Shown: piece after piece, positions 1-64,000 of the stretch
Position numbering within the stretch: the first letter of the stretch is position 1
Layout: the number at the start of each line of letters is the position of its first letter
Origin: Robertmurraya dakarensis
Lineage (GTDB): Bacteria; Bacillota; Bacilli; Bacillales; Cytobacillaceae
Direction: 5' to 3'
Length of the DNA stretch: 64,000 nucleotides
Assembly (NCBI RefSeq): GCF_900156875.1
Contig: NZ_LT707409.1
Location: 1,208,961-1,272,960, forward strand
Made by a program: the position numbers and the translations under genes
The notes under the pieces: model-generated
Databases searched by the model: none
What the model was told of the DNA's origin: nothing
What the model saw: the letters and a program-made list of their open reading frames with translations, nothing else

Positions 1-455
1 GGAACAAGGAGAAACGGTCTTCATGACGGCGATGAAAGCCATTTTTTCTTCTGGAACAAGGAGAAACGGTCTTCATGACGGCGTTGAAAACCATTTTCTC
101 TCCCTAAAAAAGAAAAACGGTCTTCATGACACCAATGAAAACCATTTTCTCTTCCGTAACAAGGAAAAACGGTCTTCACGCCGGGGATGAAAACCATTTT
201 CTCTTCCGGAACAAGGAGAAACGGTCTTCATGACAGCAATGAAAACCATCTTCTCTTTCGGAACAAGGAGAAACGGTCTTCATGACGGCGATGAAAACCA
301 TCTTCTCTTCCGGAACAAGGAGAAACGGTCTTCATGACGGCGATGAAAACCATTTTCTCTCCCTAAAAAGAGAAAAACGGTCTTCATGACAGCAATGAAA
401 GCCATTTTCTCTTCCGTAACAAGGAAAAACGGTCTTCATGGTGTAATGAAAGCAA
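1..455. repeat. Tandem array of 52-bp hairpin units (about 9 copies)
   Basis: The core AAACGGTCTTCA recurs at 12, 64, 115, 167, 219, 271, 323, 375 and 427, a period of 52 bp with one step of 51. Within a unit, AACGGTCTTCAT and ATGAAAACCATT are near-complementary around a 7-nt centre. The mismatches are C-A on the plus strand but G-U on the minus strand, so a long stem (about 17 of 19 pairs) forms only in minus-strand RNA. Units 2-4 and 7-9 share the same variants (CCCTAAAAA, CCGTAACAAGG), suggesting duplication of a five-unit block. The array may continue left of the window. Confidence 0.93.
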
Positions 456-502
456 TCTGGATAGATATACCTCCGCATGTCCGAAAGCATTCCCAATCAA
501 AC

Positions 503-531
503 AAAAAAGGAAGGGCGTTTACCCTTCCTTC
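503..531 (-). terminator. Intrinsic terminator of the XRE gene
   Basis: On the minus strand AAGGAAGGG and CCCTTCCTT form a 9-bp stem with a 6-nt loop, followed by TTTTTTG. The stem begins inside the last codons of the small regulator gene. Confidence 0.85.
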
Positions 532-737
532 ACATCCCAAACATATAGGTCTTCGATTTTACAATCTAATTCTTTTGAAATCGTCATGGCGTTATTTAAG
601 GTCATGACCTTCTTGCTTAAATACTCATTCAATTTGGATTCAGGGATCCCAGTGCTAGCTGCTAACACATCAAGCTTAGTGTTATTTTTTGATAATAGGG
701 TTTTTAAATTACTTCTTTTCGCTTTATAATTAGCCAA
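519..737 (-). CDS. Small XRE/Cro-type helix-turn-helix regulator
   Basis: This 72-residue protein is essentially one DNA-binding domain of the Cro/C1 (XRE) fold. LKTLLSKNNTKLDVLAASTG forms helices 1-2, and IPESKLNEYLSKKVMTLNNA looks like the recognition helix and its support. The C-terminal DCKIEDLYVW matches the usual end of such domains. There is no partner domain, so the regulator probably dimerises through the HTH itself. An intrinsic terminator overlaps the stop codon. No target can be named; the gene stands alone between the 52-bp array and the heme O synthase gene. Confidence 0.8.
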   Translation of the reverse strand: MANYKAKRSNLKTLLSKNNTKLDVLAASTGIPESKLNEYLSKKVMTLNNAMTISKELDCKIEDLYVWDVKEG

Positions 738-872
738 AGTGACACCTCGCTTTTAACCTACCTTAACATAGTTACCATTAAAAAGAAAGGATTCGGCCAG
801 TTTGCCCCTATTTCTAAATGATTATTTTCAATATTGTAACCATAAAAACCATACATTTTTCCTAACTAACAT

Positions 873-1805
873 CTACAAATCAAAAATAATCCCCATTAGC
901 GAATAAATAATCACAGTTGAGAATAACACGGTCATATGGAGCAGCGAAAAAATAAACAACGACTTTGCCCATTTCTCAGAGTCCATATTTTTATAGCCGT
1001 AAATCGATAGTACAAGCCAAGCGATACTTAAGATTAAAGCCACTAGCATCAATCCTACACTTAACGTTCCGAAAAGAAAACTGATCGCTATTAAGATGAT
1101 TAAATAAACATTCGTTTGTATGTATGTTCGCTTGATACCTTTTACCACCGGAAGCATTGGTACTCCCGCTGCTTCGTATTCCTTATGCTTACGAATGGCG
1201 ATGGCATAAAAGTGTGGCATTTGCCAAATGACGGACACGACAAAAAGTCCGATAATGGCGGGATGCGTGATATCGGGATACATGGCAGCCCAGCCAATCA
1301 GAGGCGGCATGGCTCCAGAAATACTGCCGATTTCGGTATTGTAGATCGTTTTTCTTTTACTCCACATCGTATAGGGAACTACATAAAAAAACAAACCTAA
1401 AAATCCTAATATTGCTGCAAGTGTCGTGGTCATTGCAAGTGCGCCAATACCAATAATCGTCATGAAAATCGCAATCCATAAGACCGTTTGCGGTTTGATT
1501 TCCCCTGTTACTGTCGGTCTAGTTTTTGTTCTCTCCATAATCGAGTCAATGTCTCGGTCATACAAATTATTGAAAGCACCGGCTGCCCCAATCACTAGGA
1601 TAGTACCAATCAAAGCAAGAAAAATTTCTGGAATCTTATCAAGTATATCAAGCTGATAGGTGTAAAGTGAAAGTGTTAATCCAGCAAACATGGTAATTAA
1701 GTTAGATTTAATGATTCCCGTCTTAATGGTGGCGGCTAAAATCTTTGGAAATGACTGTTTTGGTGCCATTATGGAAATTTCTTTGGAGCTGCTATCATGT
1801 CTCAT
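873..1805 (-). CDS. ctaB: Protoheme IX farnesyltransferase (heme O synthase)
   Basis: Membrane UbiA-family prenyltransferase that adds a farnesyl group to protoheme, giving heme O for terminal oxidases. The hallmark aspartate motifs are visible: NNLYDRDIDSIMERTKTRP near residues 75-95 and the later YAIAIRKHKEYEAAGVPMLP loop. About seven to nine hydrophobic segments follow. I chose ATG 1805 (310 residues), which has AAAAGGA about 12 nt upstream and matches the family's usual length. The frame stays open to 1901, but those residues are unlike the family. The gene stands alone, away from other cytochrome oxidase genes in this window. Confidence 0.93.
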   Translation of the reverse strand: MRHDSSSKEISIMAPKQSFPKILAATIKTGIIKSNLITMFAGLTLSLYTYQLDILDKIPEIFLALIGTILVIGAAGAFNNLYDRDIDSIMERTKTRPTVTGEIKPQTVLWIAIFMTIIGIGALAMTTTLAAILGFLGLFFYVVPYTMWSKRKTIYNTEIGSISGAMPPLIGWAAMYPDITHPAIIGLFVVSVIWQMPHFYAIAIRKHKEYEAAGVPMLPVVKGIKRTYIQTNVYLIILIAISFLFGTLSVGLMLVALILSIAWLVLSIYGYKNMDSEKWAKSLFIFSLLHMTVLFSTVIIYSLMGIIFDL

Positions 1806-1880
1806 ACGTTCAAATGTTCCTTTTCCCATTTTTAGTCTCATTGTACCATTAGTAGAGAAAGATTTCCTTAAACAAGAAAC

Positions 1881-1900
1881 TGTGTCAATTTTCTGACACA
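1881..1900. promoter_or_regulatory. Candidate operator palindrome upstream of ctaB
   Basis: TGTGTCA and TGACACA form 7-bp inverted arms around 6 nt, 76 bp before the chosen ctaB start. The minus strand also carries TTGACA inside it, so it could overlap a -35 element. I cannot assign it to a known regulator. Confidence 0.4.
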
Positions 1901-1928
1901 ATTACTGGAGACAAAGCAGCTCCCGACT

Positions 1929-1966
1929 AAAAATAATGAGCATGAAATCAACAGATTTCATGCTCT
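1929..1966 (-). terminator. Terminator after the aldehyde dehydrogenase gene
   Basis: GAGCATGAAATC and its exact complement form a 12-bp stem with a 4-nt loop. On the minus strand it is followed by ATTATTTTTAG. It lies just after the aldehyde dehydrogenase stop codon. Confidence 0.85.
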
Positions 1967-1978
1967 TATCATCAATCA

Positions 1979-3409
1979 CTATTTCTTTTTCACCATAATG
2001 GTTTTTGTATTCGTGTATTCGGCAACCCCTTCAAGTGAGTTCTCTACACCGATACCTGATTGCTTGTGTCCGCCAAATGGCAGATTTGGTGCAAGTACTT
2101 GGAATTCGTTAATCCAAACAGTTCCTGTTTCTAACTGCTCTGCAATCGATTGGGCAAGATTCAAGTCTTTCCCCCAAACAGATCCGGCTAAACCGTATTC
2201 CGTGTTGTTTGCGCGTTGTATTACGTCATTATAATCACTGTATTTGATTACTGGCAGGACAGGACCGAAGGCTTCTTCCTTTACCACTCTTGAATCCTCC
2301 GGCGGATTATCGATGATGGTAATCGGAATGAAATAACCTGGCTTATCTTCGACATTTCCTCCACATGCAATCTTAACACCTGACTTTTTCGCATCCTCAA
2401 TTAATTCCTTGACTCTTTCATACTGCATTTTATTTTGAACTGGCCCAATTAAAGTTGCTTTATCCATCCCATCGCCAACAGGAATATTTTTCGCATATTG
2501 GACAAGAGCTTCTAAAAATTGGTCATAGATTTTCTCATGCACATACAAACGTTTTGTAGCTATACATACCTGCGCCGTATTTGAAAAACAAGACCAGAAT
2601 AATGGTTCAACAACTTCTTGTGGATTCGCATCCTCCAATACAATCGCAGCATCATTTCCACCTAATTCTAGCGTCACCCGCTTTAAATTAGCTGCAGCAC
2701 TTTGCATCACTTTTTTACCAGTTGCAGTTGAGCCTGTGAAGCTGATTTTGTTGATTTCAGGGTGGGCAGTAATCCATGGACCCAGCTCATCTTCACCGGT
2801 TAAGACATTAAATACTCCCGGCGGGAAGATATCGCGGGCGATTTCACCCATGATTAACGTAGTTAAAGGTGTATAGGGAGAAGGTTTTACGATAATCGTA
2901 TTCCCTGTTAATAAAGCAGGAGCAATTTTCCAAATGGCTAACAAAGCAGGGAAATTCCAGGGAACGATTAACCCAGCTACGCCGACTGGTGTACGATATT
3001 TGACAATTTTGTGAGCATCCGTATCCTCTAGCACTTCAGGCGCCAGACGAAATTTAGCCATTTCTTTACACCAGTTAGCGGCTGCATCAATTTCAGTGTA
3101 AGACCCAAAAGGCGCACTAATTGGTCTTCCCATTTCCAAGGTGAATAGCTTCGCTAATTCCTCTCTTCTGCTGGCAATTCCATCAGCAAACGCCTCAATT
3201 TTTGCAGCTCTTTCTTCAACTGAAAGCTTTGACCAGCTTTTAAAAGCTGATTTTGCAGCTGCCACCGCTTCATTTAAATGTTCTTGCGTGGCCACGGGAA
3301 CTCTTGCAACCTCTGTTTCATTTGCGGGATTGAGAACGGACAGTAACTTATCCGTTTTAATGGCTTGACCATTAATGGTCATCGAGAATTCTCTTGTAAT
3401 AGTTTGCAT
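1979..3409 (-). CDS. NAD(P)-dependent aldehyde dehydrogenase
   Basis: Soluble 476-residue member of the aldehyde dehydrogenase superfamily, oxidising an aldehyde to the acid. Visible landmarks are PWNFPALLAIWKIAPALLTG (cofactor-binding region), FTGSTATGKKVMQSAA, the general-base segment VTLELGGNDAAIV, the catalytic cysteine in NTAQVCIATKR, and EEAFGPVLPV near the C-terminus. The start is fixed by AGGAGGA six nt before ATG 3409. It lies 178 bp downstream of the alcohol dehydrogenase gene on the same strand, which suggests alcohol to aldehyde to acid oxidation as one pathway. The substrate cannot be read from sequence. Confidence 0.92.
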   Translation of the reverse strand: MQTITREFSMTINGQAIKTDKLLSVLNPANETEVARVPVATQEHLNEAVAAAKSAFKSWSKLSVEERAAKIEAFADGIASRREELAKLFTLEMGRPISAPFGSYTEIDAAANWCKEMAKFRLAPEVLEDTDAHKIVKYRTPVGVAGLIVPWNFPALLAIWKIAPALLTGNTIIVKPSPYTPLTTLIMGEIARDIFPPGVFNVLTGEDELGPWITAHPEINKISFTGSTATGKKVMQSAAANLKRVTLELGGNDAAIVLEDANPQEVVEPLFWSCFSNTAQVCIATKRLYVHEKIYDQFLEALVQYAKNIPVGDGMDKATLIGPVQNKMQYERVKELIEDAKKSGVKIACGGNVEDKPGYFIPITIIDNPPEDSRVVKEEAFGPVLPVIKYSDYNDVIQRANNTEYGLAGSVWGKDLNLAQSIAEQLETGTVWINEFQVLAPNLPFGGHKQSGIGVENSLEGVAEYTNTKTIMVKKK

Positions 3410-3586
3410 GTGTTCCTCCTAATATTTTACTAGAAAAAATCCAATCGGGTTAATGCAAGGGCAGGTTGTACATTCGACAATTGCAAGGGAGGTGTAATAT
3501 GAAAGTTAGATGTATCAGTAACCCGATTGATTAAAAGTGAAGGTAATGTAAGTAAGTATTTTAAATACTATAACTGCGGAGTATGT

Positions 3587-4639
3587 TTATTTAAATTTTG
3601 TGATGATATTGAATCCGTTTGTTCTAAAATTAGACATGTCATTATAGACATCCGTAACTTGTTCTAAAGAGATTTCTCTCTCTACAAGTGATTTTGGATT
3701 TAATCTTCCTTGTCCAATTAATGTTAAAAGTCCATCGTATTCTGTAACAGGATTTCCTAGGCTTCCGACAATTTCCAATTCCATTACCGTAACCATATCA
3801 ATTGGAATGTCAACCACACCTGCTTCAGCTGCAGATGTCAAACCAATTTGAACGTGGCGGCCGCCTTTTCTTAAGGATGTGATAGAGTTTAAAATTGTTT
3901 CTTTAATCCCTAGTGCATCAATGGAAGCATGTGCTCCACCTCTTGTAATTTCTTTAACCGCTTCTCCAACATTTTCATTACGTGCGTTAACAGTTGCTAC
4001 AGCTCCTTCTCTACGAGCCATTTCCAATTTTGTATCATCAACGTCAACAGCAATAACTTGTGCACCTACAGCAGCTCCAACTTGAACAGCTGATAGACCA
4101 ACACCGCCTGTACCGTTAACTACTAGCCAATTACCAGCCTTCAGGTTAGCACGAGCAACTCCGTGGAATCCAGTCATATAGCGGCATCCGATTGCTGCAG
4201 CTGTAACAAAATCTACTTCTTCTGGAAGGCGAACTAGGTTAAAATCACCATTTGGCACTTTCATATATTCAGCATATGCACCATCTTTTACGACTCCAAA
4301 TGTCTGTGAATGATCACAACGGTTTGATTGACCACTTAAGCAGTATGAACAATGTGAACAAGACTCATGGAAAGGTGTCGTTACACGATCACCACGTTTG
4401 AAGTTTTTAACGGCCGAACCTACTTCCTCGACGACTCCACCCATCTCATGACCAGGAATTAACGGCAGTTGAGGTGTTAACCCTAACCACGCAAGATCTC
4501 CCTGCCACACATGCCAGTCACTACGGCATACTCCACTTGCTTCAACCTTTACAATAACATCATGTGGTCCCGGTGTTGGATCTGGTACATTTCCTACTCT
4601 TAAAGGCTTTTTAATTTCAATTACTTGAGCTGCTCTCAT
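3587..4639 (-). CDS. Zinc-dependent alcohol dehydrogenase
   Basis: Medium-chain dehydrogenase/reductase of 350 residues. The catalytic zinc ligands sit in GVCRSDWHVW and LIPGHEMGGVV. The structural zinc loop CSHCSYCLSGQSNRC carries four cysteines. The NAD(P) Rossmann motif is VNGTGGVGLSAVQVGAAVGA, with VIAVDVDD ending the second strand. A long leader with its own promoter precedes it, and the aldehyde dehydrogenase follows. ATG 4639 is preceded by AGGGGGAATTGTAAA, a good ribosome binding site. Family members act on primary, secondary or aromatic alcohols; the exact substrate is unknown. Confidence 0.92.
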   Translation of the reverse strand: MRAAQVIEIKKPLRVGNVPDPTPGPHDVIVKVEASGVCRSDWHVWQGDLAWLGLTPQLPLIPGHEMGGVVEEVGSAVKNFKRGDRVTTPFHESCSHCSYCLSGQSNRCDHSQTFGVVKDGAYAEYMKVPNGDFNLVRLPEEVDFVTAAAIGCRYMTGFHGVARANLKAGNWLVVNGTGGVGLSAVQVGAAVGAQVIAVDVDDTKLEMARREGAVATVNARNENVGEAVKEITRGGAHASIDALGIKETILNSITSLRKGGRHVQIGLTSAAEAGVVDIPIDMVTVMELEIVGSLGNPVTEYDGLLTLIGQGRLNPKSLVEREISLEQVTDVYNDMSNFRTNGFNIITKFK

Positions 4640-4840
4640 TTTACAATTCCCCCTAATAATAGATTTGTCTGTCTATTCTAGATGTGCCTCCTAAACCATA
4701 TACATCTTTACTCTAAACTAGAACTCTTATTTTACGAGAACTACTAGAAATGTCCTCTAAACAACCGCTAGAGGGCATCACCTCCTTCAAAAAGAAAACC
4801 ACCGAAGTAAGCGGTTTCAAACAATGCATGGAAATAATAT
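4640..4840 (-). promoter_or_regulatory. Leader of the alcohol dehydrogenase operon with attenuator-like hairpins
   Basis: About 20 nt after the predicted transcription start, the minus strand has GAAACCGCttacttcGGTGGTTTTC followed by CTTTTTG, a terminator-like hairpin (4788-4818). A second copy of the right arm, AGCGGTT (4762-4769), lies just downstream and can pair perfectly with AACCGCT of the terminator's left arm. The two foldings exclude each other, as in transcription attenuators. No known riboswitch consensus was recognised. Confidence 0.5.
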
Positions 4841-4846
4841 ACAACT

Positions 4847-4876
4847 ATTATATTTCGTTCCCAATGGGCTTGTCAA
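4847..4876 (-). promoter_or_regulatory. SigA-type promoter of the alcohol/aldehyde dehydrogenase genes
   Basis: On the minus strand TTGACA (4876-4871) and TATAAT (4852-4847) are separated by 18 nt, both perfect consensus hexamers. Transcription should start near 4840, giving a leader of about 200 nt. Confidence 0.8.
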
Positions 4877-4925
4877 TTAAATTCACTTAATTTTCTAATA
4901 AATCAGAATAGAGTGTAAATATAAC

Positions 4926-4953
4926 AAAAAGGACATCAGTACGATGTCCTTTC
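4926..4953 (-). terminator. Terminator after the YczE-like gene
   Basis: AAAGGACATC and GATGTCCTTT pair as a 10-bp stem with a 5-nt loop. TTTTTGTTAT follows on the minus strand. Confidence 0.85.
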
Positions 4954-4983
4954 GAAGATTACTATTTATTATCATTATATACT

Positions 4984-5628
4984 TTAGCTGTTTTTACGAA
5001 GAGATTCTTCTACTGATATGTAAGTTGTTGATTGATGGTTAAGGATGCTTCTTATTTTTCCATTAGTAAATTGGACAATTTTCCCTAAAAATAACGCAAC
5101 CATCATAGTTCCAAGTCCAACCGGTCCACCGAGTAGAAACCCCAATAAGGCCGCAGTGAATTCAATTAGCAGTCGAGATCCCCCTAACGTCCAGCCGAAA
5201 CGATGATGCAAGGCTACCATCAATCCATCGATAGGAGTTTTCGGGAATTTTGCTTCCAAATAGAGACCGATCCCAGTCCCAATTAACAATATCCCAAGCA
5301 TAAAACTACTCCATTGTGTCAACATGGAATAGGTTAAGTCGATATGTCGAATAACAAGGTAGATCCACGCATCTAGGAAAAAGCTTCGTATAATGATCGC
5401 GATTACTGCTCCATATTGGAGTCTTTCTTTCTCAATCAAGGCAATCAACAAAACGACCAGTCCCTGCGAAATGATAGACCACATTCCAATCGTTAGTCCG
5501 AGCTGCTTATGTAAGCCGGCTGCAACCGCGTCCCAAGGTCCCGCTCCGACTGAAGAAAACACGACCAACGCGATTCCTAAGGAGGTTACAGACATGCCAA
5601 TTAAGTAGATTGCTATTCGTTTTGCCAT
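4984..5628 (-). CDS. YczE/YitT-type integral membrane protein
   Basis: A 214-residue protein with about five to six membrane segments and the family signatures SSVGAGPWDAVAAGL (first loop) and FPKTPIDGLMVALH. These match the YczE/YyaS group of Bacillus membrane proteins. YczE of B. subtilis has been linked to lipopeptide production, but the biochemical role of the group is unknown. The charged tail after the last helix (NHQSTTYISVEESLRKNS) is cytoplasmic if the usual topology holds. The start has only a weak GGTG site. It is a single-gene unit with its own terminator. Confidence 0.8.
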   Translation of the reverse strand: MAKRIAIYLIGMSVTSLGIALVVFSSVGAGPWDAVAAGLHKQLGLTIGMWSIISQGLVVLLIALIEKERLQYGAVIAIIIRSFFLDAWIYLVIRHIDLTYSMLTQWSSFMLGILLIGTGIGLYLEAKFPKTPIDGLMVALHHRFGWTLGGSRLLIEFTAALLGFLLGGPVGLGTMMVALFLGKIVQFTNGKIRSILNHQSTTYISVEESLRKNS

Positions 5629-5721
5629 CTGTACACCCGCTTCATCTGTTCTTAATAAGTATAATTTAGTTTATCAGATGCTTCCGTTTCTGAGAAGAAA
5701 ATCCTTTCGTTTCCTATCCAA

Positions 5722-5764
5722 ACAAAAAAGCCCTAGTACCATTTGATTCAATGAACTAGGACTC
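5722..5764 (-). terminator. Terminator of the 48-residue protein gene
   Basis: On the minus strand AG-CCTAGT pairs with ACTAGG-CT across a loop of about 17 nt, followed by TTTTTTG. It lies 16 bp after the stop of the small gene at 5780. Confidence 0.6.
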
Positions 5765-5779
5765 TACCGCTATAAAATC

Positions 5780-5926
5780 TCATTTCTTCTTACCCCTTCT
5801 CATCCTTTTGTCGTTGACGTAATCGCTGCCTTTAAGATTACTAGAAGAGAATAGATAAGCTAGATAAGAACTTAATTTAAATGAATGATCATCAGCAAAT
5901 TGCGCAAACAGAATCTTAGTTTCCAT
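5780..5926 (-). CDS. Small protein of 48 residues, unknown function
   Basis: An open frame starting at ATG 5926, behind the strong site AGGAGAGAG at a proper distance and followed by a terminator. The translation begins METKILFAQFADDHSF and ends in a very basic tail, KRMRRGKKK. There is no membrane segment and no family I recognise. Translation signals at both ends and codon use like the neighbours argue that it is real. It may be cotranscribed with the next small gene upstream (5963-6145). Confidence 0.6.
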   Translation of the reverse strand: METKILFAQFADDHSFKLSSYLAYLFSSSNLKGSDYVNDKRMRRGKKK

Positions 5927-5962
5927 TGTCTTCTCTCTCCTTTTTTTGTTTATGATAAAGTT

Positions 5963-6145
5963 TTACATATGACCATTTATTCTAACATCTTCATTTCTTC
6001 GAGAAACGGGATAATATTTACGTTTTGTCGAGTTTTCATGCTGTCCTGATTTTTTCAACCATAATGTAGTGAACAGCACAGAAGCTGCACTTAGGCCATA
6101 GATACTCATTCTTTTCATTTTCTTTGTTTTGCCTCTCCTTGACAT
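5963..6145 (-). CDS. Small basic protein with one membrane segment
   Basis: About 60 residues: a basic N-terminus (MSRRGKTKKMKRMS), one hydrophobic stretch (IYGLSAASVLFTTLWL) and a charged tail. It could be a single-span membrane protein or carry an uncleaved signal anchor. AGGAG lies nine nt before ATG 6145; two earlier ATG codons (6154, 6151) sit too close to it. No family recognised. It is followed 36 bp later by another small gene on the same strand. Confidence 0.55.
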   Translation of the reverse strand: MSRRGKTKKMKRMSIYGLSAASVLFTTLWLKKSGQHENSTKRKYYPVSRRNEDVRINGHM

Positions 6146-6453
6146 TTTCATCATCTCCTCTTTGTATCCTTATTTTACAAGTATACGAAAATACTGACCT
6201 CTTACCTGTAAGATTTTATAACAATGTTTTTCAACATCTATAATGCTCCCAGTAATCCTTTCCCTATTTAAAGAATACCGGAAATTTTATAATAAAACGT
6301 TAGATTTACATAAATTTTACCAATAGTTAATATTATTGCGGTAAATTAATATCGATAGGATATTTCTACTAAGTTATGCAGTAATTCTTTATTCCTAGAA
6401 AAAATGTTCCGAAAGTGGTTTTGATTTAAACTGTAGAATCCGGGGTGACTGTT
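6146..6453. other. Intergenic region between divergent genes
   Basis: AT-rich spacer between the small membrane protein (leftward) and the GGDEF remnant (rightward). It should hold promoters for both. I see no convincing paired -35/-10 set, repeat or RNA structure. Confidence 0.4.
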
Positions 6454-7419
6454 ATGCATTTAGTGATAGGAGATATTGCAGAAAGAGGGATTACGGTAAC
6501 TCCTTCCGTCAAATGTGAGGAGGTTTATTCCATTTTTATCAATGATTCATCTTTGGAAGGAATAGTTGTCCTTCAAAGAACAACCTTTGGGGCTAGTGAT
6601 GAGAACGCTTTTTTTTCAAAAACTGTCCACTAAGTATGGCTTCGACCTTTTTATGAAAAGGACCATCGATCTTGTCATGGACCAGGAGTTCTTAGTAGTT
6701 GATTACCATATACCTCTTACCGACGTAAGCAGTCTTGCCATGAATCGAAAACAAGGAAATCTTTATGACTTAGTACTTGTTACTAAGTACGGTCAATTCT
6801 ACGGAATCGTTAGTATTCGTGAATTGATTATCAAGCTATCAGAAATACAAATTAGCATTGCTCGATATGCCAATCCTTGAGCGGTCTGCCCGGCAACTTT
6901 CTTATCGAAAAAACATTGATGAAGATACTATCTTCTAAGAAGTATACCATTCTGTATTTAGATTTGGATTCCTTCAAGTCATTTAACGATACCTATGGAT
7001 TTAGAGAGGGTGATGCGTTAATTAAAGAAACGGCGCAAATTATTAGTGATGTGATCATGACGAACGATAATGATCCATCCTTTGTAGGGCATATTGGCGG
7101 TGATGATTTTATCGCCGTTCTCCCGCATCATCGTTATGAAGAACTATGCAATTCAATCATTAACCGCTTTGAACAGGCGAAGCTGCGATTCTATTCAGAA
7201 GTTGACCTACAAAATGGATATGTAAAAAGTACTAATAGAGTTGGAGTGTTAGAAAACGTTCCTTTGGTTTCAATTTCCATTGCTGTCATCACAAATAAAC
7301 GATTTTCTTACGAAACGGTAGAGGAGTTAAGCAAAGCTGCTGCTATGGTAAAGCAGAAATGCAAAGCTATCACGAAAAGTGTTTGCATCTGCATTGAGGA
7401 CCCATCTGAAATAAGATAA
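6454..7419 (+). pseudogene. GGDEF-domain (diguanylate cyclase-like) gene with two frameshifts
   Basis: Three overlapping frames make one protein of about 320 residues: an N-terminal region starting MHLVIGDIAERGITVTPSVK, a CBS-like middle (EQPLGLVMRTLFFQKLSTKY to SIARYANP), then a GGDEF domain (LSGLPGNFLIEKTL, YLDLDSFKSFNDTYGFREGD, HIGGDDFIAVLP). The frame shifts by +1 near 6566-6575 and back by -1 at 6876-6880, where one T seems lost before TTGAGC. The net shift is zero. The catalytic motif reads GGDDF rather than GGDEF. Either the gene is decaying or the assembly has two errors. ATG 6454 has a GGGGTGA site. The gene faces an EAL gene, the opposing activity. Confidence 0.8.
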
Positions 7420-7420
7420 C

Positions 7421-7457
7421 AAAAAATGAGCTGGAAAAGTTTCCAAGCTCATTTTTA
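7421..7457. terminator. Bidirectional terminator between the GGDEF and EAL genes
   Basis: AAAAATGAGCT and AGCTCATTTTT pair around an inner GGAAA/TTTCC. Both strands end in a T-run, so it can serve both convergent genes. Confidence 0.8.
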
Positions 7458-7464
7458 CTGCATT

Positions 7465-8334
7465 TTATGCAAGCACATTAGATAATTGGTGATTTACCAT
7501 GGGCACTTGCCCGTTGCATAACTCTTCCTTTGGTTTTCCTAGTGCATAACCCTGACCTAAATGTACGCCTAAAGTTCTTAAAAAGTTTAACTCCGAAGTC
7601 GTTTCAATTCCTTCCGCGATCACCTTTGTTTCTGACTGTGAGGCAAATCCCAAAAGAAGTTCAACTAGGTACTGTTTTTCCGGATGTTCACAAATGTTTC
7701 GTATGAGTGATTTATCAATCTTCATAAACTCAGGCTTTAAATATAAAAGAGTCTGCAAACTGTTATAACCCGTACCTGCGTCATCGACCGCAATTCTAAA
7801 TCCTTGCTGCCGATAATGTTCAATAATTTTTTCAAACTGATGATAGTTCATTACCGCCTCTTTTTCCGTAAGCTCGAGAACAATTTGCTTTGGTGAAAGG
7901 TGATGCTTTGCCAGCAATTCTAACGTAATCCCTCGTTGGTAATGAGGGTCTGCGAGTACTTGAGGCTGTATATTTAGGAAGATTAATTGCTCACTTCGTT
8001 TTTGTGTATTCTTGATTTGTTTTGCGTATCTTTCCAGCGCTAAGTTGCGGATAAACCTATCCACCATAAAGACTTCATTGCTTCTCCCTACATACTCATA
8101 AAATTTATCGGTCGTAGGAAAAAGAAGTGTTTTTACCGGACGATTTAATATTTCGAAACCAAAGGTCTTCCCTTCTTCAAGTGACACAATTGGCTGAAAG
8201 AAAGTATTGATTTTTTCAGAAGCCATCAGCCTCTTTACTTCCTTGCATTTATTGAATTCTTGAAAAAGAGCCTTCCGATGATGATTTAAATATTTTAGAA
8301 AATGGATATATTTCATGATTCTGCTGCTTTCCAT
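7465..8334 (-). CDS. EAL-domain protein, probable cyclic-di-GMP phosphodiesterase
   Basis: A 289-residue cytoplasmic protein that is almost entirely one EAL domain, which hydrolyses cyclic di-GMP to pGpG. Family motifs in order: FFQPIVSLEEG, the name motif as FEILNRP (E-I-L instead of E-A-L), FLNIQPQVLADP, VLELTEKEAV, the metal site AVDDAGTGYNSLQ, FMKIDKSLI, VIAEGIET and QGYALGKP. The metal and base residues are all present, so activity is plausible. About 40 residues precede the domain. ATG 8334 has a GGTGG site. It converges with the damaged GGDEF gene, and a shared terminator lies between them. Confidence 0.88.
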   Translation of the reverse strand: MESSRIMKYIHFLKYLNHHRKALFQEFNKCKEVKRLMASEKINTFFQPIVSLEEGKTFGFEILNRPVKTLLFPTTDKFYEYVGRSNEVFMVDRFIRNLALERYAKQIKNTQKRSEQLIFLNIQPQVLADPHYQRGITLELLAKHHLSPKQIVLELTEKEAVMNYHQFEKIIEHYRQQGFRIAVDDAGTGYNSLQTLLYLKPEFMKIDKSLIRNICEHPEKQYLVELLLGFASQSETKVIAEGIETTSELNFLRTLGVHLGQGYALGKPKEELCNGQVPMVNHQLSNVLA

Positions 8335-8579
8335 AAAGCCACCCTTTGTTGTATGTCTATTAGCTTAGTTATATTATAATTTTGAAATACTGTCCCTTTA
8401 ATAATTCTTCGTAAATTTTATGTAAAGATTACATACTGTGGGAATATAAGGAAAAGATCTGCCTGAATGCAAAAAATCTATCAACGCTCCAACAGAAAAA
8501 GCCTATCTCACGCAAGATAAATATAGTACTATGAAGGATGTACTAGAGTAAAAACTGGCTTATGGAAGGAAGTACCAAA

Positions 8580-9806
8580 TTGTTAGAAACACTTCTGTTA
8601 AATTTTCTTTTTCTCTTATTGCCAATACTGTTTTTTGTTATATTTGAAAACAGTGTAAAATTTGTAAATAAGCCTCTAATGGCAATCATCTTAGCTCTGT
8701 CAATGATATTATGCATGTCCTATCCTATCCATTTGGAAAGTGGATTTATCTTTGATTTACGCTATATCCCTTTTATTTTCGTATCACTTTACGGAGGATA
8801 CAAATATGGTTTTCTCCTCCTCATTGTTCTCAATATCTATCGGTTTGTGATTGGTGGAGAGGGATTTGTAGAATCATTATTATTTTCCATTTGTATTTGG
8901 ATTCTTTTATCAATGAGCAAAGTTGAGTTTTTTCAGTCAAAAGCGCGTAATCGAATCGCTTATGCTGTATTTATGGCTTTTATCACAATGCTTCTTTATC
9001 TTTCTATCTTAAGCATGATGATCGATATAAATCGTGAGTTTTGGACACTTGCTGTAAATGCCCTTTTGACTCACGTTATCATGACGATGATTATTACATC
9101 ATTAATAGAAAAAATATATGCCAATACCAAGGCGCGCGAGGCTGTTGTTCAATCGGAGAGATTACAATTAATCAGTGAATTAGCTGCGAGTGTTGCCCAT
9201 GAGATCAGAAACCCATTAACGGTCACAAACGGCTTTTTACAGTTGTTAAGTCAATCGGATATAGCTCCAACGCAAAAAAGTTACGTCGATTACTCGTTGT
9301 TGGAGTTGAATCGAGCAGAAAGTATTATTAATGACTTTCTTGCCTTCTCTAAACCTCAATGTGAACATACAGAGAATACCGATTTAAAAGTTGAAACTGA
9401 GTATGCAAAAAATATTCTCCTTCCTTATGCCAATATGCATAAAGTCGATATCAAGCTTAGCTTCCATAATTCATTAAGGAAAGAACTTGATACAAACCAA
9501 CTGCAGCAATGTTTAATTAATCTTTATAAAAACGGAATTGAAGCAATGAAGGACAATGGCGGAGTATTATCCATTGATGTTTCTAGTCAGAGGAACAGTA
9601 TTATTCTTAAAATTAAAGATACTGGAACTGGAATGAACCAAGATGAAATGTCCCTTTTAGGTAAACCGTATTATTCTACTAAAAAAGAAGGAACGGGTCT
9701 CGGGATGTTAATGGTGTACAGTACCATCAACAAGCTGAATGGAAAAATAGAGGTAGAAAGTAAAAAAGGAATAGGGACCACTTTTACGATCACCATTCCC
9801 GTATAA
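8580..9806 (+). CDS. Membrane sensor histidine kinase, KinB-like
   Basis: N-terminal five to six membrane helices of the 5TM-LYT sensor type (RYIPFIFVSLYGGYKYGFLL) fill residues 1-180. A HisKA dimerisation domain follows, with the phospho-acceptor histidine in SVAHEIRNPLTVTNGFLQLL near residue 207. The ATPase domain shows the N box INLYKNGIEAMKDNGG, DTGTGM and GTGLGM. This arrangement matches sporulation phosphorelay kinases such as KinB; no response regulator gene is adjacent, which also fits. I prefer TTG 8580, nine nt after AAGGA. An in-frame ATG at 8562 has no good binding site. A terminator follows. Confidence 0.88.
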   Translation: MLETLLLNFLFLLLPILFFVIFENSVKFVNKPLMAIILALSMILCMSYPIHLESGFIFDLRYIPFIFVSLYGGYKYGFLLLIVLNIYRFVIGGEGFVESLLFSICIWILLSMSKVEFFQSKARNRIAYAVFMAFITMLLYLSILSMMIDINREFWTLAVNALLTHVIMTMIITSLIEKIYANTKAREAVVQSERLQLISELAASVAHEIRNPLTVTNGFLQLLSQSDIAPTQKSYVDYSLLELNRAESIINDFLAFSKPQCEHTENTDLKVETEYAKNILLPYANMHKVDIKLSFHNSLRKELDTNQLQQCLINLYKNGIEAMKDNGGVLSIDVSSQRNSIILKIKDTGTGMNQDEMSLLGKPYYSTKKEGTGLGMLMVYSTINKLNGKIEVESKKGIGTTFTITIPV

Positions 9807-9855
9807 GGGGGCACTTGAGGAAGACCTTATTGCCAACTCAAGGCGCCCTTTTTTT
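9807..9855 (+). terminator. Terminator after the sensor kinase gene
   Basis: GGGC-CTTGAG pairs with CTCAAG-GCCC with one mismatch inside, followed by TTTTTTT. Confidence 0.85.
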
Positions 9856-9857
9856 AT

Positions 9858-11708
9858 TCATTGCCTTGGATCATTTAAAGTAACTTTCGTTGACTTCTTT
9901 GTTTTCTTTTCAATACCATCTGAAAATACGTTTTCTAGATAATCTTTCGGCATAATACAATCAAGACACGCTTCTGGTGTGAGAACTAATTCCAAGGTCA
10001 CCTTGTCTTCTTCAGCAGAGGTGACTATAATATCATATCCATCGGTTTGAAACCCTGGCCGGAAGGTTCTTAAAACTTCTTCCGCTGCTTGTTTCAAGTT
10101 GAGATGAGTGCTATTCTCAATGGCCCTTGTTGTCACTTTTGACCTGGTGAAAGTCCCCATAACAGCACTATGTTCTCCATAGCCCCCCGCGTGCACTATG
10201 ACAATATCTTCTGGATTCTTCGCAATATAAACTACCTTTTTCCCATTTTTATCAACGATGCAGTTTGATTTCCATGCTTGAATGGCTTCAATCGTTTTAG
10301 CATCAAAGGTGTCAAGATCTACTCTTGCTTTCTTCCATAATACTTCTCTGATCTTTTGTTTGTTGTAGCCTTTTTCACTGAGCATTTTTGCATGTACAGG
10401 ACTAATGACGATGACTGGCTGCATTTCAAAAATTAAAAAGTTTGAGGCAGTTAACAACAATACATCGGTGAGCTCGTCAAGGTAGATCTCAGCATTGCTA
10501 CCTAAGTGGATGACGTTGTAAGGTGCAGTGGTCGCAGCAACGGTAACGGTGCTTTGATCTTTAGCAAACCCTCTTTCGACATGAAGTGATTCCCATGGAC
10601 TTTCTTCCTCGAATTCAGCAATACAAGCAGTGTACTTTGCCGGATTTCCTAGAGTGGACATATCACCTATTCCAGGTCTGGCTCCGCCGATATTAAATAA
10701 CATTAACCGAACAGCCCGCCCAATTGTTGCATTCGCGTGCCAGCCGGGACCAAACAATCCGATTCCGCTATGAATTCCCAGTTCTTTACGAGCTGGACCA
10801 TTGACAATGACCATCGGACCTGCAGGGTTAGTAGTCGTCTGAACTCCGTATAGGTTAAAGTCTTTATCAAGCATGGCTTCAACGGTTGTCAGCATCAACT
10901 CAAAATAGTCTGGTGAGCAGCCAGCCATAACACAGTTGACTGCGACGTTTTCAACCGTAGTTTCACGCCAGAAAGGCGGCATAAGACCGATCACTTCATT
11001 GGGATCTCGCTTCGTTTTCGCTAGCATTCTTTCAACTCGTTCAACAGTTGGAGGAATAACCGGAAGCCCGTCTGTCCAGTCGTTTTCAACAAAATACGAA
11101 TTAATTTCATCAATGTTATCGCTTTCAAACTCAATGAACTTTCCAATTGAACCTGTCACGTACTCATCCAGTGTGGAAGGTGATAACAACCCATCTACAA
11201 CCTGTTGGAAAGCTGCCGTTAAATGCTGATGGGCCTGCTCTTTTTTTATCCCTCCCATTGGGAAAGGTACTTCAACCTTGGCAAGACCTTTACATCCCTT
11301 TGCTTCAGCTTCAAACTCTGCCAACTTAATAAACACATCGGAAATGATAGTGGCGGTTGGCAGTCCCCTCTTTTCAAGCTCTATGCTATCGTGGACACTC
11401 CACGATGTACACGACCCTCAATCACCTAATGACACGACAGCAGCATCATATCGTTCGCTGACAATTTGTTCAATTAACTCCTTGGGAGCGGGAAAGCTTG
11501 CATTCTCTTTTTCGAAAAGTATATATTCTTGAATACCATGATTTTCTTTTAAAAGTTCGCCTGCCTTTAAAAGGACTTCTGCTGCATTGGCCTTTTTATT
11601 ACTAAAAAGAGCGATTCGCTTTCCAGTTAGTTCAGAAAGCTTTGGTGATAATCCTGTGTTCTCTTGATCCTGAACTCCGTTTGCGACAGGTACATATACT
11701 TTTATCAA
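9858..11708 (-). CDS. UGSC-family selenoprotein (in-frame TGA read as selenocysteine)
   Basis: Two frames split by a single TGA at 11420-11418 form one protein of 616 residues. Around the codon it reads AAVVSLGD-U-GSCTSWSVHD, the Sec-Gly-Ser-Cys motif that names the UGSC family, with Sec at residue 97. The downstream frame is open for 520 more codons. The N-terminal domain (KRIALFSNKKANAAEVLLKA to about residue 150) carries the redox motif. The rest (NDWTDGLPVIPPT, GPGWHANATIGRAVR, LFNIGGARPGIGDM) is a second conserved region of unknown chemistry. TTG 11708 has AGAGGTGAT at good spacing. A perfect hairpin follows the TGA at SECIS distance. The reaction is not known. Confidence 0.9.
11388..11420 (-). 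promoter_or_regulatory. Predicted bacterial SECIS element of the UGSC gene
   Basis: After the UGA and an 11-nt spacer, the mRNA has AUCGUGGA-GUG-UCCACGAU, a perfect 8-bp stem (11406-11388). The apical loop starts 18-19 nt after UGA and has a G in its first two positions, fitting the bacterial SECIS description. Confidence 0.8.
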
Positions 11709-11729
11709 TTCTATCACCTCTATTTATTT

Positions 11730-11743
11730 ACTGAATTTTCAGT
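11730..11743. promoter_or_regulatory. Short palindrome between promoter and start of the UGSC gene
   Basis: ACTGAA and TTCAGT form 6-bp arms around two T. It lies just downstream of the predicted transcription start, where a repressor could bind. No regulator can be named. Confidence 0.3.
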
Positions 11744-11754
11744 TAACTAATAAA

Positions 11755-11783
11755 AGTTTAAACCACTCGGCGTTTTATGTCAA
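11755..11783 (-). promoter_or_regulatory. SigA-type promoter of the UGSC gene
   Basis: On the minus strand TTGACA (11783-11778) and TAAACT (11760-11755) are 17 nt apart, about 40 bp upstream of the ribosome binding site. Confidence 0.6.
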
Positions 11784-11917
11784 CACATACCCCATTGCAG
11801 GAACATATTGCGAGTAATATGATTACGAATTCACAGCGGAACTTTGAATAACATAATCCAGCCTAAATATTTTTCATGAAGAAGCTTTTTCCGTCCATAC
11901 TAGTGATGAGGTGAAAG

Positions 11918-13177
11918 ATGTTGCTGAAGACAGACAGACTAATTGATCAAATTCGTAATCATGCTGTACCTTTTAAAAGTAAGTCCGATCTCGAACCATT
12001 AATAAAGAGTGCGGCAAAAGCAAAATACATATTGCTTGGTGAAGCAAGTCATGGCACTAGTCAGTTTTATACCACTCGTGCTGAGATGACAAAAGAATTA
12101 ATCGAGCAGCACCAATTTTCTTTTATTGCTGTTGAAGGTGATTGGCCATCTTGTTATGAAGTCAACCGCTTCATTAAAGGATTAGCACCTGAGTACAGCA
12201 ATGCACAAGAAGTGCTGACAAAAGCGTTCAACCGCTGGCCTTCTTGGATGTGGGCAAATAAAGAGATTCTTGAACTAGTTGAATGGTTATATCAATATAA
12301 TCAAACACATCAAGAGAAAAAGGTTGGTTTTTACGGGCTTGACGTGTATAGTCTTTGGGAATCAATGGACGCGATCATCGAGTACTTAAAACAAATCGAT
12401 TCCCCTGTTCTTGAAAAAGCGCTTGAGGCGGTTAAATGCTTCGAACCATTTAATCGGAAACCTGAAATGTACGGGGTTTCGGCTGCTTTTTATGGAGAGG
12501 ATTGCATGGAAGAAATTCTAGAACTTCTATACACAATCCAAAAAAATAAGGAAATACGCCATGATGATCCCGAAACAGCGCTTAATGTAAGAATCAATGC
12601 GATTGTGGCTGCTAATGCGGAACATTATTATCATACAATGGTTACAAACGATAATGAATCCTGGAATATTCGGGACCGGCATATGGTCGAAGCACTTGAA
12701 TATATTTCTGATTATTATAAGTCTGATGCTAAAGGAATTATATGGGAACACAACACCCATATCGGAGATGCTCGTGCAACGGATATGGCTAATGAAGGAA
12801 TGGTAAATGTCGGTCAATTGATGCGCGAGAAATTTGGGCCTGAAAATGTTTTTAGTATAGGATTAGGTACTTATCAAGGCAGTGTCATTGCTGCGAAAAA
12901 CTGGGGTGACCCTGTTGAGATCATGACTGTTCCTAAAGGAATTGAGGGCAGCTGGGAGGAAGCTCTTCATCTTGCAAATCCAAGCAACCAGTATTTGATA
13001 TTCACCGATGAGAACAAAGAGCTCTTTAACTTTGAGATTGGTCATCGTGCGATTGGTGTTGTCTATCAACCAGAATACGAACATTTCGGAAATTATGTAC
13101 CTTCCCGCCTTTCCGAACGATATGATGCTTTTATTCATATTGATCAAACAAACGCATTGTCACCATTGTCATATTAA
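11918..13177 (+). CDS. Erythromycin-esterase-family protein
   Basis: A 419-residue protein of the erythromycin esterase superfamily, which includes true macrolide esterases and many Bacillus members of unknown substrate (such as B. subtilis YbfO). The family's active-site segments are visible: LLGEASHGTSQFYTTRAEMT near residue 45 with the conserved Glu and His, AVEGDWPSCYEVNRFI, and the later IIWEHNTHIGDARATDM with its histidine. There is no signal peptide, so it is cytoplasmic. ATG 11918 follows GAGGTGA by only three nt; the next codon TTG is a possible start. It is divergent from the UGSC gene. Resistance cannot be inferred from sequence alone. Confidence 0.88.
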   Translation: MLLKTDRLIDQIRNHAVPFKSKSDLEPLIKSAAKAKYILLGEASHGTSQFYTTRAEMTKELIEQHQFSFIAVEGDWPSCYEVNRFIKGLAPEYSNAQEVLTKAFNRWPSWMWANKEILELVEWLYQYNQTHQEKKVGFYGLDVYSLWESMDAIIEYLKQIDSPVLEKALEAVKCFEPFNRKPEMYGVSAAFYGEDCMEEILELLYTIQKNKEIRHDDPETALNVRINAIVAANAEHYYHTMVTNDNESWNIRDRHMVEALEYISDYYKSDAKGIIWEHNTHIGDARATDMANEGMVNVGQLMREKFGPENVFSIGLGTYQGSVIAAKNWGDPVEIMTVPKGIEGSWEEALHLANPSNQYLIFTDENKELFNFEIGHRAIGVVYQPEYEHFGNYVPSRLSERYDAFIHIDQTNALSPLSY

Positions 13178-13204
13178 AGATTGCCCTTACCCAGAACGAG
13201 TGGG

Positions 13205-13243
13205 AGCCTGATACCCGAATAAAATTGAGCATCAGGCTTTATC
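13205..13243 (+). terminator. Terminator after the erythromycin-esterase-like gene
   Basis: AGCCTGAT and ATCAGGCT form an 8-bp stem with an 18-nt loop, followed by TTATC. The T-run is weak. Confidence 0.55.
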
Positions 13244-13666
13244 TCACTCAGTAATCTTTTTAAACCTCTCAACTTGACCACGGATCTCTCCTTCAGGATT
13301 TTGCACTGTGTGAACATTTACATACGCTTTCTCCTCTCTCATCAAATCTACTAAAGTTTCAAACGATTTCCCCTCCAATGGGCCAACAAGATCTTCAGCC
13401 GTAATAATTCCATCTACCATACCTCTTGTTACACTAATTCCAGGATGTATGGGACCAAAAAGAAAAGCGACGACTGGTCCATTCTCCCCTCTTTCACCTA
13501 AATGGATATGTGCCTCGGTAAAATTGTTGAGTTGATTAAGAACTAGCCGAAAACCCATCCTTTTATCATTGCTGCTAACTTTAAACTTGGCTAACCCAAA
13601 AGCATTCGTGGATACTGCCGGAACTTCCTGAGACCCACTTAGTCTTGCGAAAAATAGCTTACTCAT
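13244..13666 (-). CDS. CHRD-domain protein
   Basis: A 140-residue protein that is one CHRD domain, a beta-sandwich first seen in chordin and widespread in bacteria. The typical features are present: FFARLSGSQEVPAVSTNAFG at the start, the central AHIHLGERGENGPVVAFLFG and the C-terminal AYVNVHTVQNPEGEIRGQV. No signal peptide is seen, unlike many secreted CHRD proteins, so it may act inside the cell or in the spore. AGGAGG sits six nt before ATG 13666. It has no obvious operon partner and its function is unknown. Confidence 0.88.
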   Translation of the reverse strand: MSKLFFARLSGSQEVPAVSTNAFGLAKFKVSSNDKRMGFRLVLNQLNNFTEAHIHLGERGENGPVVAFLFGPIHPGISVTRGMVDGIITAEDLVGPLEGKSFETLVDLMREEKAYVNVHTVQNPEGEIRGQVERFKKITE

Positions 13667-13818
13667 ATTAGTCCTCCTAAAGAATTCCTATTATAAGCAT
13701 TCTATTTTTCATCGGGCAAAGTGCTTGTACGAATATCATTAGTTTAGGGAGCATGTACCTTGTAACTGTACCTAATTGTTTCGATGAAGTCTTTGCGAAG
13801 GCTATTTATCCAAATTTA

Positions 13819-13852
13819 AAGACAGGGTGGTTTTCTCCCTGTCTGTTTTTAA
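13819..13852. terminator. Hairpin terminator
   Basis: GACAGGG and CCCTGTC pair around a 9-nt loop, followed by TGTTTTTA on the plus strand. On the minus strand the T-run is TTTAAATTT, just after the small zinc protein gene. Confidence 0.6.
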
Positions 13853-13853
13853 A

Positions 13854-13994
13854 TTAAAAAAACGTTTTTATAATTTCTTCTTTGTTATGACAGTCCTTGC
13901 AAATATATTCGATGTCTAGTGCCCCCTCTCGAACAATATGTTTGGTTTCTTTATGACAGTTTTCACATAGCCTTTGTTCTGTAATTTCTAACAT
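13854..13994 (-). CDS. Small zinc-ribbon-like protein of 46 residues
   Basis: The translation starts MLEITEQRLCENCHKETKH and contains two CxxCH motifs (CENCH at residues 10-14 and CKDCH at 32-36), the layout of a small zinc ribbon. AAGGAAGGTGG precedes ATG 13994 by about eight nt, and a hairpin terminator follows the stop. It starts 136 bp before the divergent four-helix protein gene. The role is unknown; small zinc ribbons of this size often bind nucleic acid or a protein partner. Confidence 0.65.
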   Translation of the reverse strand: MLEITEQRLCENCHKETKHIVREGALDIEYICKDCHNKEEIIKTFF

Positions 13995-14129
13995 CGCAAT
14001 GTCCACCTTCCTTTATATTGGTAGCGTTTGAATCAAAAGAATAGTTTATTCGCACTGTTGATTCATTTCATTTTGAATAATTTTTCACAAACAGCAGAAT
14101 ATATGGTTAAAAATGTAGGAGATACCAAT

Positions 14130-14555
14130 ATGAATAAAAAAGTAATTAATGAATTAAATAACTTCCTTGAAGGAAATTTCATGGCGATACATGCCTATGA
14201 TCAATATATCCATGAAATTGAGGACACTGAAATTAAGCAATTACTGCAAAAAATACAGGATAGTCATAAGCAGCATGCCAACATCATTGCTAGAAGAATT
14301 CAAGACCTTGGCGGCGTACCAGCGAATGATGTAGGCTTGAAAGGAAAAATGGTTGAATGGATGAAAAATTTGACAGAATCCACTAAAGGAAATGATGATA
14401 TTCTGAAGGATGCCCTTGTCGGAGAGAAACGAGGAATTGAAATCTCAAAGGAACTTGTAAAAGGTGATTTAGATCAGGAAAGCTTAGAACTGGTGCAGAA
14501 GATACTAAGTCATGATGAGGAACATGTGGAACAGTTAAATAGATTGCTTCATTAG
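14130..14555 (+). CDS. Four-helix-bundle protein of the PA2169/DUF2383 type
   Basis: A 141-residue all-helical protein. MNKKVINELNNFLEGNFMAI starts the first helix, and conserved acidic and histidine residues follow (AIHAYDQYIHEIED, KIQDSHKQHANIIARRI, LSHDEEHVEQLNRLL), like a ferritin-like bundle. The family has no settled function; the H/E pattern would allow metal binding. ATG 14130 has GGAG at seven to eight nt. The frame is open back to 14028, but those residues are atypical and lack a binding site. Confidence 0.78.
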   Translation: MNKKVINELNNFLEGNFMAIHAYDQYIHEIEDTEIKQLLQKIQDSHKQHANIIARRIQDLGGVPANDVGLKGKMVEWMKNLTESTKGNDDILKDALVGEKRGIEISKELVKGDLDQESLELVQKILSHDEEHVEQLNRLLH

Positions 14556-14718
14556 TTCATACAAACGGATATATATTATGCAATATTTTTCTAAATATAT
14601 TTACAATTCTAAAAATATGTATTATTATTGTATTATAAGAATAATCAAACAAATTAAAGAAATTGCATTTTCTTTTAATAGTATTTTCAAAAAAATTTAT
14701 AAGAAAAGGGATATGATC

Positions 14719-14886
14719 ATGAGAAAACAACTACTTAACATGAGAGCATTAATCAGCGCAAATAAGAAAGAAATACTAGGAAACAAAAAGGAAATTGCAC
14801 GGATTGAAAAACAAATCGATGACAAACATGTGCGAAAATTACAAGCCTTAAGGAAAAGAGACAATAATTCTTTAGCCATTGATTAA
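14719..14886 (+). CDS. Small basic protein, FbpB-like
   Basis: A 55-residue, highly charged helical protein: MRKQLLNMRALISANKKEIL, then GNKKEIARIEKQIDDKHVRK. The core NKKEIL...EIARIEKQIDDKHV resembles the Fur-regulated basic protein FbpB of Bacillus, which helps spare iron together with the FsrA small RNA. I found no convincing Fur box in the AT-rich 150 bp upstream, so iron regulation is not shown. ATG 14719 has AAAAGG nine nt upstream. A strong terminator follows. Confidence 0.6.
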   Translation: MRKQLLNMRALISANKKEILGNKKEIARIEKQIDDKHVRKLQALRKRDNNSLAID

Positions 14887-14930
14887 TAGTATTGCTTTTT
14901 GATTTTACCGAAATAGAGTATAACATTCCG

Positions 14931-14984
14931 CAAAAGCCATTATTGAATTATAAATTCAATAATGGCTTTTGCTATGTTTTTTTA
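14931..14984 (+). terminator. Strong terminator after the FbpB-like gene
   Basis: CAAAAGCCATTATTGAAT and its exact complement form an 18-bp stem with a 5-nt loop. A run of seven T lies shortly downstream. Confidence 0.85.
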
Positions 14985-15150
14985 AGCTTTTTCCTGTTTT
15001 AATATTCTCCAATTACCGTCGAAGCTGGACATACTTTAAAGACATCTTAGAGTTTCCCCAACTTAATTTCACGCATGTATAGCATTACGGGTTATGGTAT
15101 ATTAGAATGTTAATAGGTACATAGAAACCACCTTGAAAGGATAATTTGTA

Positions 15151-16440
15151 ATGTCAGATACTAAAGCATTAGAAAGCCAGCCAGTTTGGCTGCAAACCTA
15201 TATAGATTCACCTGAAAAGCTGCAACAATTATATAAGCGGACCTTAATTATTGTGGTCATTTCACAAATTTTTGGAGGAGCAGGGCTCGCTGCAGGGATA
15301 ACGGTCGGTGCATTGCTTGCGCAAGAGATGCTCGGAACGGATAGTTTTGCGGGACTGCCAATAGCGCTATTTACATTAGGCTCAGCCGGTGCTGCATTAA
15401 TCGTTGGACGCATGTCCCAAAAATTCGGCCGCCGTTTAGGGCTTGCAGGAGGTTTTCTAACAGGGGGTGTTGGAGCCGTTGGAGTTGTCCTCTCAGCGGT
15501 ATCGAACAATATTTTCTTTCTGTTTGTCTCATTATTAATCTATGGTGCTGGTACAGCTACCAATTTACAAGCACGCTACGCGGGTACAGACCTGGCTAGT
15601 TCGAAACAGCGGGCAACGGCTGTCAGCATTGCCATGATATCAACGACCTTTGGTGCGGTTGCAGGACCTAATCTTGTTGAGCCGATGGGACAATTTGCCA
15701 CTGCAATGGGACTCCCTGCTCTCTCAGGTCCGTTCATTCTAGCTGCTGCCGCATATATTGTCGCTGGGCTGGTACTTCTAGCACTGCTTCGCCCGGATCC
15801 GCTCATTGTCGCACAGGCCATGCTGCATGTCAGCCAAAACAACAAGGATAGTTTGGCTGCGGATAATCCTAATTTGCAAGTATCCAATCAACGAGGCATT
15901 GTGTTCGGCGCTGCGGTGATGGTGTTAACACAGTTTGTAATGGTTGCAATTATGACCATGACGCCTGTTCATATGGGCCACCATGGACATGGCCTAAAAG
16001 AGGTCGGCATGGTCATTGGCTTCCATATCGGTGCGATGTACCTTCCTTCTCTATTAACCGGCATTCTTGTTGATAAAATCGGCCGGAATGCGATGGCAAT
16101 TGCGGCAAGCGTTACACTGCTTGGTGCTGGAGCATTATCTGCATTTGGTCCCGCTGATTCGATCCCTGTCTTGGTCATCGCACTTTCGCTGCTCGGAATT
16201 GGCTGGAATTTCGGCTTAATTAGCGGTACCGCCATTCTTGTTGATGCAACAACCATTAAGGACCGTGCCAAAACGCAGGGCTCTGTCGATGTACTCATCG
16301 CTTTGTCCGGAGCAACAGGCGGGGTGCTTTCTGGAGTAATTGCAGCCCAATCGAGCTACGCTGTACTATCGCTGGCAGGCGGGGTACTTTCGCTGATTTT
16401 GATCCCAGTACTATTTTGGTCTCGGCGTGAAAGAACTTGA
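15151..16440 (+). CDS. Major facilitator superfamily transporter
   Basis: A 429-residue inner-membrane transporter with about twelve helices in two halves. The MFS loop 2-3 signature appears as GRMSQKFGRRLGLAGGFLTG, with a shorter counterpart in the second half (GILVDKIGRNAMAIAAS). A short soluble N-terminus precedes helix 1. A central loop rich in Asn and Asp (SQNNKDSLAADNPNLQ) separates the halves. ATG 15151 has AAAGGAT. The codons look more GC-rich than in adjacent genes, which may reflect acquisition, though hydrophobic composition also contributes. The substrate is unknown and no regulator is adjacent. Confidence 0.85.
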   Translation: MSDTKALESQPVWLQTYIDSPEKLQQLYKRTLIIVVISQIFGGAGLAAGITVGALLAQEMLGTDSFAGLPIALFTLGSAGAALIVGRMSQKFGRRLGLAGGFLTGGVGAVGVVLSAVSNNIFFLFVSLLIYGAGTATNLQARYAGTDLASSKQRATAVSIAMISTTFGAVAGPNLVEPMGQFATAMGLPALSGPFILAAAAYIVAGLVLLALLRPDPLIVAQAMLHVSQNNKDSLAADNPNLQVSNQRGIVFGAAVMVLTQFVMVAIMTMTPVHMGHHGHGLKEVGMVIGFHIGAMYLPSLLTGILVDKIGRNAMAIAASVTLLGAGALSAFGPADSIPVLVIALSLLGIGWNFGLISGTAILVDATTIKDRAKTQGSVDVLIALSGATGGVLSGVIAAQSSYAVLSLAGGVLSLILIPVLFWSRRERT

Positions 16441-16458
16441 TTTGAGTAAAAAATACTA

Positions 16459-16500
16459 GACGGATATCCGTAAAATTCGGCTGATATCCGTCATTTTTTC
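16459..16500 (+). terminator. Terminator after the MFS gene
   Basis: GACGGATAT and ATATCCGTC form a 9-bp stem with a 16-nt loop, followed by ATTTTTTC. Confidence 0.8.
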
Positions 16501-16509
16501 CCATCATAT

Positions 16510-16920
16510 CTACTGTGGCATGGAAAAGTAAATATTGTAGTTTTTCATTAAAGGGACTATTTCTCTATATTTATGTGATACTTTCATAAACAAATCTCTG
16601 TTTCTTGTATCTAATGCATTATCTACGAGAAAACCTAAATAATATTTTTCTAACTCTAAATCTAGTAATGATTGTAACTGATTTGATTCCATAGCATTTT
16701 CCAGATTCTTAATATAAACAAACATTTTTTCTTTGTTATTGATGACAATGAGGATGTACCAGCCGATTCCACAAATGAATTTCCCTTGATTTCTAACCTT
16801 CACAATGTCGCCTTTCTTCAATTTCTGTATAGAGCGAATTGCGTTCTCTTTTTTATAACCGTAATGGATACACTCTACCCTTATTCCATCAGAATCTGTC
16901 ACCATGAAATACGATCCCAT
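16510..16920 (-). CDS. IDEAL-domain protein
   Basis: A 136-residue protein. Residues 1-80 form a small beta-rich region (MGSYFMVTDSDGIRVECIHY, KKGDIVKVRNQGKFICGIGW). The C-terminal 45 residues (LLDLELEKYYLGFLVDNALDTRNRDLFMKVSHKY) match the IDEAL domain, a short helical module named for its I-D-E-A-L pattern and known from Bacillus YpiB-type proteins. ATG 16920 has AGGAGG five nt upstream. The frame runs back to 16992 into the preceding gene, but that part is not needed. The upstream gene ends 31 bp before this start, so the two are probably one operon. Function unknown. Confidence 0.7.
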   Translation of the reverse strand: MGSYFMVTDSDGIRVECIHYGYKKENAIRSIQKLKKGDIVKVRNQGKFICGIGWYILIVINNKEKMFVYIKNLENAMESNQLQSLLDLELEKYYLGFLVDNALDTRNRDLFMKVSHKYREIVPLMKNYNIYFSMPQ

Positions 16921-16951
16921 ACGCTCCTCCTCGAAGGTGTACTTTTTTATA

Positions 16952-17737
16952 TTAATGAAACAAATCCTCATATTTATTAAATTCATTGGCACTCACTTGA
17001 ATCTCTTGGCATTTATGAACGAAGGGACATCTGCCGCAATCCGTTATAGACTTATCTTTATAATAGTTGTTAGGCTCTTCCAGCAGAATCTTCATATACT
17101 TAAGGTACATTATTCCTATCTCTAAATTCTCTGAAGTGGGTGTAATAGCGTGTCTTTTTCCGTCTAAAAGCGAAATGATTTCAATTTTATCAGGAAGCTT
17201 TCCAAACGCTTTATCTGAAAAAACAGATATAAGGTGATAATATAGTTGGATTAATTGCTCGTCGGCTTCCATCAGGTATTTTTTTATCGAGAATGACGTT
17301 ACCGACCATTCCGCTACTTCAAAAGTGACTGAAACTTGTGTTTCTAACTCCGCAATAAAAGTATTCAACTTTTGGTACAAAAATAACGGTGGCATCTGTT
17401 TTTTCTTCGACGGTAAAAACTTCAGCAGATGATCGGTCGTCTTGGCTAATATCATATAGTAATTTTCCTTTGATTCGAATAATTGCACATCTACATCTTT
17501 CCAATAGTGCTGTATTAATTTCATCAGATTCAAGGGTTTTTGTTCTTTGAGTGGAAGTTGATAAAAATGATGAACGATTCTATTGATAACAGATTGGACA
17601 ACATTTCTCCAATCGCTGTGGCTGGAATTCAGCATTAATATGTATTCATAGTAAAATGCATGTGGACATCTTATAAATGACTCTAAATGGTAGTCAGTCA
17701 TGGTTTTTATGGAGACATTCAGGTATTTGTTTGTCAT
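16952..17737 (-). CDS. Cas4/AddB-like cysteine-cluster protein without evident nuclease motif
   Basis: A 261-residue protein. The start resembles RecB/Cas4/AddB-type PD-(D/E)XK nucleases: HLESFIRCPHAFYYEYIL holds the first cysteine (about residue 24), and DCGRCPFVHKCQEI near residues 234-244 supplies three more, the four ligands that bind an iron-sulfur cluster in those families. QLIQLYYHLIS matches the QxxxY region. The expected catalytic stretch (G-x-x-D-R-I-D then D/E-x-K) is not visible between VTFEVAEWSV and that helix, so the nuclease may be inactive. AGGAGAG precedes ATG 17737. It is followed by the IDEAL-domain gene. Confidence 0.6.
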   Translation of the reverse strand: MTNKYLNVSIKTMTDYHLESFIRCPHAFYYEYILMLNSSHSDWRNVVQSVINRIVHHFYQLPLKEQKPLNLMKLIQHYWKDVDVQLFESKENYYMILAKTTDHLLKFLPSKKKQMPPLFLYQKLNTFIAELETQVSVTFEVAEWSVTSFSIKKYLMEADEQLIQLYYHLISVFSDKAFGKLPDKIEIISLLDGKRHAITPTSENLEIGIMYLKYMKILLEEPNNYYKDKSITDCGRCPFVHKCQEIQVSANEFNKYEDLFH

Positions 17738-17925
17738 GTTCTACTCTCCTCTTTATACATAATCAACATTTAAAGAACATCCTCCTTGTTCGTTCAAGAG
17801 GGTAATGTCTTAATCAAATTTTAAATGATAATGATTTTCAATGTCAATAATATGTGCAAAGGTTTAAAAAAATGAGGAAAAGTTTGATTAAAATAATGGG
17901 AAAATATCATTAGCTGTCTTTTTTA

Positions 17926-17969
17926 CAAAACAAAAAGAGTGCCTTAACGTTAGGCACCCCTTTTTGTAA
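17926..17969 (-). terminator. Terminator of the small lipoprotein gene
   Basis: GTGCCTAACG and its near-complement with flanking AAAA/TTTT form a stem on the minus strand. It ends in CTTTTTGTTTTG, about 35 bp after the lipoprotein stop. Confidence 0.75.
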
Positions 17970-18000
17970 ATATTATTATAAATTGTCTCCCACTTAGGGA

Positions 18001-18150
18001 TTATTCATCATCTATTTCGCCATCACCAATTTCATCTTCCTCTTCAATTTCCTCAATTTGTTCTCCTTCCTCTGGCATTTCTTCATCACCGCAGCCTGTT
18101 AATGAGAAAAGAAAGAAACTTAGGCACAATAATAAAAAGTACTTTTTCAT
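18001..18150 (-). CDS. Small acidic lipoprotein of 49 residues
   Basis: MKKYFLLLCLSFFLFSLTGC is a lipoprotein signal peptide with the lipobox LTGC (modified Cys at residue 20). The mature part is only about 30 residues and nearly all acidic: GDEEMPEEGEQIEEIEEEDE then IGDGEIDDE. AAGGAGGTT at eight to nine nt fixes ATG 18150, and a terminator follows. It would be a surface-anchored polyanionic peptide. It stands alone between the nuclease-like gene and the acyl-CoA synthetase gene. Function unknown; cation binding is only a guess. Confidence 0.75.
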   Translation of the reverse strand: MKKYFLLLCLSFFLFSLTGCGDEEMPEEGEQIEEIEEEDEIGDGEIDDE

Positions 18151-18228
18151 CTCTTGAAAACCTCCTTTTTATTATTTTTAACCTGCTTGTTGGAAATATG
18201 TAGGAAAATATGAAATAGGATTAAATTC

Positions 18229-20385
18229 TTATTTTTTATTAACAGTGCCTAACTTCGTAACACCCTCTTCTTCGGATAAAGTAATCAACCCATCCAAAGC
18301 CATAACACCCTCGCCTTTTGGCAGTACGACCAGTGGATTAATTTCTAATTCTTCCCACGGACCTTCTAAAGACTGTGCGATTTTTGAAATACTGGACAAG
18401 GTCTTCGCTAGCTCACTTATATCGAAAATTTGACCATTACGAACACCTGCTAAAAGCGGATAACACTTCAATTCTTGCAGCATCTCTAATGCTTCTTTTT
18501 CAGAAATCGGTGCTAATCGCTGGGATACATCCTTCATGATTTCCACATAAATACCCCCTAGCCCGCACAGAATAATCGGGCCAAACACTGGATCTTTCCG
18601 GATACTTACAATCATTTCCTGTTTTGGACTTTCAACCATTTCTTCTATAAGAACCCCATCTACTTTATCTGAAACATCATGACTTTCAGCATTGCTCATA
18701 ATTGTCTTGAAAGCTTCCCTCAAGGCAGCTTCATTTTTTATATTTAAAACCACCCCGCCTATATCACTTTTATGAGTAATCTCTTCCGATACAATCTTTG
18801 CTGCAACAGGGAATTTCAAATTCGAGAGGCCCTTGTCAATCTCATCTTCACGTTTTGCTACAAACCCTAAGGGAACTGGTATGTTGTGCTGAGCAAGCAG
18901 TTTTTTCACTTGTGGTTCTGTAACAGACTTCGTCCCTTTCAGAAGAGAATGTCTCTCCAAAGAGGAATTAGTATCATTCTCTACAGTTTGCAGTAGTTTT
19001 TGATAGCTTCTTTCATAGTCCAATAAGTACTTAGCTGCTTCAGCACCGCTTCTGATCGAACTGTAGGCAGGGATATGGTGTGCTGTTAAAAACTTTCTAA
19101 CTTCAGCAATACTTCGTTCTGGCCCAGTGGTAATGACAATAATCGGTTTGTCTGTCGTTTTCGAAACATCTACAATCTCTTGGGCGAACGTTAATCCTCC
19201 AGCATTTGTCCCAATAGGCAAATGCAGGACTATCATATCGACTTCTTCTGTCTCAACAAGAGTTTCGATGCAATGCTTATAAAGCCGAGGATTATAAAGC
19301 AAAGTTTGGCCAATATCTACCGGATTTGCGGCTGAACAGTAAAGTGGCACCTCTTCAAATAGTTTTTCCTGAGTAGCTGAAGATAATGGAATGAGATCAA
19401 AATCTAACTCCGCTAACTTATCAGCCAGCATAATGCCCGTTGCCCCTGAGATAACCACCGTTGCGACTCGATTTCCTTTTGGGCGTTTTCTGCCGCGGAA
19501 AGCTTTTATCGCATCTACCATTTCCTCAATCTCCTGTACATGAGTCAATCCTAAACTTTTTGCTGCCATACGAAACACTTCATTACTTCCTGTTAATGAT
19601 GCTGTATGGGATAGAGCGGCCCGCTGGCCCGCTTCAGATCTTCCCGCTTTTAAAATAATAATCGGCTTATGCTTTCGCAATGCCTTTTTTGAAATTTCCT
19701 CTAGTACTTTCCCATCTGGAACACCCTCGATATAGGTGGCTATAATATTCGTTTCCTCTTCTTCCACCAAGAAATCAATGAAGTCTAGTGAGGTGAGATC
19801 CATTTGGTTCCCGGATGTGAGGCCATAGTTAAATCCAATATTTTCTTCCATCGCTGTCGACAAAAGAGTGATACAAGTAGCACCGCTTTGACAAACAACT
19901 CCAACATCACCATCCACAATTTCCATCCTGCCAAGCGGTGTAAAACTTAAGAGAATTCTATTTTTTAAATTATAGGTTCCAATTGTATTGGGTCCCACTG
20001 CACGGATACCATTTTCTTGGCAAAGTGCAAGAATTTCATTTTGCTTCTGAAGGCCTTCCGCGCCTTTTTCTGCGAATCCACTAGAAAAAATAACAACATA
20101 TTTCACTTTTTTCGCAATACAATCATGAATCGCATTTTCGACAAGATGCGAAGCAACAGCAATAATGACGGCATCAACAGAATCAGGGATGTCCGCTAAA
20201 GAGGGATAACAGGGGTATCCTTCGACAGATTGATATCTCGGATTCACTCCGTATACCTTCCCTTTAAAACCTCCATCCACAAAATTTTTAATGGCCGTAT
20301 TACCTATTGACCCTTCCGTTCTTGACACGCCAATGACAGCAACAGAATCAGGATTTAACAGCTGGTACAAATTCGGATTGCTCAT
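18229..20385 (-). CDS. ADP-forming acyl-CoA synthetase (acetate-CoA ligase family)
   Basis: A 718-residue single-chain fusion of the alpha- and beta-type parts of NDP-forming acyl-CoA synthetases, which join a carboxylic acid to CoA with ATP going to ADP. The CoA-binding domain starts at SVAVIGVSRTEGSIGNTAIK. The succinyl-CoA-synthetase-like domain shows VVCQSGATCITLL and the likely phospho-histidine in ALSHTASLTGSNEV. The C-terminal ATP-grasp part runs from LLKGTKSVTEPQVKKLLAQH through FPVAAKIVSEEITHKSDIGG to LEINPLVVLP. ATG 20385 has AGGAGGT nine nt upstream. It is the last gene of a four-gene set with a flavin reductase, biotinyl carrier and flavin monooxygenase. Confidence 0.88.
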   Translation of the reverse strand: MSNPNLYQLLNPDSVAVIGVSRTEGSIGNTAIKNFVDGGFKGKVYGVNPRYQSVEGYPCYPSLADIPDSVDAVIIAVASHLVENAIHDCIAKKVKYVVIFSSGFAEKGAEGLQKQNEILALCQENGIRAVGPNTIGTYNLKNRILLSFTPLGRMEIVDGDVGVVCQSGATCITLLSTAMEENIGFNYGLTSGNQMDLTSLDFIDFLVEEEETNIIATYIEGVPDGKVLEEISKKALRKHKPIIILKAGRSEAGQRAALSHTASLTGSNEVFRMAAKSLGLTHVQEIEEMVDAIKAFRGRKRPKGNRVATVVISGATGIMLADKLAELDFDLIPLSSATQEKLFEEVPLYCSAANPVDIGQTLLYNPRLYKHCIETLVETEEVDMIVLHLPIGTNAGGLTFAQEIVDVSKTTDKPIIVITTGPERSIAEVRKFLTAHHIPAYSSIRSGAEAAKYLLDYERSYQKLLQTVENDTNSSLERHSLLKGTKSVTEPQVKKLLAQHNIPVPLGFVAKREDEIDKGLSNLKFPVAAKIVSEEITHKSDIGGVVLNIKNEAALREAFKTIMSNAESHDVSDKVDGVLIEEMVESPKQEMIVSIRKDPVFGPIILCGLGGIYVEIMKDVSQRLAPISEKEALEMLQELKCYPLLAGVRNGQIFDISELAKTLSSISKIAQSLEGPWEELEINPLVVLPKGEGVMALDGLITLSEEEGVTKLGTVNKK

Positions 20386-20515
20386 GAACAAATGACCTCC
20401 TCTATTTTTCCCATTTCACTAGGACAGTTACGACAGATTGGTAGTTTTCTAGCTTAAAGTGTTATCAAGAGAACACCTTCTTCCTTCCCGTTTCCTAATA
20501 TCTGTTCATTTTTAT

Positions 20516-22462
20516 TTAGCTGTACGTTAACTGCTCAACAACATCGTAGGCTTCACTGAAGCAATCACTAATTTTTCTCGGGCCGGCTCCGCTTCCTATT
20601 CTGAATAGATTCCTATTTTTGAAAGGATCGTTTGCATGAAAGCCTCGTGCCTGGATTATGAAATCAATGTTCTCTAACATTCCGGCTTTATTTGTTTGAT
20701 CCTGTTGATAATGAACATTGTGACCTTCGATAGAGGCAATATCACTATTTGATATGAATTCAATCGTAGTTTCTCGGATTTCCTGCATCATCACTTTTCG
20801 ATTAATAAAATCGATATTTGCACCAATGTCTTTTTTACCAGAACGACTGAGGACATATACCTTATTATTCTGTTCTGCCAGATAATGCGCAGCCTCTAAC
20901 CCAGCTCCTCTTGAACCAAGAACTAACACTCTTTTATTCTCAATTAAGGGCTTTTCTCGTAAAAGTTCTACTACATTAAAAACAGGGATATTCCCTTGTT
21001 CGTTTACCACATCATCTTTAGGTGTCATGCCTGTTGAAATAATAATCTTTGCATCAGAGTATTTCTTTATTTCTTCCTCATTGATGTGTTGATTTAGAAA
21101 TACTTTTACTCTTAATGAATCGATTTCATGAAGGAGATACTCTCTTGTGTAAAGCCATCTATGCTTATGGGGGGCTGCACTTGCAACATCGATCAATCCC
21201 CCTAATTCGCTGGAAGCTTCATAGATGCTGACCTCATGTCCTTTTTTTGCGGCAAAAACGGCAGCTGCAAGACCGGCAACACCACCGCCGACGATGACAA
21301 CCTTCTGCTTTTTCTCTATCCCCTTTATAAATGGTCCTAAAATGTTTTCCTTTCCTGCCCTAGGATTGACAGAGCAGCGAACAGGCAGGTGTGTGGACAC
21401 GCGTTCAACGCAGTAGCAACAAGAGGTACATTGATTAATGGAAGATACTTGATTACTTTCTACTTTTTTAACCCATTCTGGATCAGCCAATAACCCCCGG
21501 CCGATTGCAACGAAATCTGCTTTTCCTTCAGATAATGTTTCCTCAGCCATGTTTGGATTCCGTATCGCCCCGACTGCAATCACTGAAATCGAGACATTTT
21601 CCTTAATTTTCGCTGCAAGTGGAATTCTCCAACCATCTGGCAGCGGCATTGGTTCGACATTTCTTTCCATGGTTTCAAAAATAGAGGTAGATACATGAAT
21701 TGCAGCCGCTCCTGCTTTTTCGAAACATTGAGCCAGCTTGATCGACTCATCAATTTGCAAACCGCCCGGCACAAACTCATCGACACTAAATCGGACAATA
21801 ATAGGAAAGTTCCTGTCAACCTTCTCTCTTATACCCTTGATGATTTCTGTCACGATTCGAGCCCGATTTTCCGTACTCCCTCCGAATTCATCCTGCCTTC
21901 TATTCGAATAAGGAGAAAGAAAATTATTAAGAAGGTAACCATGTGCTGCGTGAAGTTCAACCCCATCATATCCCGCCAGCTTGGCACGATGCGCTGCCTT
22001 TACGAACTTTTCAATCATTTCATAGACCTCTTCAGTTTCCATTTCCCTCGGCACCGTTTTCATAACCTTACACGGGATACTCGATGCAGACACTGGCGTT
22101 GTCCCAATGATGCTTTTTGTTGTTTGTCTTCCCGCATGGTGAAGCTGTAGAAATGCTTTACAGCGGTATTTATGTATAACCTCCACTAACTGATTATGGC
22201 CGCTAATAAAACCGTGAGAATCAAGAAGCAATTGAGTTTGTGTACCTTTTCCTGTGTTCGAATCAACTCCCGTAAACTCAACGATGATTGCGCCCGGCCC
22301 GCCTTTTGCACGTTCTTCATAATAGCGAAGAAGAGGCTCTGTGACTTCACCGGCAATCGATGGCAAATTGGTTTCCATCGGCGGCATGATGATGCGATTT
22401 CTCAATTTCACATTCCCTATATAGCCTTCTGATAATAGGTTAGGAAAAATAATTTCCTCCAT
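20516..22462 (-). CDS. 2,4-dienoyl-CoA reductase-like flavin oxidoreductase
   Basis: A 648-residue enzyme with the FadH layout. Residues 1-370 form an old-yellow-enzyme barrel with FMN (RNRIIMPPMETN, QLHHAGRQTT, DGVELHAAHGYLLNNFLSPY). An iron-sulfur cysteine set follows (NQCTSCCYCVERVSTHLPVRC). Then come FAD- and NAD(P)-binding halves, VVIVGGGVAGLAAAVFAAKK and KRVLVLGSRGAGLEAAHYLA. Such enzymes reduce conjugated double bonds in enoyl-CoA or related compounds. AGGTGTTT precedes ATG 22462. Neighbours in the cluster include an acyl-CoA synthetase, so an unsaturated acyl-CoA is a reasonable substrate, but this is inference. Confidence 0.88.
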   Translation of the reverse strand: MEEIIFPNLLSEGYIGNVKLRNRIIMPPMETNLPSIAGEVTEPLLRYYEERAKGGPGAIIVEFTGVDSNTGKGTQTQLLLDSHGFISGHNQLVEVIHKYRCKAFLQLHHAGRQTTKSIIGTTPVSASSIPCKVMKTVPREMETEEVYEMIEKFVKAAHRAKLAGYDGVELHAAHGYLLNNFLSPYSNRRQDEFGGSTENRARIVTEIIKGIREKVDRNFPIIVRFSVDEFVPGGLQIDESIKLAQCFEKAGAAAIHVSTSIFETMERNVEPMPLPDGWRIPLAAKIKENVSISVIAVGAIRNPNMAEETLSEGKADFVAIGRGLLADPEWVKKVESNQVSSINQCTSCCYCVERVSTHLPVRCSVNPRAGKENILGPFIKGIEKKQKVVIVGGGVAGLAAAVFAAKKGHEVSIYEASSELGGLIDVASAAPHKHRWLYTREYLLHEIDSLRVKVFLNQHINEEEIKKYSDAKIIISTGMTPKDDVVNEQGNIPVFNVVELLREKPLIENKRVLVLGSRGAGLEAAHYLAEQNNKVYVLSRSGKKDIGANIDFINRKVMMQEIRETTIEFISNSDIASIEGHNVHYQQDQTNKAGMLENIDFIIQARGFHANDPFKNRNLFRIGSGAGPRKISDCFSEAYDVVEQLTYS

Positions 22463-22584
22463 GCGATAAACACCTCTTTTTATAAACTTTTATGCACTTC
22501 TAATTTTCAGAATATACTGTAAATTTAAAACAAACTTCCCCCTTTAAGAAAAAGGGAGAGAAGTTTTGTTAATTCCATATTGCA

Positions 22585-22797
22585 TTATTCAATCACAAGC
22601 AAAACATCGCCTTCGTTAACAAAGTCCCCTTCATTCACTTTGAGTTCCTTCACAGTTCCACTTGCTTCTGCTTCAATCGGAATTTCCATTTTCATTGATT
22701 CAAGAATCACTACTTCTTGCCCTTCCTGAACTTGGTCTCCTTCATTAACGACAATCTTCCATACAGTTCCTGCCATACTTGATATCACTTTACTCAT
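22585..22797 (-). CDS. Biotin/lipoyl carrier protein of 70 residues
   Basis: A single biotinyl domain with the biotin-accepting lysine in LESMKMEIPIEAEASG (E-S-M-K-M). It starts MSKVISSMAGTVWKIVVNEG and ends GDFVNEGDVLLVIE, the two symmetrical halves of the fold. It resembles the small biotin carboxyl carrier proteins of Bacillus. No biotin carboxylase or carboxyltransferase gene lies next to it, so it must use a partner elsewhere or serve another purpose. It sits 30 bp after the nitronate monooxygenase-like gene and before the flavin reductase, clearly in the same operon. Confidence 0.88.
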   Translation of the reverse strand: MSKVISSMAGTVWKIVVNEGDQVQEGQEVVILESMKMEIPIEAEASGTVKELKVNEGDFVNEGDVLLVIE

Positions 22798-22827
22798 ATT
22801 TCTTCCTCCTCATAGATCTAAATTTTA

Positions 22828-23727
22828 CTAGCTGCCTTTATATTCTTTTTCCAGCTGTTCTACAATTTGTGAAACGGACATAACGTCCTTGACTGCACCT
22901 ACACCTTGACCCGCTGACCAAATATTCTTCCAGCGCTTTTTCCGATTGACTCCAATATTGAATTCAGAGTGTGCAGGTAAATTGTCAGGATCTAAGCCCG
23001 CAGATACAATCGTTGGACGCAGGAAATTTGCAGGGATGCCCGTGATTGCTTTGGTTGTCATAACATCATCTGCGTCAACATCAATCAATGTGTTTTTATA
23101 TTCTATTTCAGCCATGCTTTCCTCAGAAGCTATGAATCTAGTACCCATATATACGAGATTGGCTCCAAGCACCTCAGCTGCTCGAATACTTGTGCCATCC
23201 ATTACACTTCCAGCTAAAACAACGATGCCATCATAAAATTCTCTTACTGCGCGGACAAATGCAAAAGGATTAACCCAGCCTGTATTTCCGCCGGCTCCAG
23301 CACAAAGAAGAATTAACCCATCTACCCCCAGATCAACTGCTTTTCGAGCATGTTGGAGAGTCGCCACATCCGCTAAAACTAAACCGCCGTATGAATGAAC
23401 AGCAGGTACAACCGCTTTAGGCGATCCGACACTGGAAATGACAATAGGAACCTGATACCGCTTTACTAATTCAAGTTCCTCTGAAAATCTTTCGCTGCGA
23501 ATGACCATATTCACCGCATATGGTGCTGCATCTGGTACATCAGCAAGACTGCTGGATATTTGTGATAACCATTGATCCAGTTCGTCTATGGTTCTAGGAT
23601 TAATAGCCGGAAAAGAGCCAATCACTCCACTGCGGCACGCATTAACCACTAGTTCCGGCCCAGAAACCCGAAACATTGGCGCAACAATCACAGGAACTGA
23701 AAGGTTATTGATTGTTTTTATATTCAT
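22828..23727 (-). CDS. Nitronate monooxygenase-type FMN oxidoreductase
   Basis: A 299-residue TIM-barrel flavoprotein of the nitronate monooxygenase / 2-nitropropane dioxygenase family, which also contains enoyl-ACP reductase FabK. Visible features are VPVIVAPMFRVSGPELVVNA at the N-terminus, VVLADVATLQHARKAVDLG-type strands, the FMN phosphate site GLILLCAGAGGNTGWVNPFA and VLAGSVMDGTSIRAAEVLGA, then YMGTRFIASEES. AGGAGGT precedes ATG 23727. It is the first gene of the four-gene set ending in the acyl-CoA synthetase. The family's real substrates vary, so function in this pathway is open. Confidence 0.85.
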   Translation of the reverse strand: MNIKTINNLSVPVIVAPMFRVSGPELVVNACRSGVIGSFPAINPRTIDELDQWLSQISSSLADVPDAAPYAVNMVIRSERFSEELELVKRYQVPIVISSVGSPKAVVPAVHSYGGLVLADVATLQHARKAVDLGVDGLILLCAGAGGNTGWVNPFAFVRAVREFYDGIVVLAGSVMDGTSIRAAEVLGANLVYMGTRFIASEESMAEIEYKNTLIDVDADDVMTTKAITGIPANFLRPTIVSAGLDPDNLPAHSEFNIGVNRKKRWKNIWSAGQGVGAVKDVMSVSQIVEQLEKEYKGS

Positions 23728-24165
23728 TTGAAATGAAACCTCCTCTTTAATATCGTTGACAACTTCAGATATGCCGCGGATATTAGCTGTTTTAGGGTAA
23801 ATATGTATAAATCTGGTAATTTCTAAATTATAAAATTAGGGTATAATTCGAATTAAGGGAATATACGGTAAATATCGTGTTAAAACATAGTTTTATAGAC
23901 GTGAGTATGGTAGAAACTGTAGATTAATTTTTTAAACACTAGCTGTTCTCACTAAAAGCAGAGGACATTCCTGTTGATCGTATTAACTAAGAATACCTAC
24001 CAATTGAAGTGTATACGTTACTAAAAAGATTACTTAATATTCACTATATTGTCAATAAACGGAATTATTAACAAGGATTTTATATCATTTTTTTAGAATA
24101 GTGCTTTCATTACGAATCTATCGTCTTAATTGCACAAAAAAAGAACCAGCAGGGAAGGTTCTTTT
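23728..24165. other. Intergenic region with terminator of the PAS-GGDEF gene
   Basis: This 438-bp AT-rich stretch should hold the promoter of the leftward four-gene set, but I find no good -35/-10 pair. Its right end is the terminator at 24136-24167. Nothing else stands out. Confidence 0.4.
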
Positions 24166-24167
24166 TT
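24136..24167 (-). terminator. Terminator of the PAS-GGDEF gene
   Basis: AAAAAAGAACC and GGTTCTTTTTT form an 11-bp stem with an 8-nt loop. The stem overlaps the last codon. Confidence 0.85.
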
Positions 24168-26559
24168 ATCTTGCATACACACTTATCCGATTGCGGCCAG
24201 TAGCTTTAGAATTATATAAGGCTCTGTCTGCTTGTACTATCAGCTCCTGAGCTTGGAGCTGCGGTGTAGGAATCAGTGTAGAAACACCTAAACTGATGGT
24301 CACATATGGGCAGACTTTTGAACCAATATGAGGAATCTTTAGGTCTTCTATCATTGAATGCAAACGTTTTGCAACAATAAGAGCATTTTCCTGGTCGGTT
24401 TCAGGAAGAATGATTGCGAATTCCTCCCCTCCGTACCGTGCTGCAAAATCTTTATGGTATTCTATAGATTTCTTTAAAGTCTGTGCAATCATTTTTAAAC
24501 ACTCATCACCGCCATGGTGGCCGTACGTATCGTTATAAGCTTTAAAATGGTCTATATCAAGCATAATTAACGAAAGCGGGATGGAGGTTTGACTTGCCGC
24601 TTTCCATTCTGCTTGCAGTACCTCATCAAAGTTACGACGGTTGGGAATCGCTGTAAGGCCGTCCATTTTCGATATTTCCTCAAGCCTTGCGTTCATTTCC
24701 TTTAATTTTTGTTCAGCTTCTTTTTGCTTGGTAACATCCCTTATAATACCTAGAATCGCACACTCTTGATCATATTTCATTTTTGTAATACTTAATTCTC
24801 CAATAAATGAACTGCCATCTAGGCGAATGCATCGCACCTCAGTACAAATTGGATCAGGGTTTTTCTGTTCTGAAAGTAAGTTTATCGTTTCACTCACTTT
24901 GCAGCGATCATCCTGATGAATGTAATGGATGAGCGGTTTCTGCAGAACACCCTCCATAGAAGAAGCCCCGACTAAATTCATAAACTTCTCGTTAATAAAC
25001 TTAAGTTTCTCTTCCCCATGAACAAATAATCCCTCAGGGTATAACTCAACTACACTGCGATAGCGCTGTTCACTCTCTTTAATGAGTTGTTCGCTGCGTT
25101 TTCGATCTGTAATATCGTGGACCATCCCAAGAGCAAATGCCTCTTCATGGTTTTTTAGAATCGTCATGGTTATATCAGAATAAAAAATATCGCTATTCTC
25201 TCTCACATATTTTTTTTCGACTTGATAGGAATCTCGTTCTCCATTTAAAAGTTGTGAGAATAACTGTTCTTCATCTTGACCAGTATTTAACCCCTCGCTT
25301 GCCTTACCGAACCAATCTAAATACGTTGTGTTTACCTCTAGCGCATTGCCTTGCCGGTTTAACACAACAATTCCAATTCCTGATTTTTCAAAAATTGCTT
25401 TAAATCGCTCATTGCTCTTTTGCAGTTCTTTCTCAATTTGGAGTTGTTCCGTAATATCCTTTGCCACAGCATAAAGACCGATTATCTTTTCTTCGAAGAT
25501 AATTGGTACCGAAGTCACATTAATAATGACCCTGTTCCCATTTTTCTTTTGTATGGTTAGGTGCAGCGTCTGAGGTTTTCCTTCAAGTGTATTTTTAAAA
25601 GCATCCTCTGCTTTCTTTAAATCTTCTAAGATAATTAAGGAACGAAACGACATTCTCAAAAATTCTTCCTCGTTATACCCTGTGATTCTCGTGCAAGTTT
25701 CATTTACTAGTATGAAGTTTCCATCCAGATTGATACCGTATACCGCATCTGGATTATATTGTATTAAACTTTTATACTGTGCTTCATTTTTTCTAATTGC
25801 TTCTTCAATTTGTTTTCTTTGCGTAATATTCGAAAAGAAAACTTGTATCACTTTTCTTCCTTGATACTCTAGCGGAACGGAAGAAAGTCTAACATCTATT
25901 ACATTACTTTGTAAATCTACTAGTTTTACATCATAAGGTTCTGGCTGCTGATTTGTGTTAACCATGTATTGAATTCGTTCTGAGACAATTTTTTTATAAT
26001 CATCATGAATATAGTCGAGAACTTGATCACCTAGCAAATCATGATAAGAATTTGCGCCTATTAATTTAACTCCTTCTTTATTGATAAAAAGAAGTGTCCC
26101 GTCCTCATGTATAGCCATTGGTTCAGGAGAGTTCCGAATCCATTTACGGTAGCGTTCTTCGCTATCTGCCAATTTAACACTTAATTTTTTTTGTTCTGTT
26201 ATATCTTGAATCTGAGATATAAAATAAGAAGGTTGGTCTTTATCATTTTTTACTAATGAAACACTCAGATGTCCCCATACTATATCCCCTGTTTTATGAA
26301 GGTAACGCTTTTCTGTTTCATAGAAAAGCTCATCCCCTTGTAGCAATTTATTAACACTTTGCAGGTCAGATTCTAAATCATCAGGATGAGTAACATCCTG
26401 AAAGGTCATTTGTTCAAATTCCTGCATTGAATAGCCAAGAATTCTACAAAGGGATGGGTTCACCTTTAACCACTGTCCTTCTGTAGAAACAATCGCCATC
26501 CCAATAGCGGCATATTTAAAAGCATTTAAAAATAAATGATCTTCATGAATTGGTTTCAT
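24166..26559 (-). CDS. Diguanylate cyclase with five PAS domains
   Basis: A 797-residue cytoplasmic sensor. Five PAS/PAC units of about 125 residues each fill positions 8-630; they are marked by repeats such as IAIVSTEGQWLKVNPS-like openings and the closing QDITEQKKL, SNITQRKQIEEA, KDITEQLQIEKE, HDITDRKRSEQL and RDVTKQKEAEQK. A short coiled coil leads to the GGDEF domain: DGLTAIPNRRNF, MLDIDHFKAYNDTYGHHGGD, and the intact catalytic RYGGEEFAIILPETD. It makes cyclic di-GMP from two GTP. I place the start at ATG 26559 after GGGGAT; the frame is open to 26634. There is no membrane segment, so it senses cytoplasmic signals. Confidence 0.9.
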   Translation of the reverse strand: MKPIHEDHLFLNAFKYAAIGMAIVSTEGQWLKVNPSLCRILGYSMQEFEQMTFQDVTHPDDLESDLQSVNKLLQGDELFYETEKRYLHKTGDIVWGHLSVSLVKNDKDQPSYFISQIQDITEQKKLSVKLADSEERYRKWIRNSPEPMAIHEDGTLLFINKEGVKLIGANSYHDLLGDQVLDYIHDDYKKIVSERIQYMVNTNQQPEPYDVKLVDLQSNVIDVRLSSVPLEYQGRKVIQVFFSNITQRKQIEEAIRKNEAQYKSLIQYNPDAVYGINLDGNFILVNETCTRITGYNEEEFLRMSFRSLIILEDLKKAEDAFKNTLEGKPQTLHLTIQKKNGNRVIINVTSVPIIFEEKIIGLYAVAKDITEQLQIEKELQKSNERFKAIFEKSGIGIVVLNRQGNALEVNTTYLDWFGKASEGLNTGQDEEQLFSQLLNGERDSYQVEKKYVRENSDIFYSDITMTILKNHEEAFALGMVHDITDRKRSEQLIKESEQRYRSVVELYPEGLFVHGEEKLKFINEKFMNLVGASSMEGVLQKPLIHYIHQDDRCKVSETINLLSEQKNPDPICTEVRCIRLDGSSFIGELSITKMKYDQECAILGIIRDVTKQKEAEQKLKEMNARLEEISKMDGLTAIPNRRNFDEVLQAEWKAASQTSIPLSLIMLDIDHFKAYNDTYGHHGGDECLKMIAQTLKKSIEYHKDFAARYGGEEFAIILPETDQENALIVAKRLHSMIEDLKIPHIGSKVCPYVTISLGVSTLIPTPQLQAQELIVQADRALYNSKATGRNRISVYAR

Positions 26560-26785
26560 TGGTTTATCCCCTAAGTCAATGTATATAACCCTATCATAGT
26601 TGAATTTAACTCTTCTGAACATACAAATTTCCATCTACTTATTAAAACTTTTCTACACTTTTTAGTATTGATATGAACTTGGGTGTTTGTAGAGGAAGTT
26701 GATGGCTAAAATGGAAAATAGTTTTTGCTGAAAGGGAAAATTTGATATAGTAAGCATAACCATATGCAGAAAGGAATCATACACA

Positions 26786-27583
26786 ATGAAATGTTTTTCA
26801 ATTGATTTAGATGGGACGTTATTAAACTCCGAGCATAAAATTTCACCAGAGAACTTTAAGACATTACAGGATTTACGAAGTGAAGGGCACAGTGTCATTA
26901 TTAATACCGGCCGTGCTTTTGAAGATGTAATTAAATTTGAGGAAATTAAAAGTTTACAACTTCCAATTTTCAGTATAAATGGCACGGTCTTGTACTCGAA
27001 CACTTCAGAGATTCTTTATGAAGCTTCTTTATCGCATACGATTTTAAGTGAGTTACTTCCGATTCTCAAGGAACTGGGTCTATGGATTATGGTGTATACC
27101 AATCAGGGCGGCTTCCCTTGCAGAAATCCAATGATTCAAGATAAAACCGATGATGAGATAGAACCAATATTTGAAAACTACGATTACGATCAAATCTTTG
27201 AAAGAGAAAATCTTAAGATTTATAAAGTGATGGCTGTTTCTCGTAAAGACCAGCTTGAAAAAATCGATAGAGCAAAAGAAGCAATTGAAGGTAAATTAGA
27301 AGTATCGATGGCTTCCTCACATCCTAACAATGTCGAATTCACTTCTGTAGAAGCCAATAAGGGAGCAGCTTTAACAAGATACCAGAAAATCACAGGCGAG
27401 CATTTCGATGAAATCTTTGCTTTTGGGGATGGCGGGAATGATCTTTCTCAATTTGAAGCGGCTACGACATCCGTTGCGATGGGAAATGCCCCTTTTCATA
27501 TTCAGCAGGAAGCAGATGTCGTTACAATAACAAATGATGAAGATGGATTTTCTCATGCTGTTCGGGAATTATTGAATATATAA
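26786..27583 (+). CDS. Cof-type HAD-family phosphatase
   Basis: A 265-residue phosphatase of the HAD superfamily, Cof subfamily, which acts on sugar phosphates or flavin-type phosphates. Motif I is IDLDGTLLNSEHKI with the nucleophilic aspartate; motif II is VIINTGRAFEDV. The cap domain fills roughly residues 80-190. Motif III/IV is the GDGGNDLSQFEAATTSVAMG segment, with the lysine in EANKGAALTRY. AAAGGA precedes ATG 26786. It is a single gene followed by a terminator. The substrate cannot be told from sequence. Confidence 0.9.
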   Translation: MKCFSIDLDGTLLNSEHKISPENFKTLQDLRSEGHSVIINTGRAFEDVIKFEEIKSLQLPIFSINGTVLYSNTSEILYEASLSHTILSELLPILKELGLWIMVYTNQGGFPCRNPMIQDKTDDEIEPIFENYDYDQIFERENLKIYKVMAVSRKDQLEKIDRAKEAIEGKLEVSMASSHPNNVEFTSVEANKGAALTRYQKITGEHFDEIFAFGDGGNDLSQFEAATTSVAMGNAPFHIQQEADVVTITNDEDGFSHAVRELLNI

Positions 27584-27588
27584 CAAAC

Positions 27589-27620
27589 TAAGCGATTCTT
27601 TTTTAAAGGATCGCTTTTGT
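27589..27620 (+). terminator. Terminator after the HAD phosphatase gene
   Basis: AAGCGAT and ATCGCTT form a stem with a 13-nt loop, followed by TTTG. Confidence 0.7.
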
Positions 27621-27694
27621 GTGTATCTTGAAAAAGCACTTGAGCTATTTCAAGTGCTTCGTGGATTTGTTTTATCGTAAAGCAGTTGCATAGA

Positions 27695-28723
27695 CTAGTT
27701 AATAATTTTTTTATATGTAGGTTCATCACAAATGACAAATAATTTCGCGTTGGCTGGGATTTTTTCATGATGCCGTCTGGCGATGTCTAGTGAGCTGCCG
27801 TCAGATATCAACGTCGCCCCCATTTCAAATAATTCCATTGCAGCATCCTTGTATGAATTCCAGTGGGGTTTTGCATTAATTTCATAGAGATTTTCTCCTT
27901 CAGTACTGCTGAGCATTTGCCTAAATAGCTTACTTGAACCATGGTGAATCGCGGCCTGTGCCATTAAGCGGGATATAGAATCATTTGAAAGGATGAATTC
28001 ATCGACATTAGCATGCTCGAATAAGGCAATATGCTTATCCTTTTTTATTTCAACAATCGAGTAAATACTTTTCCCATACTTCTTTGAAATATGTTCAACT
28101 CTTGAGGCTGTGAGAAGAGTTTTCCCATCGGAGTATTCGGAATGATCATTGCGGTCATCTGAAAAAATGGCGACCGATTTTGCTTCGAGGATATTTGCTC
28201 TCATTAGTACCTCTTCTTCTGCAGGATTCCCGCTGACAAAAAAGAGTCTCTCATGCTCTAACGGTGTTCTTTCCATATTGTCAACAAACACAACTTCGGT
28301 TTTTTCCTCTTTACAAAGGATCTCATCTAGCACTTGTTGAAGTTTTTCTTTTGAGGCGCCGATTAAAATGTAATGACCCTTTTCTGAATAAGTCAATTTC
28401 CCTTCCTCCCTCATCTTTCTGTACAAGCTAAAGCTTTCGAAGACCTTCCCAATAATAATCCCCATGGCACCAATCCCAAATATATATAATAGCAGCATCG
28501 TGAAAATACGCCCGAAATCACTTTCCGGAAAATAATCACCATAACCAACCGTTACAAGCGTCGTCATGGTCCACCAAAGTGCATCTATGTATCTCGGAAA
28601 TGTTTCAGGTTCTGCCATTTTCATAACAAAGCTGCTAAGAAAAATCAAAAGCAGCGCAAGAACAGTTGCATGCAGCAAACTTACTTTCGATATTTTTGAA
28701 AAAAATCGCTGTAAGATCCACAT
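27695..28723 (-). CDS. Potassium channel with RCK/TrkA-N domain (YugO-like)
   Basis: A 342-residue two-helix channel subunit. Helix 1 is VLALLLIFLSSFVMKM, the pore loop DALWWTMTTLVTVGYGDYFP carries the selectivity filter TVGYGD, and helix 2 is MLLLYIFGIGAMGIIIG. The cytoplasmic part is an RCK/TrkA-N domain (HYILIGASKEKLQQVLDEIL) that would gate the pore with a ligand. It resembles B. subtilis YugO. The start codon follows directly on the stop of the ligase gene, and AAAGGAGGG lies inside that gene's end, so translation is coupled. It closes a five-gene operon. Confidence 0.9.
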   Translation of the reverse strand: MWILQRFFSKISKVSLLHATVLALLLIFLSSFVMKMAEPETFPRYIDALWWTMTTLVTVGYGDYFPESDFGRIFTMLLLYIFGIGAMGIIIGKVFESFSLYRKMREEGKLTYSEKGHYILIGASKEKLQQVLDEILCKEEKTEVVFVDNMERTPLEHERLFFVSGNPAEEEVLMRANILEAKSVAIFSDDRNDHSEYSDGKTLLTASRVEHISKKYGKSIYSIVEIKKDKHIALFEHANVDEFILSNDSISRLMAQAAIHHGSSKLFRQMLSSTEGENLYEINAKPHWNSYKDAAMELFEMGATLISDGSSLDIARRHHEKIPANAKLFVICDEPTYKKIIN

Positions 28724-29965
28724 CTAGCTTCCCTCCTTTCTCATCCCAACCGGCAAATAATAGGATAAATTATTCGTGATGGTTCCACCCACTCTATAGC
28801 CGATCGCTGCTGGTTTGCCATTTAGAAGAAAACTGCCAACTAAAAGCTTGCCATCTTGTTCGCCCTTTTCACTTTGAAATGTTACAATTGGATGCTCCAC
28901 GTACTGCTGATATATCGAGAGATACTCCTGGTAGGATTGCTGACTGTCTGCTTGAATAAGCTTTCCTCTTTTATTGTAAATGCCAACTGTGTCTCCCTCC
29001 CTGCCAAACACAGGCTTTTTCACATACTGCATACCTTCTTCAATGAAAAAATCAGGCTCTAAATAAGTTGGGAGGAAGTACTCTTGTATCCATTCATGTT
29101 CTTGAAATGTGAAGAATGGATGGCGTTCAATATGCAGTCCCCAAATCACCGCTTGTACTGCTTTATTTTGCAGCAAAAAGGCTGAGGGCGGATTAATGAT
29201 AGTAAGCTTGCCGTTCTCAATCAGTTCAAGGAGCCATAATCCAATTTTGTTTCCTTCCGTATCTGTATCGGTTATCAAACTTTCGATTGGGAAGGTTTGT
29301 CTGTAGAGAATATCAATTTTAACTCCATGCTCATCGAAAAGTCCGACATCCTTTTGGATTTGCAGCTTATGAAGCGGTACAAACCTTGACTTAATGCCAG
29401 ATTTTTCTCGCAAGTAAAGTACTGTTTCTCTATCTTCAATATGATCGTCATGGGCAGTAAAAATAATATTAGGATCAGCTAGACCTAATTTACGTTTACT
29501 GGAACAGATACTCACACGAATCGCATCAGATAACCATTCATCCATTTTCTCATTCGGATTAGAGAAGCCAAATTCCTGACAAACCTCACCATTGACAGCG
29601 AAAAGTTCTTTTATAAAAGTAGGTGTATCTGCATTGATTTCAATGCATTTGTAAGTTCTCCCACAAGGAATTAGGTCAAGCCGAGATATCACAGTCTCGG
29701 CCTCTAAGGTTTTTAATCTGATAAATGATAACGTTTCTTTTGGGAAGCCCATTTCAAGAAGAGTCCTATCGGGAACTTCCCGAAGCAATGTGCATATCTT
29801 GAAAAAGATATGTCCAACTCGCTGGCTAGCTAACCGAATCTGTTGAAGTTCTTCCCTGTTTATCGATTTAATATCATAGAGAGCATATTCTTCATTATAC
29901 AAGTCAGCCCAGAAATTTTTGAATTGACCGTAAAATTTTCTTCTTTGATCATGGTAAGTATCCAT
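28724..29965 (-). CDS. Glutathionylspermidine-synthase-like ATP-grasp ligase
   Basis: A 413-residue ATP-grasp enzyme of the glutathionylspermidine synthase C-terminal-domain family (YjfC-like). Recognisable parts are LIPCGRTYKCIEINADTPTF, the acidic metal site region, IWGLHIERHPFFTFQEH, YVKKPVFGREGDTVGIYNKR, and the closing LLVGSFLLNGKPAAIGYRVGG with TNNLSYYLPVG. No amidase half is present. Family members form amide bonds; in bacteria lacking glutathione the real substrate may be a peptide or a polyamine. GGGGAGGTG in the end of the preceding gene serves as binding site. Fused-operon context with DUF350 and a K+ channel recalls the E. coli yjf cluster. Confidence 0.85.
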   Translation of the reverse strand: MDTYHDQRRKFYGQFKNFWADLYNEEYALYDIKSINREELQQIRLASQRVGHIFFKICTLLREVPDRTLLEMGFPKETLSFIRLKTLEAETVISRLDLIPCGRTYKCIEINADTPTFIKELFAVNGEVCQEFGFSNPNEKMDEWLSDAIRVSICSSKRKLGLADPNIIFTAHDDHIEDRETVLYLREKSGIKSRFVPLHKLQIQKDVGLFDEHGVKIDILYRQTFPIESLITDTDTEGNKIGLWLLELIENGKLTIINPPSAFLLQNKAVQAVIWGLHIERHPFFTFQEHEWIQEYFLPTYLEPDFFIEEGMQYVKKPVFGREGDTVGIYNKRGKLIQADSQQSYQEYLSIYQQYVEHPIVTFQSEKGEQDGKLLVGSFLLNGKPAAIGYRVGGTITNNLSYYLPVGMRKEGS

Positions 29966-29973
29966 TGGAACCG

Positions 29974-30432
29974 TTACACCTCCCCAATGTCTTTAATATA
30001 AAGAACATATACCCCTCTATCCTCATCAATTTCAGTAGATGTTACTTCCTTTTGCCCAAGGCCTGGGATAGTCATGATATCCTTTAAAAGATAGCGAATG
30101 ACATCAAAATGGCTCTGACATGGAATAACGGTAAGCAGTTTGAAATTCTCTGTTTCACGATGTCTGCGTATTTCAATATGCAGTCCCTTTCCATGATATC
30201 CTCTTTCATCCGCAACATGGGGGTTCCTTCCTAGATCTTTGATCACGAGTGTGTCTTCTTCCTCATGCATCTCGTTTGCTATTAACTCGTACTGTCTTCC
30301 TCTCATGATAAAATATGTGCACAATTGGCGCGCATACAATTCATCTACTCCTACAGTTGCGACTGTATATTCATAGAAGGGTTCGTAATTGCCGTTCCCC
30401 TTGTCGATATAATAGGTCAGTTTTTCCATCAT
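29974..30432 (-). CDS. Conserved protein of about 152 residues in the ligase/K+ channel operon
   Basis: A soluble protein without recognised domain. It starts near MMEKLTYYIDKGNGNYEPFY and has the pattern YARQLCTYFIMRGRQYELI, GKGLHIEIRRHRETENFKLL and VIRYLLKDIMTIPG, suggesting a mixed alpha/beta fold. Several ATG or TTG starts lie within 12 nt; I chose 30432, though 30429 is equally likely. The gene lies between the DUF350 protein (12 bp away) and the ligase (8 bp away). Its fixed position suggests it works with the ligase, perhaps as substrate-binding partner, but this is only inferred from context. Confidence 0.65.
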   Translation of the reverse strand: MMEKLTYYIDKGNGNYEPFYEYTVATVGVDELYARQLCTYFIMRGRQYELIANEMHEEEDTLVIKDLGRNPHVADERGYHGKGLHIEIRRHRETENFKLLTVIPCQSHFDVIRYLLKDIMTIPGLGQKEVTSTEIDEDRGVYVLYIKDIGEV

Positions 30433-30444
30433 TCCACCCAATCC

Positions 30445-30843
30445 TTAGTAAGATAAACACTTAGCAACAATCCATCCAATTGACAGAGATAAGGAAAAAA
30501 CACAAATTCCTACTGCACGGTTGTCTTCCTCAATCGCCTTGTGGATACTATATCGAATCGTGATTAATTCAGCTAGAAAAAATACGATGATTTGTGAGAG
30601 AATCCCAACGCCCCCCCAAATCGCCATATCAAGCAAAGAAACAGAGTATTCCGCTGCAGCCCCAAGAACAATGGCAAGCCCGACAATTTTTCCTCCTAGG
30701 GATAACGCGGCAGTAACGTTTTTTTCAGCAATTAAGCTAAATTCCTTTAATTTGGGTGTACTGACAATAAAGATTATAGTTCCAATCAAGACAAGCAGCA
30801 GTGCCACTCCTAAATATGAAGCAAAATTTACATATAAGTTCAC
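30445..30843 (-). CDS. DUF350 family membrane protein (YjfL-like)
   Basis: A 132-residue protein with four membrane helices: YLGVALLLVLIGTIIFIV, SLGGKIVGLAIVLGAAAEYS, MAIWGGVGILSQIIVFFLAE and AVGICVFSLSLSIGWIVAKC. It fits the DUF350 family (E. coli YjfL), which is found next to GSP-synthase-like ligases. GTG 30843 has GGGAG at seven nt. Loops are short, so it may oligomerise in the membrane or help the K+ channel. Its molecular role is unknown. Confidence 0.8.
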   Translation of the reverse strand: MNLYVNFASYLGVALLLVLIGTIIFIVSTPKLKEFSLIAEKNVTAALSLGGKIVGLAIVLGAAAEYSVSLLDMAIWGGVGILSQIIVFFLAELITIRYSIHKAIEEDNRAVGICVFSLSLSIGWIVAKCLSY

Positions 30844-30873
30844 GATAATACTCCCTTTCCTTCTACAAAATGT

Positions 30874-31233
30874 TTAGCCTCCGTAAACCTTAGAGCCGCT
30901 GCCGAATCCAGAGCTCTTTTTAACGCCTGATCCACTCGAAGTACTAGATTTTCCTTTGAATGATGAACTATTTTTGTAGGAGATGTAATCCTTCGCTTTA
31001 TAGAGGGATGACTTATTCCGATAAAAATGACCACCATAGAAAAAATGTCCATAATAAACAGAATTATGATCATCACATTCCCATACACCATCATCTTCAT
31101 CCCATTCCCAATCGGTACAGTTAGAGTCTTCAGGTACAGGAGGCAGCTCCTGTGCATTCGATCCACAGCCAGTAAGTCCGATCAACATGGCAGTTGACGT
31201 AATTCCTACCATTACTTTCTGAGTTTTGCCCAA
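30874..31233 (-). CDS. Lipoprotein rich in Ser/Gly/Lys, first gene of the K+ channel operon
   Basis: A 119-residue lipoprotein: signal peptide MGKTQKVMVGITSTAMLIGLTGC with lipobox LTGC. The mature part has an acidic, Trp- and Cys-containing segment (NCTDWEWDEDDGVWECDDH) with two cysteines able to form a disulfide, then YYGHFFYGGHFYRNKSSLYK, and a low-complexity Ser/Gly/Lys tail. TTG 31233 has GAGGTGA five nt upstream; the frame also has GTG at 31242. Similar Bacillus proteins are often misannotated as an aminotransferase. It would sit outside the membrane next to the DUF350 protein and channel. Confidence 0.75.
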   Translation of the reverse strand: MGKTQKVMVGITSTAMLIGLTGCGSNAQELPPVPEDSNCTDWEWDEDDGVWECDDHNSVYYGHFFYGGHFYRNKSSLYKAKDYISYKNSSSFKGKSSTSSGSGVKKSSGFGSGSKVYGG

Positions 31234-31358
31234 TCCAATCACCTCACTTCATTTGCGCATATAAATTTACGACTTTAAATTGACAAAGATTCAAATTTTC
31301 TTTCTGTTTTTTTAAAATAGGTTTATTTTACTATGTATCTAGCTTCTTTTTTAGAAAA

Positions 31359-31386
31359 ATAAAAAAAGGCCGTTAAGCCTTTTTCA
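31359..31386 (-). terminator. Terminator downstream of the sulfite-exporter-like gene
   Basis: AAAAAGGC and GCCTTTTT form a stem with a 6-nt loop, followed on the minus strand by TTTATTTTTC. It lies about 100 bp after the TauE-like stop codon. Confidence 0.75.
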
Positions 31387-31487
31387 AAAAGAAGCGAAAC
31401 AGATCTAGAGTAGCCCCTCTTTCAGTAGCATTATGGTTATTATACCTGTTCTACTGGGAAATCAATCTCTGTTTGATCATTTGCTTA

Positions 31488-32264
31488 TTATAAAATATCC
31501 ATCCAAATGTTAATAGCTGTACCGAGAATAAGAACAGCTAAAATAACTTGCAGCACTTTTGTATTTACCTTTTTACCTGCCATAGCCCCAAGTGGAGAGG
31601 CAATAAGACTCGCAACTACCATGACCGCAGCAGGACCCCATTCAACTTGACCTGTAGAAATTTTTCCGGCAGTTGCCCCAATCGATGAAATTAAAGTAAT
31701 AGCTAGTGATGATGCAATCGTCATTCTTGTTGGTATTTTTAAAACTACTAACATTATTGGTACTAGCAAGAATGCACCGGCCGCACCAACGATCCCTGCT
31801 CCAATACCAACGATAAGTGAAAGTGATGCTGCAATCCATTTATTGAATTTTACTTGATCCAAAGGAATATCGTCTATGCCCTTTTTAGGAATGAACATCA
31901 TTACCGCTGCGATTAACGCTAAAATTCCATAAATCAGGTTGATACCACCCTCAGACATTAGCTTAGAGCCATATCCTCCGATAAAGCTACCAATTAGGAT
32001 GCTCACCCCCATATAAGCGATTAACGATTTGTTTAAATATCCGCCTTTACGATAAGCCCAAACACCACCAATGGTTGCAAAGAACACCTGTACGGCACTA
32101 ATCCCTGACACCTCGTGGGCAGTAAAGGCTGCAAACCCTACCATTGGAGGAATATAAAGCAGCATGGGATATTTAATAATTGAACCGCCGATTCCTAGCA
32201 TTCCAGAGATAAAAGAACCTATAAATCCTATTAAAAAAATTGCAAGTATAAAACCGAATTCCAT
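31488..32264 (-). CDS. yrkJ: TauE/SafE (TSUP) family exporter
   Basis: A 258-residue membrane protein with about eight helices in two repeats, each opening with a glycine-rich motif ([19 protein letters not shown] and [20 protein letters not shown]), the TSUP family signature. Members export sulfite or other sulfur oxyanions. It is the last gene of the first persulfide cassette, after TusA, DsrE-like, rhodanese and MBL genes, matching the B. subtilis yrkE-J order. Sulfite made by persulfide oxidation would leave through it. GGGGG precedes ATG 32264. A terminator hairpin separates it from the TusA gene, so it may be less expressed. Confidence 0.88.
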
Positions 32265-32282
32265 AACTGTGCTTCCCCCCCT

Positions 32283-32309
32283 TAAAAAAGGGAACCAAAC
32301 CGGTTCCCC
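32283..32309 (-). terminator. Intra-operon terminator between tusA-like and tauE-like genes
   Basis: GGGAACC and GGTTCCC form a 7-bp stem with a 5-nt loop, followed by TTTTTTAAG on the minus strand. It lies 20 bp before the exporter start and may reduce its expression. Confidence 0.75.
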
Positions 32310-32359
32310 TATAAAATTTGCTTATCTAATATTACATCCTACAGACTATAGTATTTAAT

Positions 32360-32587
32360 TTAGCCTTTCTTAATCCAAAATTTTAATACGTCTCCATCTT
32401 CTTCGTGTTTGACTAGCTCATGGCCGCCTGATTTTGCCCATGCTGTCAGGTCATTTTTTGCTCCTTTATCTGTTGCATGAATTTCTAACACTTGACCTGA
32501 TTCAAGCTCACCAATTGCCTTCTTTGTTCTAACGATCGGCATTGGACATGCTAAGCCCTTTGCGTCTAATACTTTAGTTGCTTCCAT
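32360..32587 (-). CDS. yrkI: TusA-family sulfur carrier
   Basis: A 75-residue SirA/TusA fold protein. KVLDAKGLACPMPIVRTKKA holds the conserved C-P-x-P motif whose cysteine carries a persulfide. LEIHATDKGAKNDLTAWAKS is the second family block. I chose ATG 32587, eight nt after GGAGG; an earlier ATG at 32602 overlaps that site. It passes sulfane sulfur between the rhodanese, DsrE-like and MBL proteins of this cassette. The second cassette has no separate copy of this gene, only the fused form. Confidence 0.88.
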   Translation of the reverse strand: MEATKVLDAKGLACPMPIVRTKKAIGELESGQVLEIHATDKGAKNDLTAWAKSGGHELVKHEEDGDVLKFWIKKG

Positions 32588-32626
32588 TATAATAGCCTCC
32601 ATTTATTAAGATTTAATTAAGATTAC

Positions 32627-33754
32627 TTATCTAACTGCACAACGGTTTGGTCCAATTTCCATTTCACGTTGCTGTTCTTGGTCAGGGTTGATTTTCCCCA
32701 TATTTGTCTCACGGATTTCTTGGTATGCATTTGGCTGCGGCGGAAGATTTTCCGTCACCATTTTTCTAAATTCACTCTCGTCCTCAATGTTTAAGCCATG
32801 GTTCTTCGCAAATAAAATACCTAGCTTTTCTGATACACTGCCATCTTCATTTAGCTCATCAATGATCATGAAGTGAGCTGGAAGCACAACTAGTTCATCT
32901 GATAATTCGCGATAACGGTTATAAAGTGTCTCTCTTAAATCACCAACCCAATCCTCTGCAAGTCCTGCAAGGTCTGGTCTCCCGATCGAATCAATGAAAA
33001 GAATATCACCTGAAAGAAGAAACTTTTCATCTACCACAAAAGATGTAGAACCAATGGTGTGGCCTGGAGAGTATAATGAATGAATATTAATGCTCGTATC
33101 CCCAATCTTCACATCATTACCACCCTCTAATGCCTGATATTCAAATGTTACTTCTGTAGCATCTTTTGGCGGTAACCAGTAAGTTGCACCTGTTTTTTCT
33201 GCGATCGTACGGCCGCCCGAAATATGGTCAGCATGTAGATGTGTATCAAATACATGAGTAATTTTCACATTTTTCTCTGCTGCAAAATCAAGATAAACAT
33301 CCGTCATACGAGTTGAATCAATAAGAGCAGCTTCACCGTTTGATAGTACCATGTATGATAGGCAGCCTTTACCGATTCGAACAAATTGATAAAGCTCTCC
33401 GCCATCTTTTAAATCTCCAACCTTAACTGGTTCAAGATGCTCGCTCCATGCTTTCATGCCACCTTCAAGATAAGCTACATCAAGGCCTGCGTAAGAAAGC
33501 ATTTCTGCCACCATAATTGAAGAACCTTCTTTTGCGCATACAACTAAAACTTCCATTTTAGTTGGTATTTTATCCAAAATTTCTTCAACACCATCAAGTA
33601 ATTCAAAATAAGGGATATTCATATATTGGAAGTTATCTCCTTCAATTTTCCAATCCTGAAAATCACTTTCATTACGAACATCGAAGACAAATAATTTTTC
33701 TTTGTTAAATACCTTTTGAGTGACTTCTTTAGAAGTCATTTTATTAACCGCCAT
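32627..33754 (-). CDS. yrkH: Rhodanese-MBL fusion, probable persulfide dioxygenase (cassette 1)
   Basis: A 375-residue two-domain protein. An N-terminal rhodanese domain has its active-site loop [16 protein letters not shown] with the catalytic cysteine near residue 73. The C-terminal metallo-beta-lactamase fold has the iron site [25 protein letters not shown], and [17 protein letters not shown]. Persulfide dioxygenases of this type (CstB/ETHE1-like) oxidise thiol persulfide to sulfite or thiosulfate. The C-terminal end, [12 protein letters not shown], keeps a cysteine that is also conserved in the second copy. It sits between the DsrE-like and TusA genes. Confidence 0.88.
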
Positions 33755-33793
33755 TCTTTTTACCTCCCAGGGTATATAATAATGTAAAATTTT

Positions 33794-34189
33794 TTAGAAT
33801 GTTAATGTTACGTCAGCATCATTAGCAAATTCCAGGAATGTAACCGCTCCACCAACTTCAATTCCATCAACAAATACCTCTTTTTCTAGCCCCATTACAT
33901 CCATCGTCATTTGGCAGCCAATCATCTTAACTCCAAGTTCCCCAGCCATTGCGACCATTTCTGGAATAGCTGGTACATTTGCCTTCGCAAATCCTTCTGC
34001 GAAATGCTCTTTTCCTTCTGGCATTGGCAGCTGCTTATTAGCTTCTTTGTGAATTAAATTCAACCCTTCAAATGTAAAGAAAATTGCCACTTCTTGATCC
34101 GTTGCTGCTGCGGCTGTTGCAATATTGAACACCTTATATGCATCAAATAAACCACCATTACTTGCGATAATTGCTACTTTTTTACTCAT
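33794..34189 (-). CDS. yrkE: DsrE/F-like protein (cassette 1)
   Basis: A 131-residue DsrE/DsrF-fold protein. VAIIASNGGLFDAYKVFNIA is the first strand-helix, and VKMIGCQMTMDVMGLEKEVF carries the cysteine expected to bear a persulfide. It ends GGAVTFLEFANDADVTLTF. These proteins relay sulfane sulfur. It lies 28 bp after the TusA-rhodanese gene. The paralog at 36222-36611 is close in sequence throughout, pointing to duplication of the block. Confidence 0.88.
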   Translation of the reverse strand: MSKKVAIIASNGGLFDAYKVFNIATAAAATDQEVAIFFTFEGLNLIHKEANKQLPMPEGKEHFAEGFAKANVPAIPEMVAMAGELGVKMIGCQMTMDVMGLEKEVFVDGIEVGGAVTFLEFANDADVTLTF

Positions 34190-34217
34190 AATATTTCCTC
34201 CTATTTTTTCGTAATTT

Positions 34218-34796
34218 TTAGTTGTTTATTGTAGTTGTACTGCCAGTCCAGCCACTCATACCTGGTATGACATTTGTCACTTTTTTAAAGCCATTTTGAG
34301 CCAGCTTTTGTGCTGCAAAGTCACTGCGGCTCCCTGTCCGGCAGACAACAAAGATTTCTGCTTCTTGATCTAATTCAGTAAATCGATCTTCCAATTGTCC
34401 TAAAGGGATACAAATCGCGTTTGGGATGTGGTTAAAAGCGTATTCAGCTTCTTCTCGAACATCCAATACAACGATGGATTCATTACCTTGCAGTTTTTTC
34501 TCAAGTTCTTCATTAGTTGCTACAACTGGGTGCTTTGTCTCTGTTTTGGCTTCATCATTAGATGACTTTCTTAAGTAATGTTTAAGAACTTCTCCTTCTT
34601 CGATCGTCCCTAAATATTGATGACCAGTGCTTTCAGCCCAAGCTTTAATGTCAGCTTTGGATCCTTTATCTGTTGCTTGAACCTCTACCACTTGTCCTGC
34701 TTCAAGGTCGTTCATTGCTTTTTTAGTTTTCACGATTGGCATTGGGCAAGCAAGACCCTTTGCATCTAAAACAAAATCTGTTTTTAATGTTTCCAT
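34218..34796 (-). CDS. yrkF: TusA-rhodanese fusion sulfurtransferase (cassette 1)
   Basis: A 192-residue fusion: residues 8-80 are a TusA domain with GLACPMPIVKTKKAM and ATDKGSKADIKAWAESTG, and residues 95-190 are a rhodanese with the active-site loop VVCRTGSRSDFAAQKLAQNG. Both cysteines can carry a persulfide, so sulfur may pass within one chain. It is the first gene of a five-gene operon (yrkF-E-H-I-J order), preceded by two promoters with operator-like palindromes. AGGAGG precedes ATG 34796. Confidence 0.88.
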   Translation of the reverse strand: METLKTDFVLDAKGLACPMPIVKTKKAMNDLEAGQVVEVQATDKGSKADIKAWAESTGHQYLGTIEEGEVLKHYLRKSSNDEAKTETKHPVVATNEELEKKLQGNESIVVLDVREEAEYAFNHIPNAICIPLGQLEDRFTELDQEAEIFVVCRTGSRSDFAAQKLAQNGFKKVTNVIPGMSGWTGSTTTINN

Positions 34797-34814
34797 AAAG
34801 TAACTCCTCCTATT

Positions 34815-34830
34815 TTACCCTTATGGGTAT
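34815..34830. promoter_or_regulatory. Operator-like box 3, near the yrkF ribosome binding site
   Basis: TACCC-TTAT-GGGTA, an inverted repeat of the CsoR/CstR-like type (TACC...GGTA), about 20-35 bp before the start codon of the first cassette. Confidence 0.6.
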
Positions 34831-34862
34831 ATAAAACTTTAAAAAATTTTCAAAGCCTTACA

Positions 34863-34908
34863 TTACCACCGTGGGTATAATGTTAAACGAAACAAAAGAA
34901 TGTGTCAA
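34863..34908 (-). promoter_or_regulatory. Proximal promoter with operator box 2 for cassette 1
   Basis: On the minus strand TTGACA (34908-34903), 17 nt, then TAACAT (34885-34880). The palindrome TACCCACGGTGGTA (34865-34878) lies directly after the -10, over the transcription start, where a repressor would block initiation. Confidence 0.7.
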
Positions 34909-34966
34909 CGCATAAACACTTGCGATTTTTTTTGATTAGTTGTGATATGAATCACTTACAAAACTT

Positions 34967-34995
34967 ATAATATACCCTTATAGGTATAATGTCAA
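34967..34995 (-). promoter_or_regulatory. Distal promoter with operator box 1 in its spacer
   Basis: On the minus strand TTGACA (34995-34990), 17 nt, then TATTAT (34972-34967). The spacer contains ATACCTATAAGGGTAT, an inverted repeat like CsoR/CstR sites. A protein bound there would block RNA polymerase. Confidence 0.7.
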
Positions 34996-35050
34996 CAGTA
35001 AAAATAAAAAAACAGAAAACATATATAAATATGCTTCCTGTTCAAGGAGA

Positions 35051-36187
35051 TTATCTCACAGCACAGCGGTTTGGACCTGTTTCCATCTCTCTCTGCTTTT
35101 CTTCTTCTGGTATGATTTTACCCATGTTTGTTTCCCGAATTTCCTGATAGGAATTAGGCTGCGGAGGTAGATTCTCTGTTACCGTCCTTCTAAACTCCTC
35201 TTCATTTTCAATATTTAATCCATGATTTTGCTTATATAAAGTACCTAATTTTTCTGAAACGCTGCCATCATTATTCATTTCAATTGAGGTCATAAAATGG
35301 GCGGGCAAAACTAAAAGATCATCTGCAAGCTGTTTGTATCTTTTGTAAAGTGTTTCTCTAAGGTCATTTACCCAATCTCCTGCCTTCCCGGCTAAGTCTG
35401 GGCGACCGATGGAATCAATAAATAGTATGTCACCTGTTAACAAATATTGATCATCAATGACAAAAGAGGTACTCCCGATCGTATGCCCTGGTGAGTATAC
35501 AGCCCTAATCGTTGTATCCCCAACATCGTATACATCGCCATCTGTTATTTGATTATACTCATACTTTACTTCATCAGCATCTTTTGGCGGTAAAAAATAC
35601 TTCGCCCCATGTTTTTCAGCTAATTGCCTGCCCCCTGAAATATGGTCTGCATGTAAATGCGTATCAAGAACATGGGTAAGTTTAAGGTTATGTTCTTTAA
35701 TAAAACTTTCGTAAGGCTCGAGCATTCTGTTCGTATCAATCATGGCTCCTTGTCCATTTGATTCAACCAAATACGACAAACATCCTTTCCCAATTCGTAC
35801 GAACTGATAAATCGAACCGCCGTTTTTTAGTGTGCCGATTTTAATTGGTTCTAAATGCTCACTCCATGCCTTCATGCCGCCTTCTATGGAATAGACGTTT
35901 GTAAAACCAGCCTCGAGGATTTGTTCTCCGACAAATTCTGAAGAACCACCTTTTGCACAAACGACTAGTATATCTTGATCCTTTGGAAGTTTATCTTTTA
36001 TAGAATCGACGCCTTCCAATAATTCAAAATAAGGTTCATTTATTATTTCAACATTTTTTCCTTCTATCTTCCAGTCATCAAATTGATCCGTATTGCGAAC
36101 ATCTAGGATAAAAAGTTTCTCATGATTTAAGATTTTACTGGTCAGATCTTTAACGCTTATTGTCTTTACACCAGCTGCAACCGTCAT
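35051..36187 (-). CDS. yrkH: Rhodanese-MBL fusion, probable persulfide dioxygenase (cassette 2)
   Basis: A 378-residue paralog of the protein at 32627-33754 with the same order: rhodanese loop [17 protein letters not shown], then the metal site [42 protein letters not shown], and the conserved end [11 protein letters not shown]. The active-site loop reads CAKGGSS rather than CAKEGSS. It is the last gene of the second cassette; no tusA or tauE gene follows, and the operator region of cassette 1 begins 60 bp after its stop. Confidence 0.88.
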
Positions 36188-36221
36188 TCATCCTTCACTC
36201 CTTTTTTCCTAGAATTGGCTT

Positions 36222-36611
36222 TTAGAATGTTAGGGTGACATCTGCATCCTTTGCAAAGGTTAAAAATGTCACTGCCCCGCCAACATCAATACCTTCAATG
36301 AAATGTTCCTTTTCAAGGTTCATCACATCCATCGTCATTTGGCAGGCAATCATTTTTACACCCATTTCATTCGCCATTGAAACCAATTCATGAACAGGTG
36401 GTACATTTGCCTTTTGAAACCCCTCTTGAAAATGCTCTGCTCCTGCAGGCATCGGAAGATTTTTATGAGCTTCTTTATGAATGAGATTTAAACCTTCAAA
36501 AGTAAAAAAGATCCCTACTTCTGCATCAGTAGCTGCTGCGGCTGTTGCAATGTTAAAAACCTTATAAGCATCAAACATTCCGCCATTTGCTGCAATAATT
36601 GCCACTTTCAT
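36222..36611 (-). CDS. yrkE: DsrE/F-like protein (cassette 2)
   Basis: A 129-residue paralog of the protein at 33794-34189. VAIIAANGGMFDAYKVFNIA opens the fold, and VKMIACQMTMDVMNLEKEHF has the persulfide-bearing cysteine. It ends with the same DADVTLTF. It lies between the fusion sulfurtransferase and the MBL gene with short gaps (18 and 34 bp), so the three are cotranscribed. Confidence 0.88.
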   Translation of the reverse strand: MKVAIIAANGGMFDAYKVFNIATAAAATDAEVGIFFTFEGLNLIHKEAHKNLPMPAGAEHFQEGFQKANVPPVHELVSMANEMGVKMIACQMTMDVMNLEKEHFIEGIDVGGAVTFLTFAKDADVTLTF

Positions 36612-36629
36612 ATAAACTCCTCCTCCAAG

Positions 36630-37202
36630 TTAATGACTTTTATCGACAGATCCTGTCCATTCCTTCATCCCCGGAACAACATTTTTGATATTTTGAAAGC
36701 CTTTTTCAGTTAGATTCTGTGCTGCTAGGTCGCTTCTTGAGCCAGTACGGCAAATAATATGAAGATGATCGTCTTTATTTAATTCCTCAAACCGCTTTTC
36801 AAGTTCACCTAGTGGGATATTAACCGCACCGGGAATATGACCGAAGGCATACTCCGCAGGTTCACGGACATCTAATATCGTAATTTTTTCATTTCCTTCT
36901 ATTTCTTTTTGCAAATCCTCAAGGTTGACTACATGAGGGTGACTTTTTTCCGGTTTCTCTTCTTCAGCAGTTGCTTTGCGAAGGTAATGCTTTAATGTAT
37001 CCCCATCCTCAACTGTACCTAAATATTGGTTACCCGTACTGTCTGCCCATGCTTTTATATCAGCTGTTGAACCTTTATCAGTAGCCTGTATTTCCATTAC
37101 TTTACCAGGATCAAGGTTGGTCATTTCTTTTTTTGTTTTAACAATTGGCATCGGGCATGCAAGCCCTTTTGCATCCAAGACTCTATTGACCGTTACATCC
37201 AT
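36630..37202 (-). CDS. yrkF: TusA-rhodanese fusion sulfurtransferase (cassette 2)
   Basis: A 190-residue paralog of the protein at 34218-34796: TusA domain with GLACPMPIVKTKKEM, then a rhodanese with HIICRTGSRSDLAAQNLTEK. ATG 37202 has GGGGG six nt upstream; the frame stays open to 37328 without a better start. Unlike cassette 1, I find no TACC...GGTA palindrome upstream, so this copy may be controlled differently. It heads a three-gene operon. Confidence 0.88.
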   Translation of the reverse strand: MDVTVNRVLDAKGLACPMPIVKTKKEMTNLDPGKVMEIQATDKGSTADIKAWADSTGNQYLGTVEDGDTLKHYLRKATAEEEKPEKSHPHVVNLEDLQKEIEGNEKITILDVREPAEYAFGHIPGAVNIPLGELEKRFEELNKDDHLHIICRTGSRSDLAAQNLTEKGFQNIKNVVPGMKEWTGSVDKSH

Positions 37203-37493
37203 ACCCATCCCCCTGTTAATTTTGACATATATTTGCAAACAAATGCGCGGAGTCTTAAATAGTGTGATCGCTTTAAAAATGTGACCAACGCTATTATTTT
37301 TCACCTGTTCAAATAAAAGCATGCCCACAAGCTGCTACCAAATTTTTTGAATATAAACTTAGAAGAGATACTTTTTACTGAATTTAAATAGCTAGACCAA
37401 AAATCTTTTCAGATGACACAAGTTGTATGATCAATATTCACTTTTTGTCCATAAAAAACGGATTATTTTTAACAATTAACTTGAATAGATTGA
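37203..37493. other. Intergenic region upstream of cassette 2
   Basis: AT-rich spacer that should hold the promoter of the second sulfur cassette. I see no clear promoter pair and no operator-like palindrome. The rhodanese remnant begins at its right end. Confidence 0.35.
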
Positions 37494-37616
37494 CGATGTC
37501 ATGTCAAAAAATATTTTTCAGCTCAAGCTAGTGAGATTTTAGGAAAAAATGGCTTTACTTCTATTTATAACATGGCTGGTGGTATGAATAGTTGGTCATA
37601 TGAAGTGGTAAAATAA
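37494..37616 (+). pseudogene. C-terminal remnant of a rhodanese-domain gene
   Basis: The plus strand reads R-CHVKKYFSAQASEILGKN then GFTSIYNMAGGMNSWSYEVV and K-stop. This is the last third of a rhodanese fold, including a residual active-site cysteine and the closing GG-M-x-x-W motif. An in-frame stop precedes it, and there is no start or binding site. The active loop (C-H-V-K-K-Y-F-S) is degenerate. It is a relic on the strand opposite the intact sulfur genes. Confidence 0.75.
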
Positions 37617-37664
37617 CAAAAAAAAGCTTTCGAAAGCGTTCTAATCAATGCTTTCGAAAGGCTC
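37617..37664 (-). terminator. Terminator of the TRAP binding-protein gene
   Basis: CTTTCGAAAGC and GCTTTCGAAAG form an 11-bp stem with a loop of about 12 nt. Each arm is itself palindromic. A run of eight T follows on the minus strand. Confidence 0.85.
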
Positions 37665-37679
37665 AACACTTATATGATA

Positions 37680-38777
37680 TTATTCAAATTCTTTTAGAAG
37701 TTCCTTATACTCCGCTAAAATTTCTTGATATGGATACCCTTCATCCGCATGGTCTGTTAACCATTTTTCTACGAATTCTTCGGATACTTTGTTCCACTGG
37801 GCCATCTCTTCTTGTGTTAACTCAGCAATAGTACCACCGTTTGCAACAAAATCCTCATCAAATTTTATTGTTTCTTCGGCATAGACTGCTCCAGCAGTTT
37901 CAATAATTTCATCGGATGCTTGAATCATAGCTTTTTGAACATCTTCAGGGAGACCATCCCAAACTTTTTGGTTAATCATAATCCCTTGAATTGCAGTTGC
38001 AATATGCGGCATTACTACATAATTGGTGATTTCGTCGATACCGCCATTTTTAAGGCCTAATCCGTATAGTGCAATAGCTTCAATAACCCCTTTATCTAGG
38101 CCTTCGTATATCTCAGGGAATGGGATAGCAACAGGTATCGCACCCATATATTCGTATAGCTCATTCGCCACCCCGCCCGGAGTTCTAATTTTCTTCCCCT
38201 CTAAATCAGCAGGAACACGCAATTCTAAATCTTTTGTCCATATTTCATAGTTTGGAGATACGTGCATTAGTAATGGCTTAATCCCATTTTTCTTATATTC
38301 CAATTCTATAATTTGCGTATTTTGCTTAATTAATTGATTGTAAGCTTTTGTACCCTGGTCTGCATTTGTACTTAGACCCGGTAAACCTGAAAGCATATTA
38401 GTGATTGGCATTAGGTCTGGTGTATAATTTGTCGGAAAAATTGCCAAATCTGCCACACCATCACTTGTCAATTGAAGCAAATCTCCAGCTTTCCCAAGCT
38501 GCTCAGATGGATAGTATTCAAACTCAACTTTTCCATCCGTTAATTCAGTTACCCTTTTCATAAAAGGCTCTGTTACTGCTGTGTATATTGGTGATGTACC
38601 TGCGAAATAAGAAGCAAATTTGAGCTTGATTTTTTCAACTTCTTCCTCACTGTTATCATTTTGATCTCCAGTGCTGCCAGAAGAGCCTGAACTTTGATTT
38701 GAGCTGGAGCTGCAGCCCGCGATAAATAAAGTAAGTATGCTGATAATAGAAAGCAGATATAAAAAACGTTGTTTCAT
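37680..38777 (-). CDS. TRAP transporter solute-binding lipoprotein (DctP type), copy 1
   Basis: A 365-residue binding protein of a TRAP (tripartite ATP-independent periplasmic) transporter. Signal peptide MKQRFLYLLSIISILTLFIAGC has lipobox IAGC, then a Ser/Gly linker. Family features are LKFASYFAGTSPIYTAVTEP, EYYPSEQLGKAGDLLQLTSD, the substrate arginine region LEGKKIRTPGGVANELYEYM and EGLDKGVIEAIALYGLG. GGAGG precedes ATG 38777. No DctQ or DctM membrane subunit is next to it. The substrate, normally an organic acid, is unknown. A close paralog lies 126 bp upstream on the same strand. Confidence 0.88.
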   Translation of the reverse strand: MKQRFLYLLSIISILTLFIAGCSSSSNQSSGSSGSTGDQNDNSEEEVEKIKLKFASYFAGTSPIYTAVTEPFMKRVTELTDGKVEFEYYPSEQLGKAGDLLQLTSDGVADLAIFPTNYTPDLMPITNMLSGLPGLSTNADQGTKAYNQLIKQNTQIIELEYKKNGIKPLLMHVSPNYEIWTKDLELRVPADLEGKKIRTPGGVANELYEYMGAIPVAIPFPEIYEGLDKGVIEAIALYGLGLKNGGIDEITNYVVMPHIATAIQGIMINQKVWDGLPEDVQKAMIQASDEIIETAGAVYAEETIKFDEDFVANGGTIAELTQEEMAQWNKVSEEFVEKWLTDHADEGYPYQEILAEYKELLKEFE

Positions 38778-38903
38778 AAATAGACCTCCGATAAATATAG
38801 TCATGAAAACTTTGCAGATATTAAACTAATCTCAAAATTCGGAAACTTTTAATTATTACCTTCCTAATAACTAAGAACATAGGGGTGTCTTCATCAAGTT
38901 TTC

Positions 38904-39986
38904 CTATTCCTTATATTGCTCGAGCTTTTCCTTATACGTATTTAACACTTGTTCATATGGGATATCACCTGATCCGTTTTTCTCTAACCACTCTTCATTA
39001 AATTTGTCTAGTAAACTTCTCCATTGACCAAGCTCTTCCTCCGTTAACTCTGCAATCGTTCCGCCGCTTTCTTCGAATTCAGTATTAATCCTGATTGTAT
39101 CTTCATCATACAAGACTCCAACAGAGTCCATTAATTCGTTACTTGCTTGAATCATTGCCTTTTGTACGTCTTCAGAAAGACTGGACCAAACCTTCTCATT
39201 AATGGATAAAGCATGGATAGCGGTTCCGATATGTGGGAAGATCGCGTATCGAAGAATTTCATCTGTACCTGAACTGTCAACTGCAATACTATAGTAGCTG
39301 ACTGCATCAATAACACCTTTATCAAGAGCTTCATATGTCTCTGTATGTGATACTGCAACAGGGGTGACCCCCATATATTCATAGACATCATTTGCAACTC
39401 CACCTGGAGTTCTAACCTTTTGCCCTTTTAAATCCTCTGGCAGGCGAATTTCTTTCCCTGTTGTCCATACTTCGTACGTAGGGGAAACATGAGTGAAAAG
39501 TGGCCTTACACCATTTTTTAAGTAATCAATCTCTAATATTTCTTCACTTTCAGCAAGCAAATCGCGATATGCTAAAGTTCCTTGCTGTGAAGTTTCACTT
39601 AAATTCGGAAGTCCTGATAATGCGCTTGAAATTGGCATATTATCTGGAAAGTAACTTGTTGGAAACACTCCAATATCCATTACTCCATCTCTTGTCAAAT
39701 TGAGCATGTCGTGGGCTTTTCCTAACTGCTCACCTGGGTAAGCCTCAAACTGAACCTTTCCTTCCGTAAGCTCAGTCACCCTTTTCATCCATGGGTCTGT
39801 TACAAGTGTGTACATTTGCGATGTGTTGGCAAAGTATGTACCAACTTTTAGAGTAACGGTTTCAACATTTTCTTCCTCTTCTTTTGGAGAGTCTTCCTGG
39901 GTGTTGCTTGATGAACTAGAACTGCAGCCAACTAATGTAAGCATAGCAGTTAGGAATGTGTACACCATCATTTTTTTAAGTTTCAT
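38904..39986 (-). CDS. TRAP transporter solute-binding lipoprotein (DctP type), copy 2
   Basis: A 360-residue paralog of the preceding protein: signal peptide MKLKKMMVYTFLTAMLTLVGC with lipobox LVGC, then LKVGTYFANTSQMYTLVTDP, AYPGEQLGKAHDMLNLTRDG, LKGQKVRTPGGVANDVYEYM and EALDKGVIDAVSYYSIA. GGGGG lies seven to eight nt before ATG 39986. The tandem insertion sequences begin only 24 bp upstream of the start codon, so the native promoter has been moved about 3.7 kb away and expression of both copies is doubtful. Confidence 0.88.
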   Translation of the reverse strand: MKLKKMMVYTFLTAMLTLVGCSSSSSSNTQEDSPKEEEENVETVTLKVGTYFANTSQMYTLVTDPWMKRVTELTEGKVQFEAYPGEQLGKAHDMLNLTRDGVMDIGVFPTSYFPDNMPISSALSGLPNLSETSQQGTLAYRDLLAESEEILEIDYLKNGVRPLFTHVSPTYEVWTTGKEIRLPEDLKGQKVRTPGGVANDVYEYMGVTPVAVSHTETYEALDKGVIDAVSYYSIAVDSSGTDEILRYAIFPHIGTAIHALSINEKVWSSLSEDVQKAMIQASNELMDSVGVLYDEDTIRINTEFEESGGTIAELTEEELGQWRSLLDKFNEEWLEKNGSGDIPYEQVLNTYKEKLEQYKE

Positions 39987-40001
39987 AAATTTACCCCCTG
40001 T

Positions 40002-40009
40002 ATCTATAT
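40002..40009. repeat. Left target-site duplication of the IS pair (8 bp)
   Basis: ATCTATAT directly abuts the left end of the first IS copy and recurs right after the second copy (43694-43701). Confidence 0.85.
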
Positions 40010-40150
40010 CGTATTGTCAAAACTTTTATAAGAAATAGGCTATTAAATACCTTGATAGAGGGCTTTATAAGCAAAAAAATTGCCACCCCCTGAATTCTAA
40101 GGATAATTGAGGTTACCACACACCCAACAACCTAGAATGGAAGTGACAAT

Positions 40151-41590
40151 TTGTACCCTCAAATTATAACCTATTTATTAACTTTTATAAACTATCAAGA
40201 ACAAATGATTCGAACATTACTTACCTTATTAATTGGTAAAAGTATGTTTGATAAGCCAACAGAACAGCCGGTGAATAAACCCTATCGTAAACTTCAGGTA
40301 GATGATCTACCGATCATAGAACTACTAGAAAATCTCGATTATCAACTTCTCCTTACTGAATACTTAGAGAAAAACGGGAAACCCCTTAAACCTGTTCAAA
40401 GGCGTAAGAATGCAAAAATTTCAGTCCCTAAATCTATGAACTGTCCAAAGTGTGGTGCTCCATCAGATTACCTTTATGCCAATAATGGAGATAAAGGACA
40501 GTATCTATGCAAAGTCTGTTCCTGTCTTTTCAATGATAAAAGCCGTTATTCCAAAGAGGCCATTTTGAAGTGCCCTCATTGTTCGAAGACTCTAGAAAAA
40601 ATCAAGGAACGTAAAGACTTTGATGTGTACAAATGTAAAAACAATGATTGTTCTTACTATCAAAAGAAAATAAACGCAATGTCTTCAAAAGAGAAGAAAA
40701 GGTTTAGAAAGGACCCTCAGGCATTTAAACTGAGATACATTTTTCGTCAGTTTCATATTGAATTTCAACCTTTATCCAAAGATTCACCAGAGTTGCCGAG
40801 AGTGGATTTATCTAGGATTTATGCATCCCCACATACCTTAGGACTTATATTGACCTATCATGTAAACTATGGCCTTTCGGCCCGTAAAACAGCCGCGATT
40901 ATGCAGGATGTTCACGGAGTTATGATTTCTCATCAGACGATATTGAACTACGAAAATAGTGTTGCGCTCTTGCTTAAGCCTTACGTCGATCACTATCCGT
41001 ATGATCTTTCAGATCAATTTTGTGGTGATGAAACTTATATTCGAGTGAATGGACGCTGGCATTATTTGTTTTTCTTTTTTGACGCAGTGAAAAAGATCAT
41101 CCTATCTTACCCGGTGTCTGCCAATCGAGATACAGCGTCAGCCATTCGTGCGATAGATGAAGTGTTAGTAAAGATGAAAGAGATTCCAAAAGACCTTACT
41201 TTTGTAGTGGATGGAAACCCAATCTATCTTTTAGCACAACACTTTTTCGCTCAGCATGATATTTCTTTTGATGTGAAGCAAGTGATTGGGCTTACAAATG
41301 AAGACCCAGTCTCAACGGAATACAGACCTTTAAAACAGATTATAGAGAGGCTCAATCGAACATTTAAAGGCAACTATCGCTCGACTCATGGATTTGGTTC
41401 GGAAAAAGGATCTGTATCCTTTGTCACTTTGTTTGTGGCCTATTTTAATTTTCTACGGCCTCATGCATCCTTAGAAGGAAAAGTGCCTGTGGTAAACCCT
41501 CAATTACAAGGGCTTCCCACCATGCCAGCACGTTGGACAAAGCTTATAGAGTTAGCCCAACAATGGATTATCGAGCAACAGGTAGCCTAA
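40151..41590 (+). CDS. DDE transposase with zinc ribbons (IS copy 1)
   Basis: A 479-residue transposase. Two CxxC zinc ribbons occupy residues 98-123 (CPKCGAP, CKVC) and 141-167 (CPHC, CKNNDC). A helix-turn-helix-like stretch follows (YGLSARKTAAIMQDVHGVMI). The catalytic core has D293 in CGDETYIRVNGRWHYLF, D354 in FVVDGNPIY and E399 in IIERLNRTFKG. The DETYI...WHYL segment resembles IS6/IS240 transposases, although the D-to-E spacing of 44 is longer. The start is TTG 40151 after GGAAGTG. It would cut and join element ends. Confidence 0.85.
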   Translation: MYPQIITYLLTFINYQEQMIRTLLTLLIGKSMFDKPTEQPVNKPYRKLQVDDLPIIELLENLDYQLLLTEYLEKNGKPLKPVQRRKNAKISVPKSMNCPKCGAPSDYLYANNGDKGQYLCKVCSCLFNDKSRYSKEAILKCPHCSKTLEKIKERKDFDVYKCKNNDCSYYQKKINAMSSKEKKRFRKDPQAFKLRYIFRQFHIEFQPLSKDSPELPRVDLSRIYASPHTLGLILTYHVNYGLSARKTAAIMQDVHGVMISHQTILNYENSVALLLKPYVDHYPYDLSDQFCGDETYIRVNGRWHYLFFFFDAVKKIILSYPVSANRDTASAIRAIDEVLVKMKEIPKDLTFVVDGNPIYLLAQHFFAQHDISFDVKQVIGLTNEDPVSTEYRPLKQIIERLNRTFKGNYRSTHGFGSEKGSVSFVTLFVAYFNFLRPHASLEGKVPVVNPQLQGLPTMPARWTKLIELAQQWIIEQQVA

Positions 41591-41637
41591 CTTTTTGTTT
41601 AGCAGAGCCCTTAAGCTATTCAGCAATCGGCGGAGCG

Positions 41638-41768
41638 AACTCTTGACAAACCGAACTTGCCAATGGTTTAAAATGGAAACAACCAAGGGCTTATTTGGTA
41701 TGCCTTCTTTTTGTCCTCTTCGCCCTTGATAGCCTTTTGTTAAACCATTGGCGTGTTTGTCAAGAGCG
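41638..41768 (+). other. Structured non-coding tail of the IS (copy 1)
   Basis: After the transposase stop, CTCTTGACAAA (41640-41650) and GCCAATGGTTTAA (41659-41671) pair with TTAAACCATTGGC (41740-41752) and TTTGTCAAGAG (41756-41766). Inside, AAGGGC (41685-41690) pairs with GCCCTT (41722-41727). The result is one long nested hairpin with no T-run. It could be an RNA, a binding platform or a read-through barrier. Confidence 0.6.
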
Positions 41769-41847
41769 ATTGCGTGGCCTTACCACATAAAAACTGGAAG
41801 GAATCAAAGGGTTAGTGTTAAGTTTTCATAGAACTTTTTACACTACC

Positions 41848-41855
41848 TTCCCATT
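41848..41855. repeat. 8-bp spacer between the two IS copies
   Basis: TTCCCATT lies between the right end of copy 1 and the left end of copy 2. It differs from the outer duplication ATCTATAT and has the same length. Confidence 0.85.
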
Positions 41856-41996
41856 CGTATTGTCAAAACTTTTATAAGAAATAGGCTATTAAATACCTTG
41901 ATAGAGGGCTTTATAAGCAAAAAAATTGCCACCCCCTGAATTCTAAGGATAATTGAGGTTACCACACACCCAACAACCTAGAATGGAAGTGACAAT

Positions 41997-43436
41997 TTGT
42001 ACCCTCAAATTATAACCTATTTATTAACTTTTATAAACTATCAAGAACAAATGATTCGAACATTACTTACCTTATTAATTGGTAAAAGTATGTTTGATAA
42101 GCCAACAGAACAGCCGGTGAATAAACCCTATCGTAAACTTCAGGTAGATGATCTACCGATCATAGAACTACTAGAAAATCTCGATTATCAACTTCTCCTT
42201 ACTGAATACTTAGAGAAAAACGGGAAACCCCTTAAACCTGTTCAAAGGCGTAAGAATGCAAAAATTTCAGTCCCTAAATCTATGAACTGTCCAAAGTGTG
42301 GTGCTCCATCAGATTACCTTTATGCCAATAATGGAGATAAAGGACAGTATCTATGCAAAGTCTGTTCCTGTCTTTTCAATGATAAAAGCCGTTATTCCAA
42401 AGAGGCCATTTTGAAGTGCCCTCATTGTTCGAAGACTCTAGAAAAAATCAAGGAACGTAAAGACTTTGATGTGTACAAATGTAAAAACAATGATTGTTCT
42501 TACTATCAAAAGAAAATAAACGCAATGTCTTCAAAAGAGAAGAAAAGGTTTAGAAAGGACCCTCAGGCATTTAAACTGAGATACATTTTTCGTCAGTTTC
42601 ATATTGAATTTCAACCTTTATCCAAAGATTCACCAGAGTTGCCGAGAGTGGATTTATCTAGGATTTATGCATCCCCACATACCTTAGGACTTATATTGAC
42701 CTATCATGTAAACTATGGCCTTTCGGCCCGTAAAACAGCCGCGATTATGCAGGATGTTCACGGAGTTATGATTTCTCATCAGACGATATTGAACTACGAA
42801 AATAGTGTTGCGCTCTTGCTTAAGCCTTACGTCGATCACTATCCGTATGATCTTTCAGATCAATTTTGTGGTGATGAAACTTATATTCGAGTGAATGGAC
42901 GCTGGCATTATTTGTTTTTCTTTTTTGACGCAGTGAAAAAGATCATCCTATCTTACCCGGTGTCTGCCAATCGAGATACAGCGTCAGCCATTCGTGCGAT
43001 AGATGAAGTGTTAGTAAAGATGAAAGAGATTCCAAAAGACCTTACTTTTGTAGTGGATGGAAACCCAATCTATCTTTTAGCACAACACTTTTTCGCTCAG
43101 CATGATATTTCTTTTGATGTGAAGCAAGTGATTGGGCTTACAAATGAAGACCCAGTCTCAACGGAATACAGACCTTTAAAACAGATTATAGAGAGGCTCA
43201 ATCGAACATTTAAAGGCAACTATCGCTCGACTCATGGATTTGGTTCGGAAAAAGGATCTGTATCCTTTGTCACTTTGTTTGTGGCCTATTTTAATTTTCT
43301 ACGGCCTCATGCATCCTTAGAAGGAAAAGTGCCTGTGGTAAACCCTCAATTACAAGGGCTTCCCACCATGCCAGCACGTTGGACAAAGCTTATAGAGTTA
43401 GCCCAACAATGGATTATCGAGCAACAGGTAGCCTAA
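41997..43436 (+). CDS. DDE transposase with zinc ribbons (IS copy 2)
   Basis: Identical in all 479 residues to the transposase at 40151-41590, with the same TTG start and the catalytic D293, D354 and E399. Complete identity means the duplication is recent or that conversion keeps the copies equal. Because both copies are intact, either could supply transposase in trans. Confidence 0.85.
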   Translation: MYPQIITYLLTFINYQEQMIRTLLTLLIGKSMFDKPTEQPVNKPYRKLQVDDLPIIELLENLDYQLLLTEYLEKNGKPLKPVQRRKNAKISVPKSMNCPKCGAPSDYLYANNGDKGQYLCKVCSCLFNDKSRYSKEAILKCPHCSKTLEKIKERKDFDVYKCKNNDCSYYQKKINAMSSKEKKRFRKDPQAFKLRYIFRQFHIEFQPLSKDSPELPRVDLSRIYASPHTLGLILTYHVNYGLSARKTAAIMQDVHGVMISHQTILNYENSVALLLKPYVDHYPYDLSDQFCGDETYIRVNGRWHYLFFFFDAVKKIILSYPVSANRDTASAIRAIDEVLVKMKEIPKDLTFVVDGNPIYLLAQHFFAQHDISFDVKQVIGLTNEDPVSTEYRPLKQIIERLNRTFKGNYRSTHGFGSEKGSVSFVTLFVAYFNFLRPHASLEGKVPVVNPQLQGLPTMPARWTKLIELAQQWIIEQQVA

Positions 43437-43483
43437 CTTTTTGTTTAGCAGAGCCCTTAAGCTATTCAGCAATCGGCGGAGCG

Positions 43484-43614
43484 AACTCTTGACAAACCGA
43501 ACTTGCCAATGGTTTAAAATGGAAACAACCAAGGGCTTATTTGGTATGCCTTCTTTTTGTCCTCTTCGCCCTTGATAGCCTTTTGTTAAACCATTGGCGT
43601 GTTTGTCAAGAGCG
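43484..43614 (+). other. Structured non-coding tail of the IS (copy 2)
   Basis: Same nested inverted repeats as in copy 1 (offset 1846 bp): outer arms at 43486-43517 and 43586-43612, inner AAGGGC/GCCCTT. Confidence 0.6.
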
Positions 43615-43693
43615 ATTGCGTGGCCTTACCACATAAAAACTGGAAGGAATCAAAGGGTTAGTGTTAAGTTTTCATAGAACTTTTTACACTACC

Positions 43694-43701
43694 ATCTATA
43701 T
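43694..43701. repeat. Right target-site duplication of the IS pair (8 bp)
   Basis: ATCTATAT follows the second IS copy directly and equals 40002-40009. Confidence 0.85.
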
Positions 43702-44200
43702 TTTCCTTATAGATTTGATTTCTTACCCTTTCCTAAAGCTATCACCCCCTTTAAATACGAGAATAAAAGTTACCACCACCATTTATGCTTTTTATTAAAT
43801 AATAATGATAACATGTTAACTATTTGAATATTCAAATAACTTAACTACTATTTCTATAACATTAATTTTGGTTTTAGAGAATCCTAGATAACTTGGCTTG
43901 CTAAGACTGTTACTGATATTAGTATAAGTTTGTTAATCTCTGTACTAGATTCAAGTGAGGATTGGACAAATACTACGTGTTGTCAGCTAAAAAACAACTT
44001 TATAAAGCGCTTACAAGTTCTTGTTAGAGATTTAATCTGATTCTTTCTATCCATGTCTTCCTGTGCTATTAAAATCTATATTAGTACTTTACATTCTTTT
44101 TTTTGACTTGTCAAACAATTCTTAAAATTATATCAATAATTTATATCTATTATTCTACACTCCCTTTGGAGTCTTTTTCACCGATTACATTTTCACAAGA
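43702..44200. other. Displaced upstream region of the TRAP genes, with a cre-like site
   Basis: Before the IS insertion this AT-rich stretch lay directly upstream of the leftward DctP gene and should contain its promoter. At 44002-44015 the minus strand reads TGTAAGCGCTTTAT, which matches the CcpA catabolite-repression consensus at 12 of 14 positions. I see no other gene or clear promoter pair. Confidence 0.4.
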
Positions 44201-44243
44201 AAAAAGCCTGGCATACAAAATTTTTTGTAACCAGACCTTTAAA
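44200..44243 (-). terminator. Terminator of the DUF3298/DUF4163-like gene
   Basis: On the minus strand TCTGG-TTAC-AAAA pairs with TTTT-GTATG-CCAG-GC, with inner mismatches, followed by TTTTTTC. Confidence 0.7.
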
Positions 44244-44264
44244 GATCGCCGTTCATCTTCTCTT

Positions 44265-44885
44265 TTAATTATTCATTGACAATCTTCCGAGTGGCCCATT
44301 TTCATCAACAATATTTTGTATTTCATACAGAGAGATCGGGAACATTGGAAAACCAAAAACATATGGAGTTAGCTCATACAGTTGAAAATAGATGACAAGC
44401 GCTTTATCAGCTACATAAAAATCTTGATTGGGTTGGATTTTGGTAAAATCGTTAATCAGCGGAATGTCACGCTGTTTGATTTGCTGACTAATGATAGCAG
44501 AAAGTCTTTGAATATAGTCACTATCTGCTTTAAATAAATCTTTGAGTTCACAGAGCCTCTCCTGCTGAAGGTCAAACGTTAATGACTTGATATAAGTCAT
44601 GCCATGTGCAGCATGTTCATGATAAGTATAATTCGAGAGTGACAAACTCAGAACCTGCCGCTGATTATTTTTAATTTCATATAGCCCCAGCATTTCCATA
44701 ACGGTTGTCGGCATATTGCCAATTTGTTTATTAATAAGCTGTTGTGTCTGATTTACGATCGCGGTATTCAGAGTCCTTTCCAAGTGCTGATTTTGATGCA
44801 TGACAACTCTTGGATAAAAAACATTTTTGTCTTTCCCACCGCTGATCTTTACCGTATTTATTTGAACTGGTAATTGATTGTACAT
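44265..44885 (-). CDS. DUF3298/DUF4163-type protein
   Basis: About 206 residues. The N-terminal part (QINTVKISGGKDKNVFYPRV) fits DUF4163, and LTFDLQQERLCELKDLFKAD through FYVADKALVIYFQLYELTPY to the end fits DUF3298, as in the extracytoplasmic parts of Bacillus RsiV and PdaC. Here there is no signal peptide or membrane helix, so the protein seems cytoplasmic, unlike most relatives. The start is uncertain: ATG 44885 follows AGAGG by nine nt, while ATG 44894 is too close. The function is unknown; in RsiV this region binds lysozyme. Confidence 0.78.
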   Translation of the reverse strand: MYNQLPVQINTVKISGGKDKNVFYPRVVMHQNQHLERTLNTAIVNQTQQLINKQIGNMPTTVMEMLGLYEIKNNQRQVLSLSLSNYTYHEHAAHGMTYIKSLTFDLQQERLCELKDLFKADSDYIQRLSAIISQQIKQRDIPLINDFTKIQPNQDFYVADKALVIYFQLYELTPYVFGFPMFPISLYEIQNIVDENGPLGRLSMNN

Positions 44886-45097
44886 ACCTTTCATCCTCTA
44901 AACTTTTTAACAGTCTATTCAAAGTGATTACAATGGTGAGCAGAGCAGTTTTCACAGAAAATTCATTTAGGACAATCTAAATTCATTTATTTGTTGTGTA
45001 TAATAAAAATATAAAGAAAACGTTTTCATTCTCCTTTTTGAATTTTATTGTAAAACCTGTTGTTAAAATTCTCGATTATTAAAGGGGTGCTAAAATC

Positions 45098-45280
45098 ATG
45101 GAATACCAAGAAGTGATTGAAAGATTAGAGGGATTAAAACTCCAGTTAGTAGGTAAATTACAAAATCCGAACTTATCTTTAGAGGAAAAAGAAGATATTC
45201 AAAAATCCATTACAAATTATGATTATATAATCGAATTAACGAATATGAATCATTATGAACGTGGTACAAGTGTACATTAA
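45098..45280 (+). CDS. Small helical protein of 60 residues (DUF3896-like)
   Basis: MEYQEVIERLEGLKLQLVGK starts one long amphipathic helix; NPNLSLEEKEDIQKSITNYD and YIIELTNMNHYERGTSVH follow. It resembles a short Bacillus family I recall as DUF3896, but I could not check this. GGGGTG lies eight nt before ATG 45098, and a GC-rich hairpin follows the stop. It would form a small coiled-coil or two-helix hairpin. No partner gene is adjacent on the same strand except the DUF3892 gene 160 bp downstream. Confidence 0.65.
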   Translation: MEYQEVIERLEGLKLQLVGKLQNPNLSLEEKEDIQKSITNYDYIIELTNMNHYERGTSVH

Positions 45281-45289
45281 TAAACAACC

Positions 45290-45325
45290 TTTTCCCCCTC
45301 AAGCCGAGGGGGTTCATTCATTTTA
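45290..45325 (+). terminator. Hairpin after the 60-residue protein gene
   Basis: CCCCCTC and GAGGGGG pair around AAGCC, followed by TTCATTCATTTT. The T-run is interrupted. Confidence 0.6.
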
Positions 45326-45439
45326 GAGAGACTTCTCCTTCAGAATACTAATTCTGTTTTAGCTATAACGACTTCTACTCCCTAATTACATAGAAAGCTC
45401 ATGAAAGTATAAACTAAGTCTATGCCGGAGGTGACGAAA

Positions 45440-45751
45440 TTGAATGACAAGAATTTTAATTCAATTTATAACGACTATGTACAACAATCAGAAGAACAAG
45501 CCATTATGGAAACAGAAGAAGCTCAGTCAAATAAAGAAATGATTGTTGCTGTTCGTAAAAATGATGATGGTGATCTCATCGCCTTTAAAACAGAAACAGG
45601 CAGAGAATTGGATTACGTAACCGCATTAAATGAAGCAAAAGCTGGAAAATTAGCTCATGTAAACGTGTTCCATAAATACGGGCGTGACATTATCCGCAGT
45701 GAGCCGGATGGCGTAAAAGAGAATAATTTGGATCAGCTGCCTCTTTTTTAG
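45440..45751 (+). CDS. DUF3892-domain protein
   Basis: A 103-residue protein. The DUF3892 domain covers MIVAVRKNDDGDLIAFKTET, GRELDYVTALNEAKAGKLAH and VNVFHKYGRDIIRSEPDGVK, and NNLDQLPLF ends it. The 35-residue N-terminal region is acidic and Gln-rich. The start is TTG 45440, seven nt after GGAGGTGA; an ATG at 45422 overlaps the binding site. Family members are common in Bacillaceae and may hold a small beta-rich fold; their job is unknown. A bidirectional terminator separates it from the DinB-like gene. Confidence 0.8.
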   Translation: MNDKNFNSIYNDYVQQSEEQAIMETEEAQSNKEMIVAVRKNDDGDLIAFKTETGRELDYVTALNEAKAGKLAHVNVFHKYGRDIIRSEPDGVKENNLDQLPLF

Positions 45752-45756
45752 AACAA

Positions 45757-45797
45757 GGAAAGCCCTACCTCTTTCCGTAGAGATAGGGCAAGCTTTA
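45757..45797. terminator. Bidirectional terminator between DUF3892 and DinB-like genes
   Basis: GCCCTACCTCT and AGAGATAGGGC form an 11-bp stem with one mismatch. T-rich tracts flank it on both strands. Confidence 0.75.
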
Positions 45798-46265
45798 TTT
45801 CTTAATAAAGCGGTAGATCTTTTTAATGTTCTCCATATGCAATGCTTCATGGTAAAAACTAAATAAAAACGATTCGCCAACAGTATAGAAAGAAATACCT
45901 GCTTTATTTGTAAAAGGTTCAGGCAGTTCCTGATCCAGGCGCCCTTGAAGGTACTCCTTGATTCTAACTTTTTGCTGTGAAAGCTGTGAGGAGATATCAT
46001 CAAGAGAAGGCGGTGTACCCTTCCAATCAGCCGGCTTCGTTCCAGCAGCAAAAAACTGCTCATATTCTTCCGGCAGACTCATCTTTTCCCCTAAAGCTGC
46101 AAACACGAGTCTTTCTTGGATAAAAGCGATATGACCAAAATTCCAGCGTATGCTATTATTAAATCCTTCCGGCACAAGATCCACAATATCCTCACGAATC
46201 CTGCTGATGGATTGCTCCGTTATTGCCCGAACAGTATCATAATGCTTAAAAATAGTTGTTTCCAA
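45795..46265 (-). CDS. DinB/YfiT-family putative metal-dependent protein
   Basis: A 156-residue four-helix protein of the DinB superfamily. The usual three-histidine metal site is visible: one in IRWNFGHIAFIQERLV and two in FYHEALHMENIKKIYRF near the C-terminus. Proteins of this group include bacillithiol-dependent transferases and hydrolases. The start is TTG 46265 behind AGGAGAG; a GTG at 46283 lies upstream of that site. It is a monocistronic gene convergent with the DUF3892 gene. Confidence 0.82.
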   Translation of the reverse strand: METTIFKHYDTVRAITEQSISRIREDIVDLVPEGFNNSIRWNFGHIAFIQERLVFAALGEKMSLPEEYEQFFAAGTKPADWKGTPPSLDDISSQLSQQKVRIKEYLQGRLDQELPEPFTNKAGISFYTVGESFLFSFYHEALHMENIKKIYRFIKK

Positions 46266-46546
46266 ATAGATCTCTCCTATCACTTAATGTACACTTCTCC
46301 TTGTGTTTCCTGGAATTTCATCCTTCTATTATTTAAATTTAATATTCTATCTAATTCATGTCAATAAAATTTCTGAATATTCACGACAATGTTTTCGTTA
46401 TATTTTCACTTTATCTTTTGGAAACTATTAGATAAGGTGCTAAGTTTTAAATTAGGTTTTTTACATAAGACATATCACTTGTATAATCGCGGGAACTGCT
46501 GGATTATTTAAATAAGAAAGTACTAATCATGGAGGTGATTTTTTAT

Positions 46547-46741
46547 ATGTCTGGTACTAGAAGAGAGAATATCAAGCCAGGAGTTAAAGTAAGGGTTGTA
46601 CAAAAACAAGACCAGCGTTCTGGTAAGTTAACAGAAGGAGTTGTAGCCAAGTTACTAACGAATTCGGCTACCCATCCACATGGGATTAAGGTGATGCTCG
46701 ATAATGGAATTGTCGGGAGAGTAAAGGAAATTGTGGAGTGA
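46547..46741 (+). CDS. ywbE: YwbE family protein
   Basis: A 64-residue protein matching Bacillus YwbE (DUF2196): MSGTRRENIKPGVKVRVVQK, then QDQRSGKLTEGVVAKLLTNS and ATHPHGIKVMLDNGIVGRVK. The pattern of short beta strands with GVKV and GIVGRV suggests an SH3/KOW-like barrel, possibly binding nucleic acid. GGAGGTGAT precedes ATG 46547. Function has not been established. A stable hairpin after the stop separates it from the convergent small gene. Confidence 0.88.
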   Translation: MSGTRRENIKPGVKVRVVQKQDQRSGKLTEGVVAKLLTNSATHPHGIKVMLDNGIVGRVKEIVE

Positions 46742-46754
46742 TCGGTTCATTGTA

Positions 46755-46785
46755 AAATACCTCCCCATTGCTTGGGGAGGTATAC
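46755..46785. terminator. Hairpin between ywbE and the convergent small gene
   Basis: ATACCTCCCC and GGGGAGGTAT form a 10-bp stem with a 7-nt loop. On the minus strand it is followed by TTTTACA. Confidence 0.6.
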
Positions 46786-46794
46786 ATTTCTGTA

Positions 46795-46935
46795 TTATTC
46801 TTGATTTTCCGTTTTTTTCGTACCCTTGCTTTTATAAGGTTTTGCACTTTTTGCTTTGTTTGCAGCTGCCTGCCAGCGGTTCCAGCCTTTCTTGCCAGTC
46901 CCTCTGCCTGTTCCTCCGCCTTTACTTTTAGCCAT
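46795..46935 (-). CDS. Small basic Gly/Lys-rich protein of 46 residues (DUF3934-like)
   Basis: The translation starts MAKSKGGGTGRGTGKKGWNR, continues WQAAANKAKSAKPYKSKGTK and ends KTENQE. It is strongly basic with the Bacillus-specific core GTGKKGWNRWQ, which I recall as DUF3934. GGAGTGA lies about nine nt before ATG 46935. It is probably unstructured and may bind nucleic acid or ribosomes. It lies convergent with ywbE across a hairpin. Confidence 0.72.
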   Translation of the reverse strand: MAKSKGGGTGRGTGKKGWNRWQAAANKAKSAKPYKSKGTKKTENQE

Positions 46936-47105
46936 TAAAGATCTTCACTCCATTACCTAAGATAGATATAGTATTCACATTTCAACTTAGTATAACGCAT
47001 ACCTTGCACTTTTCACCATAACAATATGTAGTAAGTTCAATTATTGGTTAAACAATCCTCCTTCAGATATACTATGGTTGAATAACTTTTATGGGGGTAT
47101 GAAGA

Positions 47106-47804
47106 ATGCATATTGAAATGTGGACTGACTTTGCTTGACCATTTTGCTATATCGGCAAGAGGCGTCTGGAGGACGCACTTCAGAAAATAGATCATCCTGT
47201 TGAAGTAACGTATCGCTGCTTTGAGCTTGATCCGTCGATGGAAAAAGATATCAAGGAAAACATGTACGAAATGTTAGCGCGAAAATATGGAATGAGCCTT
47301 GAACAGGCGAAAGCCAATTCACAAAATGTTGTTCAAATGGCGCGTGAAGTTGGATTAGATTACAACTTAGATACGGTTATTTTGACCAACACCTTTGACG
47401 CACATCGTTTGACGATGTTCGCCAAAACAAAAGGCTTAATGACGGAGATGACGGAACGCCTTCTTCGTGCTTATTTTACCGATTCGAAGCATATTGGAGA
47501 CCACGAAACATTAGTTGAGTTAGCTGCTGATGTTGGACTTGATCGTGAAGAAGTAGCAGCGATGCTCGCAAGCAATGAGATGTCAGAAGAAGTTCGTGCT
47601 GATGAACAAGCTGCTGTCCAATACGGCATTCGCAGTGTACCGTTCTTTTTGATTAATAAAAAGTATGCCATCACCGGTGCGCAGCCGACAGAAGTATTTG
47701 TTCAAGCATTGAAAAAGATCATCGCAGAAGATGAAATCCAAGTAATGAACGAACAAACTGGCGCAGCATGTGACGATGACGGATGTGAAATTCCTAAGAA
47801 ATAG
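47106..47804 (+). CDS. DsbA/FrnE-family selenoprotein with a U-P-F-C motif (in-frame TGA)
   Basis: The gene starts at ATG 47106 after GGGGGT. It reads MHIEMWTDFA-U-PFCYIGKRRLE, where relatives of the FrnE type have A-C-P-F-C-Y-I-G-K. The TGA at 47136-47138 therefore takes the place of the first cysteine of the redox CPFC motif (Sec11, Cys14). The frame continues to 47804, giving 232 residues, the family's normal length, with FDAHRLTMFAKTKG, YGIRSVPFFLINKKYAITGA (the cis-Pro region) and a C-terminal CDDDGCEIPKK. A 5-bp stem with a G-containing loop lies 24-38 nt after the TGA. It is expected to act as a cytoplasmic thiol-disulfide oxidoreductase. Confidence 0.9.
47136..47176 (+). promoter_or_regulatory. 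Predicted bacterial SECIS element of the FrnE-like gene
   Basis: GCGUC (47162-47166) and GACGC (47172-47176) pair with loop UGGAG. The loop starts 29 nt after UGA and has G as its second base. A lower stem UUUUGC/GCAAGA (with one G-U pair) can form between UGA and this stem. Both fit a bacterial SECIS less perfectly than in the UGSC gene. Confidence 0.65.
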
Positions 47805-47924
47805 AGTTGGTTAATTGACCAGGCATCTTAATGAGATTACTTGTTAGAGTGCCTGGTCTACTGTTAAGGGATATAGACTTATTGAATTCTTTATTGGGAC
47901 TCAATTATTTTATTTTCTTCTAAC

Positions 47925-48335
47925 AAGGCTGAATCCGTTCTTATTCGGACTAATTAACAACAGACCTTATCGATTAAGTCTGAATTCGCTTGGTATTCGG
48001 ACTCTATCCTGTTAATACCTTTTAACCTTGTCGGAATCGGCTTATTATTCGGACTAAGTAATTGGCGCTTCCTTCAGACCAGTCTGAATCAGTTTGAAAT
48101 TCGGACTCTACCCTATTGATTCCTTTTAACCCTGTCGCAATTCGCTCATTATTCAGACTAAGTAACTGCAGATCTTTTCGTTCCTGTCTATATCCGCTTG
48201 ATATTCGGACTCCATCGTATTAATCCCTTCCAGTCCTGTCGCAATCCGTTCATTAATCAGACTAAGTAACTGCAGATCTTTTCGTTCCTGTCTATATCCG
48301 CTTGATATTCGGACTCCATCTCGGTATATTCCTTC
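47925..48335. repeat. Second tandem array with an exact 52-bp period (8 units)
   Basis: The core ATTCGGAC or a variant recurs at 47943, 47995, 48047, 48099, 48151, 48203, 48255 and 48307, always 52 bp apart. Each core is the right arm of a hairpin GTCnGAAT-N9-ATTCGGAC. Spacers alternate between two types (…CTnnATCCTATTGATnCC… and …TAAGTAACTGCAGATC…), making a 104-bp higher unit; the last two such units are nearly identical. The array lies between the 3' ends of two convergent genes. Confidence 0.9.
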
Positions 48336-48370
48336 ATACGAGTCTTAATGATTGCTAACCACCCATAGTT

Positions 48371-49828
48371 TCAATCTTCAAAATTCAATTTCCCCAGCCT
48401 CTCATATGCTCGATCTCTTTCAAGATTATGCGACTGTACAACATCGCTTTTTAAGTACTCCCTCTCTGCTTTTCGCTCCATTAGCTCTTCTTTCAATCCT
48501 GGAACTTCTGGGTTTTGTTCATAAAGGTCTATTAATCCAAGGATTCCAGTTGCTGACATCCAATTTAAATAGGAGATATCGATTTTACCCGTTTCCTCAT
48601 ACCGTTCAATATTTCGATCCACAACAATCTGATCAAGGTTCACAACATTGATACCAGTGTAATAAATCAGCGCAGCAACGAAATAGAAATGAAACAAGCT
48701 CAAATTATCAAGCCAAATTTTAACAAGCGTATACGTAAAGATGACCATCAAGAAGATCATAAAGGAATGAGCAAGAACTCGTGTAAAAGTAAAACCATAT
48801 GCTTCTTCATACATCGTTAACCGCATGAATGCTGATATAAGCAAAACTCCGCTCGATAACACCAGCAATGAAAGAGCCAAACTTATTATTTTCTTTAGCA
48901 GCCCCTGCACACTTTTGGTAAACTGTATAACAAACGTTGTGACAGTAAGATTAATTAATGTCACGAACAACAATTCGAAAAAACCGCGTCTTGCATATTC
49001 CGCATATGTGTAGCCAACATCAAGCGTACCGCTGAAAAAGTATTTAAATTGAACCGCAATAAATAACAAGTACACCAAATTTAAAAGCACGAGAACTGTT
49101 AACGCGATGACTCCATTTACTCCGATCGGTTTAATTAAGACTTCCTTTTGTACAATTTGAATTTTCAAAAAAGCCGACAGGTATCCGAAAAATGCCAAGG
49201 TAAACATAATAACAATTACACCGCGAATGATGTATTCGCCCTTAAAGCTGAACATTTCTGGGAGATTGCCCATGAGTCTTTCAAATTGAGCATCTGCTGA
49301 AATCAACAGATTGAGAACAATAAACAAGAATGGTACTGAAATAATAATGCCAATAAGAATATTTTTCCACACATCAAAATGATTTTCTTCCTTACCTCGT
49401 TTTAGCATGCTCCCGATGTACTTCCCAAAAACCCCATTGTAAACAAATCCTTTAATAATGCGGTGTAAGGCATAAAAAATGAAATTAGTGTGATTCCACA
49501 TCATCGTTCTTGGTGAAGTGATTAGAGTAAGATGTAAAATGACTAGTGCCGGGATGACGATGATATTCAATACATAAAAAAGCTTGCTGTCATTTAAATA
49601 ATAGCCAGCTGCCAATAGCCAAATACTTATTAAAATTAAATAACCTACCCGTTGATGCGTGAACGAGAAGGAGCGAAACCTCCAGAAAAACAAGCTATAA
49701 AAAACCATTAAAAATACTAAATAAGAGATTCCAATTTGCCCCCTGAAAAATGCTTCTTCTGCAATAACGCCCAAGAGCAAACATAATATCAAAAAAATCC
49801 AGTCTGTTTTATTAATCTTCAACTCCAT
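48371..49828 (-). CDS. DUF4173/DUF4153 multi-span membrane protein
   Basis: A 485-residue protein with about ten to twelve helices, starting WIFLILCLLLGVIAEEAFFR. The middle has the DUF4173 marks: FLFIVLNLLISADAQFERLM and YAEYARRGFFELLFVTLINL (the A-x-Y-A-R-x-G-F-F-E-L motif). The C-terminal cytoplasmic tail of about 80 residues is charged (NIERYEETGKIDISYLNWMS). GGGGGAT precedes ATG 49828. It lies 64 bp downstream of the HAAS-domain gene on the same strand and so likely belongs to the PadR/HAAS operon, although a hairpin sits between. The role is unknown. Confidence 0.82.
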   Translation of the reverse strand: MELKINKTDWIFLILCLLLGVIAEEAFFRGQIGISYLVFLMVFYSLFFWRFRSFSFTHQRVGYLILISIWLLAAGYYLNDSKLFYVLNIIVIPALVILHLTLITSPRTMMWNHTNFIFYALHRIIKGFVYNGVFGKYIGSMLKRGKEENHFDVWKNILIGIIISVPFLFIVLNLLISADAQFERLMGNLPEMFSFKGEYIIRGVIVIMFTLAFFGYLSAFLKIQIVQKEVLIKPIGVNGVIALTVLVLLNLVYLLFIAVQFKYFFSGTLDVGYTYAEYARRGFFELLFVTLINLTVTTFVIQFTKSVQGLLKKIISLALSLLVLSSGVLLISAFMRLTMYEEAYGFTFTRVLAHSFMIFLMVIFTYTLVKIWLDNLSLFHFYFVAALIYYTGINVVNLDQIVVDRNIERYEETGKIDISYLNWMSATGILGLIDLYEQNPEVPGLKEELMERKAEREYLKSDVVQSHNLERDRAYERLGKLNFED

Positions 49829-49880
49829 AAACTAATCCCCCTATCGTAATTCTTTGTATATAGATATTCTAGGTAATACT

Positions 49881-49911
49881 CCAAAAAAAAGCTTACACAG
49901 AAGCTTTTTTC
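49881..49911 (-). terminator. Terminator after the HAAS-domain gene
   Basis: AAAAAAGCTT and AAGCTTTTTT form a stem with a 6-nt loop, ending in a T-run on the minus strand. It overlaps the last codons, 50 bp before the DUF4173 gene, so only part of the transcripts may continue. Confidence 0.65.
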
Positions 49912-50531
49912 CCCCAATTATAGCTAAAAAGACAAATTGGATATAAAAGAATGGTGAGAAAAATGCACAGTACAATAAATGTTTCTTTGAGCAGCGGGTT
50001 AAACCACTCATGTGGAACAATATGAAAAACAGTCAGCACCATCAACGTCAAATTGGGAATAAGCGCCATTATGAACGTTCTTTTCATCAGTTTCTTTCCT
50101 TTATGTCCAAAACCTCTTCCTATTTCATAGCCAAGCAAGGCCCAAAAAAACATGTAGATGAATGCAATTGTAATCGGAAAAGAAGTCAACTGAGTCCATA
50201 CAGTTGTGACCCATTGCCAATCAAACAGATTATGGGCCACAGTAAGTGCTATTCCACCTGCAAAAAATAGAATATTAACAGCAATAAACAGCCATTTCAT
50301 TCTGCTAGGAGTTACGGAAAGCTCATCTTTCCACATAGCAGCAATTTCTTCGGGTGTTCCAAATCTTTGATAAATTTGCTCGCGTATTTTATTTTCATTG
50401 TCAAGACTGCTAAAACTCATAAGCAATTCATTCAAATGCGCCTCATATTCAGCTAGTATCGACTCTTTCTCCTCATGGCTGCACAGCAATAGATCTAACT
50501 GTGTTAAAAATTCATTCTTCACTCGTTCCAT
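49893..50531 (-). CDS. HAAS-domain (DUF1700) membrane protein
   Basis: A 212-residue protein. Residues 1-75 form the cytoplasmic HAAS signalling domain ([60 protein letters not shown]). Four to five membrane helices follow ([56 protein letters not shown]). HAAS genes are typically paired with PadR regulators, as here: the start overlaps the PadR gene by 20 bp, so translation is coupled. It probably controls a membrane protein or receives the regulator's signal. Confidence 0.85.
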
Positions 50532-50859
50532 GTTTTTTTCTCCCCATCAACCTGTTCATAACCGAAACAAAATGGTCCCACTCATGGGTTTTTTCGAGCA
50601 GTATTTCTTTCCCAGCATCTGTGATGCGATAGTATTTCCTTGATGGTCCCTTTTCCTGTTCCTTCCAGTAGCATTCAATATATTCTTGTTTTTCAAGCTT
50701 ATGGAGTGCAGGATATAAAGTACCTTCCTTGACAGAAAATTCGTTCCCGCTGCGTTTCTCGAGTTCTTTCACAAGCTCGTACCCATACATATCCCGTTCT
50801 TCAAGGAGCTGAAGCAACAGTAACGACGTACTTCCTTTAACCAACTCACGATTAAACAT
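50512..50859 (-). CDS. PadR-family transcriptional regulator
   Basis: A 115-residue winged-helix regulator. [20 protein letters not shown] begins the domain, followed by the family motif [40 protein letters not shown], and the wing [14 protein letters not shown]. The C-terminal helix that dimerises is short, as in PadR subfamily 2. GGTAGGTGAAG precedes ATG 50859. It heads an operon with the HAAS gene (20-bp overlap) and probably DUF4173, and probably represses its own operon. Confidence 0.9.
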
Positions 50860-51039
50860 TTCTTCACCTACCTAGAAATATTATGTATATAGAAATTCTA
50901 TAACTAATGGATTGAAATGTAAAGGTCTGTTTCCCTTTTCTATTAAATAATCTTTTCTAGTATGAGCTAACATGAAAGCCCATCTTTTTCCCATTTAAAT
51001 AACCCATGCATATGCTAAATTAAAAATGGAGGTACACCT

Positions 51040-52254
51040 ATGTCTATGTATGGAAATCCCTATCCTTATTATTTTCAACCACAAGTTCCAATGAACTATT
51101 ATGGTTATCCCGCTACGTTTTACCGTCAACAACCAAGTGTGCAGGAAATCCTGCAGACAATCAGAACTCAACATCAAAACCTGTACTCGCAGCTAGAAAA
51201 TGCGGGAATGAATAGACAGGTTGTAGAATATGTTTTTTTCTTTATCGTTAACTATACTGTCAATCAAGCAAATACTAATCTGCCTGCCAATCAAATTTAT
51301 GATCAGTTCCAGCGTCAAGTTCCATGGTTTAATCTTCTCTTTAGACAGTTTAACGTCCCTCAAAATGTGGCAGATCGAGTCTTAACAAGAGTAATTCAAA
51401 TTACCTTAAATCTACTAAAAAATGACCAGCCGCAGCCAGATCAAGGCTGGTCAAATATGGAGAACTTAGGCGGAACCCTTACATCAGCTCCAACGGTTTC
51501 TTCCTGGCAGCCAAATCGGCTTGATGTTTTTGCAAGAGGAACAAATGACGCCCTGTACCATATATGGTGGGATGGGCGAAACTGGAGCGGCTGGGAAAAC
51601 CTTGGCGGGACATTAACCTCCGCACCTGCTGCTGTCTCTTGGGGACCAAATCGAATAGATGTCTTCGTTAGAGGAACAGACAACACCCTTTACCATATTT
51701 GGTGGGATGGTCAACGCTGGAGTAATTGGGAAAGCCTTGGCGGGACATTGACATCAGCCCCTGCTGTTTCTTCTAGACGTTCCAATCATCTTGATGTTTT
51801 TGTAAGAGGAAATAATAATCGATTGTATCAAAAAACATGGAATGGGTCACGCTGGGGAGATTGGATTGATCTTGGCGGTAACTTAAACTCAAAGCCTGCT
51901 GCTGTCTCTTGGGGACCAAACCGCATTGATGTCTTTGCTAGAGGGCAAAATAATGATCTCATTCATAAATGGTGGAATGGTCAGCGTTGGAGTGATTGGG
52001 AAAGCCTTGGCGGAACATTGACCTCCGCACCGACAGTCTCATCTAGACGGCCAAATCAACTCGATGTCTTTGTAAGGGGTACCAATAACCGCCTTTACAA
52101 AAGAACATGGAATGGCTCTCGCTGGGAAAACTGGGAAGACCTTGGCAATTCATTAACATCTGCACCAGCTTCGGTTTCTTGGGGACCGAACCGGATTGAT
52201 GTCTTTGGAAGAGGTCCCAATCGGAATCTAATTCATTACTATTTTGGAAGATAA
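51040..52254 (+). CDS. PLL/DUF346-type beta-propeller lectin-like protein with six repeats
   Basis: A 404-residue protein. Residues 1-35 are rich in Tyr, Pro and Gln ([20 protein letters not shown]), residues 35-135 are helical, and from about 137 to the end there are six repeats of 45 residues, each with the pattern W[14 protein letters not shown]...PNRxDVFxRG...LYH-x-WW/TW-G. Repeats alternate in two types: [11 protein letters not shown] in 2, 4 and 6; [11 protein letters not shown] in 3 and 5. Six blades fit a PLL-type fucose or sugar-binding propeller. There is no signal peptide, so a spore-coat role or non-classical release is possible. GGAGG precedes ATG 51040. Confidence 0.85.
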
Positions 52255-52282
52255 GAAAGGAGCCATGACGGCTCCTTTTCTC
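52255..52282. terminator. Bidirectional terminator between lectin-like and alsT-like genes
   Basis: AAAGGAGCC and GGCTCCTTT form a 9-bp stem with a 5-nt loop, with T-rich flanks on both strands. Confidence 0.8.
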
Positions 52283-52283
52283 T

Positions 52284-53756
52284 TTATATTACATTCTTTT
52301 TATCCTTATTCTTCTCTACCTTATCTTCATAAAATAGATCAAAATCCGGATCTACTTCACCAATTCCAAGATAGCGAGCTTTATAGTCTTTTAGAAGTGC
52401 AAAAAATTGCTTTCCTAAAATTAGAATCACGACTACGTTAATAAAGGTCGGGATCGCGGATGAAATATCAGCAAAGTACCATACTGTTTGCCCTGGAAGG
52501 CCATACACTGTCCCGTACACGACCATTAAACACCCAGGGATGGGATAAAAATAAATAAATGTCTTTAGAATTCTATTTTTCAGTTTAGTTTTTCCTTTTA
52601 AAAGATGACGCAGAACGATTTCATAATAAGAATACCATCCTGTAACGGTCGTTAAGCCGAATAATAGAATAGATAGCGCAATGATGATTCTTCCGATTTC
52701 ACCAATTCCACTTTCGAAGGCTGTTAGTGTTAAATCGGCACCTGTTAAGCCGGTCGACCAAGCATCTGTAATAATAATCGTAAAAGCCGTAATCGTTGCC
52801 ACAATAAGGGTATCAATAAATACTTCAAAAGCTCCCCAAATCCCTTGTTTAACTGGATGATCAACCTTCGCTGTTGAATGAACCATGGCAGAAGTTCCCC
52901 ATCCAGCTTCATTACTATAAACAGATCTTGCCATCCCCATCCGGATCACTTGCGCAATCGCCGCACCCGCGAAACCACCAACGGCAGCGGTTCCTGAGAA
53001 AGCACCTTCGAATATTAATGTAAAGACATGACCAAGCTGAGAGATATTTGAAATAATAATAAAGAGCCCAGTCACAATATAAAATAAAACCATCCCAGGG
53101 ACAATTTTGGCTGCTAGCTTACCCACATGCTTTATACCGCCCCATACAACAAAATAAACGAGAATTGAAAATAGAATCGACGCAGGAATCATACCAATAT
53201 TAAATGTAGAACTGATCGCTTCTGAAATTGTGTAGTTCTGCATCGTAATAAAAAAGGTTGAGAAAATTCCTAAGCCAAATAATACGGCAGGAAAGATCCA
53301 AAATTTAAAATTTCTTTCCTCTCCAAGTCCTCTTTCCATATAGTAGGTTGGCCCACCATATGGATCACCATTTTCATCGGTGCTGCGGTAGTAGACAGAT
53401 AGCGTAACTTCGACCGTTTTAATGATCATGCCTAGCAAAGCTGTCATCCACATCCAAAATACGGCACCCGGTCCGCCTACTGCGATCGCGGTTGCCACAC
53501 CCCCGATATTGGCTACCCCAACGGTGCCGCCAATTGCTGTTGCAACGGCTTCAAATGAGGACATTACCCCTTTTTCTTTATCCTCACTTTTTTCCTTTTT
53601 AAACATATTACTGAATGTTTGCTTTAAAATATGCGGCAAGTGTCGAAATTGGAAAAATTTACTCCCCACTGTAAAATACAATCCGACAAACACCATTGTG
53701 ATGATTAACGGCAATCCCCAAAGGAACGCTGATAAACTTGATAGTATGTTTTCCAT
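52284..53756 (-). CDS. Sodium:amino acid symporter of the AGCS (AlsT) family
   Basis: A 490-residue transporter with about ten to eleven helices. Family motifs visible: FEAVATAIGGTVGVANIGGV in the first third, GGPGAVFWMWMTALLGMIIK, and the signature GMARSVYSNEAGWGTSAMVH. The charged C-terminus is cytoplasmic. AGCS carriers import alanine, glycine or other amino acids with sodium. It follows the amidohydrolase gene by 37 bp, and both lie behind a lysine riboswitch, so lysine or a lysine derivative may be the cargo. The start ATG 53756 has GGGGAGAG. Confidence 0.9.
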   Translation of the reverse strand: MENILSSLSAFLWGLPLIITMVFVGLYFTVGSKFFQFRHLPHILKQTFSNMFKKEKSEDKEKGVMSSFEAVATAIGGTVGVANIGGVATAIAVGGPGAVFWMWMTALLGMIIKTVEVTLSVYYRSTDENGDPYGGPTYYMERGLGEERNFKFWIFPAVLFGLGIFSTFFITMQNYTISEAISSTFNIGMIPASILFSILVYFVVWGGIKHVGKLAAKIVPGMVLFYIVTGLFIIISNISQLGHVFTLIFEGAFSGTAAVGGFAGAAIAQVIRMGMARSVYSNEAGWGTSAMVHSTAKVDHPVKQGIWGAFEVFIDTLIVATITAFTIIITDAWSTGLTGADLTLTAFESGIGEIGRIIIALSILLFGLTTVTGWYSYYEIVLRHLLKGKTKLKNRILKTFIYFYPIPGCLMVVYGTVYGLPGQTVWYFADISSAIPTFINVVVILILGKQFFALLKDYKARYLGIGEVDPDFDLFYEDKVEKNKDKKNVI

Positions 53757-53793
53757 GAAGTCTCTCCCCTAAGTTGTTTTCGTTTTTGCTTTT

Positions 53794-55392
53794 TTAGTAC
53801 TTTCTATATTTGATTTCTCCTCCGATAATCGTCATTTCAATGTTCGTATTCAACAATTCATCAGCATCCTTCATTTCAAATGGATTTGCAGAGTAAACCG
53901 TCATATCCGCTAATTTGCCTCGGCTGATGGTACCTTTGATATGTTCCTCATTCGTTGGGTATGCACCAAGTTCAGTAAACAATCGAAAAGCTTCCGTCAT
54001 CGATAATTTTTGTTCAGGACAATATCCATCAAGGTCTTGACCCGGTTTTTTACGAGTAACAGCCGCATGTATTCCAAGCAATGGATCAACTGGTTCTACC
54101 GGTGAATCTGAACCGCCCGCACAAATCACACCTGCATCCATTAATGACTTCCAAGCATAGGAAAGCTTGATGCGATCTTCTCCAAGACGTTCTTGAACCC
54201 AAGGAAAGTCGCTTGCTAAAAAGCGCGGCTGGATATCAGCAATTCTGCTTGGCTTTTTCAGACGATGAATTAAATCCTCACGAAGCACTTGTGTGTGAAT
54301 CAATCGATCTCGGTATGCTGCAGCAGGAAACTGATCTAACACATCAAGAACATTTTCTAAAGCTTGATCGCCGATCGTATGAACAGCAATAGGCATATCC
54401 AATTCCCGCGAGCGTCTAACAATATCAAATAGTGTTTCCTGATCATACATCGCTTCTCCATAATTTCCCGGATCATCACTATATGGTTGTGATAATAGCG
54501 CTGTTCTTCTTCCAAATGCTCCATCTGCAAAAATTTTCACAGCACCGATTTGCAGCGTATCATTTCCATACCCCGCGTACATACCAGCTTCACGCAGATC
54601 ATTGATGAATTCATGGTTAATTAGTAAATTACTGCGAAGTCCTAATTTTTCACCATTCAAAAGTTCATCATAAATGCTCCATGTCTGTGCTAATCCGCCT
54701 AAATACAGGGGATCATTGCTATGTGCACTTGTTAATCCTTTTTCCATTGCAAAATGGATCGTTTTGCGCATGGCATTCTTCCAAGTTTCATAAGAATGAG
54801 CTGGGATATGCTTTTTTACTATTGTCATAGCAGATTCAAGCAAAAGGCCAGTTGGCTGTTTTGTCGCTTCATCTAAGACGACGACTCCTCCTTCTGGAAC
54901 AGTTATATCAGCATGATAGCCGCTTACCTCAAGCGCTTTGCTGTTGACAACCGCTGCATGCAGGCAGATTCTTGATAGTAGTAATGGGTTGCCGGGAGAT
55001 ACAAAATTTAATTCAGAAATAGTTGGAATTGTACCGTCAGTAAAAAGGTTTTCATCCCAGCCGCTACCCAGCAGCCATTGTCCAGGCTCTAGTTCCTTTG
55101 TTCGGGCTTGGATTCTTTCAAGCATATCTTGTTTAGATGTTACCCCTGTTAAATCTAAATTGATGAAACTATCAGCGATAATGGATAAATGAAGGTGGCT
55201 ATCTACCAAGCCGGGTGTGACCGTTTTTCCTTCAAGGTCGATCACTTCAACTGAAGACCTTCCCCATGTTAGGAGCATATCCTCCGTCTGTCCCATATCG
55301 ATAAAGCGTCCATTTTCAACTACGACAGCTTGAACATTAGATAGTCGTGTATTAAACGTATAGAAGTTTCCATTTTTGTAGATTTTTCTCAA
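53794..55392 (-). CDS. YtcJ-like amidohydrolase
   Basis: A 532-residue metal-dependent amidohydrolase of the amidohydrolase-3 (YtcJ) group. Metal-site motifs appear in order: GLVDSHLHLSIIADSFINLD, IAVHTIGDQALENVLDVLDQ, and GGSDSPVEPVDPLLGIHAAV near the C-terminus, with ADGAFGRRTALLSQPYSD between. The final beta-sandwich strand GKLADMTVYSANPFE is typical. Start TTG 55392 has AAGGAGA eight nt upstream. It is the first gene after the lysine riboswitch and is followed by an amino acid symporter. Substrates in this group are mostly unknown; an N-acyl-lysine amide is a guess from the context. Confidence 0.85.
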   Translation of the reverse strand: MRKIYKNGNFYTFNTRLSNVQAVVVENGRFIDMGQTEDMLLTWGRSSVEVIDLEGKTVTPGLVDSHLHLSIIADSFINLDLTGVTSKQDMLERIQARTKELEPGQWLLGSGWDENLFTDGTIPTISELNFVSPGNPLLLSRICLHAAVVNSKALEVSGYHADITVPEGGVVVLDEATKQPTGLLLESAMTIVKKHIPAHSYETWKNAMRKTIHFAMEKGLTSAHSNDPLYLGGLAQTWSIYDELLNGEKLGLRSNLLINHEFINDLREAGMYAGYGNDTLQIGAVKIFADGAFGRRTALLSQPYSDDPGNYGEAMYDQETLFDIVRRSRELDMPIAVHTIGDQALENVLDVLDQFPAAAYRDRLIHTQVLREDLIHRLKKPSRIADIQPRFLASDFPWVQERLGEDRIKLSYAWKSLMDAGVICAGGSDSPVEPVDPLLGIHAAVTRKKPGQDLDGYCPEQKLSMTEAFRLFTELGAYPTNEEHIKGTISRGKLADMTVYSANPFEMKDADELLNTNIEMTIIGGEIKYRKY

Positions 55393-55510
55393 GATGATTC
55401 TCTCCTTAGGTATTAAGATCGCTAGCATTGGAAAAGAGAGATGTCATGGCTTGATGGAAGTGGATTCCTTTAAAAGAGGAGAGTGTTGAAGAAAATAGCG
55501 GCTTTTTGAA

Positions 55511-55765
55511 CACAAAAAGCAATGATAGAAAATAACCTATCATTGCTGACTGTACAATATACGTTATCCTCCATTTCGATCAATAGTTCTCCATGCACGT
55601 ACTTCCAAGCATGACAGTGCGTTCCTTATTCAGGAAACACACCAACAGCGATAAGTTTGACCCTTATCTCTGCTTCGGCAAATAATCCTTTCATCAATCC
55701 TCATCGATGTCATACTCCGATTGATTACTGATATTATTCGCACCTCTACCTCACCGATCTGTTAG
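55511..55765 (-). promoter_or_regulatory. Lysine riboswitch (L-box) with terminator
   Basis: The minus strand between about 55759 and 55577 carries the L-box landmarks in order: GGUGAGGUAGAGGUGCGAA, UAUCAGUAAUCAAU, GAUGAAAGGAUUAUU, UGCCGAAG, GCACUGUCA and UGGAGAACUAU, with ends (AUCGGU/AUUGAU) closing P1. Downstream, AGCAATGATAG and CTATCATTGCT (55518-55547) form a terminator followed by TTTTTGTG. Lysine binding should switch off the amidohydrolase-symporter operon. The distance from terminator to start codon is about 120 nt. Confidence 0.93.
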
Positions 55766-55838
55766 GCATTTATGCAATTGAGTTCATATTATCAGATGAT
55801 TTACTATATTTCAATAGTAAATTTAGAGATAACTAGGA

Positions 55839-57197
55839 TTATTTAGGACTGTATGAACCGGATTTTTTCACAGATTGCAGCAGTTTTATTAAAATCATAT
55901 ATTTCTCCTGCGATGAACTTGCCATCCCGCCGTAATAGGCTGCAAGGTAATCTTTATTGAGCAGTTTCAGCAGTTCTTCTATGCTGTATTTTTCTCCATT
56001 GTAGAGCTGTTCTGCTTTTTCTAATGGTACCGCCCTTATTATTCTGTGAATATATTCCTGTGATGTTTCTGATTTTCCAAGCGTGAGCCCGTTTTTCTTT
56101 CCCCATTTTTTCAGTTGATAAAAGTACCAGTAAACAGAATCATGATAAAAATGGGGAAATCGTTGGCGCCAGCTCATCCTTAGATTGAGCAGGAGAGCCG
56201 TTATTTTTCTCATTAAATAATCCCACCACGGCTCTTTCGAAATGATGACTTTCTTTGGCCTAGCTTCTCCAACCAGTGAGGGTCTGTTCTTTAATACCTT
56301 TATAATCACCATGAGCGCAACAATGGCAAAGATAGCAGCTATTCCTAAAAGCAGCCACATGATTGGGAAAGTGAAGACCATTTCTTCCCCTTCATTAGAA
56401 GCCCCTGCACCTCCTCCAGATTGTATTCCTTCTATTTCACCATTCGGCCTGTCAGGAAATAGATGTGCGAACCATAATAGAAATTGAGTGAAAATCGATC
56501 CAAGCCATTTTACACCATTCCAAACGCCGAAGAAGATAGCTGTAACCGTTCTGTTTACACCAGGAAATAACAAACTCAAAGACAACAGCGGAATGGATGC
56601 GAAAATTGCTAGCAGCACAACTGTGAATGAACTTGATTTCCCAACTTTGCGAATTTCTGTTACCTCTTCCCCTCTAGAATCAGCATGACTTTGCAGTGAG
56701 AGAATCATTCCAATTAAACTGAAACAAAGCGCGGTTAAAAAGACAAGATGAAGTGTGTCAGCTCCCCATTCTTTTTTCATATAGACAAAAGCAAACAAAA
56801 GATATAAGACGATATTCCCTTCAAAGCATCTCATTAAGTCTTGGCGACTTGGTTTTGCGGAAGAAAAATGTGCACTGCGCATCCAAATCGCAATAACTGC
56901 TACCGTAACAGTTATTCCAAAAGTCAGCGCTCCCTCAGGAACTGAGATGTTCCAGTTTTTGTAGAGGACAAATAGGACCAATACAAGGTTCCCAACAATA
57001 ATGAATACTAGTTTTCTCTTGGAAAGGACGGCATTGATTATGTACCCTCCAATCCCAGCAACTCCCCACCATAATGTATTCATAGTGACGAAGTCGTCCC
57101 GCTCCACACTTGTAAATAGGATGATAAAATAATAGATCCAAATGGCCTCACTAAACACGACAGTGAATGATTTCAATGCATTTTTTATTTGCTCCAT
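55839..57197 (-). CDS. DUF4129-domain membrane protein
   Basis: A 452-residue protein. The first 210 residues hold about six membrane helices (IWIYYFIILFTSV, LVFIIVGNLVLVLFVLY). A loop with a Gly-rich stretch and one more helix (IMWLLLGIAAIFAIVALMVI) precede a C-terminal cytoplasmic DUF4129 part (YHDSVYWYFYQLKKWGKKNG, LTLGKSETSQEYIHRII, YNGEKYSIEELLKLLNKDYL). ATG 57197 overlaps the stop region of the DUF58 gene, showing coupling. It completes a MoxR/DUF58/DUF4129 operon, often linked to a transglutaminase, which is missing here; the first membrane part resembles its usual membrane domain. Confidence 0.82.
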   Translation of the reverse strand: MEQIKNALKSFTVVFSEAIWIYYFIILFTSVERDDFVTMNTLWWGVAGIGGYIINAVLSKRKLVFIIVGNLVLVLFVLYKNWNISVPEGALTFGITVTVAVIAIWMRSAHFSSAKPSRQDLMRCFEGNIVLYLLFAFVYMKKEWGADTLHLVFLTALCFSLIGMILSLQSHADSRGEEVTEIRKVGKSSSFTVVLLAIFASIPLLSLSLLFPGVNRTVTAIFFGVWNGVKWLGSIFTQFLLWFAHLFPDRPNGEIEGIQSGGGAGASNEGEEMVFTFPIMWLLLGIAAIFAIVALMVIIKVLKNRPSLVGEARPKKVIISKEPWWDYLMRKITALLLNLRMSWRQRFPHFYHDSVYWYFYQLKKWGKKNGLTLGKSETSQEYIHRIIRAVPLEKAEQLYNGEKYSIEELLKLLNKDYLAAYYGGMASSSQEKYMILIKLLQSVKKSGSYSPK

Positions 57198-57199
57198 AA

Positions 57200-58477
57200 T
57201 CAAAAACCCTTTACCGCTGAATCAGCTGACGCAAAAAAAGAATTCGCCGCTGTGGCACGCACCTTTTCACCGTATTTCGATTTCCTTTGATAAAAGAAAC
57301 GAACGTCAGGCAGCTTCTGTTTATGCTGTTCATACCAAATAACATGTTCCTTAGACACAGATTCACAGAAAATAAATAACGGACCCGATAATTTTCCGGT
57401 ATGCAACAGTTCATTTAGTAGATAATCTTTGTGTTGCGCCGCTCTTTGACTGCTTTTCGCTAAAATATCGAGCATGTGCTGGAGCTCCAATCTTGGCGGA
57501 ATGGGATTTAATACTTTTCCATTATAGGATAGAGCATTGCTGGCATAGCCAAGATGGATTCCCTGTTCACGGTATTTAACGGCAATCGAAGCAATTACAG
57601 ATAGGAAAGCTTCAAAATTCTCTTCTTGTTTCATCCTATATTTCATTTGTTCATTTTGCTCTTCATACAATCTTTCAATCACAAATCCAGAGATGTCAGC
57701 AAAAATCATCAACCTTTCCGTCACAACAGGCTGATAGACATTTGTTTGAAGTCTACCCGTTCGCGCACTGGCCCTTCCATTAAACCTTCTCATTTCGTCC
57801 CCTGGCTGATAATCACGAATTCCGCTTACTTTTAACGGGTCCTCTAGAAATCCGCCATTCTTGCCTTTCATCTCCCATCGCATCGAGGGTCGAAACGCTG
57901 GGACATGGACAGGAACTAGTTTTGGATAAACATATAGCGGTGTTTTAAAATAATGTATTTTCTCGATTTCTGAAAAGCGAAAACCATCTCCAGACCTGAG
58001 GATGACACGCCCTAGATGATATACCCCGCGTTTTAACGCTTTGCCTTCGATTTCCCAATTGACTTTTTGGAACCAGTGCAGCCATAAGAAACGCATTAAA
58101 TAATTACTTTGTTCCTCTTCCCCAATCACAACACCTTTAATAAGAGGCAATTCCCATTCTAACCAAACTAATGGAAGCCATTTATCATTAAAAACGGATG
58201 CCTGAATTTGAAAATCCTCACCAGCAAAAAGTCTAGTTTTAGAGAGAACGAAATCTTGCTGAACATTTTTTAATGATTGATTCTTCCATGCTGTTATGAA
58301 AAAAGTTAAAAATATTAAAAAGGTCGCGATAAGAATAAGCGGAAAAAATTGAAACCAGATACCCAGAACTAAAAAAGCAACCAGCACCCAGATAACATGT
58401 TTTTGAAAAAAATAGCTTGAATCGATGGTTTTCTTCTGTTCTCGAGCACCCTCAATTTGGGTCTTTTCAGCACTCAT
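57200..58477 (-). CDS. DUF58-domain protein
   Basis: A 425-residue protein. Two helices near residues 28-65 (VIWVLVAFLVLGIWFQFFPL, ATFLIFLTFFITAW) anchor it. The domain of unknown function 58 is recognisable by KVSGIRDYQPGDEMRRFNGR (the R-x-Y-x-x-G-D-x-x-R motif) and a von Willebrand-like continuation (ERLMIFADISGFVIERLYEE). Proteins of this kind work with MoxR AAA+ ATPases in the assembly of enzyme or surface complexes. It overlaps the upstream MoxR gene by 4 bp (ATGA) and the downstream DUF4129 gene by only 2 bp around the stop. Confidence 0.88.
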   Translation of the reverse strand: MSAEKTQIEGAREQKKTIDSSYFFQKHVIWVLVAFLVLGIWFQFFPLILIATFLIFLTFFITAWKNQSLKNVQQDFVLSKTRLFAGEDFQIQASVFNDKWLPLVWLEWELPLIKGVVIGEEEQSNYLMRFLWLHWFQKVNWEIEGKALKRGVYHLGRVILRSGDGFRFSEIEKIHYFKTPLYVYPKLVPVHVPAFRPSMRWEMKGKNGGFLEDPLKVSGIRDYQPGDEMRRFNGRASARTGRLQTNVYQPVVTERLMIFADISGFVIERLYEEQNEQMKYRMKQEENFEAFLSVIASIAVKYREQGIHLGYASNALSYNGKVLNPIPPRLELQHMLDILAKSSQRAAQHKDYLLNELLHTGKLSGPLFIFCESVSKEHVIWYEQHKQKLPDVRFFYQRKSKYGEKVRATAANSFFASADSAVKGF

Positions 58478-59439
58478 AGCTTAACAACCTCTTCAATCGG
58501 AATGGTTTGTTTTTCTAGAATACTGTCCAACACAGATTCTGGTGTTGTTTCGTTCAATTGCGCTTCGGTTTTTAACCATAATCGATGGCCCCAGACAGGC
58601 TTTATCATTTCTTTAACATCATCAGGAACTACATAATGACGTCCATTCAAAAACGCCCATGCTTTTACGGTTTTATATAGAGCTTTGCTTCCCCTCGGGC
58701 TGACACCAACGGAAACAAGCGGATGATTCCGAGTCTCCGCTGCCAACGCCGTAATATATTTTCTAATATTGGCATGAACCGAAACTTCCCGACATTGCTG
58801 CTGAAGCTGTTGAATTTGCTGTGGATTTAATAGATTCCTAATTTCGTCATAAGGAAGATTGTCTCCTACCTGTTCCAGCATTAATTCTTCCTCTTCTAGT
58901 GTTGGATATCCTAAGGCAAGTTTCATGAGAAAGCGGTCCAGCTGTGCTTCTGGTAAAGGAAACGTTCCTTCCATATCCACAGGGTTTTGGGTAGCCAGCA
59001 CCATGAAAGGAGCCTGGAGAGGATACGTCACTCCTTCAATCGACACCTGTCTCTCTTCCATGCATTCTAGTAAACTCGACTGTGTCCGCGGAAGAGTCCG
59101 GTTGATTTCATCTACTAACAGAATATTCGTGAACACAGGCCCTTTTCGAAAAAAGAAATCGTGGTTCTTCGGATTAAAAATTGACCCGCCTAACACATCC
59201 GACGGCAGTAAATCAGGGGTACACTGCACCCGCGAAAAATCACAGTCAATACCCTTAGCAAACGCTTTAATCATCGTCGTTTTTCCTGTTCCAGGAAGAT
59301 CTTCAAGCTGTACATGTCCCTCCGTTAACAATGCTGTTAGAATGAGCTTCAATTCCTTTTCTCTTCCAATAATCACTTTAGACATCTCCTGCCATAACTC
59401 CTCTAATAGCTCCTGTGATATAACCACCTGATTCTCCAT
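58474..59439 (-). CDS. MoxR-family AAA+ ATPase
   Basis: A 321-residue AAA+ protein. Walker A is LEDLPGTGKTTMIKAFA near residue 50, Walker B is LLVDEINRTLPRTQSSLLEC, sensor 1 is VLATQNPVDMEGTFPLPEAQ, followed by the C-terminal lid with VSVGVSPRGSKALYKTVKAW. It is the MoxR type that acts as a chaperone-like ATPase on DUF58/VWA partners. AGGAGG precedes ATG 59439. It is the first gene of a three-gene operon. Confidence 0.92.
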   Translation of the reverse strand: MENQVVISQELLEELWQEMSKVIIGREKELKLILTALLTEGHVQLEDLPGTGKTTMIKAFAKGIDCDFSRVQCTPDLLPSDVLGGSIFNPKNHDFFFRKGPVFTNILLVDEINRTLPRTQSSLLECMEERQVSIEGVTYPLQAPFMVLATQNPVDMEGTFPLPEAQLDRFLMKLALGYPTLEEEELMLEQVGDNLPYDEIRNLLNPQQIQQLQQQCREVSVHANIRKYITALAAETRNHPLVSVGVSPRGSKALYKTVKAWAFLNGRHYVVPDDVKEMIKPVWGHRLWLKTEAQLNETTPESVLDSILEKQTIPIEEVVKL

Positions 59440-59565
59440 GATCCAATCCTCCTGAAAACGTCATATTTCTATTATTTTATCTTAATATTTTGTTAATTCA
59501 CACTAAAAGTTTTCGTATTTTGATGTTTCTAAGACATTTCATGATGACCGCTGTCTCCTAACACG

Positions 59566-59606
59566 GAAAAGCTGACCTTCTTTTTAGGAAGCTCAGCTTT
59601 TTCCCT
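59566..59606 (-). terminator. Terminator of the DUF4956 gene
   Basis: AAAAGCTGA-CTT and AAG-TCAGCTTTT form a stem with one mismatch and a 9-nt loop. The T-run is short (TTTTCC). Confidence 0.65.
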
Positions 59607-59607
59607 A

Positions 59608-60276
59608 TTAATCTAGTGTTTGTAAATATGATAATGAAACCTTTAAATTAGCGTTTCTCTCTCGAATCACGTTTAACAACTCGCGATCATGTGTGTCTAC
59701 TTTGTTTCGAATCGCGAATGTATAAAGGATCATGGTTCCAAGATTGGTCGTTTCGACTTGGCGAAGAACATGATGTTCTGTGTATTTTTCTAGTATTTCA
59801 TCGAACATGCCATCATAATTGAGATTTTCAGGGACAGTGACTTTTAGAATTTGTGTATCTTTCCCTTTTCCATAATCAAACTTATGTAAAAAATATAAAA
59901 TCGCACATGAGAAAAGCGTTAAGACAATAGCCATCCCAATTTGATACAATCCGCATGTCATTCCTACACAAAGGCCGAAGAAAATATAGGCAATATCCTT
60001 TGCATCCGTCACTGCGCTGCGGAAGCGGATGAGTGAGAAAATCGCAAATAATCCAAATGCTACCCCTGCGTTATTACTGACGACATTCATAACGACAGAA
60101 ACGACAACGCTCATAATAATGATCGTATGGACAAAAGATTGCGAATAGCGCTCCCCTTTAAATGTTTTTTGATAGACTTGTGTGATTACAAAGCTTAATA
60201 TTGCCGCTGCTGCCATTGCAAATATTGTCAATACGATTGATGTCTCCTGCGCTTGCCCTGTTGATAATAATTCCAT
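59608..60276 (-). CDS. DUF4956 membrane protein
   Basis: A 222-residue protein with about four helices (IVLTIFAMAAAAILSFVITQ, HTIIIMSVVVSVVMNVVSNN, FGLFAIFSLIRFRSAVTDAK, IGMAIVLTLFSCAILYFL) and a C-terminal cytoplasmic domain (LKVTVPENLNYDGMFDEILE). The stretch FALFAIFSLIRFR-type with AVTDAKDIAYIFFGL is the family mark. ATG 60276 follows the stop of the VTC gene directly. DUF4956 proteins nearly always accompany VTC-domain proteins, so it likely works with polyphosphate synthesis or transport at the membrane. Confidence 0.88.
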   Translation of the reverse strand: MELLSTGQAQETSIVLTIFAMAAAAILSFVITQVYQKTFKGERYSQSFVHTIIIMSVVVSVVMNVVSNNAGVAFGLFAIFSLIRFRSAVTDAKDIAYIFFGLCVGMTCGLYQIGMAIVLTLFSCAILYFLHKFDYGKGKDTQILKVTVPENLNYDGMFDEILEKYTEHHVLRQVETTNLGTMILYTFAIRNKVDTHDRELLNVIRERNANLKVSLSYLQTLD

Positions 60277-61041
60277 TTATACTCCAACTCCCATCGTTAC
60301 TTTTTCATTCATGATGTTTCCTGGAAGACATTCCCCTTTTAATAACTCCAAACTTGTGCAAAATTTAGAAGCGCTTCTTTGTTCACAATCCAAATCCTGC
60401 AGGATGCGTGTCAGCCATAATGGCACACTATGTGTCACTTTCACCTCAAGAACGACAAGGTCCTCGTCAATGAAGTTTCTCCCATAAGGGCCATACTCAA
60501 TATTGAGATCTTCATTGCGGCACCGTAAATTCAAGTCAAATGTGACGCGCAAATCAGGATCATTTATACAATGAAATGCATGGCGATCATAGCTCACAAC
60601 CATTTCCGGCTCCAGCATATAGAGTTTCCGAAAATAATCTATTTCTTTAAAAATTTGCGGATTTGATGCTTCATAATCTAAGCAAGTATCATGTATCGGT
60701 TTGTTAATGTAGCGGTAAGCTTCCATTAATGGAATAACCGTTCTTCTTTTGTTCACAACATTATTATGCTTTTGCTTTACTTCAAAAAAAGCAATGCCAT
60801 CAATATCCGTATCATCATAGATTCGCAATCTAAGCTTTTGCCGAAACTTTAACTTGTTTTTTGTCTCAAAGTAAATTTTGTGATCCTCGTTATCGAAATA
60901 TAAAGAGGTCACCGTATATCTTCCTTGATCACCAAACTTATCGAAGCGCATATACGGTCCCATTTCCTCCACAAGGAGTTCATATTGACGCCGCGAAATT
61001 AAATACTTTTGTTCTCTTCTGCTAAAAATCTCTAGTACCAT
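60277..61041 (-). CDS. VTC-domain polyphosphate polymerase-like protein
   Basis: A 254-residue protein with the VTC (vacuolar transporter chaperone) tunnel fold. Basic and acidic residues of the active site are visible: REQKYLISRRQYELLV, GRYTVTSLYFDNEDHKIYFE, KFRQKLRLRIYDD, FFEVKQKHNNVVNKRRTVIP, SYDRHAFHCINDPDLRVTFD and the catalytic glutamate in LVVLEVKVTHSVPLWL. Yeast relatives polymerise phosphate from ATP. ATG 61041 has GAGTGAAG upstream; GTG 61050 is also in frame. It is immediately followed by DUF4956. A CotH gene, common in this set, is absent. Confidence 0.88.
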   Translation of the reverse strand: MVLEIFSRREQKYLISRRQYELLVEEMGPYMRFDKFGDQGRYTVTSLYFDNEDHKIYFETKNKLKFRQKLRLRIYDDTDIDGIAFFEVKQKHNNVVNKRRTVIPLMEAYRYINKPIHDTCLDYEASNPQIFKEIDYFRKLYMLEPEMVVSYDRHAFHCINDPDLRVTFDLNLRCRNEDLNIEYGPYGRNFIDEDLVVLEVKVTHSVPLWLTRILQDLDCEQRSASKFCTSLELLKGECLPGNIMNEKVTMGVGV

Positions 61042-61228
61042 ATTCTTCACTCTTTCATACTCATATTTTTACGATAAATTTATAATATCTTGACAATCTT
61101 AAAGTAAACTTAAAAGATTATGAGAATTTCATGAGAATAAGGAGAGAGTTGTAAAATAAGCACCTGCATAGATTCAGAGTTATTTCCCATAATAAATAAA
61201 TGGAACCAACAGATCTTGGAGGAAGTTT

Positions 61229-61687
61229 ATGAAGAATATTATAAATGTATGGATAATACTATTTATGGCAGGTTGCGGGAATCAGGATTCTGTCGATGAT
61301 GCAGTAATCAATAATGACGGCCAATCCGATGAACTGACGATGAATGATGCAGAAACAATTCAATCAGAGATGAGATTTTTGGAATTCGATTTAGATGTGG
61401 ATTATGAGGACGGACATGATTATGAATTAGAATTTGACGGCGACCGCGATCTCAAGATGGAAGCTTCTGTTGAAGATGAAATAAATGATAAGCATCTTGA
61501 TCGTGAAGAAGCGGTAAGTGAAATTGTTCCTATTTTAGAAAAACTTACATTCACAAAAGATACAGATCAAGAAGATGTGATAAAAGAAGTGCTTCAATCC
61601 TTTCAGCTCCCAGAAGGTTATAAAGAGTTTGATTTAGAGGTCGAATTTAGTGATCATTCAAAGGCAGATTATCGAGACTCAAAATAG
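61229..61687 (+). CDS. YusW-like lipoprotein
   Basis: A 152-residue secreted protein. MKNIINVWIILFMAGC is a short lipoprotein signal with lipobox MAGC. The mature protein is acidic and matches the YusW-like domain: EMRFLEFDLDVDYEDGHDYE, LEFDGDRDLKMEASVEDEIN, then EEAVSEIVPILEKLTFTKDT and FDLEVEFSDHSKADYRDSK. GGAGG precedes ATG 61229. It has its own terminator and stands divergent from the VTC gene. Function unknown. Confidence 0.82.
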   Translation: MKNIINVWIILFMAGCGNQDSVDDAVINNDGQSDELTMNDAETIQSEMRFLEFDLDVDYEDGHDYELEFDGDRDLKMEASVEDEINDKHLDREEAVSEIVPILEKLTFTKDTDQEDVIKEVLQSFQLPEGYKEFDLEVEFSDHSKADYRDSK

Positions 61688-61689
61688 AG

Positions 61690-61725
61690 ATAAGAAAATC
61701 CTTCCCCTAACGGAAGGATTTTTCT
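61690..61725 (+). terminator. Terminator after the YusW-like gene
   Basis: AAATCCTTCC and GGAAGGATTT form a 10-bp stem with a 6-nt loop, followed by TTCTC. Confidence 0.85.
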
Positions 61726-61726
61726 C

Positions 61727-62578
61727 TTATATGACTAATTTGATACAATTGCCTGACGGATCATAAGTGACAACTTCATTATCCTCTACAGAAACACGTG
61801 CACCCATGTTTTCTAAATTGGAGACTGTCTGGCTGCGTGCTTCCTCATTAGGAAACATCAGTGTAAAGAACTGCAGTCCCACGCTATTTTCGGCTGGTGC
61901 AGGTGCCCCGACACCATTCCATGTATTCAAACCAATATGATGATGATATTTACCAGTTGAGATGAAAAGGGCCTGACCTCCGTATCGGCACACTACTTCA
62001 AAACCAAGTCCTTGCGTATAATATTCCTCTGTCTTTGTTAACTCGGCAACATGTAAATGAATATGGCCCATGACGGTACCAGCAGGCAGGCCATTCCACG
62101 GCTGCTGCTGGTTCCCATTCGCCAGCAGGTCTTGAAAATTTAGTGGATCCACAGTCATAGCCACTTCTCCGTTGCTCCAATGCCACTGCGAAGGATCACG
62201 ATCAATATAAATCTCAATTCCATTTCCATCAGGATCGGATAAATAAAGCGCTTCACTCACCAGATGGTCAGATGACCCCAATTGAATTTTATTTTCGATA
62301 AAATGGAAAACAATATTAGCTAAGTCTGATCGATTTGGCAAAAGAATGGCAAAATGATATAACCCAGTAGTTCGTCCTTGCTTCGGCAGGGCATTCTCCG
62401 GTTGTTCCAGCGATAAAATGCTAGTTTTTCCATCTGTCGTTAATTTGGCGCTTGTCTCTGTTTTTTCTAAAACCTTAAAGCCAATGATTTCTTGATAATA
62501 CTTTAATGAACGCTCTAAACTTTCTACTTTAATCTTTACATGATCAACATAAGTGACCGGCTTTTGATGAAACCTCAT
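61727..62578 (-). CDS. catE: Catechol-2,3-dioxygenase-like VOC protein
   Basis: A 283-residue protein of two VOC modules, like B. subtilis CatE. The metal ligands are visible: VDHVKIKVESLERSLKYYQE with His near residue 13, the histidine in GLYHFAILLPNRSDLANIVF, GNGIEIYIDRDPSQWHW, then HIHLHVAELTKTEEYYTQGL, HHHIGLNTWNGVGAPAPAEN and the final glutamate region. It would cleave a catechol-type or quinone-related substrate in the meta position. GGGGGAT precedes ATG 62578. It is divergent from a CatR/YodB-like regulator, which supports a catechol or quinone stress role. Confidence 0.82.
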   Translation of the reverse strand: MRFHQKPVTYVDHVKIKVESLERSLKYYQEIIGFKVLEKTETSAKLTTDGKTSILSLEQPENALPKQGRTTGLYHFAILLPNRSDLANIVFHFIENKIQLGSSDHLVSEALYLSDPDGNGIEIYIDRDPSQWHWSNGEVAMTVDPLNFQDLLANGNQQQPWNGLPAGTVMGHIHLHVAELTKTEEYYTQGLGFEVVCRYGGQALFISTGKYHHHIGLNTWNGVGAPAPAENSVGLQFFTLMFPNEEARSQTVSNLENMGARVSVEDNEVVTYDPSGNCIKLVI

Positions 62579-62699
62579 ATGTAATCCCCCTGTCTTATCG
62601 ATAATTAGTAATTGCTATGGTATCTTCGCATATGTGTCATTTAAATTGTTATCATAATTTTCCCTTTTATTGGAGTTTCAATGCTTAAAAGAATAATAG

Positions 62700-62716
62700 T
62701 TACTTTATGTAAGTAA
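62700..62716. promoter_or_regulatory. Operator-like palindrome between catE and the regulator
   Basis: TTACTT-TATGT-AAGTAA, a perfect 6-bp inverted repeat. It contains TTACT and AGTAA, half sites like those described for YodB/CatR. A second TTACTTTA half site lies at 62746. Confidence 0.65.
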
Positions 62717-62737
62717 GTGTAAATTGGTAATGCCATT

Positions 62738-62767
62738 TTGTCAAGTTACTTTATTATGTTTTATAAT
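62738..62767 (+). promoter_or_regulatory. SigA-type promoter of the CatR/YodB-like gene
   Basis: TTGTCA (62738-62743) and TATAAT (62762-62767) are 18 nt apart. The half site TTACTTTA lies in the spacer, so the regulator may control its own gene. Confidence 0.7.
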
Positions 62768-62818
62768 GATATAAACAAACGAAAAGTGGTATAGTATTTG
62801 TGAAGAGGTGTCAATAAA

Positions 62819-63145
62819 ATGGAAAAATCAGTTATTTGCCCGCGTTTTGAAAAAGCCATTTCCCTTTTAAGCCAAAGATGGACTGCACTAGTGATTTATC
62901 AACTACTGCAAGGACCGCAGCGTTTTAGCGAAATTCAAACATCCGTTGGAATTAGTGGAAAAGTGCTGTCAGACAGATTAAAAGACCTAGAGCAGCAAGG
63001 AATCATCAATAGAAAAGTGATACCTGAAACACCCGTGATGATTGAGTACTCCTTAACAGAGAAAGGTGCTTCATTAGAACCTATTTTAAGAGAAATTGAA
63101 AAATGGTCACAGTGCTGGATTCTGCCAGAAAATGTGGAAAACTAA
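62819..63145 (+). CDS. catR: HxlR/DUF24-family regulator, CatR/YodB-like
   Basis: A 108-residue winged-helix regulator of the MarR/DUF24 type. A conserved cysteine at residue 7 (MEKSVICPRFEKA) sits where YodB and CatR sense quinones by thiol modification. The DNA-binding region is QRWTALVIYQLLQGPQRFSE, ISGKVLSDRLKDLEQQGIIN, and the wing ETPVMIEYSLTEKG. A second cysteine lies near the C-terminus (WSQCWI). GAGGTG precedes ATG 62819. It is divergent from the catE-like gene, with a matching operator between them. Confidence 0.85.
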   Translation: MEKSVICPRFEKAISLLSQRWTALVIYQLLQGPQRFSEIQTSVGISGKVLSDRLKDLEQQGIINRKVIPETPVMIEYSLTEKGASLEPILREIEKWSQCWILPENVEN

Positions 63146-63147
63146 AA

Positions 63148-63195
63148 TAGCTGAACCAGTGTGATATTGGTTCACACTGGTTCAGCTTACTTTTT
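63148..63195. terminator. Bidirectional terminator between catR-like and tryptophanase-like genes
   Basis: AGCTGAACCAGTGT and its exact complement form a 14-bp stem with a loop of about 11 nt. TACTTTTT follows on the plus strand. Confidence 0.85.
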
Positions 63196-63206
63196 ACCAA
63201 AAAAAT

Positions 63207-64000
63207 TCATTCCTCAGCTGGCAGCAATTCAAATCCTGCTGTAAAGTGTCTAAGCGAAGTAATTGGACCTTCATAAACCAATTTCATACCACGATACTTC
63301 TCTCTTTGTTCATAAATTTCGCCGAGGGCGGAAACGATCACGTCCAAATGGTTATTTGTATATACCCTTCTTGAAATCGCGATCCTCATCACTTCTACTT
63401 CAGGGAAGATATCTTTTCCTGTAGTGGGATCTTTGGAGCCGAATGCACATGCCCCCAGTTCTACAGCCCTCACCCCTGCTTCTTCATATAAAGCGACAAC
63501 TAGCCGCTGCGATGGGAACTCATGTTGTGGAATGTGAGGAAAAAATCTTCTCCCATCAACATATACCCCATGCCCTCCAGTTGGTTCGATAATGGGTATC
63601 CCTTTTTCTCTTAAACGGTCACCTAAATACTTTACTTGGTTAATTCGGTATTCTAAATACTGTTCGTCTGCCCCTTCTTGTAAGCCAACTGCAAGCGCTT
63701 CTAAGTCCCGGCCGGCTAAACCCCCGTAGGTGATATAGCCTTCATGCACAATGGCGAGCTGCTGTGCATGTTTTAACACCTCTGCATTTCGGGTGATAAA
63801 CAAACCGCCGATGTTCACAAGGCCATCTTTTTTGGAGCTCATAATCGCTGTTTCACAGTAAGAGAACATTTCTCTTGTAATTTCTTTTATGGATTTATTC
63901 TGATAACCATCTTCTCTTTTTTTAATAAAGTAAGCGTTTTCAGACATGCGTGCAGCATCAATAACAAACGGAATTCTATGTTTCTTGGCCAGCAGGCTCG
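63207..64000 (-). CDS. Tryptophanase / tyrosine phenol-lyase family enzyme, 5' part beyond the window
   Basis: The C-terminal 264 residues of a PLP-dependent beta-eliminating lyase; the frame runs off the right edge (…KKHRIPFVIDAARMSENAYF). The PLP lysine is in IMSSKKDGLVNIGGL. Further motifs are HEGYITYGGLAGRDLEALAV, LREKGIPIIEPTGGHGVYVD, FPHIPQHEFPSQRLVVALYE, RIAISRRVYTNNHLDVIV and RHFTAGFE near the end. PHIP and TNNHLDV are closer to tryptophanase (tryptophan to indole, pyruvate and ammonia) than to tyrosine phenol-lyase, but I cannot settle this without the N-terminus. A terminator follows its stop. Confidence 0.85.
   Translation of the reverse strand, partial: SLLAKKHRIPFVIDAARMSENAYFIKKREDGYQNKSIKEITREMFSYCETAIMSSKKDGLVNIGGLFITRNAEVLKHAQQLAIVHEGYITYGGLAGRDLEALAVGLQEGADEQYLEYRINQVKYLGDRLREKGIPIIEPTGGHGVYVDGRRFFPHIPQHEFPSQRLVVALYEEAGVRAVELGACAFGSKDPTTGKDIFPEVEVMRIAISRRVYTNNHLDVIVSALGEIYEQREKYRGMKLVYEGPITSLRHFTAGFELLPAEE

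Follow-up and report, generated by a model that had tools for sequence, protein, structure and literature searches.

A gene at positions 47106-47804 on the plus strand of the analyzed window, by which we mean the whole stretch of 64,000 nucleotides of Robertmurraya dakarensis DNA, is predicted, with a probability of about 0.93, to encode a selenoprotein in which selenocysteine (Sec) is inserted at an in-frame UGA of an FrnE-type thiol oxidoreductase of the DsbA superfamily.

Gene and predicted protein

The frame opening at ATG 47106 reads MHIEMWTDFA-TGA-PFCYIGKRRLE, as the sequence-only reading had reported, and apart from the TGA it stays open to TAG 47802-47804, giving 232 residues; GGGGGT at 47093-47098 is, from the sequence, its likely Shine-Dalgarno element. 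The TGA (47136-47138) would supply Sec as residue 11, where CPFC has its first cysteine, and TGC at 47145-47147 supplies Cys14, the second residue of the U-P-F-C pair (TGC in 96/96 distinct Sec genes). Assignment to the FrnE/DsbA-like family is upheld by matches of the protein to the Pfam profile DSBA (3.6e-44), to FrnE of Deinococcus radiodurans (2.1e-49) and to the closest solved sequence, SCO1869 of Streptomyces coelicolor (2.3e-53), while an NCBIfam search returned three matches, all far under cut-off. The alignment to FrnE (5cnw) and SCO1869 (3gl5) extends from residue 1/2 to residue 230/231, and it sets the TGA against the first cysteine of CPWC in 5cnw, in homologs CPFC, in agreement with the proposal that the codon replaces the nucleophilic cysteine. 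The protein thus aligned has a DsbA-type thioredoxin domain with UPFC (for CP[FW]C) near the N-terminus and a C-terminal CX4C, Cys222-DDDG-Cys227 (47769-47786), in which Cys222 and Cys227 fall under the C-terminal cysteines of FrnE as the counterpart of the D. radiodurans CX4C. This tail motif occurs in many FrnE members, not in all (PMC8945050). It is present in 100/114 Sec loci sampled; in the other 14 it was not found, comprising 12 proteins shortened to 209-214 residues, one frameshifted locus and one (L047) minus the first cysteine, such that 13 relatives with an intact frame have CX4C missing (12) or altered (1).

An AlphaFold model with the TGA read as Cys, built with 24 window and locus proteins, had a mean pLDDT of 85.1, and its best PDB matches were the D. 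radiodurans FrnE entries (TM 0.84-0.85). The CX4C tail was poorly modelled, with residues 213-222, 224-226 and 228-232 under pLDDT 50, and the model is uninformative on how the tail docks. In sequence and model alike the N-terminus begins directly with strand 2-7; the protein is probably cytosolic. No conserved neighbor genes were detected when the 1.5 kb flanks of 76 relatives were compared with the 4 kb flanks of the window gene: three recurring open reading frames common with the window lie on the minus strand across the Sec gene itself, and among the 13 recurring frames listed no other was shared with the window, those outside the gene occurring in at most 11 loci. Just downstream of the gene, at 47932-48320, is a tandem array of period 104 with 3.8 copies. 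Elsewhere in the window are two open reading frames of 479 aa each (40151-41590 and 41997-43436), the first matching IS6/IS240-type transposases, and a lysine riboswitch on the minus strand (55576-55756, 118.6 bits).

The TGA codon and Cys/Sec exchange in relatives

Relatives were taken from matches in 93/101 searched genomes, the best 80 of 123 loci in a second collection, and six further stretches. The close group from that sampling comprises 116 loci, many of them (within L022-L051 and L052-L131) from the same species and two of them (L027 and L059) one gene; after removal of repeats there were 81 distinct sequences as 60-mers, 97 as 120-mers and 96 as genes. Two further TGA-bearing loci, L143 and L144, are left out of the 114 Sec loci. 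The codon at the TGA site was TGA in 114/116 close loci sampled and TGT in the remaining 2, which are the one gene L027/L059; it was never TAA or TAG. In more distant Cys-type homologs, 12 of our choosing from a larger number of matches, it was TGT, within CPFC, in 12/12. The alignment of homologs that had been suggested as a check on Cys/Sec exchange therefore came out in its favor, and an in-frame UGA at a redox-active position where homologs have Cys is what is expected of a bacterial selenoprotein.

One objection would be that the TGA is a true stop, produced by nonsense mutation or sequencing error, which would make the gene a pseudogene or an artefact. TGA is, after all, normally a stop, and the open reading frame under the standard code does not start until 47238. 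This would not account for the same TGA in loci from many assemblies, nor for codons conserved as protein both before and after it: IEMWTDFA, residues 3-10, precedes the TGA in 111/114 Sec loci. Moreover, the 116 TGA-bearing loci (the 114 Sec loci with L143 and L144) actually terminate at TAA in 68 cases, at TAG in 43 and at TGA in only 5. A pseudogene or sequencing error was rejected on the conservation of the TGA across assemblies, and we consider a true stop exceedingly improbable. Residue 1 is not ATG, GTG or TTG in 6/114 Sec loci, so the starts of those six must lie elsewhere. At one locus (L141, genome G044) the Sec-FrnE gene is frameshifted near its end, with the match to residues 189-232 continuing in another frame.

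Phylogenetic analysis of 111 distinct proteins, with alignment column 11 removed, placed 97 Sec rows and the one Cys row L027/L059 in a single clade (SH-aLRT 100), outside of which were the 12 Cys rows and one TGA row (L143). The fewest Sec/Cys changes on this tree were three, a count from a quick search with 40/108 branches open and a root that was not clean. The nested Cys row adjoins L025 (93, not starred), and therefore its cysteine is best read as a likely return from Sec to Cys. In this gene the hairpin discussed below has GCGGU opposite AAAGC, with 2/5 stem pairs broken, and its genome (G060, 88% complete) has SelA and tRNA-Sec with no SelB over cut-off. Nested among Sec genes and with its hairpin broken, this Cys gene would let selenium and sulfur chemistry be compared in a pair made by nature.

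The hairpin behind the TGA

The stem reported in the sequence-only reading was confirmed: GCGUC/GACGC, 5 bp (47162-47166 paired with 47172-47176, plus strand), with loop UGGAG (47167-47171), starts at the 24th base after the TGA and resembles the apical hairpin of a SECIS element. Published bSECIS criteria call for an apical loop of 3-9 nt with a G among its first two bases, an upper stem of 4-16 bp, a UGA-to-loop distance of 16-37 nt, and a minimum free energy no higher than -7.5 kcal/mol (PMC13188914). The window hairpin has a loop of 5 nt, a stem of 5 bp, G in the second loop position and a spacing of 28 nt; its free energy is -6.6 kcal/mol for the 15-nt hairpin alone, and folding the first 45 nt, where another small hairpin also lies, gives -13.3 kcal/mol.

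Relatives give stronger evidence than the window hairpin alone. Across the 81 distinct sequences, 98.1% of the 486 cells of a six-pair helix were paired, and helices slid along the alignment as controls reached at most 65.4% paired and 2 double-change cells. Cells changed on both sides numbered 27 against a shuffled mean of 6.4, with none of 500 shuffles as high, and the covariation score was 0.226 against 0.148 shuffled, a value reached in 0/500 shuffles, although all of these count sequences rather than events and kinship of the sequences can inflate them. Two other counts were not above chance: pairs showing a double change (2, reached in 187/500 shuffles) and further pair types (5, reached in 477/500). 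One of the two double-change pairs, columns 26-42, occurs as G-C, G-U and A-U and is not formed in the window sequence. The other, columns 29-39, occurs as G-C, A-U and G-U and is the more telling because the change from CGT to CAT alters Arg to His, in 19/97 distinct sequences, while GAC to GAT keeps the pair. Wobble bases are nearly invariant in another short helix behind the UGA (columns 10-13 paired with 19-22), but this helix showed no covariation and was rejected as a candidate.

Constraint is also visible in the choice of codons. Codons 14-22 (47145-47171, plus strand) have the least synonymous variation of any nine-codon stretch of the gene, at 0.207 of expected entropy, whereas all such stretches average 0.83 (sd 0.13); the frameshifted L141 was excluded from this gene set also. 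Residue 21 is encoded by CTG in 96/96 Sec genes, a codon that makes up 41/514 Leu codons in twelve window genes. Judged from these sequence comparisons, the hairpin is conserved, covarying and under selection. Chance occurrence was gauged with a rule written after the hairpin had been seen, by which 5 of the window's 2570 TGA triplets, counted on either strand and in every frame, had such a hairpin behind them and, of the 20 triplets with at least 100 open codons after the TGA, only 47136-47138; when the 26 residues that follow were recoded with synonymous codons, one arose in 28/20000 cases. This rather strict rule passes 102/114 Sec loci (failing 12) and also 2/14 Cys loci.

Folding of the window RNA, which had been proposed as a further check, gave a divided answer. 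The segment 47136-47190 folded better than its shuffles (z -2.95, 2/200) and the segment 47133-47200 did not (z -1.12, 31/200), and the minimum-energy folds of both use a stem other than the SECIS stem. The pair probability of the SECIS stem was 0.95-1 at 45 nt, 0.01 at 50 and 60 nt, and 0.09 at 70 nt, and it rose to 0.54 with the first 12 of 60 nt omitted; in two relatives folded likewise, L138 and L049, the SECIS stem forms. Because ribosome and SelB act on the mRNA, we tentatively take the competing stem to be a limit of free-RNA folding.

The competing fold in the window's own sequence could alternatively mean that UGA serves mostly as a stop, with Sec insertion minor or conditional, and that the cell works with a shortened protein of 188 residues, which an in-frame ATG at 47238 would give (residue 45 onward, 47238-47804). 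However, three elements of the model would be missing from that product: strand 2-7, strand 33-38, and helix 12-26, which holds the active site. Also, residues 3-14 are nearly invariant among the relatives, a conservation for which a non-translated leader would have no need. This makes a shortened working product unlikely, and insertion of Sec in a full-length protein is preferred. It was correctly foreseen that an open reading frame called from 47238 loses the active site: with UGA at codon 11, the same frame under the standard code yields only those 188 aa, and ordinary gene callers would cut the active site off here.

Selenocysteine machinery

The whole reading would have been in doubt had selenocysteine machinery been lacking from the genome, and the machinery was found: SelA (564.5 bits), SelB (361.9), SelD (400.2, in a match that crosses one TGA) and tRNA-Sec (57.1 bits). 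The Rfam model for tRNA-Sec was also over cut-off in five control genomes, unexpectedly in three of them (Caulobacter, Thermus and Thermotoga), so the model was not trusted alone; ARAGORN confirmed the anticodon UCA here. The same genome also gave a match to formate dehydrogenase that contains one TGA. Among the 101 genomes searched, 35 have the Sec gene, with SelA over cut-off in 34/35 and SelB in 35/35; each was over cut-off in 38 of the 66 others. These associations have Fisher values of 8e-6 for SelA and 8e-7 for SelB, counted by hand and with kinship ignored. For G001, the sole genome with the Sec gene and no full SelA, completeness is 81%, and a tRNA-Sec was found there along with a partial SelB.

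These data bear on whether near-cognate suppression could put some other amino acid, Trp or Cys, at the UGA without selenium. A cysteine would indeed restore the family motif. Near-cognate reading would leave unexplained, though, why all four sel genes are present, why SelA and SelB go with the gene, why the hairpin is under selection, and why the sole TGT gene of the close group has 2/5 stem pairs broken. We give it next to no weight, and decoding as Sec remains the reading of choice.

Other TGA-bearing genes

The suggestion that the window holds two selenoproteins agrees with a minus-strand frame of the UGSC family that reads SLGD-U-GSC, with its in-frame TGA at 11418-11420 and its end at 9858, and that matches PF24696 over residues 8-177 (1.1e-45). 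This frame probably encodes the other one; its TGA, one of the 20 triplets with long open frames, is missed by the hairpin rule. In the same genome as the window, L144 (G000:C11:814512) is a second, paralogous DsbA-type U-P-F-C gene with TGA at 613-615 and a strong hairpin behind it (z -3.41). Its protein is 31% identical to the window protein and nearest to L162 and L161, which are from other classes. L143 (genome G092) has TGA at the CPFC codon of a Cys-type FrnE; SelA and SelB are present, no hairpin there passed, and no tRNA-Sec was found in G092 at 1e-8. Its TGA may be a mutation, an error or an unusual recoding.

Discussion

In the mechanism that we propose, SelB with Sec-tRNA(Sec) would bind the mRNA hairpin at 47162-47176 and the UGA at 47136-47138 would be decoded as Sec. 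We infer SelB-dependent decoding from the sequence, from how it is conserved in relatives, and from the finding that the genome has all four sel genes. The Sec11 selenolate would most likely attack substrate disulfides, with Cys14 resolving the mixed selenosulfide, after which the Cys222/Cys227 pair might help to re-reduce the active site. Such a regenerating role for CX4C has been proposed in D. radiodurans FrnE (PMC8945050), and for that enzyme DTNB reduction with NADPH is reported; by homology, thioredoxin reductase or something similar could be the electron donor. As to this redox cycle in its details, we would put the odds at about even.

The active-site DNA pattern was found in 54/397 sampled genomes of the order and in 21/136 genera, counting the pattern only, with hairpins and whole genes apart, and a reversed control pattern was found in none of the order's genome rows. 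A looser pattern was detected in 7/398 genomes of the phylum: the present one, G008, and five belonging to other classes, in which the DsbA-type protein is shorter and more distant. Many bacilli live in air. The spread of the pattern stands against the view of a 2026 review that aerobic bacteria rarely retain selenoproteins (PMC13188914). It is possible, and we offer it only tentatively, that in bacilli Sec-FrnE belongs to the regular selenoproteins of many genera and is not a relic, that Sec entered their DsbA superfamily on more than one occasion (in the window gene, in L144 and perhaps in L143), and that selenolate chemistry could free the enzyme from its regenerating CX4C tail, as the 13 relatives with CX4C missing or altered might indicate. 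The gene is a probable case, in a likely culturable bacterium, of selenium used by a disulfide enzyme outside the strict anaerobes.

Sec-containing FrnE/DsbA-like proteins are already known in bacteria, animals and green algae, so the window gene is a further member of that family, and the value of the present analysis is in this case and its spread. A COG2761 "DsbA-like" selenoprotein with UXXC was described in the Sargasso Sea survey of 2005 (PMC1088965), COG2761 being also the COG of D. radiodurans frnE, DR0659 (PMC1978522). The 2026 catalogue has a "DsbA-like protein form 1" (PF01323, UxxC; PMC13188914), and 45 DsbA-like selenoproteins from 41 organisms have been counted (PMC5029168). Three selenoprotein families are listed for Firmicutes/Bacillales (PMC1794560), and Bacillaceae are not named as carriers in the literature passages on DsbA-like selenoproteins drawn on here. 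Laboratory work on a bacterial Sec-FrnE is not known to us from the open-licence literature. As described, the published bacterial proteins are like the window protein in their DsbA domain, Sec first in UxxC, a bSECIS behind the UGA, and Cys homologs; the link to them is through COG2761/DR0659 frnE and through the name FrnE.

In animals, FrnE (DsbA) is given as a selenoprotein family in SelenoDB 2.0 (PMC3965025) and for marine invertebrates (PMC3473315), with Sec-FrnE in sea squirt and amphioxus, where its Sec-TGA was mistaken in annotation for untranslated sequence, the same kind of error as is expected here (PMC2874816). Among green algae it is reported from Mamiellophyceae and one further species (PMC6627142). 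These eukaryotic proteins share the name and have Sec at the upstream Cys, and differ in that their SECIS is in the 3′-untranslated region, whereas the hairpin of the window gene is inside the coding sequence behind the UGA.

Closer comparison is possible with the Cys-containing enzymes and the shorter U-P-F-C proteins. FrnE of D. radiodurans (DR_0659; 5cnw, 5coh, 5co3, 5cp1, 5xwh) is alike in full-length homology, in fold, and in the places of CXXC and CX4C, but it has Cys22 in CPWC where the window protein has predicted Sec11 in UPFC. SCO1869 (3gl5) also has the C-terminal cysteines, and likewise a cysteine in place of the predicted Sec. The 12 Cys-type FrnE proteins fetched from the same order (L142, L145-L155) are 46-57% identical to the window protein and retain CPFC in 12/12 and the CX4C tail in 11/12; they differ in their TGT codon and their position outside the Sec clade, and are 212-243 residues long, with at least 240 in 9/12. 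The shorter DsbA-type U-P-F-C proteins, which are L158-L163 from the five genomes of other classes and the paralog L144, are more distant, L158-L162 and L144 being 28-34% identical to the window protein (L163 was outside this comparison), and L144 is without the CX4C that the window protein shares with D. radiodurans FrnE.
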